Shown: positions 1-64,000 of the stretch, piece after piece
Layout: the number at the start of each line of letters is the position of its first letter
Numbering within the stretch: the first letter of the stretch is position 1
Assembly: GCA_964023275.1 (NCBI GenBank)
Contig: OZ029913.1
Coordinates: 57,912,358-57,976,357, forward strand
DNA length: 64,000 nt
Direction of reading: 5' to 3'
Source: Norana najaformis
Taxonomy: Eukaryota; Annelida; Clitellata; Crassiclitellata; Hormogastridae
Notes under the pieces: model-generated
What the model was told of the DNA's origin: nothing
The model's database searches: none
What the model saw: only the letters and a program-made list of their open reading frames with translations
Made by a program: the position numbers and the translations under genes

Positions 1-1132
1 TCTCGTGCCACCAAAGATTCCTTGATTACATTTTGAGCTCCGACCACCATGTCTTTCCTCGAAGGCCAATCTTTTCTTGTCCAATGTTCATGCTTGGCTC
101 TACTGTCCCAAAGACACAAAAAGCAGGGATACTTTGTGTAGCCACTTTGTTGACCAAGGAGAAAATTTACCATCTTCAAGTCTACACAAATTACCCATTG
201 ATGTTCTTTGTATTTTATCTTTTCCAGTACTAAAGAGATGGCATTGTACTCTTCTTTCATCCTGGTGGAGTGACCGATTGGAATAGAACCAAATTTGTTG
301 CGTTATTTAAAAGCACACATTTCAGACTACGTTTTGAACTGGCGATAAAAAGACGCCACTCATCTGGGCTGTAATCCGACAGACCAATTTTCTTCAATAA
401 GTTGCTGATGTCATTACAGAATACTAGGTTGTTGTCTTCGGTAAAGAATGGCAGCAAATCCTTTTCTCTGTTTCTATAAATTGTAATTTTCGTTCCAGGC
501 TGAAGTGCATTCTTTTCCTTTAGTCTGGACGCAAGCAATTCAGAGGACTCTTTGGAAAGATTTAAGTCCCTGATCAGATCACTCAACTCTTTTTGGTCAA
601 AACGTTCACTGTGTGAAGTTGATTGGAAATCACTGTCACTGCCCCCACTTTCTTCACTTTCGTCATCTTGTCCGATATTGGACATGCAAGTCTCATCGTC
701 TGAGAGCTGAGGTAGTTCGCGAAAAGGTGGAACTGGTACAATATCCGAATGCGGAACAGGTCTCCTGGCTGAAGGTATATCAGGGTAAGACAACTTGTGA
801 CGATTATTTCGATTGATGCCTATGATATTAACCATACAAAAGTAACAGTCGTCGAAGTGGTTTATCTGTTCCCTCCAAACCATCGGTACACCAAATTTCA
901 GGCAGCTTCTCTTTCCAATTGTCCAGTGGCGCAATTGTTCAATACAAGTTTTGCATACTGTATGAGGAGCCCATTGCTTATCTTGGTCTCCAAGTTTGAC
1001 ACCAAAATAACCTACATATGCTCTTTTTACAAACTCAGAAATCGGTTTCCTGTTTGCTTTTAGTGTGTATTCCCCACAAATGTAGCAGAATATGTCTGGA
1101 TGGTTAATGCAGCTCCGTCTGGAAGTAGCCAT
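1..1132 (-). pseudogene. Transposase-like protein with N-terminal CxxC domain, copy 1 (frameshifted, truncated by window edge)
   Basis: The reading frame opens at ATG 1132 and runs leftward for 291 codons. It resembles the copy at 44667-46356 along its length. Shared landmarks are FCYICGE near residue 15, GDQDK, WAPH followed by a Cys pair, VPMVWREQ, DDCYFC near residue 95, an acidic linker, a DLNLSK segment and EWRLF. The frame breaks near position 285-295, consistent with loss of one base. Similarity then resumes in another frame to position 1, with a VDLK motif and FLCLWDSRA, which may hold two acidic residues of an RNase H-like core. This copy is therefore dead or an assembly error. I infer a domesticated or autonomous DNA transposon protein. 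Similar unnamed proteins occur in many invertebrate genomes, but I cannot name the superfamily. Confidence 0.75.
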
Positions 1133-1289
1133 AACCTTAAGGATGTTCGCATCTGAGGAATTAAATGACTAACCTAAAAAATAGTAAGAACATGTAGTTA
1201 TTTAATGCTCACATTCACAGATTGTTCTTGCGACCAACTCTTAATATGCCCTAAGACGACTGCGGCTGCTCTAGCTTTCAGGAGGCGGT

Positions 1290-1319
1290 TTATATAGGCT
1301 ATAAATGCTGACTTCAGCA
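1290..1319 (-). promoter_or_regulatory. Putative core promoter of copy 1: TATA box plus TGCTGA/TCAGCA dyad
   Basis: On the minus strand TATATAA lies at 1296-1290, about 160 bases upstream of ATG 1132. Nine bases further upstream is TGCTGACTTCAGCA (1306-1319), one mismatch from the 14-bp Maf recognition element. The same order of dyad then TATA occurs in front of the second copy at 44 kb. Function is inferred. Confidence 0.45.
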
Positions 1320-2020
1320 TAATCTATTTACATAGTTCGAAACCATGAAACGCTGTATAAGCACAAATAAATTCTAAATGAGGCCATGAATTTAGTGCTG
1401 AGTAAGCTGTAGGCTACGGAATAGTTATTTCGTTGAATCAGCAATATCTCAGCACGCGGCAAGATATGCTGATTTTACATTATAAGGATGTAGGCATTAT
1501 ATGAATCAGCAAGAATTATAATTAGCCATAAATAAAGCTTATTATGACATTTTAGTTTTGCCAAAGACATCGTTTAAAGAGTGGACTGGGTTTTCTTTAC
1601 AAAATCGACGATATCTCAGAAACTAGACCTGATGCACTCAATCCAATGACATTTTCGGAATCAGTGCCCAAAATTACCCCAAGAACAGGTCTAAAACCGA
1701 AGGCAACAAGAAAAAAAAATTTTTCTGTTGGCCAGTGTAATAGCTAGTCGTCTCCTCCTGCTAACCATTAACTATAAGCCCAAAAAGACGCCAACTCTGA
1801 GAGATCTTAATGCATTCGATGCACGTAACATCGAGTAACGCAAGCAATTGCAAATGTAAGCAAACTAGAGCTAATGATTAACAAAATTGTTAGGCCATGG
1901 ACACTGGTTTGTGAGCTTCTGTATAGTAAATGTAGGCCTACACGTTTTTCTATAGCAACCGTATGGTCTCGACCCTGCTCAGTTTTCAGTGAATTGATCG
2001 GGTTAGATTCTTTACCACCG
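1320..2020. other. AT-rich flank with scattered TCAGCA/TGCTGA half-sites; no gene seen
   Basis: No convincing exon or RNA gene. TCAGCA or TGCTGA half-sites recur at roughly 1438, 1449, 1470 and 1504, upstream of the copy-1 promoter. The rest looks like degenerate repeat or unique DNA. Confidence 0.3.
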
Positions 2021-2165
2021 CAGCCCGTTTGAATGGGCGCCACGCTTGTTAAGGTCCCTTTGGAAAGACAGTGCTACCCGGAGATTTAAATCTCCGAAAT
2101 AAGCCACGAACGGTATGCGAACCGGCATCCTCACGCTCAGAGGCGCCTTGACATACGCGTGTAGC
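2020..2165 (-). repeat. Dispersed SINE-like repeat, family D
   Basis: Contains the family landmarks: GCCCGTTTGAATGGGCGCCACGC, a segment on aligned 'rainbow' order of GGTCC, AAATCTC, AAGCCACGA and GCGAACC, and an adjacent GAGGC. Related copies lie near 12190, 16330, 17240, 34130, 36300, 50950 and 58220. Confidence 0.55.
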
Positions 2166-2339
2166 TAATCAGGCCAGCTTTTGTAACAGTAGCCACAGTT
2201 GCAGAACCGGACGAAACTACAGTGGGATGATCAACGTCACATTTTATCTAGTCTTACTCACATACTTAGCTCACAGTGCACTCAGAACATTATAAAGCTT
2301 TTTGATGTATAATTCTTTTCTAAAACACGCTGAAATTCT

Positions 2340-2480
2340 CAACTTTGTTCCATAGCTAGGCCTATCTAATCTGACGACTTCTATAGCGCAGTTATTATAA
2401 TGCACAAGGTATTACTCGATGGCCCCATTACGTGAGATAAAGTTAACAAATGTAATCCTTTAGAGAAACTCTGTAGAAAT
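2340..2480 (+). repeat. Dispersed SINE-like repeat, family G
   Basis: Begins with a TCTAATCT-type segment and carries CGACTTCTATAGCGC followed by TTATTATAATGC. This core recurs near 8745, 14015, 22895, 47400 and 59115. Confidence 0.5.
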
Positions 2481-2737
2481 GCAGTGGGTAAGAGAACCCA
2501 GAAATCAGACCGCTGTATGTGGCAATGCATTTGCTTCAGCTTCGGGGGGGCTTTTCCCTCCGACTGGAGACTTGCTCTGGAGTCCGGGCCGCTCGGGGTC
2601 TTCTTTATCTAGACCCCATTGTGGCCCCTCTGAAAACTTCGGGGTTCACTATTGTACTTTAACTAACTGTTGTTCATTGTATTGTACTTTAACTAATTGT
2701 ACTGTAATTTAACTAACTATATCCTATCGTAATCTTT

Positions 2738-3000
2738 GTGTTCATCCATGATAATGTACGGGTCGTAATTGTAATTGTAATCCCGAGATTTCTACAGCGG
2801 CCAACGAAAGCCATGTCACGGGGACCAGCTTATTCACAGGCGCTCAGTCAAAACAAAATCGATAAGAAAGAAGGGCTCGGTTCCAGGTCAAGATACAAGA
2901 GTCAGGCAGAGAGACAGCGTGGCAGCTGCAGTGGGTGATGTTGGGATTGGAGCGGAAAGAGGGATAAGAGGAAGAAGGGAAGTTAGGACTAGGGTCTGTG
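2738..3000 (-). mobile_element. LINE 3' end, family A, with (GATTAC)n-type tail
   Basis: On the plus strand the copy starts with a TGTAATTGTAATTGTAATCC tail, then GAGATTTCTACAGCG, a CAACGAAAGC segment, CCAGCTTATTCACAGGCGCT and CAGTCAAAACAAAATCGAT. It lies in minus orientation. The same 3' block is found at more than ten sites here. Confidence 0.7.
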
Positions 3001-3600
3001 AAAGAGAAATTGGTCAGTTTTATGCAGATATGTGTGCCCGTGTTTGTTTAAACTGGTCCTTAATTTTGATAATCTTATAGAGAGTTCGCTCAACTTTCAA
3101 GAACGCCAAATATAGTTCCTGTGTCACGATTTGCAATACTGGCCACGCTCGTATTCCTAGCTAACTACCAGTCTACAATGCATGCATTGTGTAGGCTAAG
3201 TTTGTGTTCACTTTCCGTTTCAAGGCTCAGTGAGCGAAGTCACGAGCTCTGTCAAGTTGCAACTAGTCGCGAGCACTCACGCCTGAGTGAACACAGTCAT
3301 GGCCTAGCTGTTTGCTTAACCTCTAAGCTTAGGAATGATAAGAAAGTGGCTGCAGACGTAGGGATCTTAGGTTTTTGCATTGTTACCAAAGACTCAGTCA
3401 AATGGTAGACATGCTCCACCACTGAGATACTGGACAAATTGCCAGATGGCGTTAGAGCCGAACAAATCACACCTACTGAACGTCATCTACTGCGTATTCA
3501 TGTTGACCATATAGTAGTTATAGGTGACTTACAGAAAAAGGACGAGGCGAAGAAGAAGCAGGAAGAGGAAGAGGAAGAGGAAAATGAGGTAGAGGAGAAG
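3001..3600. other. No gene seen; purine-rich run near 3541-3600
   Basis: Short open frames here lack splice context and resemble nothing known to me. The last 60 bases are GA-rich low-complexity sequence just before a LINE tail. Confidence 0.3.
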
Positions 3601-3820
3601 GAATTGTAATTGTAATTATAATTTGAGATTTATAAAGCACCTCTTAGAGGATAAACTCAATAGAGGTGCTTCCGACCCGAAAAAGTAAAATCACTGTTAA
3701 ACAGTATATAGTCTTCAGGCGCCTGTGGAACACTGAGAGGGGGAGAGAAAGGAGCTCAAGTCGTAATTCTCGAGGGAGACGATTCCAGCAAGTGGAACCA
3801 ACGTAGGCAAAGCTTAAAGA
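3601..3820 (-). mobile_element. LINE 3' end, family C (L2/CR1-like), with (ATTACA)n-type tail
   Basis: The plus strand shows TGTAATTGTAATTATAAT, then GAGATTTATAAAGCACCTCT and a GAGGATAAACTCA segment. In minus translation it gives CWNRLPRELRLELL and a FHRRLKT motif, typical of the C-terminal end of L2/CR1-type ORF2 proteins. The same end occurs at 5508, 48975 and 51572. Confidence 0.7.
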
Positions 3821-3829
3821 AGAGCAGTC

Positions 3830-4255
3830 TTCGGTTATAAGTGAGCTAAGATATGGAAATGTGTCATCATGCACCAGCTGATTACCTTGTACTCTGATAT
3901 TACAGGTTGTAGGCCTACCATTTGTTGCCATGATCTTGGTTTTGTCCACGTTAATCAACAGACCGTGGATGCTGCTTCCTCGCTCAAGACGATTCACTAT
4001 CTCCTGCAGTTCTGCTTCCGAGATTGATTTCCATCAGAACATTGTCAAAAGCATACTGCAGATTTGAAACTCTTCTCCCACCTATTTGAATCCACCATTA
4101 TTATCGTCCAGCGCTTCCCTCATGACCATCTCTGCCAAGATGTTGACTAGGTATGGTGAGGTCACACAGCCCTGTCGAACCCCTTTCTTGACACGGAATC
4201 CTCGTGGTAGCGTACCGGCTGCTCTCACTCTAACCTGCTGTTTACAATAGAGTCC
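3830..4255 (-). mobile_element. RTE-like LINE reverse transcriptase fragment, motif B and palm
   Basis: In minus translation about 4080-4245 reads LYCKQQVRVRAAGTLPRGFR, followed by VKKGVRQGCVTSPYLVNILA, the RQGC motif of non-LTR reverse transcriptases. Degenerate palm and thumb sequence with NVDKTKIM follows down to about 3830. The upstream part of the same domain lies beyond an inserted family-A element, at 4580-4700. Confidence 0.75.
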
Positions 4256-4585
4256 AGCAATCGTAATCGTAATCTCGAGATTTCTACAGCGCCCAACGAA
4301 AGCTAAGTCACCGGAACCAGCTTATTCACAGGCGCTCAGTCACAACAAAATCGCTAGGCAAAAGGATTCGATTCCAGGTCAAGATTCAGGAGTCAGGCAG
4401 TCAGACAGTCGGACTGCTACGGTGGATGGTGTTTGAAATTGAAGCGAGAAGAGAGATAAGAGGAAGAGGAAGAAACAGGATAAGATTTTTGGAAAAGAAG
4501 TGTTTTCAGTCTTGAGTGAAAGTCTTGCGCAGAAACTGAAAGAGGTGAAGTGTTGGTGAGTTCGTATGATTGACCAGACAAACAG
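4256..4585 (-). mobile_element. LINE family A 3' fragment nested inside the RTE-like LINE
   Basis: The tail CAATCGTAATCGTAATCTCG starts at 4258, and the family-A body follows up to a TGACCAGACAA segment near 4578. Minus translation gives LKTLLFQKSYP, the usual C-terminal end of such ORFs. It splits reverse-transcriptase sequence on both sides, so it inserted later. Confidence 0.7.
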
Positions 4586-4702
4586 GTTGACAATATGACT
4601 ATGGTAAAACTCAAGTCTATCATGGGAGACACAATCAAAAGCCTTCTTAAAATCAACAGAGCACAGATAGAGGGGCTGCAGATGCTCCCTAGTTTTCTGC
4701 AT
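4586..4702 (-). mobile_element. RTE-like LINE reverse transcriptase fragment, motif A
   Basis: Minus translation gives LYLCSVDFKKAFDCVSHDRL, the catalytic-aspartate motif A of RTE-type reverse transcriptases. HIVNL follows, where the family-A element interrupts. It continues in sense with the RQGC block at 4080-4245. Confidence 0.75.
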
Positions 4703-5507
4703 GGTTTATGCAGCTAAATAAAAAACATCCAGTAGCTGAAAACAATACGAAAGAGATTTAGAGTTATTGTAAGAAATATGGATTTATTGCAGGTTATTCT
4801 CTCTAGCGCAGAATGGAACTATAAAGCTGTAGGGCCTAATAGTGTTGGTCTATTGTATCTGGGTCGGATCCAGGATTTGAAGTTGGGGGGGGCGAAGTTT
4901 AGGGTTCAGAAAGCCACGTCCATTCAGCCCATTGCCGGCCTGCGCTGTGCTGCTGGTGGCTACGGGTGGCCGGCTATAGACCCAAAGTGGGTCCAACGAA
5001 TGTAGCTGATAGAGGGCGTGTAATAAAATTGAGTAGCCTATAATGTTAAGGCATACATAAAGAGTCACGATTTGTGACATTTCATAAGTCCACTAAAGTA
5101 GAAAAATTTCACGACTCTTTGTTTGTTTCTACTGGACCTGTTTAGGAATTTACAAGAATTTGAGGAAAGTCTGAACAGACAGCGGCTAGACCATATCTGT
5201 GCCTGGCTGTGATTATGCTGTTAGTAGGTCAGGCCAGAGTTTTGGCTTTAACTTACGAGGCTAGGAACGAGGTCAAGGCTTACGAAAGGTCATGGCACAA
5301 AGCCAAACTGTGATATTCGCATACTGCAAGTCCTTGAAGAGTTTGGGACCTATTTAGCCAATTTCCAACTGATTGGATGAGAGAGGCACTGGCATATCCA
5401 AACCTAAGTAAGTGAGTAAATTTGCAAAGGGGCGATTTTGAAAAGTAAGCAAAGCGGAATATAATTTCCTCCAAAAAAGTTTTTAAAAATTGCTTTAGTC
5501 ACCGTTG
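4703..5507. other. No gene seen
   Basis: Short open frames in several phases with no splice context. A phrase near 5170-5240 (CAGACAGCGGCTAGACCA) recurs at 5960, so part of this is repeat-derived. Confidence 0.3.
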
Positions 5508-6295
5508 GAATTGTAATTGTAACCTCAGATTTATATAGCGCCTCTTAGAGGATAAACTCAACAGAGGGGCTCCCAACCCGAGCAAGTAGAATCACTGTGA
5601 AACAGTACAGTCTTTAGACGCATGCGGAACACTGAGAGGGGAAGAGAGAGAGAGAGAGAGAGGAGCTCAAGTCGCAATTCTCAAGGCAGACGATTCCAGC
5701 ACGATTTGGGACCACCGCAGGGAAAGCCTTTGGACTGGGCCGCAGCTGTTCCCATGCGAGGGACAAACAAGAGAGCCTAAGTGGCCCAGCGGAGGGTGCT
5801 ACTGCCCGACAACGAGAAGACCAAAGTGCAGAAGTCAACGAGGGAAAGAGGAGCAGAACCAGCAACACAATTGCGCATAAGAGTGAGGATCTTAAAAAGG
5901 ACACGCTGCTGGATGGGGAACCAGTGAAGAGTGTCACGAATATAATTGAAGAATGTCTAAACAGACAGCGGCTAGACCACATCTGTGCCTTGGCTATAAT
6001 TATGCTGTTAGTAGGTCAGGTCAGAGTCAGGTTATGCGATGTGGCCATATCTGGGAATGCCCCACTGAGACGAGCAGCAGAGTTCAGCACAGATTGAAGC
6101 TTAGCAATGTTGGCTAGCGATAGGCCGGTAAGGATGGCGTTACGTACCAAAGTAAACCCTGGTGCAAATGAGGGCATGGACCTGAGTGGAGACAGCGTAG
6201 AAGGAAAGAGTATGAAGAATAGAGCGGAGCTGACGAAGATGGTAAAAACAAGAACGAGAGACCCTGGTAAGCTCCTGATCCAGTACAACAATTGC
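5508..6295 (-). mobile_element. LINE family C (L2/CR1-like), 3' half of ORF2 to tail
   Basis: The tail lies at about 5508-5525. Minus translation gives IAKLQSVLNSAARLSGAF near 6080 and RFPRE/CWN-type blocks toward 5700, the standard C-terminal region of L2/CR1 ORF2. It is the downstream part of the reverse transcriptase at 6625-7370, separated by an inserted family-A piece. Frameshifts show it is inactive. Confidence 0.7.
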
Positions 6296-6622
6296 GACAG
6301 TTGTCTGGTCAATCATACGAACTCACCAACACTTCACCTCTTTCGGTTTCTGCGCAGGTCTTTCACTCAAGACTGAAAACACTTCTTTTCCAGAAATCTT
6401 ATCCTGATTCTTCCTCTTCCCCTCATCTCTCTTCTCGCTTCAATTTCAAACAGCATCCACCGTAGCCGTCCGACTGTCTGAGTGCCTGACTCCTGGATCT
6501 TGAGCCTTTTGCCTATCGATTTTGTTTTGACTGAGCGCCTGTGAATAAGCTGGTTCCCGCGACTTAGCTTTTGTTGAGCGCTGTAGAAATCTCGAGATTA
6601 CGATTACGATTACGATCCCGAA
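6296..6622 (+). mobile_element. LINE family A 3' fragment inserted in family C LINE
   Basis: Opens with TTGTCTGGTCAATCATACG and contains TCACTCAAGACTGAAAACAC. It ends with GAAATCTCGAGATTACGATT and a (TTACGA)n tail at about 6597-6617. It lies opposite to the family-C element it interrupts. Confidence 0.75.
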
Positions 6623-7370
6623 CCGTAGTACAGAAGGAGTTATCCGGAAATCTCTGGCGTAAGGAGGAGAGATCGATCTTGGCAAGCTGCAAGCGGCCAC
6701 CAAGCCAGATGAACTGGGTCTTGTTACAGTTCAAACAGAGGCGATTGTAGGACATCCAGAGGTCAAGGACAGAGGTGGCGTCGAGAATCCTCCATAGAAG
6801 AGGGCAATCTCCACCGGACCATGGGCATAAGCCTGGGTGTCGTCTGCATATTGTAGGACGGCAACACTCAGAGGAAGGAGGGTCTGAGCTAGATCAGAGG
6901 TATATAAAATATAGAAGAGAGGAGCCAGGACGGAACTCTGGGGAGACCAAAAAAGACGGGGAACCAGAAGGACCGCGAGGGTCTAAAGACGACAGATTGA
7001 AGGCGGTCTGAGAGGAATGACCGAAGCCAGCGGAGGGCAGAACCAGTGATGCCAAAGGAAATCTCCAAACGCTCCAATAGGATGAATTGATCAACGGTAT
7101 CGAAAGCAGCACTAACATCGTAAAGGGTCAGAAGGGTGACCTGCCTGCAAACAGTAGCCCCAACTACGTCAGCAAGAAGGCGAGTCATAAATGATTCGGT
7201 CGAATGATGTTTCCTGAACCCAGAGTGAAGTGGAAGCATAAGAGAGTTAATGTTGAGGTAGTGAGATAGCTGACAAGAGACACATCTTTCAAGGAACTTG
7301 GAGAGAAATGACAACCTAGAAATAGGACAGTAATTAGAGGCGGCACTAGGGTCACCAGCTGTCATTTTCT
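6623..7370 (-). mobile_element. LINE family C (L2/CR1-like) reverse transcriptase domain
   Basis: Minus translation carries the reverse-transcriptase series in order: DPSAASNYCPISRLSFLSKF near 7330, SGFRKHHSTESF, LYDVSAAFDTVDQFILLERL (motif A), FGITGSALRWLRSFLSDR, then in a shifted frame VAVLQYADDTQAYAHG near 6840 (motif C, YADD present) and LNCNKTQFIWLGG near 6720. At least one frameshift follows motif A. The pattern fits the CR1/L2 group of non-LTR retrotransposons. The 3' part resumes at 6295. Confidence 0.85.
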
Positions 7371-7740
7371 ATCAGTTTCTGTAGTCAAATATTTTGGCAA
7401 CTTTTTGTAGTGTAATGTTGTGAAATATGGGCAATACGACAATTATATTAGTTGCCAACATAAGTGCAGATTTTGTTATTTAGTTTATTTCAGCTATGTT
7501 CGTTTGTTTTTACTTTTAAAACTAAATTATTAATTAGTTAGGCGGGCTGTCATTAATACAAGCGTGACTACTTTGCCCAAAACTGGTCTCATTTTTTCAA
7601 GAAATTTTACCCTAATCCATTGCATCCGCTACTTTCCCATTTCTCTCAGTTTAAGCACAACTCACACTGACAGCTCCACTCCCCTTTTCTCTGTTGTCTT
7701 CTAGCAACCGGACTAGGTTCTTGACATGGCGTCTTTGGAC
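7371..7740. other. No gene seen
   Basis: AT-rich sequence without recognisable coding or repeat content. Confidence 0.3.
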
Positions 7741-7842
7741 AACCCCACTGACTTGACGCAGCGCTTGTGAATAAGCTGGTGCCCTGCTTTTAGCTCTTAA
7801 GTAGCGCTTTAGAAATTTCGAGTTTACGATTACGATTACGAC
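7700..7842 (+). mobile_element. LINE 3' end, family B (variant of A), with (ATTACG)n tail
   Basis: Contains GTCTTTGGACAACCCCACTG, then CAGCGCTTGTGAATAAGCTG and AAGTAGCGC, ending in TTACGATTACGATTACGA at 7825-7842. It matches the inverted copies at 27700 and 52443, which form a variant distinct from family A. Confidence 0.6.
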
Positions 7843-7859
7843 AAGCCTATCATAATATG

Positions 7860-7925
7860 AGACCGAGAGAGGGAGAAGTGCAGGATGGACAGAGGATATT
7901 TAAGGAGAGAGAAAGAGACAGAGAC

Positions 7926-7960
<35 letters not shown>

Positions 7961-7993
7961 GACAGAGACAGAGAGACAGAGTGAGAGAGAGAC

Positions 7994-8030
<37 letters not shown>

Positions 8031-8045
8031 GAGAGAGACATAAAG
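7860..8045. repeat. GA / GACA simple repeat
   Basis: Purine-rich low-complexity tract of GAGA, GACAGA and CAGACAGA units. The open frames it creates (Arg/Glu-rich on one strand, Ser/Leu-rich on the other) are not credible genes. Confidence 0.9.
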
Positions 8046-8532
8046 AACGTAGAAAATCCTCTGTTCGGAGTGTGAATGAGGCAGAGAAGGATGATTAACA
8101 AGTGGAGGTGTTTAATGTTTCTGTGACAAATAATAACTTGGCGTTTGCAGACTCATCAAGAGCATTCGGAGTCCCGGGGAATATGCCTAACAATTTGTTT
8201 CTATACTGTGTCTGTGAGAGGTGATAAAGTTAATCAGCGAATATACAAACAAAGTTTAATTATTTTCTTTAACAGATAATCAAAATGAAATTTTCGGCCA
8301 TAGTCCAAACTTAAACTATATACCACTGTAAGAGAACACACCTCTGCCCTCTAACGAACAAATTAAGAAGTCCATTACTGCTACTGTCATCTATTGAATA
8401 ACAGTGCAGTGATAGTCGTTATAATGTTTAACAAGAGGCAGTGTTGATTCTAAAGCATGTGATTCGTTTGTCATACTAAATACCACGAGAAATCGAAAGA
8501 AAGCCTAGTTAGGCCTACATCAGCCTTTTTGG

Positions 8533-8537
8533 AAAAA
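8533..8537 (-). terminator. Pol III terminator of tRNA-Ile
   Basis: Run of five T on the minus strand just downstream of the tRNA. Confidence 0.75.
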
Positions 8538-8541
8538 CATG

Positions 8542-8615
8542 TGGCCCGTATGGGGATCGAACCCACGACCTTCGCGTTATTAGCACGACGCTCTAACCAA
8601 CTGAGCTAACGGGCC
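8542..8615 (-). tRNA. tRNA-Ile (anticodon AAT)
   Basis: The minus strand folds into a full cloverleaf. The acceptor stem is GGCCCGT paired with ACGGGCC, the D stem GCTC/GAGC, and the anticodon stem TCGTG/CGCGA with loop CTAATAA, giving anticodon AAT. The T arm is GTGGG TTCGATC CCCAT, with discriminator A. There is no intron and CCA is not encoded. A and B box sequences are intact. TTTTT lies five bases past the 3' end (plus 8533-8537), suitable as a Pol III terminator. It is a real gene rather than a SINE head, since the stems are undamaged. Confidence 0.96.
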
Positions 8616-8744
8616 ACTTGGTTTCTTTCGGGGAGTCACTGGTATCAAAGAAAGGCTCAGGTAAGGATTGCTCACTTTAGAGTACATCAATATCATGCGA
8701 ACCCTAGGTCTTTAAGTCAATATAAGGTTTTGGTTTGCTATGAG

Positions 8745-8880
8745 ATCAAATCAATCTAATCTAAAGACTTATATAGCACCGTTATAATAATGTATTAATC
8801 AACAACCGATGGTCTCTTCAGGTAAATTGACATTCAAAATCATAGTCCGAGAGAAAAACCCAGTAGAAATCCGATAAGGT
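8745..8880 (+). repeat. Dispersed SINE-like repeat, family G
   Basis: AATCTAATCTAAAGACTTAT then ATAGCACCGTTATAATAATG and ATCAACAACCGATGGTC, the family landmarks. Confidence 0.55.
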
Positions 8881-9337
8881 TTTACATTAAGTTTATATAA
8901 CTAAGAAGATCTGCTGATTGAATGCTTGAATCACACAATTTGCTGCGACACGACGGACTAGGCCAAAATGATAAAAATAAAGCCAGAAATAACCGACCAT
9001 GAAAGTGCATTTCACTTTTCTGTTCGCTGATGAATAAATTTGTTTGTTTGATATAGAATGTATGTTGTGCGATATGAAGAATTGTACGATTTGACATTAT
9101 ACATCACTCAAGTTAAAATTGGAAAAGACGACCCAGAGTACTGTATGTGTACGCGCAAACGTACAACTTTGGAAAAGCTGGATGTCCTGTTTTTATACTC
9201 TTATAGTAGGTCGTTGGTTTTGAACTCGCTAAACGAAGACTGCAAATAAATGTTATAAGTTATGAAGTTTGTGAAAGTGTGATAATAAGATGTCTTTAAT
9301 GCTCTTTGATTAACATTTGCCCCCAAATGCAGGCCTG

Positions 9338-14504
<5,167 letters not shown>

Positions 14505-14605
14505 CACTCTGGTGACTACAAAACTTTCTGGTACTTATAGTTTTCAAAAGCCAAAGAAGAACTTTGTCATTCTGATTTTGTGTTGAAATTGAACTGTGCT
14601 TGAAT

Positions 14606-17600
14606 TCAGACTGACCAGTGCATGTAATTTGAAGCAAGTCCTCTAAACCCAGAAGTTGGACTCACAGAAGGCACTCGTATTTCTTTTGCATAGGCCCTTG
14701 AGCTGGTAAGGGCCTTCTCAAAGTCCTGGTCTTTGGGAACATCATTGCTTCTGATGACTTGCTGTTTACGTCCCAGCCAATGCCAGATTGTAATGTAACG
14801 TAATAGAGACAGTCCTTTGTAAACGTTGTCTGCAGACTGTTGTCTGTCACCAGAAAGAATTGTTACTGACGTTATCGCTTCTGTCTTAAATGTTCCTTCT
14901 AAAATGTTCTTCCATCCAGAATGCTTTCATATCAAATGTGCTCAACAGATGCCTTGTCTGATCTCTGTCCAAGTTTTCATCAATAAACTGATTCTTTTCT
15001 TGGTGCACCTCTGGAGTGCTTCATTTAGTTGAAGGATACCTGTCACCAGGCTGAAAGCATTTCATCATACACCAGTCTGTCAACTACTTCTTCATTTGTA
15101 ATTTTACTGGGGCACATTGTGGTTTTTGGGAATGGAGCAGAAAACTAGTCCAATTAATTTCTTATATTATAGCCATCAATTTGCCTGAAGAAACAATTTT
15201 AGTAGAAGCAATGAGCAGTTTTGTGTGCAGCGTGAAATTTCACCAGAACTACACAATACAGTAAAAACGACTACATGGCCATCAGTAAACTTTGTTCTTT
15301 GAGCGGTGGCATACTATTGAGTTTTTTTTTAATAAACCTTGGCTTACTAGGCTTTATGTGGTTGAGTTATGTATAGGTTAATTTATTCATTAGTGGTTTG
15401 TACTTCAAGGCAAATTTTAAAATTGTTGAACGTATTGTACTGATGGCTGAAGTTGTCTATAAACATTTGTTCTTAGCTGAGCTATCGGATTGTAAATTTC
15501 TGTACAGTTGTTTGTTGTTCATTTACTGTTTGTACACATGTTGATGTATTATGAGCATTTGTACATGTATGTATGTGTATATATGTATGTACAGTATTTG
15601 GGCATTTATGTTGCAATGTTTTAAGGACCTAACCAAACCAGTGTGCTCTAGAAACTTGTATGTCATCTGACTGTCTAGTCTGAGTGTTAATAGGTCCTGA
15701 CTAATTGTTTTGACTTTTGCTTTTTAATTTTATTTTTCATTGGTGAATTTAGAAAGTGATTTGATTATGGAGTGAATTATATTTAATTGCTTTTGTTTGT
15801 ACAAGAATGATTTGATTAGAAAATTAGTAATTGTAGGTGTTAATACATGAAGAAATGGAAAATTCGTTGGTTTGGCTCTTAGCAAGTGTTTGAAAGACGT
15901 TAAATCCTTTTAACGTCGCTGAATACCACTGAATATGGGTGCTTATGACTACTGGTCAAACTGGCAAAATATGAGAAAGACTTTGTAAGACTTTATTTAG
16001 AGTCATGCTGAAAAAACCACTTCAATAACCAAATACTGTCTGCCAACATGTTCTCTTTGAGTAATACCTTCGAACATTACAAACATGGATTCATGTAGAC
16101 CGGATCGACGTTTCAGCATCACTCAACACTCACTGATTGCTAAAGCTGAATCTCCATTTTAAGTATCAACTAAAGTTGTCATCCAGAAGGTAGAATTACA
16201 CTAATTACAGGGTGTGGTATGAGATCAGTAAATTCCGAGTCTATATTTTTTATCAACTGAAATAAGATAAGTTAGAGTTCTATTCTGTGTTTGATGAGTT
16301 GATCACAAAGTAAGATTTATATGGGTCCGTTATATATTTAAATCTCAGGCTAGTACGGTCCGTGGGGCAGCGGTGGTGAGGTATCTCACCTGATAAATTC
16401 ATTGCAAAATGAGTAGGGCTGAGCCATGTGGTCGCTATATAAAAACCTACACATTTACACACACACACACACACATATATAACATATATATATACATAGC
16501 CTGTTAAGTGCTGCCACATGACGCCTTTGGCACAGCTTGCTGTCTTGTGTTTGGGACCGATTTGGAACGTAAATCATCGACTAAAAATGGACGGAGAAAG
16601 TTTTGCATTAGAAAATAATCTTCAGCATTAGGGTAACAATCAGAGTTTCCTGTCCAACACTTTGATCCAACTGTGTTTGCTACATTTTCGTTATCCCATT
16701 AATTCTACCACCACATTTATTTAGGTCATGCTGTGAACGCGTTGGGAACCACAGATTCTATTTATATAGTATATGTGTTGGGACACGGCCATCTAAATAG
16801 GAGGTTCCTGTTTGGGAACGCTGTCGCAGAATGCGTCACCATGACGCCAATCCTGTACCTCCAGGATGCATATCTTCTGTATCGCACGCAACAAACTCGG
16901 TATTTCTTTTGCGCCTGAAGTTAGCATACTTAGTCGTGGCAAACATATTGTGTGTACAGGCGCCCAATCGAAGCAAAACTGATGGGCGATGCTGATTGGC
17001 CGAGGTTTTGTTTTGAGTCAAAAACCATATTGAGGTCAAGCAGACCGCGGACAATAAGTGCAACAAAGTGCTGGTCTAAATAATAGGCCTACTTCAAAAG
17101 TAAAAGTACGAAGTCCGTGGTACCGAGGATGTCGCCTGCATTGAAATAGGCGTAATCTTTATTCCAGGAGTAGTTCAGCTTCTATAGTTACTCGACTTAA
17201 GCAACAAAGACAAAGCCTATACGTTACACAGGACACCGATCTAGCTACCGCGTTTGCCAAGGAGCCTCTGTGCGTGAGGATCCCTGGTTCGCAACCCGAT
17301 CGTGGCTTATTTCAGAGATTTGAATCTCGTGCTAGCACAGTCCGTGCATGGGGACCTTACTTGGCCCATTCAAACAGGCAGCTGGGGTGAAGGATCTCAC
17401 CAGACCAATTCATTGAAAAATGAGCAGGGTCGAGGCCATACTGTTGCTATATAAAATCATGTACATTTACTGGATACTGGGCGACTGCAACTCACACTTC
17501 AAACGTGCTGCTCCAAGTCCTAACTGGAATAATTGTGCTAATCCCGGTCCTTAGGCCGGTAGGGCCTACAACATGCGGATGGGCGTTTGACCATATCACT

Positions 17601-18915
17601 ATTCCATGCATTAGCTCAAAAATCAACAGAAAACCCTCGTTATTACTTTTGTTAGGATTATATAAGGAGCCTTGTTTTAAGGGTCGCAAAGGTCAAAATC
17701 AGTTTTGATAGACGCTCAGTCAAAACATCCAACGCGTCTTTCTTCATGTGTCACTTCGTCTTGTACGAGTCACTCTTGTTCCTGTTTCTATCTCACGTTT
17801 CTGTTATCTGTTCTTCATTGGCCAGCTGCTTCTTACAGTTTGCTACAGTGACTGTGCGAAAAGGTCAAACTGGACTTCAACCATTGCTGTGGGGTTGGAA
17901 GTCCAGCTGAGTCCGCTCGGACTGTACAGCACAAATATACAGACTGTATGAGTAGTTTAAATGTACTCAGCCCGTGTTCCTACACTGATAATTGGGCCTA
18001 CAAATCACTCCAGCAGCTGGTCGGCTATTTCAAATCGACTGTCATTCGTTGCTTTAGGCCTAACTTGTCCGTGTTATCCTGCTAACATGGCCAAACGATT
18101 CTGTTAATTGTTTCCTCTTCCACGTTAACCGCGTATTACAAGAAATAAACAACACTGAGTTTGAAAGCTAGCGAGATTATAACTGAAAACGGATGTAGGT
18201 CAGTATATATATTTGTGCACGCGTGCGTTTGACTAAACACTGCTTATTACACTTAAATAATTGTACCGCTAGTTTGTAAGGAAGGAGCAAGTGTGAAATA
18301 TAACAAACTAAACGTACAAAACATTATTAAAAGTTATAGTATTTCCGATTTTTAATACTTCATTAAAAGTACTAAAACTTCTACTTAAATAGAGTAACGC
18401 TGTATTTCTACTTCGTCACTTTTCAGACAGATTTCTTGTTTCTGAAATCTTAAATTGCAGAGGTGAAAATCAGATTTGTCAGACACTCAGCCTACACAAA
18501 AAAATGTAAATTTGGCATGCAGTATAATGACATCTTATGGCAGCAAAGGCCGTTGACGTCGAGTAAAAAGAATTGTACAGTTTTAACTAAGTTACATGCC
18601 ATACATTGTTCAGGACGCGCGCTTAAAGGCTGTTGACCACCAACTGGAGTTGTCCCTTACTTTGGGATTATAATTAACCGTGCGCAACGCCATCTAACGA
18701 CACCTTGTATGACTAACGTCTTTGGCTTCGACTGTAATGGCGTCGGGTTGAATTTTCTGAGCGAAAAATTGCAAAATTTGTGCCTGGAATTTATTCTTCT
18801 CGACTTTGTTTTCCGTGATATACGGAATAAATAAACGCAGCGTGCGCAGCTTCTGCTGAAAGATCGAAAGAAGAGCAGTTTTACTGCAGAAGTCATCCCG
18901 TTTGGTTGCGCTCAT
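14606..18915 (-). CDS. Possible two-exon protein of unknown function
   Basis: Proposed exons on the minus strand: 18718-18915 (ATG at 18915, 66 codons, ending at a GTTAGT donor) and 14606-14836 (acceptor GACAACAG, 76 codons plus TGA). Both are phase 0, giving 142 residues if nothing lies between. Exon 1 starts MSATKRDDFCSKTALLSIFQ and continues with a Lys/Gln-rich helix-like stretch. Exon 2 contains YKGLSLLRYITIWHWLGRKQ and ALTSSRAYAKEIRVPS. The second exon has no internal ATG except near its end. I recognise no family. Supports are the charged, helix-like composition, good splice sites and a CpG-richer start region. Weaknesses are the 3.9-kb intron, an alternative acceptor two codons downstream and a GTGAGT inside the last exon. 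The stop lies 101 bases from the stop of the convergent C1orf53-like gene. Confidence 0.38.
14982..14987 (+). promoter_or_regulatory. Candidate poly(A) signal for the C1orf53-like gene
   Basis: AATAAA about 480 bases past the stop codon. If used, the transcript overlaps the last exon of the opposite-strand gene. Confidence 0.35.
15050..16330. other. AT-rich stretch; no gene seen
   Basis: No exon, SINE or tandem repeat that I can support. It would be intron of the proposed minus-strand gene. Confidence 0.3.
16330..16445 (+). repeat. SINE family D fragment
   Basis: CTAGTACGGTCCGTGG, CAGCGGTGGTGAGGTATCTC and ATTCATTGCAAAATGAG. A (CA)n(TA)n stretch follows at 16455-16495. Confidence 0.55.
17240..17480 (+). 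repeat. SINE family D, fuller copy
   Basis: Head GTGAGGATCCCTGGTTCGCA, then ATCGTGGCTTATTTCAGAGA, GGGGACCTTACTTGG, AGGATCTCACCAGACC and CTATATAAAATCATGTACAT. GGTTCGCAACC is a B-box-like element, so this family is probably tRNA-derived. Confidence 0.65.
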
Positions 18916-18960
18916 TTATTGTGCTGGACCCGTAAGCGAACAACAGTTCTACTCTCTTAA
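18540..18960. promoter_or_regulatory. CpG-richer region, candidate promoter
   Basis: CpG dinucleotides cluster here (GGACGCGCGC, CCGTGCGCAACGCC, GGCGTCGGG, CAGCGTGCGCAGC), unlike the flanks. It overlaps the start of the proposed minus-strand exon and lies about 1.8 kb upstream of the BEN-domain gene, so it could serve either or both. Confidence 0.35.
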
Positions 18961-20660
18961 CGAATTTGATCTGTGTGGCAGAAAAAAATCACTTTTAAAC
19001 GCCGCGGTTGAAATTTAAGTGTTTCGGAGCCGCGTTTTCAATTTAATATGATGCTTCTAGAAATTGAAAATCGAATTTAAGACAAGAATTGGTTTTATTG
19101 CTGTGTATTATTTTATTACAGTAGAAGTGGTTTGCATTTGATTCTATAGATGCACATCAGCTAGTAGTTGCAGCCAGTCATGCTTGTGGTTTAAGGTTTG
19201 TTTGAAGTAACAAACCCGTATGATGCTTGAATTTTGTTGCAAAATGTCTCCTGTATTTATGTGTAGTTTCTAGCCTTAGTTACCTCAAGTTTGGTGCAAG
19301 TCTATGATAGACAAAAATTTGAAATGTATTAATGCTAAATTGCCACATAGATTTGTATTTGTATAGCATTTCTTGATTGGTCATGTTGTTTAAACCATAT
19401 TGAAATTGTAAGCTGTATTGAAACTTATGAAGTTTTAAACATGAAAAGTCAGATCTGTTTCAAAAACAAAATTTCAGATTTATCTTGAATTTGTACTAGG
19501 TAAACAATTAACAAAATGTATCCTATCAACAGAAAACAAGAACTATTTAAATGCATTTACGCTTTGCAAAATTTTACCATGATCTTGGTTTGGTTAAATT
19601 GTAAATTTGACGATTAGGATCGTGATTTTCTCACCTGCAGTTGATATTAGGTAATTCAAGACGATGCTTTGTGTAGATATTGTGGATTACAGAATGAAAA
19701 TAAATGTGACTTATGAATGCAGATAAGGTTGTCTCAAGTTCTTAGAGTATAGAAAATATATGAAAAGAATGACTGCTTGGTAATTTTTCGTTTTGGGTTC
19801 CTGGATGGTTTCCATGGAACTTGGAGGAAGAACTCCCCAAGCTGATGTTGAAATGGAGCACTACACCTGTGAGCAGTGCTAGCACAGAAATTTAGCGTGT
19901 TTGCAAGCAATTATTCCTACTTTTGGGGTGCTTTCTTGTGAGATTCTGTATTATTTAATGATGTATATTTACATACAGTTTATATGCACTTGCTGTATTT
20001 CTACGCTAGTTCTTGTTACTAGTTCCACGGAAACTATCCAGGAGCCCAAAATGCAAAATGACCTGTGTTGGTGCTGGAAAAGTTGGAATTATGTTTTTAA
20101 TTATTAAATAAGGGCCTGCTTTGAGGTTGCTTGGTGTATACAACGCCAAGGGCTTGAAACACGAGCAGGCAGAGCATGTGGATTAAGTGCATATGATGGT
20201 TACTCTTTTTCTGCTGGGACAGGTAACCTCTGTGGCCTTGGCCTTCTGAAAAGTGCTTTTTTATTGGCAGCTATGATATATGTTGTGTTCTCTTTTTTGT
20301 ACTAACTTGACATCATGGTTAAGCTGTATGCCATGCATTTTCATATGCAATAGTAGTTCTTATTGAATTATCTGCCATTTTTTGTTGTGGAAAAAATCTG
20401 TGCTTTTCACAAATACACTTCTTATTCTACCTGTGCTATCCACTCCTGTTTCAGAATATTCTCCAATCTATGCACTGAATATGGTCGGAGCCAAATTGGG
20501 ACAACCTGTATAATTTCAGGTGCTGTTTTGACTACTTTAAAAATCTCCATGGTTGAAATTAGATTTAGAACACAGCAGGTCAATTATAAATGCTTAATAT
20601 ATAGTTATTGCTTGCAACAAAATTACATTACTGCTGCTGACAGTGAATTTTTGTTAATGA
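18961..20660. other. AT-rich stretch upstream of the BEN-domain gene
   Basis: No supported coding exon. It may contain 5' untranslated exons or the first intron of the BEN-domain gene. Confidence 0.3.
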
Positions 20661-20729
20661 ATGATTTTTGGTGGTAGGTTTTATCTGAACAGTAGTCTTC
20701 ATTGGCCACGAGCTTATTCAAGCCGTTCC

Positions 20730-23700
20730 ATGATGTTTCAACAATCTCGACAGATGCACACGATTGAGCCGATGGACTTTCTGACACATCAGAAGATGTC
20801 AGAAAGGATGTTGTCGCCGGCGCTTCAAAACATGGATGCAGCCCAGGCTGCAAAGCGGCAGAGGGTGGAAGCCAACAGCCAGGGTCCGAACTATGATCAC
20901 CTGCCAGTCAACTTCTTCCCAGTTGACACCACGGTCGTCGTTTCGAAAGCCGAGTACGAGCTGATGAGGCAGGAGGTGGTGAACCTCAAGCAGACCCTGA
21001 ACGAGTTCCGGAGCAGCGTTGAAGCGGAACTCGAGCAGCTGAAGAAGGAAAATAAGTTGCTGAAAAGTCAGGTCGCCAGATGCACGTGTGGATGTCGTAC
21101 AAGGCCAGCCAATCAGAATCAAACAAACGACAAGTCATCAGAAGACGACAGCAATTTGCAAACAAGCTTTGGTATTATTCTGTTATATTTAGTACTACTG
21201 TCGTTTGGCTGCTATTTTTATTTTGGTTTTTTTAGGAATATTGCTGTGTTCTTAAATAGCAGTGTGTGCATGAGATTTAGTATTATTTCCTTTGATGTAT
21301 AAACATAATCTTAGGTCTACTATTACTGATTTGGTGTTTGGTGTTAAAAATTCTATGCACTTAAAGTCTCCAAATGTTTTGCTACAAAACTGAAGCATAT
21401 ATAGGAGATATTGCTAAACTGAGCAAGTAAAAGAACATTCCTTGTATGGCTGTTGCAGACAAAAGTGTTGAAGATGATGCAGCATCTCCACCCAGAGCTT
21501 ATGCCGAGTTGCTAGAGAGAGAAAACAAGAGTCTACAGCAGAAGACCCACGAGCTAGAAAAACAGTTGCACCAGCTAAGAGCCACTAGTAGTAGAGCACC
21601 ACCTAGTGAGTAAAACTTTACTTGTTTATAGTTAATTTTGATTCTTCTATTAAAATAGTGTTATATACACTGGAGACTTGTTACAAGATGCTTTATTACA
21701 ACACAGATTCTGATGTAACAGGGTCATGGATCCCAAATGTAATTGACCTATAGACAATAAACTTGTTATAACATGCCTTTGTTATAAGGCAGTTATTCAT
21801 TTGGTTTCCAAAGACATCATTATAACAAGTTTCTAGTGTAATTGTTAGACAGCAGAGTTCAGTGTTTTTGGTTAAATAGGAAGTTTTTAGAATTTGATAA
21901 TGTTAGTATTTCTAGTTTGTATTAGGTATCTGATTATAGTAGCACTACCATCTGTAGCAACAATTACTGCTGCTTTTAGCTTAAGATCGTGAATCAAACA
22001 AAGTGTTTATCTATTTTCTTTGCTACTTTTTTAACGGCAGGTAATTTGAATTGTACAGGATGTTGTTCTAAACGGATGAAGTCGAGCTAAATAATGTAAT
22101 TCTTCAGTTTGTTGTTACGTTTTTGGGACTGTTGACCTAGTTTGTCACCCAGTGTGATGCACTGAAGAGCCCTGCTTGTAGCAGAAAATGAATTGATTAA
22201 TAGAATGTACTTGAGAACAATGCTTGTAATAGAAAATGAATTTAATAATAGAATGTTGCTGTTTATTTCCAGAGTTTCACGCCTGTCCAAGTTAAATCAT
22301 TGATTCTTATGTTACATGCATATATTGCTGTATTATTTTTGTAAGTTACATAAATTACAGTGTTATTTGACTTTGATGTTTTTCTGGAATTAGATATTCT
22401 GCCATGTCCCTTTTGTTGAAAAATCACCATCTGGTCAATGACAGGAAAATGGCAAATCAGAATGTCTTTTGTCCAAACTCTGCATTGTTTTTTTTGAATT
22501 TGCTCCGTCTCCTCTTTGCTCTATTTACTGCCTTAATTTTGCCCAGTGCGACTTACAATGAGCATTATGCTTTGGTTAGTTCCCAGCTCACAAGCAATGA
22601 CGTTTTTCCGTGAATTGGTAGCATACTACACCCTTCTCGAATCGGGTGTTGATTCGGGCCCATCTGCAAACGGAAAAACTACCTACAATGCGGTCAATTC
22701 AATCGACAATCAGCAGGACAAGGCCAGCTCGTTTGGAGGAATGGGTTTTGATCCACACATGTTTGCAACAAATATACCATCATCCTGCTCCATCTATGGA
22801 AATATGGTAAGATTTGACAGTTTCTGCTCACTTTCTGCAGTTTTGTTGCATATGAAAAAGCACCTTATAATGAGACTTGGTTAAAATGAAGCTGAACTAA
22901 TCGAATCTAATGACTCTTTATATCACTGTTATCATTATGCATATGGCAACAGTCAGTGGTCGCTTAGATTTCTGATCAGATTTGGTATGCACGTCCCTGA
23001 CTGCATTCTGTCAGATTTCATGCTTGAATGAAGAGTATTATGAGGATGCTTTGGTGTAGTTTGTTTGTTTGTTGCTACAAATTAAATAAAGTTTCTTTAA
23101 TAAGACTGCCATTGTAGCAATAATTGTGCTGTATATATTTTAGCCTAATATATAAGGAATAAGCTAGAGTAAATAGCAAATAAATTGAAAGAAACGTAAA
23201 CATTTGCAACTTGGCATTTTTAAAGCTGCCTGAATTTTGAATTGATAAATTTCTTTCTCCATGTAGTTATGAAGTTGTTAATGTAGTCGGAGTATAGGAA
23301 GAAATGGGCAAATGCTGAAACAATTTGTCTGTAATTTATCATCTGAACAGTTAATAATTAGTTTATTCAGGTCTTCCTGACACAAGGTGCTGTAATTAAT
23401 AATTTTTGTGCATTCAGAAACTACGCTGTTGTACAGTTGTTTTATATTACTTTGTGTTTTAGCCAGAAGCATTTGATGTTGAGAAGGGCCTTCAAGTTCA
23501 ACTGCTCCCAAACTACAATGTATGGGTCAGCAAGTCAAAACTGCAGTTAATACTGAAGGAGGCTTCATCAGTCAAGGAGGGAGCACAGTTGTTTGTTCTA
23601 CGTCGACTCATCCCGCTGGTTTTCACCTGGGAGGAACTGGCTGCCTCTCGTGGCCAAGGTCTCAACTGCAAGTCAACAGATGATATCCTGACCAAGGACC

Positions 23701-24453
23701 CTCTGGACCCAACAAAAGTCCTTGTCTGCAAAGGTAAGAAGACTTAATTTAAGAAAGGTATTATATAATGTTTCTAGTTTTTCTGACGCACATTTTGAAG
23801 TTCTGTTTAACGTCGCTGGTTGATGTAACCTTTGTGTAACATCATGGTTTACAAATTGAAAAATTATAACTGGAATCTTCTTCTTAATGTGAATCTTTGG
23901 TTTGCTTTAGATCTAAACAGAAGTAAAACTACAATTCATCGTAGTCATTTTGGGCTAGGTTTGAATCATATTTGATGAGTTAATTTACCTAACATGTACT
24001 TAAAAATTTAAAATGCACTGTCTAATTTAGCTTAAAATATTTTTCAAAATGTAAAGCAGGCTTAAGGGCTGAACATAGATATACAAAATTTTTTGTCAGT
24101 GTTTTGTTTGGTCTGGAACAAAGAATGCATGTACAGAATTTAGAGCTGATTTTGGCTTTACATGTTAAACTAGTGTGGCTGCTGTCCTGTATTACGGCTG
24201 CTAAGTTTCTTGTGCTTTTGTTTCAGCATACATGAGAAAGTTTTGCCTGGAAAGTGGCCAGCCAGAACCGCCCGAGAAGTCGATCAACGAAACCTTTTCA
24301 CATCAGGTAAACTATGCCCGCCGGAAATTCAAGCGTGGCAAAGTGTCGGACGTGATCCCAGCGCCACACGATGAAAGCCATCAGGGCATAAATGACGATT
24401 CGTTCAACCAATCGCAGTGCCAGGACAACAACAACCCTCCACACCTAAACTGA
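20730..24453 (+). CDS. Coiled-coil and BEN-domain protein
   Basis: Five-exon model: 20730-21171, 21459-21605, 22580-22806 (or from 22622), 23463-23733, 24227-24453; 437 residues (423 with the alternative acceptor). Phases match at every junction. Exon 1 follows an acceptor at about 20675 and has ATG at 20730. It carries a nuclear-type KRQRVE patch and a coiled coil (EYELMRQEVVNLKQTLNEF onward), then CTCGCR. Exon 2 adds a second short coiled coil (YAELLERENKSLQQ). Exons 4-5 hold the BEN domain: VWVSKSKLQLIL, AQLFVLRRLIPLVFTWEELA, a DPLDPTKVLVCKAYMRKFC segment split by the intron, and NYARRKFKRGK. BEN domains bind DNA or chromatin partners, often in repressors; a nuclear role is inferred. The layout of coiled coil before a single C-terminal BEN domain is like BEND5 or NACC-type proteins, but I cannot assign an orthologue. 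Confidence 0.8.
22895..23030 (+). repeat. SINE family G fragment in BEN-gene intron
   Basis: AATCGAATCTAATGACTC, TATATCACTGTTATCATTAT and GCAACAGTCAGTGGTCGC. Confidence 0.45.
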
Positions 24454-27010
24454 TAAGGGTCACCAGGAGGATGCGTTGATTGCGTGATGCAGATTCTGAC
24501 CAAAACAGAGACTAGATGTGTAACAAAGTGGCGATAGAGAGGACGTGGTCCACGTGTACTCCAAGACCGTGTTAAAATACCTGAACATCAAAATAACTCA
24601 AAACCTGTACAGCAGGAACTGGTTTCTCCAAGGTGTCAAAATGCCAAAGTGAACATAACCATGTATTCCAGCAAACTGGAAGAAGTTTGTAATTGCCGTT
24701 AAAATGATCACAAAGAAAACTTGGTAGCATTGACACCTTTTGTTTGGGACAGTGTCGGTCGAACATCTGGCCATGTGTAGCCTTTTAGATTGATGTAGAC
24801 AGACTGCGAAATGTGTTAGAAAGACTGATCAGTTAGCATAACCCTATTATTTATGTGACCTTTCTGTACATAAATCACAGCAGCTAAATGCTTCATTCAT
24901 ATTATATGGTGCTTAATACAGCGCTAAGTATGAACAGTGTTTCCCCTATTACCAAGGAATTTGATTGTTGTGGGTTGTATAATGACCATAGCTTCTTGGG
25001 ATTTTACGTTCTGAGTTGTGTGATCAAAGTTAATGAATAATGATCCAAGAGAGATGCCTCATACTTCTGTAAAAGTCGCAGAAGCTGGGTGTTCAGATGA
25101 TCTGAAGTTGAATTACGATTTCTACTGCCAAGAAGCTGGACCGCTTGAAATAAAAGCTTATATTGGGTTGTGTTGGGGTGTGTTACGGGCTATTGGTTGT
25201 TCTGACTTGCACTGAATGTAATTCTAACCAGAGGTTTGATTGTTGGGCTCTGAACAAGGGGACATTGTTTAGTATTGGAAGTTTGTATGGGCAAATTCAG
25301 AAATGTTTGAGATGGTAGAGGTAGCATCTGTACTTGCTGTTCAGCAATAGCAAGTTAGCCACTGCTGACCTACTGCTGTAACATTTATATCATCGGTTGA
25401 TGTTACATGTATTCTGCTCACTCAACCAGTGACTGTTTGCTGAGCACGTCCCAGACATAGAGCTGCGACTCATCTCGATACTGTGTTAAAAATGGGACGA
25501 TTTGCATTGTGCTTAATGAATCTGAGTGAACATGTTTTGTATGTCCTGCAAACAGGAATATTTAAATAGAAACTGTCCTGGAAGTGGCTTTTTGTTTACG
25601 ATTAGAAGGCCTTTGAATTTTTTTCGTTTAGCGGGGAGGGTAAAAGCGAGAGACTGAAGCACCAGTGAATGAGCGTTTGTATTTTACGACACCTGTACAA
25701 TTTTGTCACTTGTAGCGTGTCTTTTTGTTTGAGGTTTTTGAACCATCAAACTTGTTTTTGGCCTAAGAACACTTAACCAGTTAAAATACGAAATGGCATA
25801 TAATATTTTATGTTAACAGGCCATGTGCTAGTCTAAAATCACCAGGAATGGTTGACATTAAGGCCAGCTGAAACAAAATAATATATGCAAAGGCATATTG
25901 TTAAAATATTTGAGATAATGCAGCTGAAATTTTTGGCCTTATAAATTAATATTTTATAGGTATTTGGTATGAGAATACAGTAAGTTAACTGGAAATTAAA
26001 ATTCTGGTAATATGTTTACAGTACTGCATTTTTGTGTTGCTTGTGTACCATCACACTGATGACGTTTACTGGAAGGGAGATTCTGATTTTTGCATTGGAT
26101 ACCTGTTCCATCCTGATTTTAGCATAATGCAAGTGCTGGCAGGGCTCGTGTTAGAAACTGAAAGGTGGGGTTTAATACTAAAAAGAGAATTGAACCATTA
26201 GAGCCAAAGCATTTTGTGTACATGCTGATGATCATGGCTGTTAACATTTTGGTTGCACAAAATCAGACTACAATTGTAATCAGGAGAGCTTCTCTAGCAC
26301 CATGTTTTATAATGCAAAGGTGTTGACTGTTGCTAGTTTCATTTATGACCTGTTACTGAAGAACATGAATGCATCAACAAACACATTAATACTTGGACTT
26401 AACTGAGCATTAAATTATGGAGTCTCAAAACTACAGTATTTACCAAACTTAATTACTGATGTATATTAAATTAATAGCAGAAAAGTGGAACTGTCAGACA
26501 TTTCCGATTACTTTCGTTGCTGTGAAATCTTTGATAGGACCTTACTAGGAAAGAAATAACAGTAAATGGAACAGTTAAAGAAACTATAGAAACAACAGGC
26601 GATGATTGCAAAGCTGTTAGTCTTTTTTATTAAATATGTTCCTTGTGAGCGTTTAGAACAGTTTCTTTCGCCTGGCTGACTCTCTTGGAGAGGGAAAGGC
26701 TTTTTGGCAGTCTGGAAAAAACCTGTGGAATTGTAGACCATTGGAAACTGGTGTCATGGCTTCGTGAAACCCAAGATCTCCTGAAATACAGTACCAGCTT
26801 TGCATGCTAATATTTGCATTGCAGTATGCATTTCCTATAGTAAAGTAATTAGTTACATGTGTCCTGTACTAAACATTCTGATTTATATAGCATATACCTG
26901 TACTACTGTAAATAACAGTTATCACATCAATTATTTTAAACCAATTTTTGTTTCATGAGAACGAGTCAGTTAGATATGTAGTCTAGGCTTAGGAATGTCA
27001 TTCAGTACGC
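24454..27010. other. Probable 3' UTR and flank of the BEN-domain gene
   Basis: No further exons are seen. AATAAA occurs at 25149 and is a candidate poly(A) signal. The rest is AT-rich without recognisable repeats until the LINE fragment at 27010. Confidence 0.4.
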
Positions 27011-27150
27011 CATTGTAATCTTGAGTGACCAAAGAAAGCTAAGTCATGGGAACAAGCTTATTCACAGGCGCTCAGTCAAAACAAAACTGACAGGCAAAAG
27101 GGTTCGGTTCCAGGTCAAGATCCAGGAGTCTGGAAGTTGGACGGCTACGG
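27010..27150 (-). mobile_element. LINE 3' end, family A
   Basis: AAAGCTAAGTCATGGGAACA, TTATTCACAGGCGCTCAGTC and GGTTCGGTTCCAGGTCAAGA; tail degenerate. Confidence 0.6.
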
Positions 27151-27564
27151 GGGGAAAAGGAAGACACTGAGTTAGACAGAATATGGACAATGAATTTTGT
27201 GGATGTGGCTTTATTCAAAACATACAAGAGCATCAAGGCTTTATTCCAAAAAAGGTGATATTTTAAGTCTTGAACAGACGAATGAATGAATATTAAGAGA
27301 TAAAATGCTAGGCATTAAAGAAAATTTGAGTCAGAGGCAATACTTGATTTAATCAGAATTTGCCCAGCACAAACTGACCAAAAAAGCAATCTGTACTTAG
27401 TAAAACCAAAAGCAAACGCTTAAATTTAGGAAATTTGTGCATTTGCTTTACAAACAAGTAACAGGCTCAACAAGACAGATTGCCCCCAACTCAAATACTT
27501 GACATCTGCCATGTCCATACGTTATTGATATGCTGCATGCGTTACAGTCTCAGAACAATATTAT

Positions 27565-27655
27565 TCTGGGTTGTAGGGCCGGGAGCGCCTCTGAGGAGTT
27601 TACCTCGAAGTGGCGCTTTATAAATTTTTCATTACATTACATTACAAAGCTGTTG
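27565..27655 (+). mobile_element. L2-like LINE 3' terminus fragment
   Basis: GGGAGCGCCTCTGAGGAGTT then GAAGTGGCGCTTTATAAATT and a TTTTTCATTACATTACATTA tail, the usual ending of L2-type elements. Confidence 0.5.
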
Positions 27656-27699
27656 TCACAAATCCTGGGTTACTAAATCTCAGTTCAAATGATAGCTGA

Positions 27700-27880
27700 A
27701 TCATAATCGTAAACTCTAAGTTTCTAGAGTGCTACTTAAAAGCTAAGCACAGGGCACCAGCTGATTCACGAGCGCTGTGTCAAGTCAGTGGGTTGTCCAA
27801 AGATGCTGTGTTAAGAACCAAGTCCGTTTGCCAGAAGACCAGAGAGAGAAGGGGGGGAGGAGCTGTTAGGGGTGGGTTGT
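27700..27880 (-). mobile_element. LINE 3' end, family B
   Basis: AATCGTAAACTCTAAG tail, GAGTGCTACTTAAAAGCTAA, GGCACCAGCTGATTCACG and GTTGTCCAAAGATGC. Same family as 52443 and, inverted, 7700. Confidence 0.6.
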
Positions 27881-27885
27881 GCTCC

Positions 27886-30800
27886 TCAACTTACTAGGTG
27901 TATAACTGCACTAGCAATCAACAGACAGATAGTTTGGTCAATTTTTGCTTTTTGAGAGTGTCTTATATAAAGCTTTGAATCAGCACTGACAAATACTGTT
28001 ATCCACTTACGCTGTGCAGGGGACCTTAGACGCGGTGAAGTCAGCTTTGAGACGCTAGGAGGTCGACTGAAGTCAGCAGCCTTTGACATTGTGCCATTTC
28101 GGTTGAGTAAGTCTAAACCAGATAACAATGCAATAACCAAACTTGAAAGCAAGAACAGTCTGATGATATCACAGTACCAAACCATGACACGCTGCACATG
28201 CTAAACATCAAGGTAAACAAATACCTTTATTTACACCACAAAGGCTGCAAACAACAAACATATAGCCAAATTCAAATAATAAGAAAAGAGCATTGATGAT
28301 ACAATACTTGGTGATGGATTTATGGGGAGCAACAGATGTATGCCCCTAAACTTGACAGACAGATGTTTTTCCTAATTGTTTTTCTCGTTATACCCCCAGT
28401 TCTGACCCGACACTAAACATCAGTCTGCAAACTAATCAAACTAAACTTCCATTCTTTTCCTATAGAAAATGCAAATACACTGTAAACTATGTTACTACAC
28501 GTATCTACAAAATTCAAGATGTGTAGATGTCTAATACATAGGGCTTCATAAATTATGAAAAATTCTTTACAGTACACTAAACAATGCTAACAGCATAACT
28601 ACTTTAAACAGCAAGACAAGTGTATGCCTAAGATACATACCATCAGGCAGATGACAAAGTAAAAACTTATATTAATAACACAAGTCAAGGAGATCTATGT
28701 CAAACGGAATAAAATACCATTAATAAACAATTGACAGACCTTGTGCGCTGTTGAACATTGGCTCAGTGATGCTGTTGTTCAGAGAACTCAGTCGACCGGC
28801 TCCATCTTCGTTATGAGACCTGACGTTGGATGATATGCACTGTCGTCGAAGAGCATCATACATACTCTGAAAGGTTTCAGAACATGCAGAATTAAAACAA
28901 GCTTATAAAAACGCACATCATCACAAGGACACGGCTGATTAAAAATTGATTGAATTTAACCTGCTGTGCTCATTCAGTGAAGTACGTGTTACATCAGAGT
29001 GCCCCTGTGCATGAGGAAGCCGATTCGCATACTGATTGTGACTACATTTGAGACACCTGGCTGCAAGGTGTGTATGTCTTGCCTTGAACCATCCTCAAGC
29101 TGAGAACTGTCTGCGCCATGAACAATCCTGCTGCATCTGTCTTTGTCCATCGTCTCGTTTAATAACTGGTCGAATGATAGCTCAGTCCATGACTTGATGC
29201 CTTCGATCCACGTCATTTTGGGTCTTCCTTGAACCTGGGATCCAGGATTTGTGCCTTCGATTATCTCTGTCTCTATTATTTATTATTTCTACATTTATTA
29301 CCTGGATACTGACCTGATTGTGGCTTGGTTTTGGTGTGCCATCAGTTGATGCCTTGTGATTAGACACCGGCACATTGGAAGTTGCTAATTATTATTATTA
29401 TTATTATTATTATTAGGCGCTGCTATCTAACGCCTTAGCATCAGTCGATGGTGCCACGCAATTGTGACTTAAGGACTTGCTCAAGGTCCCTTAAAAGTAA
29501 CCGTCTCGGAGGAGGCTCGAACCTGTACTCTCCAGGTTACAAGCTAAGCGCTCTATCCAACATGCTACCATGCCCCATTACTAACCTGGCTGTCTCCAAT
29601 GGCATGTATGCCAAGACCTAAAATGGCACGGTGCCCATTAAAGCAGCAGCAGTGGTGAAGGATCTCACCCAAAGAATTTGCTAAAACTGAGCAACAGTGA
29701 GACAAATCAGGCACTACAGAAACTATTATATGTATGTACATAATATTCTTGGTCACACAGATCTCAACAGAGAATTTAGTTCAGAAGTTAGGTCTCATAA
29801 TCAAGATATCTAAACTTTAAAGTATGGTCATATTCTCTCCAGATCTCTAACCTTTTGTTTTGATATAACAAAATGCATGCAAAGCGCACTTGAGTGAGGC
29901 ATGTTATCACATTTCATTGCACTCATATTTACTCTGTGGTTGAAATAAGCAGACTAATGACAAACTAGCAACTTTCTTCAAATGCAATGGATGTTAACAT
30001 CATTTTCAAAAAGAAAAGCTCCTAAACCTGCAGTCTTTGATGTTGTCGACTCTTCTCTGCCAGCTTCTCTGTCATCTCACCAATTCTAAGCTTGCACGAC
30101 TCAATCTCCTTCTTGTCGGCTGTTGTAATAAAACACACAATACCATGTTTTAACATTTCCAGGTTTGAAAATAATGTATACAATATAATAGAACTTTGGA
30201 TAAGATACACCAGAGACTCATTATAGGATGAATTCTGATATCACACAGTCAGGGATGCGGATCCCAAAATTAGTTCAGCTATGAAACACCTCATCATAAC
30301 AGAACCTCGTTATAAGGCAGTTATTGATATGGATCCGAAAGGCAGCGTTTTAACAAGTTTCCAGCACACTGTTAAAGTAAAGCATAGCTGAAAACAGTTG
30401 ACTACTCAATGTAGAATCTGTTAAGAGTGCAAAGCACTAATTTTAAACTGTCATCAACACATACTTCTTCGTATCCCTTCAATACTCCCTGCCGGACGGT
30501 GATGATGAGGATGGATAACACCCAGATAGTCAATCAAGTTGGGGTGTGTGAGCAACACCAACAGACAGTGACCCCATGAACTTAAGGCAGGAAAGAAGGA
30601 ACTGAATGCATATGCAAGGAATTACACGTAAAGTAATCCTGGTCATAATCCAAGAACTTCCATGGTGCCACTGTAATCAGATGGTCACTGCTAAGAAAAG
30701 TCAGTGTGCATACCCAATTTTGGGGCAAATCTGGTCAACATCCAAGAGGGTATTCAAACAGACCACAGAAACAGCCTACAGAGGAAATGAGTCCAGAAAA

Positions 30801-33800
30801 ATGATTGTTTTGAGATCATAAGAATCTGACACAGACTCTTCAGAGTATGAAGTAGTGCTCATACCCAAGCAAACCATCACCATTTGCTAACATACAGTAC
30901 AACATACGTTCCTGCACATTTATACAGGGTCTACAGCCCCTACAGGAATAGTTCATTTATCAACTGTAGGCCCAGTGTCTGAATCTGTTACATAAATGTG
31001 GGCTTTGTCTCTGTTGCCTTGCCCCAGACCATACTAAGAGCGTAATACCACAAGGCCTTAGGATTTGAAATGGGCCTACTGCAGACAGAAAGAGTGTGGC
31101 ATACAAATGTACTCTAAACATTCACGGAATTTCCTTAGGAAAGCAAAAACTTGTGACCCTTGACAACAACAAAACTGCTACCAGTCATTTGTATATATGC
31201 ACATACAATTTACTTATCTGGTACTCACTTATCTTCCCCTGCATGTACGCTTGCATCTGCTCAGTATTCTTTCTTACCTCAAGTCACATACGAAGTCCTT
31301 GTGCCATTGGGAGGTCCGTAAAAGGCGCAGCAGACACAGCCAGAGACATAAATTTGCTAAGATCAGCTACACAACCACATGTACTGCATCATCCATATGA
31401 TTGTATGTTTGATGTGTCTTGATATGTATGTAATCTCTGTCTTACACTGCTCTCTTGTTTCGTGTAAAGTAATTTTAAGTATTCTTTAAACTGCCTCTAC
31501 TGTGATGTTTGACAAATGTAGATGTACATGAAGTAAGTGTGGCAAAAGAACAATCTGTGAATTACACATACTTTACTAAATTCTAAATCTGTTAAAACAG
31601 GAATTAACTTGCCTGATGCTTGTGACCTTAGACCTGAAGAAAAAGAAACAAAATCAACTCTTCTGGTGACCTGATCTTACTCATACAATAAAGCATTTAA
31701 TTTCAGCAAAGTTCCGTTTTAGACGTTACACATTCAAATCAGTATGCCAATCAAACTGGAGAAATGATCAACAAATGTCACTTGTGTCCTGGTTGCACCA
31801 TCGTTAGCTAATGAACTGTCCTTTTTCTTGGCTTTAACGGTCATTTTGCTTAAAATATGCTGCAGAGAAGTGCAGCTTCACTCTATTTTACACAAGTGAT
31901 TATTAATTATCAGCCAATTAAGCTAAAAAATACTGGAAAGAAACATTATGTTGGTCATAGATTTACTGCAATTCATATGGTATGCTGAGAAAAATTGGAT
32001 GAAAAAGTGAACTGTACTAGACACACTCTGTTAAATGAATATGATAAAAAAAATTCCAAGATAGATTCATTGTTGCTTCTGGAAATGTCGGCTTGTTATG
32101 TTGAAATGTCAAATGTTAAAGCTTTTATTCATTTATGACAATGCTGATGATCATCTGCTTGTTTATTTATTGCTTAAGATTTACATCATATCCAACTAAA
32201 TACAATTCTTCAGAGAGAGGCCACTTTTTGTCTTTCAGTTAAGTAAGTAGATACTGTTTTGTACTCATGCAACAGAAAAGGGGTGAGTGACAATTTAACG
32301 TAAAATAAAGATAATCGCTGTTTATGAAATTGGCAATTTAAGTAACTTTGGTCCACCCAATAAAATTAATCAAAATTACAACAGCACAATTTATATAGCT
32401 CCTCTTCAGAGACGTTCCCACCTGACAACACAAAACTACAATCGAACATGATGGTCTATCAACTGGTGATTGGGTAAAGTGTTTGTTATTTTGTTTTGAT
32501 ATTCAAAATTGGTCACATACTGAGAGGGGACTCTTGAGAACCGTAACTGAGGGCAGAATGGAGGGGAGGAAGACCCACACAGATGCTGCTGGACTGGATG
32601 ATGACGGATGGATACAGCAGGCTGAAAGAAGAAGCTCAGCACCAAGAAGAGTGGCGTCATAAGACGTTTGAACCTGCCTGAGGGCGGAGAACCAGAAGAA
32701 GATTCATAATTTCACGTAGGGCCATTGTATAATGACAAAGCATTGTTTGATGGCGTTATAACTGTGTGATGAGAAGTTGCTTAAGGTTACTATATATCAA
32801 CCATTTCATTGTCAGCAAGAATGTGCAAAATGAGGTGAGCAAAAAGGCATGTGTACATACTCGCTATTTCAGTCTGTGCATGTTCGACCACCTGAGAACA
32901 CATCTTTTCGAGCTGCATTCGCTTTTCCTTCCCTTTGTTTACACAAGACTCAAGATGGACCAATTCCTGACAAACCTGAATAAGAACATTTCCTTTTGCA
33001 CCATAAACTATGTGGGTGCTTTTTTAAACACTAATTTAATCAGCAAAATATTATTACGACTTTCAGTTGCTTGCTGCAGTCTTCTGATTCAAGCAGTGCT
33101 CGAAAGAATGTTTTTCTGAGTGGATGCCCTAATGTAGGCAACTCTTTGAATCAACTCTTAGACTGTTCAGTGAGATTAACTCCAAATTAAAGATAGCAAT
33201 TCATGATAACAAGAGAGAATGATCATGATCCAATAGATATTTCGATTACCTACCAAAGAATATTTGTTAATTCAGGTCATTGGCTAGCTGAAGTAAGTTT
33301 AATACATTTTAATACAAACAAAGAGCAATGCCATCAATCATACAGATTCTCACATGTATAAACATTTGTATTTCTCCACATAAATACTCCTAAAGTGAGG
33401 TCAGTAATTTCATATTACGAGGTGCAATGGAATATTACGGACAAAAGAAACAACGACAAAACATATAAAGAAGTCCTTCTTCAGGGTGACTTAGGTTAAC
33501 TGGATATCCATTGGAAGCCAATCTTTTCTGTTGCTTGCAATTTGACACACATTCTATCCCTCTGGTGATGAACACGGCTGACCATACCTGTGTCAATGAT
33601 GCAATGCCAAGCTGTTCAGTCCTGCACCATTTTCCATGCCCTACGAAGGCCAAATTTTAGGGGTGTCCATCTTTCTTCATCACTCTAATCTATATGATCC
33701 TATGTCAGCCACTTAGTCTTCTACAATCTTATCAATCAATGCTTTCACAATACAATCCAACCTACAGAGATTTTCCAACAGAAAGAAGTTTATAAAACAC

Positions 33801-36783
33801 TCAGAATGATTTAAATGTCTTGAAACTGAAACACTGGAGAATGGCAACATGCCAACGAGATCTCAGGACAACTTGATCACATGAACGAACCTGGTAATTC
33901 CAGAAAGAAATTCCCCTTGTGCAAATCTCCATAATAGTATCTGGTTTTAGCCCAGCAAGAAGCATCTGCAGATTTAAAAAAATAGAATTTTGTGAATATA
34001 CAAACAATACCTTATGAATTAAAATAATAATGGTTCAACAGCATTAGCATTTGCTAAGTTTGAATTCATTTGTATCTCTGTATTAAGATCCATAATCAAT
34101 GAAGTGCTTAAGGTGCACTGGACGGTGATTTAGAGGTAAATGCAAAAGTTTTCTATAGCCACCATGTGGCCTCAACCCTGCTCATTTATCAATGAATTAC
34201 TTGGGTGAGATCCTTCACATTACTGGCCATTTGAATGGGTGCCATGCCATTTAAGGATCATGCATGAAATACTGGTAGTAAATGTTGAATCACATCCTGT
34301 TAGTTCCTTGACAGTTACATATGTGCTACTGATTAGGTTATAGCAGTGCTTGGGAAGAACCTATATTAACCTTCCAACGTATTTTCTGTTTTTTCATAAG
34401 ATAATGGGGTACTGCCATTTTAAAAATTCCTCAGTAGTACTTTTCACCTAAGTTCATAAGGCCATCAGCAAACACAACATCAGGTTTAAATTACTGATGA
34501 AATAAAGATGTAGAAGCTTCAGTCTACGTTGGAGAAACAATCTATTCCAGAATATGACTTGTACATCAACCAAACTACAGCCGTGACCACACTGCTTTGC
34601 AAATATCCTAAGAAAAACAACCAATTACCAGCAACGTGGCTTTAATACATACATTAACTAATGCCTCGGATCGGATCTTTTTCATGACTTGGATCGGATC
34701 TTTTTCATTTATTATCATATTTATATGAAAAAACAGCTACTGGTAAAAAATTCCATATAGTTCCTCCACAGATACTCACCGATTTATGAGGTTCGCTCGG
34801 TTGAAGATCGACTCGTACGAGGTCGTACTTCATGGGGAGTTTCTCCTGACCTGAAATAACAGCACGTAAAGTGGAGACCCAGACAGCAATATGTAATCCT
34901 CTAACACACAGCCTGAAAATAACTGAACACAAAACTTTCAAGTGTTTTAAACTTATAAACAGAAATGTCTGCTCTGTGAAAATGAAATACACAGACTGCT
35001 TCTTCTGACTGCATGCGAGTGGATTAAAAATTAATTTATGCCTTTAATTAGGTGATTTGTGTGGGACAGAAAAAAGTATTGTCAGACATTTGTACAGATC
35101 TCAGTCATGCTAACTGGCCACTACTTTGAATGAACATAAAACTGGTTTCCTTATATACAAACAGGCAGATTTTAAGCATTTTTTGTATTAGTATCTATAA
35201 ACTGGTTTCCTTTGCAACCAATTTTAAAACTTGCAATTACTTGTAAACTGATTTTTGCTTCCAAAATGATGCTAAATTGGAAGTATTTTTAAAATCAAAT
35301 ATATCAAGACAAAAACTCCTGGTGACAACTAAATAATCAAACTAACAAACTTTATACTCACATGCAGGACAAGTAAGAGCTTTGTTAAATTCAGCATTTG
35401 CACATTCTTCACAGAAAATATCTTAAAATACCAGCTAAGGACTCAAATCTAAGATAGAAAATGCATGCGCACAGAAAATGGTGGAGAACGATACAAAATA
35501 TGGAGAAAGCCAGAGAGATGTGCAAATATAGACTTAACACATGAAACAAAAAATTGATCCTGACACAGGTTATAATTAAAAACATCAGCTAAGGACTCAA
35601 ATCTAAGACAGAAAACGCATGCACACAGAAAATGGTGGAGAACGATACAAAATATGGAGAAAGCCAGAGAGATGTGCAAATACAGATTTAACACATGAAA
35701 CAAAAAATCGATCCTGACACAGGCTGTAATTAAACCAGTAAAATTAATTGCTGATTCTGATCATATAAACAACAGAACGGACAGGAATGCCAATAGTGAC
35801 AAAGCTACACATTTGCTGATCAAATCACCAGCAGACTACAGAGAAAACCGTTTATTGCAGCACAGGAAAGGGCCCACGATAGTACCACACAGCAATAAGT
35901 TGCATCGTGGATATGGCAGAGGTTATCCCATATTAATCCCATACGGACAAAATTAAATACGGGCTCTCTCCCAATCCAGTAAAGGGCCTTATTTTACACT
36001 AAACAGGCCCGCTCTCCTGTTCAGGTTAAGGGTCGTATTGTTAGACTATGAACGCCGTTTGCATAAAACTTAATAAACCCAAAGGATACGAGAACAGGAA
36101 GTCACCTGAAACGTAAAGTAAACACAGTTAAAGTATAAAGTTTGCAGTAATTACAAAATCTAAAGAACTCAAGCTGCATCTTGTAAGTAAACTCTAAGTT
36201 TTGACCACATGCAAAATTTCAACTATATCAGGGCAACTTTATTCCAAACTTATGCACTGTTAATAAGTAATACATTCTGCTGGTTTTATTTCACGAGGAC
36301 CTTCAAATGGTGTGGTGCCCATTCAAACGAGCAGCGGTGGTGAAAGATCTCACCCAACTAATTTATTGCAAAATGATCAGAGGCGAGGCATATGGTCACT
36401 ACAGTAAACTGTGTATAATTACATTTACTTATAATTTAGTTGTTTTTCCACTGTGTGGTCAGTGGCAACTTTTGGAGACAGTGAACTCCTTGTCTATCAG
36501 ACTTGTGTAAGTTCAGATAGGAAATATAAGTGAACAAGGGTAACCAATGTCTTGTAATTTCATAGATATAAACTTTACGAAACTTTTCATAGGTGACCTC
36601 ACCTCTGGGCTAGACCCAATAGAGCAACACTTAGTTTACTTTCCTTGCTTCAAAATGAGCCAACAAGACTCAAACTTATTCCTGAATAGCAATAGCAACA
36701 GAATTTATGCTGAGTCATACCCATGCAAATGTCTCCAATTTCTTATGACATCTCCTAACGTTGCACATTAGCTCGCTGTCCAT
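27886..36783 (-). CDS. CCNB1IP1: CCNB1IP1 (HEI10), RING E3 ligase of meiotic crossovers
   Basis: Nine exons on the minus strand: 36783-36721, 36105-36090, 35421-35362, 34850-34780, 33965-33891, 32966-32861, 30119-30028, 28866-28740, 28112-27886. All phases agree, giving 278 residues; human HEI10 has 277. A GTAAGT at 28010-28005 could instead end exon 9 at 28011 and splice to an unseen last exon. Exons 1-3 encode a complete C3HC4 RING: C7, C12, C25, H27, C30, C33, C44, C47 (MCNVRRCHKKLETFAW, VTSCSHIFCEEC, LTCPAC). Exon 4 has YDLVRVDLQPSEPHKS and exon 5 LLAGLKPDTIMEICTRGISF followed by WNYQ, both family signatures. Exons 6-7 form a coiled coil ending EKSRQHQRLQ; exon 8 starts SMYDALRRQ, and a Ser/Pro-rich tail follows. 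Known role: ubiquitin or SUMO ligase on the synaptonemal complex that marks and stabilises crossover sites. It is expected in germline. Confidence 0.92.
29395..29580 (-). repeat. tRNA-derived SINE, family E, with (TTA)n tail
   Basis: (ATT)n at 29389-29415, then TCGATGGTGCCACGCAATTG, ACTTGCTCAAGGTCCC, and a tRNA-like end (GGCTCGAACCTG, GCGCTCTATCCAACATGC). It lies in an intron of the HEI10 gene. Confidence 0.7.
32515..32710 (+). mobile_element. RTE-like LINE C-terminal fragment
   Basis: Plus translation resembles the end of RTE-type ORF2: AGAATGGAGGGGAGGAAGAC, CAGATGCTGCTGGACTGGAT and GATGGATACAGCAGGCTGAA (RQMLLDWMM, DGYSRLKEEAQH). A second copy is at 43261-43500. Confidence 0.65.
34110..34265 (-). 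repeat. SINE family D
   Basis: TTTTCTATAGCCACC, CAACCCTGCTCATTTATCAA, TGGGTGAGATCCTTCAC and TTTGAATGGGTGCCATGC. Confidence 0.6.
35432..35735. repeat. 154-bp tandem duplication beside HEI10 exon 3
   Basis: Two copies, 35432-35585 and 35586 to about 35735, about 95% alike (CAGCTAAGGACTCAAATCTA at each start). On the minus strand the array ends ten bases upstream of the exon-3 acceptor, so it supplies the branch and pyrimidine region. Confidence 0.9.
36290..36425 (+). repeat. SINE family D
   Basis: ACGAGGACCTTCAAATGGTG, CAAACGAGCAGCGGTGGTGA and AGATCTCACCCAACTAAT; intronic in HEI10. Confidence 0.6.
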
Positions 36784-39088
36784 AATTCCTCTCATACAAC
36801 TACAAACACAATAATACACTCATTGTTCCCTAATTCCAGTGGCTTTCTTGCCAGAGGCTGAGCAGCAATTTAAACTGCAAAAATATTTATAGCATATTAC
36901 AACGACGAATTTCATGTAGGCAGTACTAATTATATGTATATCAGAAAGTACAAAATATATGTCACCTGCCATTTAATTTTCTCAACTATAACTACTGGGT
37001 TGTGAATTACAGTGATCCCCATACTGTGGGTTTCAGATGCAGTGCATGGTTATGATGTAAATTTAATGCATTTCTTCGTTTATTGACCAACCAATGCTTG
37101 ACCAGAAAGTGTGCGGAGCCCAGTACAAGTGCTAAATCAAGACCAAATAGATTAAGTAAATCAAGTTAAAAGAAGAGGTTAGTTAAAGATATTTGTCATT
37201 TATACTAAACTCTAACAACATTAGAGTGGTGGGAGTACATTGTGAGACTGGTGGATCGAGAAGTTGAGAAAGGGGGCCAATAGTTGAGGTGTTTTCAAGT
37301 CATTGAGACCTGTGGGACCAGAAAATAAAATTTCTGATGAACTTTTTAGTCATCCACCTTTTTTGGCCAGTTATCCCCAATTTGCTTGACTTCTCATTCT
37401 CTGTCCTTGATTTATCTTTTCCATGATATTTCAGTGGCTGGACCTAAATTTTAGAACTCTCTCCAGGCATCTTTTCGTTCTGCTCAGCCTCTTATGTCGT
37501 TTCGGTCTCGACTTACCTTTTCTGCTTGCTTTATCCACTAAAGGCTGCCTACATGTCTCCATGGTACTGATTTTTGGTAATGACATGACTATGGCTTGGA
37601 ATTGATGCACCAACGGTTGTTGCAATAAACATATACGCTAGTTAAGTTGCTACTTAATTTTTCCTTCTTGTACCATTTTTTTCTAATTTCTTTACTCTAC
37701 CACTATCACATAGTAGGACTTGCTTGGGTAGATGTAAACATGATTTTTAGACAACTGATGGAATTTTACATCACATTTTGAGGGTACTTTTAAAACACTG
37801 GCGAAAAATAACAAGTGCTTTGGTCTGGCGACAAGTCTGGCGGCGCTCGATTATATAATGATGTCCTATTTGAAAACGATTTTGCAGTAAAGAGAAATTA
37901 TACCTTGGGAAGCTTTGTTAAACCAACATTTATTAGGCCTCGCAGAAAAAATAAGTCTAGTAAACAAATTTAAAATGCAAATTATTGCGTACGCTATTTA
38001 CACGCGTTTTACGCAGCAAATAATTTACAAATTAGATCACACTCCCTGAGAGCGGAAGTCATCTTGCAAAGCAGACGAACTTTCAATATAAAAATTTCTA
38101 TTTTCATAGCAATAATTACATCATGCATAAAATAAATAAATTCAAAGATGGAAACTGTAAACGGCGGCCATAAAATTACAAAACAAATTTTATTACAATT
38201 CTGAACAAATAAGAAAGCGAGCAAGTAAGCATTTTCAAAACACTGACATCAACTGCTGCGCATCTGATTCTTGCTGCTAGATTCTTGCCACTAGACCTAA
38301 CTTCAGAAAGATTTTTCTTCGCTGCTTTATCCAATAATGCTTTATACTATGACTTTTGCTGTGCCCCGTACCCGAACAGCGTTGGGCTATCGGCAGCATC
38401 GGGCCTTCTCGGTAGCTGGTCAAAAGCGTTGGAGTTCACTGCTCAAGTGACAATATAATGCACAAGCTTTATAAATTGTAAATTATATAATGCACGAACA
38501 TAAGAAATTGTAATAACGCTTGGAAAAATTAACATTAAAATTCCGAAAGAGAATTACTGTAGTCATGATTGGGATGCAGAATAGAGTTGATGGTATTACA
38601 TACGAATTCGGCGGAGATCGAACATAAATGATTATGCTTAGAACAAGTGTAAGATAACTGGGTGATTTGATCAACAAATGTGTAGTTTTGTTTAAAATTA
38701 TGCCTATAATTCCGGATTCCAAGTCATGAGAAAACTTAATAGAGTTAAAATGAACTTGGAGATGAAGAATTTAAACAGATTAGGCTTCAAAATGTGAACT
38801 TACAAGATAGAGTCTGGGTTAGGATATTTGCATTATGCCGGTATAACTCATGGCGCTAAATGATCTTGTTTCGTTGTCAATCTGTCAACCGGAAGTTTCC
38901 TTGTTTCTACAACGACGTTTGAAAATGGAGGCCGTCGGATACCTGCTATATTAATTCAATCAAAGAATTTAAGTGGAGACGTCGTTGGCTTTAATGGGGT
39001 CATAGTCAGATCGATTTCCCCTATTTTATATTAGTTTTTACTATTCTTATCTTTTTAGTGCTTTTTATATTAAATACAAACGCGAAGA
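36784..39088. other. Intergenic region between two divergent genes
   Basis: It separates the HEI10 start (minus) from the proposed coiled-coil gene start (plus), and must hold both promoters unless 5' exons are missed. A LINE 3' end lies at 37425-37640. No TATA box stands out. Confidence 0.4.
37425..37640 (+). mobile_element. LINE ORF2 3' terminal fragment
   Basis: One plus frame reads SVAGPKF followed by NSLQASFRSAQ and LMSFRSRLT, the generic C-terminal block of CR1/L2/Jockey-type ORF2, with an internal stop. It ends in AATGACATGACTATGGCTTG and has no clear tail. Confidence 0.5.
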
Positions 39089-42000
39089 ATGAAAATGAGT
39101 GCAAAAAATATAGCCACGGTTAGTGTAACACAGACGGTTATTGATTGGCATTTGTCGCAAATATGCCAGGATCTTTCCTGAGTGTGATCACATATTATTA
39201 TTATTATTAGTATGAACAGATGTAAGTCTCCGTCATTAACATATTGAGATTAAAATTTGCTGAGCTTGTGCCATGTTCTAACTGTCCCCGAATAAATGCA
39301 CTGGTTACTCACTATGACTCTTACAGTCATTTTTTGGCCGTATCAGAGTAGGGCCAGATGGGTCATTTAACCCGGGCCAGGATCTCGATGAAGCCTCAGA
39401 TTTCTTCTATTTCCAGAATTCTGTGTAACCAGGAAAGGGGCCTTAAAGGGTAGAATTATCTTGGGGCAATGAGTACACAGTCTAGTGATCCGTCGTTTGG
39501 TATGATTGGTTTGCGTGGAGCCAGTCACCTGATGTGTAGGGTGTGTGGGGTTATATGTGTGGTTGTAGACAATTGAAGACATTGACAAGGCACTGGTTGG
39601 AAAAGGTCTTGCCGCATCCTGTTCTGACAAAGAGAAGCTCTGTCATATCTGGAACTTATACCTGCAGGCAGAGGTAGAGCTCAGTTTGTTGAAATATTTT
39701 TTTGATGTAATATGATACAAATAATTTTTTGTTTTTGGTTTTATCAGTTCTTGAATTCAGGTGGTTCTTTAGATTTGACTTTGCCCTTCAGATAACAGTT
39801 TTATTAATTAAATTTTGTGGCAGCATCATTTTGCCCATGAGGCATTAAATTTTTTATGTTCTGACCTTAAGACCCTTGCTTAAAGTTTGAAGATTTGCAA
39901 ACCTGCTAGTTTTGCTGTCGAAAATTCTAGATAGAATTAATAAATTTACCCTTTTAGACAAACTCTCTATGCATATAGGACTAGTATGTGTATCAAGATA
40001 TTTATAAAGCATCTTCTAAAATCTTTGAAAAACACGGCTAAAATGCAGGGTAATCATAATTGTAATTGTAAGTTTGAGATTTCTACAGTGCCGTATGAAA
40101 GCTAAGTCATGGAAGCCAGCTTATTCAGTACAGGCATTCAGTCAAAAGGCAGGAAGGGTTTGGTTCCAGGTCAAGATCCAAGAGTCATGCCGGCAGGGTA
40201 AGAGATATAAGATATTTTAGGCATGACCTAGAAAGCATAAGTTCAATGGAAGATTGTTGAGTTATTGAACAGAAGCGTGGAACCGGCATAATCCAACAAG
40301 CTTGTACCACTTGATAATTCAGTGCTTCATTTAAGCATTGCTGGCAAGGTAGAAGTTAGTGTAGTAGAGAGAGTGTTATTAGTTATGCTTGCTGTGTGTA
40401 AAAACTGAAAGTTTTGGTTTTTCTTTTCAGAGTAACATGACTGCTGCTATTGGCAACATTGACATCCTCAAAAAACAGTTCAATGAGGATCGAACAGAAT
40501 ATGAGGGCTATGTCGATCATATAAAGCTCTTGTCGCAAGGTCGCGAGGAGCTGATTTTGGAGTATGAAGCCGAAAACAAAGAACTTCGACAAGACATTGA
40601 GGATCTTGCCCAGCAGTTAGCGAGTAAGAAGTGATGCACTGTTTTTTTGTTAGACCTGAGCTAATCTTTTCCTCTGTATATTAAAAGTCTTTGATGCGTG
40701 CATGGTCTGGCTGGATGTATGTGATGGTGAATGCTGGTGCTATCTGGCAAATAATATGAGAATGAAAAGGTTTATTATTAAGTGGTATGCTAGGGCAGAG
40801 TTCTCCAAATCAAAACAGTTTCAGACAATTGCTTTTATGGTCGATAGCTAATGGGGAGCAGTAGAAGATTTATGCAGATCCAATTGAGATGTTTAGATTT
40901 ACCCCATTTGGTGAATTTTGACTGATCTGTCGATGGGTAGAAGTATTATACAATAAAAGTATTTTCCAGACTGACTTGACATAATTGCTTCATGGCCTGT
41001 TTTACAAGGGCAAAATATGTTGGCTCCCGGACCCACCTAGTTGTGATCTCCTCAGTTTTGTATAAGTACTGAACCCACGGCTAAAAAGTTTCCTATGCAA
41101 CTGTGCATAGAAAATGCTTGAAGAGTGTGATGTAAATGTTCTGTGGCTTAGGCTTTCGGAATCCTGAAACAGAACAAGCGCTGATAGACGCAGGATTTGG
41201 CGACATTGTTAGCAACAAGCCAAGGGAACAGATGGCGTGTCTGCTTATCGAAATAGCACGGCTGAATGATGACCTTGAAGCAGCGAAGGAGCAATGCTTC
41301 ATACAGACACCAGATGGCAAATACACAGCTGAGCAACTGTACAACATGCTGCAAGAAGATAGACAAGATCTGCCATTTAGTAGCAAGGTATGGGGTTTAA
41401 CTCAAGGTCTTTCATGTATGTAAGTGTGTGTGGGTGGGCATAGTCAAAGTAATAGTCACTACATAAAACATGTAGTAAGTAAGTAGTAAGTAAATAATGC
41501 ATGTCACTTCGTAATCATAATCGTAAACTTGAGATTTCTACAGCGCCCAATGAAAGCCAAGTCACAGGATCCAACTTATTCACAGGTGCTCAGTCATGGG
41601 AACCAGCTTATTCATAGGTGCTCAGTCAAAACAAAATCGATAGACTAGAAGGGATTGGTTCCAAGATCCAAGGCAGGCGGACGGCTATGGTGGGTGGTGT
41701 TGAAATTGGAGGATAAGTAAGGGGAAGAAGAGGATTACATGATTGAGAACTTGTCCCTTTTGCAGTACTTCAACAATTCAACGTTATGACTTTTCAGTAG
41801 TTAGGCCATATACCTGGGATGGCCTTCCTCTAGCTGTGTGTCCTTCTGGCAAGGTAGGCTTTGTACTCCATTCAGCAACACTTGAAAATGGTTCGTTTTT
41901 GCAGGGACTGAGCTGGGAGGGAGTGCCTCTGGCGATATATCTTGAAGGGGTGCCATAGAAATACTCTGAATTAATAAAATGATTTTACATGGTGGCAATT

Positions 42001-45000
42001 TATATATGTTATGTATATATATATACAAAATATAGACTTTGTTTTGCCATCATTAGGCAGCACATGTATAATATAAAGTGGGACACGGTAGTGTATTGGT
42101 ATGGTTGGTGCCTCGTAACCAGAGGGTCGCGGATTCGAATCTGCCTCAAACCACTGCATAGCGATCTTGGGCAAGTTGCTCACCCACAGTGGTCTGTGAG
42201 GAAGGCAACGGGAAACGACCTCACTCATCTCATCCCCAGGTGGCATAAAGCAAATGGACCTGCATCTGGGCAGAGAACTCATCATTATCGTGTAATATAT
42301 AGTGTATAATATATACTGTATATGTATATTACACACAGACATAAACACGTGTGTATTTATGTATGTGTGTTTGTATGTATGTATGTATGTGTGAATGTAT
42401 GTATGTATATGAAAGTCTGTTAATGAATATTAAAGGATAATTTTTTAGTGATGTACCTGTTACCTTTTAGGGTGGTAGACAACTCGCTTCGGGTGATTTC
42501 AGTTCTATGCAGGTAAGTGATGAACTCTTGCATTAATAACTGAATTCCTTTGATCAGCTTAGACAAGATCCAGTCATTTTTAAGGCTTGTCTCGCAGTTT
42601 AAGAGCATACGACTGAGCCATTCCTGTGATGACATAGATGATGGAGTGTATGATAGCCTAGTGGTTAGTGTGCTGGACTCAACCAGGAGATTGGGGATTC
42701 AACCTCTCCAAAGAGGCAGAAAAATGTTTCGATATTTATGCCCCACTCGCAGCTGTAGTCAACGTGGCTATGAATTGACCATACACTGGTAGTGAGAAGA
42801 TCAGCTGGTGAGAGGACTGACCCTCCACACTGAAATTTTAGGACTAGTAAATGAAGTTACTAAGTTGCTAGCGCTTTGTACTGGGGAGATTGCTAACACT
42901 TCGTACTTGTGGCTGTCTCTCAGAGTGAAATGCATGGTAGTCGATCGGGTAGAGCGCTCGGCTTGTAACGCAGAGAATGCAGGTTTGAACCTCCCCTGAA
43001 ACGGTTACTATTTCTAGAGACCTTGAGCAAGTCCTTCACTCGCATTTGATCAGCACTATCGACTGATGCTTGTTAGACAGTGGTGCTTAATAAATGCAGA
43101 AATAATAAAGAGCTAGCTTAAGGGAATGTGATGGTTTCTGTATAGGGAATTAGAGCAACTCCTTAACATGCTATTGTTTGCATTATAATCAGTTAAGAAC
43201 TTGCTGTTAGATAGTGGTGTGCAAGTGTAAGAAATAATAATGCTTATTTAGAAAAGATCTATGATAACTACAATAAGGAGGCAACAGAGAAAATGGATTG
43301 GTCACTTACTGAATGGGTACTCACTCTTGCGAACTGTCATTGAGGACAGAATGGAGGTGAGGGAGACAAGAGGAAGACCCAGACAGATGCTGCTGGATTG
43401 GATGATGATGGATGGATACAACAGGCTGAAAGAAGAAGCTCAGCACTGAGAGGACCTTTGAACTTGCCTGAGGGCAGAGCGCCAGAAGAAGAAGAAGATT
43501 TAGAAAATATTAAGGGTCTTCTTAGCAGTCCATTTCATCATTATAGGCACTGCATTTTTATACAGAACATTCTTCAGAAAATGTGTTTCTTGTGATTCTG
43601 GTTTTTTGAGAGGTGCTCAATGATTCTGCAACTCGAAGGATTTTGGAGCGATTTAAAAAGTGGGCATGAGCTTGGAATACTGCACTTTAATGTGCTTCTT
43701 CTATATTTCTTGAATGACGAGATGTCAACCATGTTTAGTTACTAGAAAAATAGAAAAATCCTGCAATTGCTAATAGCTGCGGCTGATTTATTACAAATGA
43801 TCCCATCATTATATTTGAACTTCTATTTTCTACTGTATTATATGGTTGATTTCTTTAACCGATTACTACTGTTCTTTATTTTACATTTTTATACATTTTA
43901 CATTTTCATATGAGGTACTCACTGTCAAGTTTGGGAATTTTTCTTGCATTAATAAACATGACTATCTGCACTACAGATTCACATTTCTCTGTGACTTTGT
44001 GTGTGTTATAAATTTTCATTGTAATAATGATAGCATTAATTACAATAGCAACAATTGCAAGAATATTATTATTTGTTTTTTTTTAAATTCAGTCCTACTC
44101 TGATATAAAGGATCTGCTGAGAAATGTTGATGACTTGGAAATAACAAATGAGCTGCTGAAACAACGGCTCGTGAGTTTCTGTTAAGATTTTTGACAGATG
44201 TAAAATAGCTTTATAACACTGGTCAACATAGAAATCGTTACTGACTGGAAAAGGCCCTAATGTGTAGCATCTTGGTGTGCTGAACACGAATATAACCATA
44301 AAAATTTTTTATTGGCTCTCGTTTTGAAAATATTTCATGTAGTTCATTTTTTATGTTTCACCATGTAAATTTATGCAGTAGGACTGCGACAATATCCTAA
44401 ATAAGTCTAGAATGATGTAATATTCCACCTCATTGCATAATCCCATCATGGACACATCATGCACAGTTGATTACGTCATTTTCTGATGCAATGTAAAACT
44501 ACAGCCAGTCGGCTGCTGACGTAAGATGACGTCAGCAGTGTACTATATAAAGCGAGTCGGAACGGTTGAGGATTTACAATATTATAGACTTTGTGCGAGA
44601 CAGTTTAAGTTACTGTTTTATAAAACTATTATTACTTTATCCATTTAGATACGATACAGAACAGTAATGCCTCGGACGTGCGTAAATACTGTGGACAACT
44701 TTTGTTACATTTGTGGGGAAGTGACATTTGCCAACCAGAAGAAAAGTATCACTTATCAAGTCAAGAAGGCATATCATGCTTACTTCGAATGCAAGGTTGG
44801 TGACCAAGACAAGCCATGGGCCCCGCATATATGCTGTGCTACATGTACAACACAGCTTTCACAGTGGTTGAATGGCAAAAGACCATCAATGCCGTTTGCA
44901 GTTCCCATGGTGTGGAGAGAGCAAAGCAACCACGTAGATGACTGTTACTTCTGCTTGGTTCCTCCTCTTTCCGGTGGAATAACGAAGCAAAAGAAGTCGA

Positions 45001-48000
45001 CAATAGTCTACCCAAACATTCCGTCAGCATTGAGACCAGTTCCACATGGTGATGGACTTCCTATTCCAGAACCTCCAGCAGAATATATTTTCCTTGATTC
45101 ATCTGATGAGGACAAGGGTGAGCCGACATGTTCTTTTCCTGGTCCGTCAGTGTGCAGTGATCCCGATTTTCACTGTGGTGCATCATCAACCCCACACAGA
45201 ATAACACAGGAAGAACTAAATGACCTTGTTCGTGATTTGGACTTATCCAAAAACAAGGCAGAATTGCTAGGATCAAGACTCCAACAATGGAATCTTCTAG
45301 AAGAAGATGTCACAATTACTTCATATAGAAAGCGCCATCAGCAGTTGGAACCTTTCTTTATGAAGGAAGGTAATCTGGTATTCTGTTCCAATATTGACGA
45401 CCTCATGAATGCCTTACAGATCACTCATGACCCACAAGAATGGAGACTCTTTGTAGACTCTTCAACACTGAGTCTTAAGGCTGTGCTTTTGCACAATGGA
45501 AACCGTCTTCCATCTATTCCATTAGCGCATGCTGTCCACATGAAAGAGACATACGATAACCTAAAACAGCTACTGCATTCCATTGACTATAACAGGTACA
45601 AATGGCACCTGTGTGGTGATTTGAAGGTAGTTGCCATTTTAATGGGACTGCAGCAAGGATATACAAAATATGTGTTTCTTGTGTGAGTGGGATAGCCGAG
45701 CAAGAGAGTTGCACTACGTGCGGAAGGAATGGACTCCCAGACAAAACATGGCAGTTGGACAGAAGAATATCCAGCACCCAGCTCTGGTCGAGGCTCACAA
45801 AATCCTACTACCACCCCTTCACATCAAACTAGGTTTGGTGAAGAACTTCGTGAAAGCCATGGACCGCACTTCGCCAGCTTTCCGATACCTGCATGAAAAA
45901 TTCCCTCGACTCAGCGAAGCAAAGATTAAAGAGGGAGTTTTTGTGGGTCCTCAGATTAGAGAACTCTTCAAAGATGACCGCTTCAACAACTTGCTGGAGG
46001 GTGATGTGAAACAAGCATGGAATGCTTTTCGTCTAGTGTCTACAGACTTTCTGGGGAATGTTAGGGCAGAAAACTACAAGGAACTAGTAGAAGACATGCT
46101 CAAGCAGTACCAGAAATTTCGCTGCAATATGTCTCTGAAGATGCATTTCCTTCATTCCCATCTGGATTTCTTCCCTGACAACTGTGGTATGGTTAGTGAC
46201 GAACATGGCGAACGTTTTCATCAAGATATCGCAACAATGGAGCAAAGGTACCAGGGAAAATGGTCCACTACAATGTTGGCTGACTACTGCTGGACACTCC
46301 GCAGAGATGCTCCCAAACAGCTGTACAAGAGACAGGCAAAAAAATCTAAGAACTAGTCTATGACCTGGTTTTTACAAATATTAACTGTAAGTGTATCACT
46401 ATTGGCATGCATTGTGTTAAGATTTTTGACAGATGTAAAATAGCTTTATAATTAATTAATTGCTGTAAATCTACAGGTAAATTACCCTGAGCAAATTGTT
46501 TGGCCCCTATGTGCTTGTCACCAGTCAGTATTATGGGTTACTGGTGTGAGCTAGGAAGTGAATGGTGAGTTATGTGATGTGTCTGCATGACGTTGGGATT
46601 TATTTGTTTCCGGTTCAAGGCTATTCAGCTCATTGTGTCCCACTATGGGATGTTAGAGACTTTTGATTGCATTAAGATTTTTTGTTGAGATATTGTCAGC
46701 CTATTAAGCAGCACAATGTTAGTGTTTACAATTGATAGAGAATGTTTTTTGTTCTTCCCCTTGTTAACCAAACCCTTTTGCCTATCGATTTTGTTTTGAC
46801 TGAGCGCCTGTGAATAAGCTGGTCCCCGCGGCGCGGCTTTCGTTGGGCGCTGTAGAAATCTCGGAATTACGATTACGAATTACGATTGTTGCTCCTATTC
46901 CGGACATCATCCACTGTAGCCGTCTGACTGCCTGACTGCCTCTTAGATCTTGATCTAGAACCGTTTCTAACCCTCCTGCCTAGCGATTTTGTTTTGACTG
47001 AGCACATTTGAATAAGCTTGTTCCTGTGACTTAGCCTTCGTTGGGCGCTTTAGAAATCTTGATTTTACGATTGTGTTTGCGATAAGGTTTTGAATTTAAT
47101 ATAAATCCAGTGACTTAAAAACAACCATTTTTATTGATTGATGTGATCCTTAGACACTACTGATTGATTAATGAATTGGTTGGTGACCAAGTGATGAAGT
47201 GATTGATAAGTAACAGATGGATTAATTGGTTGTAGAAAGCTGTTTCTCCTAAAGACTACGAGGAAGTGATGGCAAGCCGAGCACACGACAGTCAACCGCC
47301 CGCTCGTGCATCAATTCAAAAACGGCTCCAGGAAGCAGCTGAGAAAGTGGTTGGCAAACACCTAGAAACACATTCAGTTCTTATTTCTTTTCTGGCACAA
47401 TGAGCTATCTCCTGTAGCTACTTAAGATTAGAACAGAAGGGTCCGTTTGACTTTACACAATCTAATCTGGAAACTTCTTTAGAACCGTTATTGTAATGCA
47501 CAATGACTCAGTCAGTGGTCACGTCTAAACTGCAAAGCTGCATTCCAAAACTGCATTCCAAAACTGCATTCCAAAACTGCATTCCAAAACTGCATTCCAA
47601 AACTACAAAACTGCATTCCAAAACCACAAACTGCTTTCCAAAACTGCATCCCAAAACTACAAAACTGCATTCCAAAACCACAAACTGCTTCCCAAAACTG
47701 CATTCCAAAACCACAAAACTTGTTTAAAAACCACAAAACTGCATTCCAGAACCACAGGACTGCATTTCAAGACTGCAGAACTGCATTCCAAAACTGAAAA
47801 ACTGCATTCCAAAACCACGAAACTGCATTTCAAGACTGCAAAACTGCATTTCAAAACTGAAAAACTGCATTCCAAAACAACATTGCACTGGATAGAACCA
47901 GTTGAGATCCCTGAGGCTACTGAGACCTGCTGGAGTTGTCAAGAGGAAGGCCATTCACTGCGATCTAGAGATACTGGTATTGTGTCATATGATGAAAACG

Positions 48001-51000
48001 AATGTAATGGTGTTAGTCTTTCAGATTACTTTGCAAGTCAACTAACCATGGGATCATCAAACTAGATGCTTACATTACACTTCTATCTGGTGTACCGTGA
48101 ATTGCTGTCTAGGTTTGGGTTCCACCAAAAGACATGGAAGAGGCGTCAAGGAGACTACGCGAGGCAGAAATCCGGGCAGCAGAAGCAGAAGTTCTTGAGG
48201 AAGAACTGGAAGAACGGATGGGAGAACTTGAGAGACTCAGGCGACACCTCCATTATGGAAGCAGTTCTGGGTCAGAGATAGTAAACTGTAATTGTGTAAT
48301 TGTAATCAGAAATTTGTCTCTTCAAGAAAATTATCAGACAGTTATAAATTTGTTGAAAAATGACCTCATATATTAATTGGTTTTTATCTTTGTGAAGAAC
48401 CACTATCTGATGCAGAATTAGATATTGGTTTTGCAAGGTTCTTAAAAGATGCTTTATAAGTTTATCATTATTTATTAATAAATTTATTATTATTTCTGTA
48501 TTTATTAAACAACGCTCACTATCTAATGACTAAGAATCAACTGATGGTGCTGAGCAATTCATGAGTGACGGACATGCTCAGGGTCCCTACACAATAACTG
48601 TTTCAGAGGAAGCTTGACCCATACCCTTTGCATTGCAAGCTGAGTGCTCTAACCAATCGGCCTCTGTGCCCCACTTGTTGAGGCAAGCATTCAACAAAGC
48701 TGGCAATATCATGTGCAGAATAGTTACAGTGAATATGAGACTTTGAGCCTGCTGCTCTTGAAATCTTTGTCTTATTTATTTATAAGATTTAAAAATTTTA
48801 TTGATTTATTTCTTATATTTTTACTGGAGCCACCACATAGAGCACATTTTCCTGCAATTTATTTTAGTAAAACAAATCAATTTTGAAAAATATTATTTAA
48901 GATATGTCTTTATGAAGTCCTAGTACTAGAAGCAAATAAAAAATTTAAAATAAATATTTGAATGTGTTTGGCCAATTGTAATTGTAATTTAAGATTTATA
49001 AAGCACCTCTTAGAGAATAAACTCAACTGGGGCGCTTCCGACCCGAACAAGCAAAATCACTGTTAAACGGTACAGTCTTCAATCACCTGCGAAACCCTGA
49101 GGGGAAGAGAGAGGGGCTCGAATTGCAGACCTCGAGAGAGACAGTTCCAGCAGGTGGGACTGACATGGAAAGATTGGATGAAACTATCTTTCCTGCTTCT
49201 GATTCTGCGTCATCCTACAACAACCACCGCTGCTGTATTAGCATCACATTGTCTCCCCATCCTGAGCCCTCGGCTTTTGACATGACACCAAAACTAGTTA
49301 GAAACCTGGCTTCTGTGGACGTTATCTATTATAGTGCCGGTGAATAAGCTTGTCTTCATAATGGAATTTTTGCCTGGTGCTGAGAAATCTTGGAGCATTA
49401 CATTGCATGGCGTTACATATGGCAGAAATGGTGCATCTTATTTGGACGAGTAATATTTGTTGCAGGGGCATTGGTGATGGTGATGGATTTGGTGCAAGTA
49501 TGAGGATGGGTGATAGGAATGACGTGCACAAGACGAATGAATTTCTTCAGCAGATGTTGGGATCAGTTGAGGCCAGACTACAACAGATGCAGGCCAGCAC
49601 AGGCGAGGCCAGTAGATTGTCCTCATCATTTTAGTTGTGTTGTTTATTTAACATTTATTTACGACTCCTTATAACATGCTTCACTACAACTGGAATTCTG
49701 ATATAACATGGATCCCAAAATTAATTTTCCTGTAGAAAATAAACTCATTTTAACACAACCTCATGAAAGGCAGACTACAGCAGATATCCCATAGTGGAAA
49801 ATAGGGGAGGCTTTCACTTCCTGCCTTTTGGCCCTTGGGCCGCCAGTAGACAAATCCCATAGTCCTGGACACGAGGCCAGGAATGCAGTTAACTTCCCAG
49901 CTTATGCCAAGACCAAATTCTGCTTTGGTGACAGAGACAGCTTTCCCAGGGTCATTACATAGAGTCTGATCAGCAGGCTGGAACCCGTAATCATTGGATT
50001 ACGGACCAAGCACGCTATCAAACAGTAGCGTGGTGGTGGCATTGCCTGAGGTAATGCTATGATCCTTCTATATGACCACTGACTTACCATTAAAAATGAA
50101 GTTATGTTGAATGTCTATGAACAGAAAGAGACGTTGGATGATCGGAAGTCTCTCTCCGATCAACTTCAGAATGTCCAGCGAGAGTTCAACCAAATCAAAG
50201 TGGAGCTGGTGAAAATGATGGAGAAATACAACCAGCAGTGTCGCAAATACAACGAACACAGAATGCACAGCAAGAACAAGATTTTCAAAGCAAAGTACTT
50301 TTGATATCAGTCATTTTCGTCATCCTTTCTCATAAGTCTAGGGCACTTTAGGCTAGAATATTAGCTACCAATGGCACTTTTTAAAGTAGATACGTCACTA
50401 TTCATTTCTTTTTTCATTTTGACCTTTGCGTATTCTGCGGCGAAGAGAGATGTGGTTGTTCCCCCATTCTGTACTCTAACAATGAAACATGTTAAATTTG
50501 TCATGGTAGGCCGTTCATTCTGGAACAGGCTGTCATGCAATCTGTGACATAATCTTGTGCTTCCTTCACCAGCAGCTGAAGATCAGAATGAATGTTCGAC
50601 CATGTTCTTGTGTTTTCCAGTTGGGAGAACCTCTGAGGAGTTTTTGTTTGAAGAGGTGCTGTATGAAAGTTGCAAGTATTATGACTAAAGTTGCTTGGAA
50701 AGTTGATAATTTTACTTTAAAAATCACCATTTTTGTATTTCCAGAGAAACATTTAAAGCAGAACGCCAACAACTCAACGAAAAGGTTGAGCACCTGGAGA
50801 ATGAACTGGCATTGATCAAGGTCACCCTGACAAAGGAACTGGAGTACAAAGAGAACATGGAGAAAAGTCACCACAACCTTCTCATTGAACAGAGGGACTT
50901 ACTGGCCAAGTATAGACATCAGTTACATTCTGTTACTAGAATGTCACATAGGTGGTGAAGGATGTCACCCAATCAATTCATTGCAAAATGAGCAGGGTCA

Positions 51001-52930
51001 AGGCCATACGTTCGCTATATAAAACCATGTACACTTTGATTTGCACGGTGTAATGTTATTTAATTTTTTTACAGCATTTTCTATGTATGTTTGTTTTTTG
51101 TTTTGTTTGTTGTATGTTTGTTTTTTGTTTTGTTTGTTGTATGTTTGTTTTTTGTTTTGTTTGTTTTTTGTTTTGTTTGTTGTATGTTTGTTTTTTGTTT
51201 TGTTTGTTGTATGTTTGTTTTTTGTTTTGTTTGTTGTATGTTTGTTTTTTGTTTTGTTTGTTGTATGTTTGTTTTTTGTTTTGTTTGTTGTATGTTTGTT
51301 TTTTGTTTTGTTTGTTTTTTGTTTTGTTTTTTGTATGTTTGTTTGTTGTATGTTTGTTTTTTGTTTTGTTTGTTGTATGTTTGTTTTTTGTTTTGTTTGT
51401 TGTATGTTTGTATTTTGTTTTGTTTGTTGTATGTTTGTTTTTTGTTTTGTTTGTTGTATGTTTGTTTTTTGTTTTGTTTGTTGTATGTTTGTTTGATGGT
51501 GTCTAGGACTTGGATTTTAAAGAATTCTTTAGTTACTGAAGTCACCTCAATTGGACCCAAAATGGTTTTTCTCTGTAATTGTAATCGTAATCAAAAACTT
51601 ATAAAGTGCCACTCCAAGAGAAAACTCAGGGGCGCTCCCGGCTCGTTGTCCCATAACTGGTGGGGAATAATACGGTCTTCAAAAGGCTTGTGGAAGAGAT
51701 GGGGAGAGAGATAGGAATTCCCGCCAAAGGTCACCAGACAGGTCGTTCCATTTTCTTTATTTCCTTTATTGCACTTATTACGTGCAGAAGGTCAGTAAGC
51801 CTGAATCTGATGCTTGAGACAACTGTCAAAGTACAGGGTCATTACGGAGTCCATTCAGCAGAGTCAAACCTACAGTTGTCGGATAACACTGCTGTGCACT
51901 GTCAAATAGATCACCATGCTGGGCAACAAACCACCAAGGCATAACACAGGGACATTGACCACAAAGTCAAACTCTAAAATCTCCCTGTACATCTGTTGAT
52001 TTGTTGACAGGCTGTCCGAGCAGGAGGAGGTGAGCCAGGAGCAGATGAGGCTTGTGTCATCGTTACAGGTGCGTGCTCAGTGCCTGGAAGATGACAACAA
52101 CACGCTGAACCAGCGCATGGAAGCACTTTCAAAGCAGAAATACCACCTGGAAAAGGTGATGAAGGAGCTGCAGCTGGAAAAAGAGAAGGAGGTAATGTTT
52201 CTTTTCGAGTGTGACTTCTGTATTTGAGTATTACGTAACTGAACATTTATATTGATCCCTCTGGGTTCCTACTTTTTGAAGGCACTTTTTGCTAGCCAGA
52301 CTAATGTTAAAGTTCATTAAGAACAAAAAAGTTCATCTCTAAGTATATAATGCTCAAAGAAATGGAAAAGTCACAACTAACGGGCGCTTTGGACACATGA
52401 AGAGCCTAACCAATGGAGTCCCATCCAGGGTTTGTATTAATAATAATAAACTTCAAATTTCTAACATGCTACTTAAAAGCTAAGTGCAGGGCACCAACTA
52501 ATTCATGAGCACTGTGTTAAGTCAGTGGGGTTGTCCAAAGATGTCATGTGAAGAGCCAAGTCCGGTTGCTAGAAGACCAAGAGAGAAGGGGATGAGATGA
52601 TTGGGTGGGTTTATTTAAGCTGAGAGAAGTGGGAAGGGTAGACATTTGACGTCGCGTTCAGAGTTCCTGTTATGTGTTGCACTGAAGACGAGGAAATACG
52701 ACGGCTGAATGCAGCATTCACAGCACAAGAAGAAAACTGAAATAATCTGATCTGCTTTGCAGGATATCTACCGACTCATATCAACGTCTGCACCAGATGC
52801 CAAAGTGACAATCAACAGCGTTAACACAACAGGAGCCGACGAACAGGAGCTCCTTGAGACACTACTGAGGAGTCGGAGTGGAGCAGCTGCAGACGGGGGA
52901 AGGTCCGTCTTGAAAGACCTCAGCGATTGA
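39089..52930 (+). CDS. Multi-exon coiled-coil protein, possibly CCDC30-like
   Basis: Model: 39089-39118, 39569-39673, 40431-40623, 41152-41387, 42471-42512, 44093-44170, 47236-47346, 48113-48270, 49466-49611, 50102-50294, 50745-50909, 52011-52191, 52763-52930. All phases agree and give 601 residues. The least certain points are exon 1, the donor at 47347 and the acceptor at 50100. Landmarks are LCHIWNLYLQAE, YEGYVDHIKLLSQGREEL, NKPREQMACLLIEIARLNDD, then long heptad-rich helices (VPPKDMEEASRRLREAEIRA; EFNQIKVELVKMMEKYNQQC; VKVTLTKELEYKE-like block; EEVSQEQMRLVSSLQVRAQC) and a C-terminal tail GGRSVLKDLSD ending in TGA. No catalytic domain is visible. A resemblance to vertebrate CCDC30 is from memory and unproven. 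It is convergent with CFAP57, so a ciliary or centrosomal role is possible, but this is inference. Confidence 0.78.
40045..40200 (-). mobile_element. LINE 3' end, family A
   Basis: AATCATAATTGTAATTGTAA tail, GAGATTTCTACAGTGCCGTA and GCCAGCTTATTCAGTACAGG. Confidence 0.6.
41510..41735 (-). mobile_element. LINE 3' end, family A, with internal duplication
   Basis: AATCATAATCGTAAACTTGA tail. The block 'AGCTTATTCA-AGG-GCTCAGTCA' occurs twice, at 41573-41597 and 41604-41628. Confidence 0.65.
41743..41990 (+). mobile_element. LINE ORF2 3' terminal fragment, L2-like
   Basis: Plus frames give a TWDGLPL block and a C-terminal end over GGAGTGCCTCTGGCGATATA, TTGAAGGGGTGCCATAGAAA and ATTAATAAAATGA, the common L2-type ending. 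Confidence 0.5.
42075..42295 (+). repeat. tRNA-derived SINE, family F
   Basis: Head ACGGTAGTGTATTGGTATGG and GTGCCTCGTAACCAGAGGGT, GGATTCGAATCTGCC as B box, then GATCTTGGGCAAGTTGCTCA and GAGGAAGGCAACGGGAAACG. Homologous to 13190-13415. Confidence 0.75.
42640..42740 (+). repeat. tRNA-like SINE head
   Basis: ATAGCCTAGTGGTTAGTGTG, CTGGACTCAACCAGGAG and GGGGATTCAACCTCTCC form degenerate A and B boxes. An inverted relative lies near 60530-60600. Confidence 0.5.
42930..43110 (+). repeat. tRNA-derived SINE, family E, opposite orientation
   Basis: TAGTCGATCGGGTAGAGCGC and GGTTTGAACCTCC as boxes, anticodon-like TTGTAACG loop, body TGAGCAAGTCCTTCACTCGC, tail AATAAATGCAGAAATAATAA. Confidence 0.7.
43261..43500 (+). 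mobile_element. RTE-like LINE C-terminal fragment
   Basis: Plus translation includes RKWIGHLLNGYSLLRTVIED, then RPRQMLLDWMMMDGYNRLKE and GRAPEEEED, matching the ORF2 end also seen at 32515. Confidence 0.7.
44180..44216 (+). repeat. 37-bp perfect direct repeat, left copy
   Basis: TGTTAAGATTTTTGACAGAT then GTAAAATAGCTTTATAA. It is identical to 46415-46451, begins nine bases after the splice donor of host exon 44093-44170, and the pair brackets the transposase-like gene. Confidence 0.93.
44470..44550 (+). promoter_or_regulatory. Promoter of transposase-like copy 2: CRE/Maf-type dyad and TATA box
   Basis: A 10-bp perfect inverted repeat, CTGCTGACGT at 44513-44522 and ACGTCAGCAG at 44529-44538, is separated by AAGATG. 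It includes the full CRE TGACGTCA and two TGCTGACGT Maf-type half elements. TATATAA follows at 44544-44550, 117 bases before ATG 44667. Another ACGTCA lies near 44473. Confidence 0.6.
44667..46356 (+). pseudogene. Transposase-like protein with N-terminal CxxC domain, copy 2 (one frameshift)
   Basis: Frame 1 runs 44667-45686 (339 codons) and frame 2 continues 45670-46356 (to AKKSKN and TAG). The break at about 45670-45685 is consistent with loss of two bases in a TGTG run. The total is about 560 residues. N-terminus: FCYICGEVTFANQKK, then VGDQDKPWAPHICCATC, VPMVWREQ and DDCYFCLVPP, a probable zinc-binding region. An acidic linker and an EELNDLVRDLDLSK helix follow. The C-terminal half has WHLCGDLKVV, FLCEWDSRARELHY, HKILLPPLHIKLGL, GVFVGPQIREL, MHFLHSHLDFFPD, DEHGERFHQDI and DYCWTLRRD. 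The two Asp and late Glu suggest an RNase H-like DDE core, but this is inference. It lies in sense in an intron of the coiled-coil gene, with its own promoter and 37-bp flanking repeats. I do not recognise a named superfamily. Confidence 0.8.
46415..46451 (+). repeat. 37-bp perfect direct repeat, right copy
   Basis: Identical to 44180-44216. The 2198 bases between the copies contain the transposase-like gene and its promoter. No inverted terminal repeat or poly(A) is evident at the inner edges. Confidence 0.93.
46755..46885 (+). mobile_element. LINE 3' end, family A
   Basis: TTTTGCCTATCGATTTTGTT, TTGACTGAGCGCCTGTGAAT, CGTTGGGCGCTGTAGAAATC and tail ATTACGATTACGAATTACGA. Confidence 0.75.
46900..47080 (+). 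mobile_element. LINE 3' end, family A, second copy in tandem
   Basis: CCACTGTAGCCGTCTGACTG, AACCCTCCTGCCTAGCGATT, TTGGGCGCTTTAGAAATCTT; the tail decays to ACGATTGTGTTTGCGAT. It sits directly after another family-A copy in the same orientation. Confidence 0.7.
47455..47520 (+). repeat. SINE family G fragment
   Basis: CACAATCTAATCTGGAAACT, AGAACCGTTATTGTAATGCA and CAGTCAGTGGTCACG, just before a minisatellite. Confidence 0.5.
47525..47880. repeat. 13-bp minisatellite TGCATTCCAAAAC and variants
   Basis: More than 20 units, some lengthened by ACTACAAAAC or CCACAAAC, later ones changed to TTTCAAGACTGCA. Open frames on both strands are by-products. Confidence 0.92.
48490..48680 (-). repeat. tRNA-derived SINE, family E, with AT-rich tail
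   Basis: ATTATTTCTGTATTTATTAA tail side, CTCACTATCTAATGACTAAG, CATGCTCAGGGTCCC and tRNA-like end AAGCTGAGTGCTCTAACCAA. Confidence 0.65.
48970..49190 (-). mobile_element. LINE 3' end, family C
   Basis: AATTGTAATTGTAATTTAAG tail, ATTTATAAAGCACCTCTTAG, AACGGTACAGTCTTCAATCA. The body runs to about 49190. Confidence 0.65.
50605..50700 (+). mobile_element. Short L2-like LINE 3' terminus fragment
   Basis: GGGAGAACCTCTGAGGAGTT, TTTGTTTGAAGAGGTGCTGT; no clear tail. Confidence 0.4.
50948..51045 (+). repeat. SINE family D fragment
   Basis: GGTGGTGAAGGATGTCACCC, AATTCATTGCAAAATGAGCA, TTCGCTATATAAAACCATGT. Confidence 0.6.
51080..51492. repeat. 27-bp T/G-rich minisatellite, about 15 copies
   Basis: Unit TGTATGTTTGTTTTTTGTTTTGTTTGT head to tail, with some units shortened by loss of TGTATGTTTG. 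All three plus frames are open because the repeat lacks stops. These are not genes. The array lies in an intron of the coiled-coil gene. Confidence 0.93.
51570..51730 (-). mobile_element. LINE 3' end, family C
   Basis: TGTAATTGTAATCGTAATCA tail, AAAACTTATAAAGTGCCACT, GAGAAAACTCAGGGGCGCTC. Confidence 0.6.
52440..52625 (-). mobile_element. LINE 3' end, family B
   Basis: TAATAATAAACTTCAAATTT, TGCTACTTAAAAGCTAAGTG, GGTTGTCCAAAGATGTC and AGAAGACCAAGAGAGAAGGG. Confidence 0.6.
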
Positions 52931-53929
52931 GAGGAACTCATAGATGCTGCCAGTCTTTCCCAGATTCTGCTGATTCTTTTAGTTTCAGAATGGCAAACGC
53001 AGTTCTAATGTTCTAACAGAAAATCATTATTCACTTCCTTTTTTAGCAAAAGGAATTTGAGTGGAAATTGTTATGGGTTGTGTTTTTTGATGGAAATCTG
53101 TCCGAATCTTTAAAATTCTAATTTAAGTAAGTTGTTTGTGAATTTTAACTGTGAAATATAAAGTTTAAACTGTTTTAAATCGTCCAACCAGAGGTTTAGA
53201 ATAGACCATCATTTTGCACAAAAGACCCTTGTATTTAAAACAATGTAATCATTGCTGGGTTAGATCATGATGTCTAGCCAAAATCGATCAAAACCTCCAT
53301 CTTTTGTGGTTTGTCGTTTTGCTGTTGATCATTTTCAGCGTAGTTGCATAGGCTTGGATAAGACGCCGCTTATTTCGTTGACTGCTTGACATAGGCTGTT
53401 TGGAACAGACTTTTCTGAAGTGGCCATTTTCTATTTCCAATATTTTGGCTGTGACACATGCCTTTTTCTGTGTTATTTATAAATAATTTATTGCTGTTAT
53501 TTGTCCAGTTTTAATAATATATTAGTAATTGTCATGACATAAACCATAACTTGTTGAGATTTTTGAAGAATGTGGCCAAGCAAAAGTGTCCAGCCGTTGG
53601 ACACGTGAATAGTAAGTTATCCAGTCCGCTAGCATGATTCGCTGATTTGAGCAGTAATATTAGGTAATAGCTTATTTATCAATCCTGTTGGAGTGCTGGC
53701 TGCTCGAGTCCAATTCTGAGTTTTTGTGATTGATTTATTTATTTGCTTTACATTTAGTTCCTTTTTTATGTAGCACCTTTAATTCTGATGCATCAATTGA
53801 TGGTATGAGGAAGCTAGCAAAGTTCTCGAGAGCAGCTACCAAATTTTGTGATATTTAGCACTTGGCTTCGTGTACTTGTGCATTTGCGGAAGAGTGATTT
53901 GGTGAACTAGTAGAAGTTCCAGTCTTTAA

Positions 53930-54030
53930 AGATGTCTTATGGCATCAACGGCCTTTGACGTTGCCCTTCTTTATCCGGGCTTGGGACTGGCACTACCCAA
54001 GTACGGCAGTGGAGGCGGCATTCAGTTGCT
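53930..54030 (+). repeat. Dispersed repeat, family H
   Basis: TCTTATGGCATCAACGGCCT, CCGGGCTTGGGACTGGCACT, ACGGCAGTGGAGGC. Second copy at 63698-63790; a partial one near 18530. Confidence 0.65.
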
Positions 54031-54037
54031 GAACTGA

Positions 54038-54172
54038 TAACTAGTTTAACGTATAATTGAACTGGTAACTAGTTTAAGGTATAATTGAACTGGTAACTAG
54101 TTTAAGGTATAGTTGAACTGGTAACTAGTTTAAGGTATAATTGAACTGGTAACTAGTTTAAGGGTATAGCAT
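54038..54172. repeat. 28-bp minisatellite, about 4.7 copies
   Basis: Unit TAACTAGTTTAAGGTATAAT then TGAACTGG, near-perfect copies. It directly follows the family H repeat. Confidence 0.92.
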
Positions 54173-56924
54173 TGCTTAAATGGTAAATTCTGATGAAAAA
54201 TATACTGTGAATAAGATTTTCCCCTTTGTTGTTTCTGTCTAATCCTGCATCTCATGTAGCAGCATAACTGAAAGAAGTGCAGAATTTCCGAGATAAGTTA
54301 AGTATTGGTACTGATTTCTTTTTCAATCATCGGAAATAATTTCTTGCCATACGATGAGCAGAGCTGAAAGTTTTAAAAGCATGCAGTGACACTGCTGTTT
54401 TAAAAGCACATAATTACTCTGTCTTATTAAAAGCTTTCACTGTCACTTGACAGCTTTCCTATAATATCCCAAAACTCTGAAAGTCGTTTGTTTACCAAAG
54501 GGTGAGAGCACCCAAATGCAAGATGTGCCAGATTGCGTACAATGCATATACCCACGTGAGCCAATACTTCACATTATAGCATAACAAGTCTTTAAATAAT
54601 ATAAATTTGCAAATCCATGAACAGTGTTATTGCTTGTGTGATGGCATAGTGCTTGCATTCCACATCTATCCAGAGTATGAATACATGTTATGATTCACTT
54701 AGACCACACTGTACTCGAAGTATAGTTGGTGAATATTTGGAGCCAGCCCAGAATACTCGAGCGTATAGCATTGATGCTATAGCTATCAGTTTGGTAGCCT
54801 GTGGGTGTGTTTGTTAACGATTTGTGTCAGAACTGAATCATGCAACAAATTGGTCTGGGAAGTGCATTTGGAAAGTGCAGTTTTAGCGGGAGGATGATAT
54901 GCAAATGCGTTCTTTTGCAAGAGATATTCACATTCTGTTCACATCCTCATTCACGTGTCATTCCGTCTTGTTTAAAGTAGTATTAATTCGTTTATAAGTT
55001 ATGCTTTCATTTGAAGGAAAATCCTTTAAATCCTTTTCTGTTCTCTGAGTTGGTAAACCTTCGGTTAATAGTATTTCTAATCTGAATTTGGTTGCATGCA
55101 TTGTTATTAACTGTTCAGTAGCATAAGGTGTATGATAGAGACATTAAAGCTTGTTAGATGGTGTTTGGGTTTAGTAAATTTCATTTGTTTTATTACTGAA
55201 ACTGATAAAAGTAAATTAAAGACAAAGCTGTTATTTATTTCTGCAAAGATCATCAAAGTTTGAATTGTAGAACTTGAAATTGTTGCTTTTTACATCCAGT
55301 TGTTCCTGGAACTGAGGCCGGATCTGAAAAAATGAGATTTATTTTAAATCTTCAGCAAACAGCTGCATTAACAAAACTGAAGAGAGGGGCCACTCAAAAC
55401 CGAGATTTAGAAGCATTTTAATGATGTTTAATCATTTCATCAAACTATGGTCGCTTGATTCACCTAATAAACAGTTAGAGCTTTGGTGTCCAGTGTAAAA
55501 CTTTTTTCCAGACTACTGGTAAGCAATTTTTTTCTTATTCAAGTCTTTACTCTCTTTGATAATGATCTGCGGTGCTGTTAATGGATTTCAAATTAAAAGG
55601 TTTATGCTAATTATGAGATTAACTTATATTCAGATTCACAATGAGTATTTGTTTTGACATTGATTGCAGCAAAGAATTTCAAGTAGATGAGTGCTTGAAC
55701 TAGTGAACTAGCATGGGACACAGTGGTTACTGTGCTCTTGAAAACTGTTGGCAACGTGAGAGGAATTCTATACTTGAAAACTACTGTAGTCTCCCTGTTA
55801 CAAATATTTTACATTGCTTTTCAGTGATTTTTCTATATTGTTAATATTTGCGTGATTTAAACCAAAATGAATGATAAACATAATTGAACTTAGTATTTAT
55901 GTTACGTTATGTCTCTGTGAAATGTTTATATGCTTTACTAGGAATGCTTCTGACAACTGCTGAAAAAGGCGCATATTAAACAAATGAGAAATTGTATATC
56001 TTTGGAGGTTTTAGGAGGTGCTGTACACTGTGGGAATATATGAAACTGTAATATAGATACAAATGGCATTGTGCTGCTTTCAACTTAATCTGACTCAATC
56101 ATAACCTTAATGACTTTTGTTGATTTGATGCTTATGAAAGTGCTGGTTCTCTTTCAGCGGAACTGTATTGGGAGCAGAAGTTATGGAGTGTTTAATGTTG
56201 CACTTAAAATCAGTAATGAAATCTCTAGTATAAATGAAATTAAAGATATTGCTTCGTGAAACATGTTATAAATTTATTACTAGTTTTAGTGTCTTGTCTT
56301 TTTGTTTCTTAAGTTTTCTGTTACTTTACAAATAATTGTTCAGCTTCCACAGTTGGCCTCCTGGCGATGAGTTTTTCTTAAATCTGCATCATGGTTATTT
56401 CTGGTAAATGGGAAACAGTCGGCTGTTTAATTGGTGCGTCTTTATTGTCAAAGCACGTCGTTTAGAATATCAGAGATTGACGTGAATTTATTATTAGTGA
56501 AGAATGTTTACCGTAACTGCATGTCATGACGTATATCATTTGTTGTTTATGATTTATCTGCATGTTAACTACTTGTCAGTTTACAACTGTGTAGTTTATT
56601 CAAGGCAAAAATGAGTTTAATAAAATATTTGAATATTTCAAACTTAGCAGAAGGTCCATTGTTCTTGGATAGTTAAAATGCCAGATTAAGTATTTAACGA
56701 GTAATTAAGCAAATATTGGAAATGGATGTTTGAATTAGTGTTTGAATAAATGACTGACTAACTGATTACTGAACTAACTACTAGTAGTGGCTCATGATAG
56801 AATTAATACTTCTTGAAATTAACGATTCCATAGCAACAGCTTGGACAAGCTGCAGATTCAGGGAATAATCCAATTTATTTTAAATTTAAACCAGAAACTT
56901 AAACCCTTTGCACTTCCGTCTACA

Positions 56925-57035
56925 GTTAGCTTGTTCCTGCCATTTCTCATGAACAGGTCTCTTGCCTCTGCCTCCTTGATATTTCGGCAGCCTTTGATAT
57001 CATCAATTACAACATCCTCCAAAACCTAGTTTGGT
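56925..57035 (+). mobile_element. LINE reverse transcriptase motif A fragment
   Basis: A plus frame reads SCLCLLDISAAFDIINYNIL, the motif A block of CR1/L2-type reverse transcriptases. Nothing else of the element is clear. Confidence 0.6.
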
Positions 57036-57256
57036 TTTTACTGACACTGCTTTTCTCTAAATACAATCCTATCTCTCTTCCTACTCTTTCTCCGTTAAAA
57101 CATAGAAGCCTCATTCTAATCATGCCCTCACACTTGCAGAGTTCAATGAGACTTCTTGTTACAAGACAGTGTAAAATGTTAGGAAAATTCTTTTCTTTCA
57201 CAACAAATCAAAACATGAATTTCTGTCCAACAAGACAAAACAGTTCAACTGTCATT

Positions 57257-60200
57257 TTAAGTTTTTGTTGCAAGAGGAGGAAGTGAGTGGTCGGGCGTCC
57301 CCCGCATATTTAGAATTGTCTTCTTCAGCTCACAGACTTCGTTTCGGAGTTGTAGGATCTCCTGCTTCTGTAGGTTGACTACTTTCTTTGTCTCCGACAG
57401 TTCGCGAGCCAGCTGGGCATTCTTTGTGCCGTCAGAGAGTTTCTGAATGACCTCGGCTGTGCTCATGTTGTTGTTCTTACGATGCATTCCGAGTGCACTT
57501 TCAAGTCCGAGCGCATTAATGCGGCATCCCTTGAGCTCACGCCTCAATTCACTGATCTCACGTATCAACAACACATTCTCCTACAGGCAAACCATCTCTG
57601 ATATAATCACTGTCGACATCTTGTCTGTATCATGTATGTATGTGTGTCTGTGTGTATGCATGTTGTTTGATCATGAAAGTTACGCACTATATTGTAAAGT
57701 AAACATGGCCCATGTAAAGTATTTGATGTTATAGGGACTACCTTGTTTAGGGGTTCAAATGACCCTTTAGGTTTGTCCCACTTATGTCTCAACAGTAACG
57801 TGAGTTTTTCCCATAAAATCTCCTGCAACTATCTCAATAAACGATTGATTCATTGATTGATTGATGTACAATGTATTGGTATATGCATATATATATATAT
57901 ACAGGCATAAAACATTTGTTGTCAGTCAGTGTCAGGATCATTTATTGTCAGTTACTGCCATGAGCATCTGGCATTAGTGCCAGGGTCACTTGTTGTGTGC
58001 CAGAATCATTTGCCACTAGGGTCAGTAAAACATGTTGGTTGGTGTTTACCTGCATAACACGGAGGTGATCGTGTTTCTGTGTCTCGGAATCTTTGCCCAG
58101 CTGCTTGCGTAATGTTGTGACGGTCGCTTCAAGGTGCTCCCTCTGGCGGCCAAGCTCACAGACAACATCGGCATCAAGTTCCGCCGCTTGGATCTATGAA
58201 ACCAAACAACCCAATGATATGTAAATGCGTCAGGAGCCCAGGTTCGCATCCCGGTCGTGGCTTATTTCAGAGATTTAAATATTGGGCTAGTATGGTCCGT
58301 GCACGGGGACCTTAAATGGCGTGGTGCCCATTCAAACGGGCAGTGGTGGTGAAGGATCTCACCCGATAAATTCATTGCTAAATGAGCAGGGTCGAGGCCA
58401 TACGGTCGCTATATAAAACCTATACATTAGATTAAAATATTAAAACGGCAGATGGAAATGAGTTCCCACATAATTATGACATGGCAAAGGAAATTGAAAT
58501 GCTTTTTATGTGGCCACTGTAATGTAATGTAATCCACTGCCATATTTCTTTGGTAAATTGTGAAATTGACAATTTCTCTCAGTTGTGCAAACTGTTACGA
58601 AAGGCATTTCATCCGATTGGATTCGTTTTTCCTTCTACTGAAAGATCTCTTCAATCCCGGATATAATGTAACTTAAAATAAATCTCTTGTTTCTCAGCAC
58701 CACAAAAAAGTTGTCAGGGAGACCAGCTTATACACTGGTGCTATATCAAATCAAGTCTGCAACAGCCGGGTGTTGTTAGTTTTGGTGCCAGGTCAAAGTC
58801 CAGGTTGTCAAGCTTTGGGGACAGCGTGTTGCTAAAGTGGAAGGCGATTATGAAGGCAGTGGTGGTCACAGGATACTTCGTGCAGAAGCAGGACAAGATG
58901 ATATCGTTGTGGACTTCAATGAAATGCTGTGTAAATGTCTGCATACACCAGACCCTCCTCGTAATGCATTTCATTATGGCACAAATTCTCATGTAACAAG
59001 GTTCGAACATGGATCTCAAATCGAACTCGGCTTTAGAAAGCGACCCCATAAAGCAACTCGTTATATAAGGCAGTGCCTGATATGGCTCTCAAAGGAAGTG
59101 TTATAAGAAGGCTCCAGCATACATAATCTAATCTAATCTAAAGAATTCTGTATTGCCGTCATCACAATGCCCAAGACATCAGTCGATGGTTGCCTTATGC
59201 ATCCTAAAGTGTGATATATTACCAGACAATCATTGGTGCTACTCACAATGTCTTTTTCTGTGACATGCTTTCTATGCATGGCAATAATATCTTCCTTGAG
59301 CAGTTTTGGCTCTTGGATGAGTCCTGCGCAGTGGTGAATGTCATTCTTTATACGCTGTATCACAACGTCTCGATCACGAATCTAGAAAAGATGTAAGCTA
59401 GAAGTAAGGTAAAGAAAGGTAATCCTCCTTTCATTACAGGCCACTTCCAGCAAAACTTGCTATTAAGACACACACATACACATATACATACAAACAATCA
59501 TGACCATGCATTAACGATCCAGTAATGAATAACTATAGTAACAGTATAACAATAATAACAGTATAATAATAGTAACAGTACAACAACAGTAACAGCATAA
59601 CAATAGTAATAATATAACAATAGTAAAAGCATAACAACAGTTACAATTGATAACAGCATTACAGCAAACAAAAGTGCCATAATCATAATAAGAACAGGAA
59701 GAGGAAGAAGAGCATGCCCTCAAGCTAACCCTCAAGGAGCAGCCATGGGTATGAAGCGTTAGCGACTTCATTTTCTTAGCCCTGACATAAAAATGCAGGT
59801 AGCCATTTGTCTCTCTCACCATCAGATCTTCTCACCAACACTACAGTTGATGTACTCATCTTAGCCCTGACATATAAATGCAGGTAGCCATTTGTCTCTC
59901 TCACCATCAGATCTTCTCACCAACACTACAGTTGATGTACTCATCTTAGCCCTGACATATAAATGCAGGTACCCATTTGTCTCTCTCACCATCAGATCTT
60001 CTCACCAACACTACAGTTGATGTACTCATCTTAGCCCTGACATATAAATGCAGGTACCCATTTGTCTCTCTCACCATCAGATCTTCTCACCAACACTACA
60101 GTTGATGTACTCATCTTAGCCCTGACATATAAATGCAGGTACCCATTTGTCTCTCTCACCATCAGATCTTCTCACCAACACTACAGTTGATGTACTCATC

Positions 60201-63200
60201 TTAGCCCTGACATATAAATGCAGGTACCCATTTGTCTCTCTCACCATCAGATCTTCTCACCAACACTACAGTTGATGTACTCATCTTAGCCCTGACATAT
60301 AAATGCAGGTACCCATTTGTCTCTCTCACCATCAGATCTTCTCACCAACACTACAGTTGATGTACTCATCTTAGCCCTGACATATAAATGCAGGTAGCCA
60401 TTTGTCTCTCTCACCATCAGATCTTCTCACCAACACTGTACAATTGATCTACTCATTTTACGGCTCAGGCTGCTATGGGGTGCTACTGAACAGAAATCTT
60501 GAAATGTCTTTCTGTCCTGTGGTGTAAATGCGCAGCCTGAGGTTTGACAGTCTAGAACACTAACCACTAGACAATTGCACACCCACCACCAACAAGATTT
60601 GCATTGAAAATGCAACTCTAGTGGTAATCTATTAGTGTCTCGCACTCGCACCTCGACCATGCAGCGTCGTGCTTTCTCTGTTGCTGGCCCAACCCTCTGG
60701 AATGGACTTCCTGTTACTCTACGTCTTCTGCCCCGGGATTTTACTTCTATCTTCTATTCTTCTCTTAAGACTGTTCTCTTTCGCCGAGGTTGGTTTGGGA
60801 GTGCTTCTGAGTAGTTTTCTTGAAGGGGCGCTATATAAGTGTTCTGTATAAATAAAAATAAAAAATAAATAAATAAACTCCCAATGTTTCAGTTGTAGAC
60901 ATGTTGTAATGTTGTACACATATTGTTCAAGTGACAGGAACCATGATCAGTACTGAGGCAGACAAGAAGGAAAGAGGGGAAGAAATTGGACAAGGGAATT
61001 AGGTAACATCAGTTCCCCTCTAACCTTTCGACGCTCTCGATACAACTCGTTTTCGGCCGCTCTCAGCTTCTCCCCCTCCTGCGCAATTCGCTGCTCAAGG
61101 ATTACGTTCTGCGTATGAAATCGACCAAGTTCACCTTCCATCTGAAAAGCAAAAATTTCTTATCCTCGTCTGTACAACAACAACAAACAACAACAAACAA
61201 CAACAAAATCATTCTCATCTGTACAACAAGAATGACTTGAGCTCCTCTATGAATGATGGTACTATTAATACTATTACAAGTAATTACCCTATTATGATGA
61301 CGATTATTATTATTATTATTACTACTATTATGATGACGATTATTATTATTATTATTACTACTACTACTATTACTATTATTATTATTACTACTACTACTAT
61401 TATTATTACTATTATTATTATTACTATTACTACTATTATTATTATTATTATTCCTGCTCCATTATCTGTTGACAAAGCCTCAGTCGATGGCACTGAGCAA
61501 TTGTGCGTGAAGGACTTGCTCAAGGTCCCTAGAGAGTAACCATCACCACAGATAATGATATTAATTTTAAGCCACATGTTAGATTTGTGTTGGTAATGTG
61601 ACTGCCTGTTTAGCTTATATAAATAATTAAATAAAATAATAAATAATTAATTGTTTAGCTTATATAAACACGTTGTGCTGTGAGAAGTTTCACATATTGC
61701 CGACTAAATTGATTTCGTCATTATTTTGTCAACCTGGAAACTGCTTTTATTGATTGTCACTACTGTTATACTATTACTATTGTTATACTGTTATTATTGC
61801 TATTCGTTATTGGTACAATTTCCTTTTATTATGATTGTGGTTACTGAGGAGTTTTTATGGAGGGATGTCAACAGATGTGTTAAAAACTGCCTTTACTCAT
61901 GTGACGTGGTAGCCAATTGATTTGAATGCCCATCTTGCAGCGTGGAGTCTGTGGATTCAATGCAATACAATACAATATATATGTTGCAATACAGTGCAAT
62001 AAAATGCAATGTAATACAAGACTTGTCTGAACCTCTAGAATCTGTTGTTTCACGCGTTTCAGTTCTTCCTCCCGTGGTTCAATTTGTTTCTTCAGTTCTT
62101 TGATCTTGTAGTCCAACACAAACTTGAACTTCTCTAGTTCCTGATTCTTCTTCTTCAGCTCATAGATTCTCTTTTCCTGTCGAAACAGGAAACAATGTAT
62201 ACACTCGCCTAAAATATATTACAGTAATTAATAAGAAAAAATTCATCATCGTGTTCGTAATCTCGAGATTTCTACAGCGCCCAGTGAAAGCTAAGTCGCA
62301 GGAACCAGCTTATTCACAGGCACTTCAGCAAGCAAATGATGCTCAAAAACCTGGAAAAGTCACCAATGGTGGGCTCCTGCACACACAAAGACCACAATCA
62401 AAGGATTCCAATCTAGATACATGCATACATAAATACACGAGAACCAACAAGAATGTGGTCTGTAAAGCAAGTTATTTGCACAGAATTGCTGGTGTGGCAC
62501 AAATCCTAAGGTCCTGGACAGAATTTTGAGGTAAACAGCAAGTCCAGTGTGTCCTGGATCTTTGGATTTTTGTCTTGCCAGCTCAGAATCCTAAGAAAAG
62601 AAGACAAGCATCTTTTAACTGGCTCAGCACTTAGAAAAAATTAACTTCTGACCTCAAATAATAAGCAGAATGAAATGGAAGAAGAAGTGGTAGAAGAGGG
62701 AGAAGAGAAAGAACAAGAAGAAGTAGGAGAAGAGGGAGAACAAGAAGTTGGAGGAGGAGGAGAAGAAGCAGAAGAAGCAGAAGAAGGACGAGGAGGAGAA
62801 GAAGCAGCAGAAGAACAAGTGGGAGAAAAAGGAGATGAAGGAGAAGAAGTGGGAGGAGGAGGAGAAGAAGCAGAAGGAGGAGGAGAAGAAGCAGAAGGAC
62901 GAGGAGGAGAAGAAGCAGCAGAAGAACAAGTGGGAGTAAAAGAAGATGGAGGAGGAGAAGAAGGATAAGAAGAAGAAGAAGAAGAAGAGTCCATTAGGCT
63001 AACCCAGATATATCCCATGGGTATTAAAATTTTGTATCTGCATTCTTTTAGCTTCCATGCAAATTATTAAATATTAAATTATTAAATGTTTGATAATCAC
63101 TTTGTCCTGTATTGTGTCGTCTCTTTCTTGAATTTCTTTCTTCAGTAAATGTATATCCTTATCAAGGTTTTTTATGACATTATTCAATTTTCCCGCCTCG

Positions 63201-63433
63201 ATCTGTGACTTTCGTATCTCCTCTTTCCGATCTTCCATGTCTTTCTGTAGAATGGAAAACTTTTTCCGGAACAGCGTCATTTCTGCCTTCACCTTTTGCG
63301 TCGTTTCTCTTTCATCACGAAGCTGATTTTCATATCTGATCTTCACGTTCATGATCTCCCTATCAACATCCTCCTCAATCTGGCGCTGGGTTTCCTCACA
63401 CTCACGCTGGGCCTTCTTGAACTGACTATGTGC
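57257..63433 (-). CDS. CFAP57: CFAP57 (WDR65), C-terminal coiled-coil exons
   Basis: Six coding exons on the minus strand: 63433-63101, 62176-62033, 61141-61025, 59381-59247, 58193-58050, 57580-57257 (stop at 57257). Every junction is phase 0, for 398 residues. The upstream exons with the WD40 propeller lie beyond position 64000. The order of blocks follows human CFAP57 exon by exon: [18 protein letters not shown] and [34 protein letters not shown] and [72 protein letters not shown]. It is almost entirely alpha-helical coiled coil. CFAP57 is an axonemal protein tied to inner dynein arms and the MIA or ruler-type complexes in motile cilia; a ciliary role here follows from family knowledge. It converges on the coiled-coil gene ending at 52930. 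Confidence 0.95.
58220..58435 (+). repeat. SINE family D, best-preserved copy
   Basis: GTCAGGAGCCCAGGTTCGCA, TCGTGGCTTATTTCAGAGAT, GCACGGGGACCTTAAATGGC, GGTGGTGAAGGATCTCACCC, CGGTCGCTATATAAAACCTA. In a CFAP57 intron. Confidence 0.7.
59110..59200 (+). repeat. SINE family G fragment
   Basis: TAATCTAATCTAATCTAAAG, TTCTGTATTGCCGTCATCAC, CAAGACATCAGTCGATGG. Confidence 0.55.
59510..59690. repeat. AACAGTATAACAATAGTA-type simple repeat
   Basis: Low-complexity array of AACARTAATAACAGTATA phrases in a CFAP57 intron. Confidence 0.85.
59776..60455. repeat. 85-bp minisatellite, 8 copies
   Basis: Units start at 59776 and every 85 bases to 60371 (TTAGCCCTGACATATAAATG, then CAGGTAGCCATTTGTCTCTC). Units 1, 2 and 8 read GGTAGCC; units 3-7 read GGTACCC. 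A diverged single unit lies at 63935-64000. In the CFAP57 intron between exons 61141-61025 and 59381-59247. Confidence 0.95.
60640..60880 (+). mobile_element. L2-like LINE ORF2 3' terminus
   Basis: Plus frames give [17 protein letters not shown], then LKTVLFRR and the ending TGAAGGGGCGCTATATAAGT with an (ATAAATAA)n tail at 60850-60880. It is a typical L2/CR1 3' end. Confidence 0.65.
61260..61555 (-). repeat. (ATT/ACT)n tract joined to SINE family E
   Basis: 61285-61452 is a trinucleotide array of ATT and ACT. It runs straight into GACAAAGCCTCAGTCGATGG and GGACTTGCTCAAGGTCCC of SINE E, so it is an expanded SINE tail. The tRNA-like head is missing. Confidence 0.75.
62240..62335 (-). mobile_element. 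LINE 3' end, family A, short
   Basis: GTTCGTAATCTCGAGATTTC, TACAGCGCCCAGTGAAAGCT, CCAGCTTATTCACAGGCACT. Confidence 0.65.
62668..62990. repeat. GAAGAAG / GGAGGA purine tract
   Basis: About 320 bases of almost pure purine on the plus strand in a CFAP57 intron, so pyrimidine in the sense of transcription. Poly-Glu or poly-Ser/Phe open frames here are artefacts. Confidence 0.9.
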
Positions 63434-63870
63434 CTGCACAGTCAAAACCAAAACTGCAGACAACCACTTGAGTATTTCATGCCTGCACAGTCAAAACCAA
63501 AACTGCATTTAATCGTGGATCACACACCTGAACAGTCATAACCAAAACCATATTTAACTTCTTGGGTATTTTTTCTGCACAGTAAAAGCAAACCATATAT
63601 AATTGCTTAGGTAATTCGTGCCTGCATGGGCAAAACCAAAACAGTTTTTTAACCATGAATAACATACATGCACAGTACTAGTTCTGCAGTTTAACGACAG
63701 CTTATGGCATCAAAGGCCATTGCCGTCGCCCTCCTCCTTTATCCAGTCTTGGGACTGGCACTACCCCCAAACAAGGCAGTGGCAGAGTTATACCTGCACA
63801 GTCAATACTAAAAGCATATTTAACCATTTAGGTATCTTGCGTCTGCACAGTCAAAGAATAAGATGAAGAA
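63434..63870. repeat. Degenerate ~50-60-bp array containing splice-acceptor-like units
   Basis: Repeats of CCTGCACAGTCAAAACCAAA followed by a CATATTTAACCA-like spacer, at about 63434, 63482, 63529, 63576, 63621, 63668, 63793 and 63846. In the minus (gene) sense each begins TTTTGACTGTGCAGG, like the acceptor of the CFAP57 exon at 63433. Confidence 0.8.
63698..63790 (+). repeat. Dispersed repeat, family H
   Basis: AGCTTATGGCATCAAAGGCC, CTTGGGACTGGCACTACCCC, GGCAGTGGCAGAG; inserted within the CCTGCACAGTC array. Confidence 0.65.
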
Positions 63871-63889
63871 GAGCCTCTTGAGATAGCCT

Positions 63890-64000
63890 GAGACACAGCC
63901 ATGGGAATGAAGTGTTAGTCAATTCATTTTTCTTATCCTCGGCATAGGAAGGCGAGTGGCCAGCCCTCTCCCTTGCCACCTGATCTTCCCATTGACAGTG
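63890..64000 (+). repeat. Dispersed repeat related to the 85-bp minisatellite unit
   Basis: CAGCCATGGGAATGAAGTGT, CTTATCCTCGGCATAGGAAG and ACCTGATCTTCCCATTGACA correspond in order to the left flank and first unit of the 59776 array. Runs to the window end. Confidence 0.6.

Follow-up and report, generated by a model that had tools for sequence, protein, structure and literature searches.

A 37-bp direct repeat brackets a truncated transposon copy

How did a perfect 37-bp direct repeat come to bracket a transposase-like gene? In the 64-kb stretch of DNA analysed here (the window), TGTTAAGATTTTTGACAGATGTAAAATAGCTTTATAA stands at 44180-44216 and again at 46415-46451 with 37/37 bases identical, and a search of both strands of the window at up to 12 mismatches returned no further match. 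The exact repeat around the gene, as described in the original prediction, is therefore confirmed, and a chance origin of an exact dispersed 37-mer pair in 64 kb is far too unlikely.

The DNA between the repeats (44217..46416, forward strand) belongs to a DNA transposon with inverted repeats, 2.35 kb when complete; this copy is truncated at its 3' end, retaining 2198 bp plus a shared TG and lacking the final 151 bp. Its 5' terminal inverted repeat CACTGGTCAACATAGAAATCG (44217..44237, forward strand) has no 3' partner in this copy. The same is true of the 5' subterminal inverted repeat of about 50 bp (44276..44325, forward strand), whose partner, found towards the 3' end in complete copies, matches it at 80%. 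The reported lack of evident inverted repeats thus holds for the window copy and not for the element, complete copies of which carry CACTGG[T/A]CAACA at both ends (CACTGGTCAACA and CACTGGACAACA); no pair is found here because the 3' inverted repeat was lost by truncation. A divergent second relative (1..1737, reverse strand; 47% amino acid identity), frame-broken and cut off by the window edge, has its 5' end CACTGGYCAACA at 1737, the same as that of the window copy. The candidate CAATGCATGCC, considered as a weak 3' inverted repeat of the window copy itself, failed a shuffle test (2579/10000 against its own 5' end, 1331/10000 against the 5' end of the second copy) and was contradicted by the complete copies.

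The left junction is canonical, with A-TAA directly abutting CACTGG. The left repeat copy (44180..44216, forward strand) is the original left flank of the target and terminates in the TAA (44214-44216, forward strand) of a canonical A-TAA-T target site. At the right junction the shortened transposon end is joined to a copy of the left flank via TG (46415..46416, forward strand), which is common to both and constitutes a 2-bp microhomology. The duplicated left flank comprises 35 bp (46417..46451, forward strand), or 37 bp counting the shared TG, and passes without a break into the right flank from 46452. Measured on the target, this second copy of the left flank begins 35-37 bp upstream of where the transposon inserted, then crosses the intact target into the right flank. 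Upstream, sequence and reading frames point to a probable host exon with an open, coiled-coil-like frame (44093..44170, forward strand) that stops at a donor-like GTGAGT lying 46 bp before the insertion, so the window copy plausibly sits in a presumed host intron.

The insert encodes a single presumed transposase split over two frames

The gene predicted between the repeats is real but frame-broken. Its first part (44667..45686, forward strand; 339 aa) has a Cys-rich N-terminus and ends prematurely via a frameshift, and its second part (45670..46356, forward strand; 228 aa) lies in a different frame; no second, Myb-like gene was seen in the insert. As a presumed transposase, the encoded protein would catalyse transposition. 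The 562-aa read-through protein matched no Pfam family at E up to 10, and no sequence match to the presumed transposase was found in the PDB. No relatives were found in viral contigs, genome contigs, phages, plasmids, Pfam or PDB sequences. A Pfam match to RuBisCO_activase_AAA_helical (E 0.058), under the cut-off of that family, was taken as chance. An AlphaFold model of the protein (mean pLDDT 37.3) was too poor for fold searches or for judging an RNase H fold of the DDE/D type. Available portions of the literature searched, mostly without subscription journals, contained no report of this transposase family.

Complete copies mostly make a 3-bp target duplication

A pattern search of the source genome returned 950 element 5' ends and 933 element 3' ends, all mismatch-free among the matches listed, and reversed control patterns gave 0 matches in the same genome. 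We examined 61 distinct copies (L042 being a duplicate of L027), with 41 tabulated as two-ended, 17 as truncated and three in neither table: L017, with a variant 3' end and no 3-bp match; L040, with an internal deletion and a 3-bp duplication; and L062, two-ended and added later. Four copies in which 1 nt of the 3' end is absent (L005, L007, L043 and L046) were counted as two-ended, and an incomplete copy next to L005, at its edge, was left out of the counts. Copies L001-L030 were taken in order of similarity to the copy in the window, with L031-L040 making up the rest of the matches from that search; only L042-L061, the 20 exact 5' ends listed first for contig C1, were chosen in a way that the state of the 3' end could not bias.

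Identity to the window copy is 98.9-99.5% in the best 29 other copies, which indicates from sequence that the insertion is young. The original prediction had drawn the same conclusion from the perfect match of the repeats, which is weaker evidence taken alone, as 0 differences over 37 bp still permit about 7.8% divergence at the 95% level.

Flush target duplications were present in 26 of the 41 two-ended copies, 25 of them of 3 bp and one (L004) of 6 bp that falls in a TTA run. A further 11/41 showed a 3-bp match (6 bp in L005) only when offset by 1-3 nt, possibly by chance, and four had no target duplication. None of the 41 exceeded 6 bp. TTA (14/26) and TAA (4/26) were the common flush duplications, preceded by A in 20/26 and followed by T in 23/26. 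The normal target duplication of the family is thus mostly 3 bp, commonly TTA or TAA. With its terminal inverted repeats, short target duplication and many dispersed near-identical copies with different flanks, the element has the sequence features of a cut-and-paste DNA transposon.

The TWA target of PIF/Harbinger elements, duplicated over 3 bp, is shared by the 18/26 flush copies with TTA or TAA; the family differs from them in having no Harbinger-type DDE domain in Pfam, a CACTGG terminus and no Myb-like second gene. Termini starting with CACT, a 3-bp target duplication (PMC8978399, available part) and subterminal repeats are likenesses to CACTA/En-Spm (CMC) elements. Unlike these, the complete copies read have a CACTG(G) terminus without the CACTA core, the 562-aa read-through protein has neither Transposase_21 (PF02992) nor any other Pfam domain, and one short gene is present in the 2.35-kb element. 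Animal relatives of CACTA, according to excerpts of PMC1636069, carry a Transposase_21 domain, have CCC as their termini and duplicate 2 bp.

Most truncated copies examined carry longer duplications of their own flank

Comparing flanks, the route suggested for separating a target duplication from a part of the element, gave a third outcome: two-ended copies mostly have 3 bp, and most of the truncated copies examined have longer duplications of their own. An abutting flank duplication of 6-64 bp (median 17 bp) was found on the side of the intact end in 12/17 truncated copies, and 11 of the 16 truncated copies other than that in the window share its design. In 5'-truncated copies the arrangement is the mirror image, and every duplication differs in sequence. 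Duplications of at least 10 bp occurred in 10/17 truncated and 0/41 two-ended copies (Fisher 3.7e-7). The count rises to 13/17 when L031 is included, where 7 nt separate the left copy of a 28-bp duplication from the element. L011, L036 and L058 have duplications of 6 or 10 bp, which at this length do not stand out in a local-alignment shuffle (L058 was tested); they were counted only for being flush at both edges. Among the remainder, L026 duplicates the 3-bp target only, and L039, L051 and L059 had no flank duplication above shuffled controls, the left flank having been searched over 300 bp in L051 and L059. Two copies without a partner end among the matches listed were picked as a test; L062 proved two-ended on inspection and was uninformative, and L063 combined a 387-bp 5' truncation with an exact 40-bp duplication.

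Microhomology at the truncation joins exceeds chance, totalling 27 bp across 14 joins against 10.3 bp at random (reached in 5/20000 simulations). Breakpoints also lie near the missing end: among six truncations in 20 copies taken in contig order, four lose at most 207 bp (P 0.0008 if uniform), and this clustering fits nibbling of the end better than an interrupted copy tract. The arrangement in the window is indeed unusual, and of the origins originally offered for it a recent microhomology event comes nearest. Available parts of the literature searched, mostly without subscription journals, held no report of this combined signature of truncation and flank duplication.

Origin of the flank duplications

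The 37-bp repeat is neither a normal target-site duplication nor a part of the element. That it might be a terminal direct repeat was suggested by the exactness with which the pair brackets the gene; this reading now carries practically no weight and is refuted by the best 29 other copies, in all of which the left flank differs and the element extends beyond 46416; the window copy itself starts with CACTGG just inside the left 37-mer. A true 37-bp target duplication from an unusually wide staggered cut would have precedents in excerpts of PMC10132070, where bacterial DDE elements of the IS1202 group duplicate 16-28 bp, and in rare retroviral insertions (PMC5488345, available part). It is nevertheless highly improbable for this family and is contradicted by the two-ended copies, which differ from IS1202-like elements in their maximum of 6 bp; duplications of at least 10 bp appear only alongside truncation, with varied lengths and with microhomology. 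Mobilisation by LINE machinery would account for longer duplications and absent inverted repeats, as retro-DNAs have in the accessible text of PMC11195612. We reject it as scarcely credible: the exact DNA terminus CACTGG is preserved in a canonical A-TAA-T target, with TATA-like sequences downstream of it and the start codon 450 bp downstream, and either the 5' or the 3' end is truncated across copies. The window copy itself has no transcript-boundary ends and, in line with the original prediction, no poly(A) tail at the break, neither AATAAA nor ATTAAA occurring within 46301-46800.

Synthesis tracts on a homologous template are often long, and this bears on the rival that merits most attention, in which a resident full-length insertion is cleaved at one end and gap repair fails, the end being nibbled, 6-64 bp of flank being copied over the insertion point on an empty template, either the homologous or the sister chromosome, and the ends being joined by microhomology. 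Failed repair predicts the same product in both orientations and requires only an empty allele; a copy with an internal deletion besides its end truncation (L049) fits gap repair at least as well, and gap-filling of transposons with template switching at microhomologies is described in excerpts of PMC8277862. The shortness of the 12 abutting duplications speaks against it, and we regard it as unlikely, if far from negligible. Breakage of an occupied and an empty chromosome at unrelated points, followed by microhomology end-joining (unequal exchange), or a local assembly error, is improbable. Unequal exchange would account for a hybrid junction joined by short microhomology, but flank deletions should then arise about as often as duplications; duplications occur in 13/17, a comparison in which deletions are unscorable without empty sites. 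An assembly error should not turn up in 13 copies, each time with a different sequence.

On balance we lean towards one-ended strand transfer, end loss, flank copying and microhomology-mediated end-joining as the origin of the scar in the window. The intact transposon end would be joined to one target strand, while the other end, unprotected, would lose bases and never finish strand transfer. On the far side, the target would be left with a free 3' end, from which synthesis could copy the opposite strand, still intact, and so duplicate the target triplet together with tens of bases of flank. Microhomology-mediated end-joining would then connect the new flank end with the nibbled end of the transposon. 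This order, with one-ended insertion preceding copying and sealing, is the most likely one. We suggest more tentatively, and at somewhat less than even confidence, that integration through one end is a second route in regular use by the family: the uncut target strand would serve as template, and strand-displacement synthesis, primed by the 3' end of the target, would add 6-64 bp of flank before the ends are joined by microhomology. In the contig-ordered sample 4/20 insertions, or about a fifth (95% interval 6-44%), would be ascribed to this route.

Participation of only one transposon end recalls single-ended piggyBac transposition, which, as presented in parts of PMC3952818, differs in that the events came from plasmid assays and the second end stayed behind in the donor. 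Some HERV-K insertions likewise have host duplications far above normal length, but these are retroviral and span 111 and 250 bp (PMC5488345, excerpts). The available portions of neither source report a recurrent signature of truncation with flank duplication in a natural cut-and-paste family. Gap-filling Pack-TIRs are similar in that template switching copies DNA into the transposon locus, with a median microhomology of 2 bp; they capture foreign DNA inside the transposon, whereas here an end is lost and the element's own flank is copied (PMC8277862, in part).

Long direct repeats flanking DNA-transposon copies are easily mistaken for odd target duplications. In this family they look like a diagnostic scar that connects a lost transposon end with the copying of an empty target, and annotators are warned that a long direct repeat can signal a truncated copy and not a new class of mobile element. 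With several hundred copies in a single genome, those examined being about 99% alike, the family offers a natural population of events in which the origin of terminal truncations, at insertion or in later repair, and the rules of end-joining can be studied. If true, the one-ended route would give DNA transposons their own version of target-primed synthesis, leaving truncated copies with long, variable flank duplications.

The 37-bp repeat brackets a 3'-truncated transposon

The two 37-mers (44180-44216 and 46415-46451) are identical, confirming the perfect direct repeat of the original prediction, and no third site was found in the window even when 12 mismatches were allowed. Both abut an insert of 2198 bp (44217-46414), which starts with CACTGGTCAACA directly after the left 37-mer. 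A frameshift divides its presumed transposase gene into two parts, 44667-45686 and 45670-46356, and the product had no match in Pfam, one sub-threshold chance hit aside, or among PDB sequences. A divergent relative with 47% amino-acid identity lies at the window start on the minus strand, its 5' side starting CACTGGCCAACA at position 1737. The 5' ends of the two are alike beyond chance (similarity reached in 2 of 10000 shuffles) and their flanks align no better than chance (205 of 1000 shuffles); the left 37-mer therefore lies outside the element. The relative (1-1737, its far end lying beyond the window edge) is a second, frame-broken member of the same transposon family and reads FIASS where the insert reads FVDSS, with Ala replacing a candidate catalytic Asp.

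We then searched the host genome (one assembly; 608 Mb, 17 contigs), where about 40 near-identical relatives of the insert were present among the best candidates scored. Since the 37-mer occurred in none of the 29 other copies fetched first and the element starts on the inner side of the left 37-mer, the suggestion that the repeat is a terminal direct repeat or otherwise part of the element was rejected. In all 29 the element extends beyond window position 46416; 27 of 28 have about 150 bp more in common with L002, another genomic copy, and L018 only 84. Complete copies measure about 2351-2353 bp, start with CACTGGTCAACA, finish with the inverted complement of CACTGGACAACA and carry a subterminal inverted repeat of about 50 bp. 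The reported lack of evident inverted repeats thus holds for the window copy, which is without the last 151 bp, but not for the element. With up to three mismatches, 950 5' ends and 933 3' ends were counted genome-wide (reversed controls, 0).

At the broken end of the window copy, the last two bases, TG, are common to the element and the left flank. They are followed by 35 bp of left flank, the last three of them TAA, and then by the unbroken right flank. Because left flank and TAA run unbroken into the right flank, the right-hand 37-mer is a copy of the empty target, with its start 35-37 bp to the left of the insertion point.

Elsewhere in the window, a dispersed SINE-like repeat of 85-105 bp occurs on both strands (2767, 4259, 6505, 11250, 46774, 46972 and others), including a pair spaced by 198 bp shortly beyond the right end of the insertion. 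Minus-strand frames at 4379-7368 are presumably non-LTR reverse transcriptase fragments (e.g. DFKKAFDCVSHDRL at 4379-4705 and DVSAAFDTVDQFIL at 6889-7368), and we take coiled-coil exon-like frames at 57257-63490, also minus strand, to resemble a cilia/flagella-associated protein (CFAP57-like). A tRNA-Ile (AAT) gene lies at 8541-8615 on the minus strand, and a tandem array with a period of 85 bp, its middle 99% alike, at 59689-60583.

Recent spread of the family

Sequence identity between the window copy and the other 29 best copies is 98.9-99.5%, which makes the burst of the family a recent one. Youth had been read from the perfect repeat; it is borne out for the burst by copy identity, but a perfect 37-mer alone is compatible with divergence of as much as about 8%. 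In 5 of the first 30 copies the frame is uninterrupted (563-565 aa). At the frameshift site (about 45655-45690, and its counterpart in L002-L030), two frame-breaking length variants of one short TA/TG run occur in 9 and 11 copies (20 of 26 readable). Judged from these sequences, most of these best-matching copies were apparently mobilized in trans with the frame already broken.

Two-ended insertions carry short duplications

Among 41 copies with both ends readable, 26 had a flush duplication, 25 of them of 3 bp and one (L004) of 6 bp within a TTA run. In a further 11, a 3-bp match (6 bp in L005) appeared only after a shift of 1-3 nt and may be fortuitous; four had no duplication. None exceeded 6 bp, which speaks against 37 bp as the normal target duplication of this element. 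The 26 flush duplications were TTA in 14 cases and TAA in four, preceded by A in 20 and followed by T in 23. The left junction of the window copy, A-TAA followed directly by CACTGG, with T after TAA in the uninterrupted right-hand copy, fits this pattern exactly. In five two-ended copies (L022, L045, L048, L050, L052), 1-3 extra bases (e.g. A, AA, TA) separate the 3' inverted repeat from the 3-bp match, as if cleavage at the 3' end may have been sloppy.

Flank duplication recurs at truncated copies

Truncated copies, 17 in total, were taken from three sets. The ranked search (L001-L030) and the remaining matches of the same genome search (L031-L040) gave ten (L001, L011, L018, L026, L031, L035, L036, L037, L038, L039). 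A contig-ordered sample, the first 20 exact 5' ends among those listed on contig C1 (L042-L061), gave six, all 3'-truncated (L049, L051, L055, L056, L058, L059). Two places without a listed partner end served as a test. The next 5' end of this kind beyond the 20, L062, turned out to have both ends, its 3' end being a variant; the first 3' end of this kind, L063, was truncated. The 5'-truncated copies, L063 excepted, come from the ranked, non-random set.

An abutting duplication of flank sequence from the side of the intact end was observed in 12 of the 17, flank deletions not being scorable without empty sites. It measured 35 bp in L001 (the window copy), 21 bp in L018, 64 bp in L049 and 48 bp in L055 (2 mismatches each), 15 bp in L056 and 10 bp in L058. 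Mirror-image duplications accompanied 5' truncation in L011 (6 bp), L035 (12 bp), L036 (6 bp), L037 (19 bp), L038 (13 bp) and L063 (40 bp). The shortest (6 and 10 bp) are too weak for local alignment and owe their inclusion to being flush on either side. Outside the 12, L031 has a 28-bp duplication whose left copy ends 7 nt short of the element, and L026 duplicates the 3-bp target alone. No duplication above shuffled controls was found in L039, L051 or L059, the latter two searched in 300 bp of left flank only. Duplications of at least 10 bp were present in 10/17 truncated versus 0/41 two-ended copies (Fisher P = 3.7e-7). In the contig-ordered sample, 6/20 copies were 3'-truncated and 4/20 carried the scar (95% interval 6-44%).

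Microhomology over 14 joins (the 12 abutting duplications, L026 and L031) totalled 27 bp, compared with 10.3 on average at random, and 5 of 20000 simulations reached the observed total (9 of 20000 in an earlier test on nine joins); L037 was the one join without it. Missing lengths in the contig-ordered sample were 50, 50, 65, 207, 287 and 1818 bp. Four of the six breakpoints lay at most 8.8% from the end (P = 0.0008 under uniform breakpoints), a clustering that suits nibbling of an exposed end.

Comparison with known systems and possible mechanism

The CACT- termini and 3-bp duplication resemble those of CACTA elements, and the TWA target that of PIF/Harbinger. Neither a CACTA core nor a Transposase_21 domain was found, and no membership is therefore claimed. 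Published reports describe long duplications in IS1202-group bacterial elements (PMC10132070) and some HERV-K insertions (PMC5488345), single-ended transposition of piggyBac in cells (PMC3952818) and template switching at microhomology in Pack-TIRs (PMC8277862). The combination of end truncation and flank duplication was not found in the literature searched.

Any model must account for an element with one end canonical and the other shortened, and for a copy of the intact-end-side flank that passes through the uninterrupted target. The template used at the broken end must have been a target lacking the element. Simple gap repair from an element-bearing sister chromatid would yield a 3-bp duplication only, which is not enough. 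We somewhat favour one-ended strand transfer followed by end-joining as the best explanation. Only one transposon end would be joined, leaving the other target strand whole to serve as template; from the far side, a free 3' end would prime synthesis back across the triplet of the target and into part of the flank. The newly made end would then be sealed to the nibbled transposon end via microhomology. The main rival, which we consider rather unlikely, is that a resident element was cut at one end and nibbled, after which the flank end would have copied from an empty chromosome (homologue or sister) and then been end-joined. An internal deletion in L049 leans towards such cleavage, whereas the short tracts (median 17 bp) lean towards one-ended strand transfer. 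Either one-ended strand transfer or one-ended cleavage of a resident element would yield the product that was observed, along with its mirror-image form.
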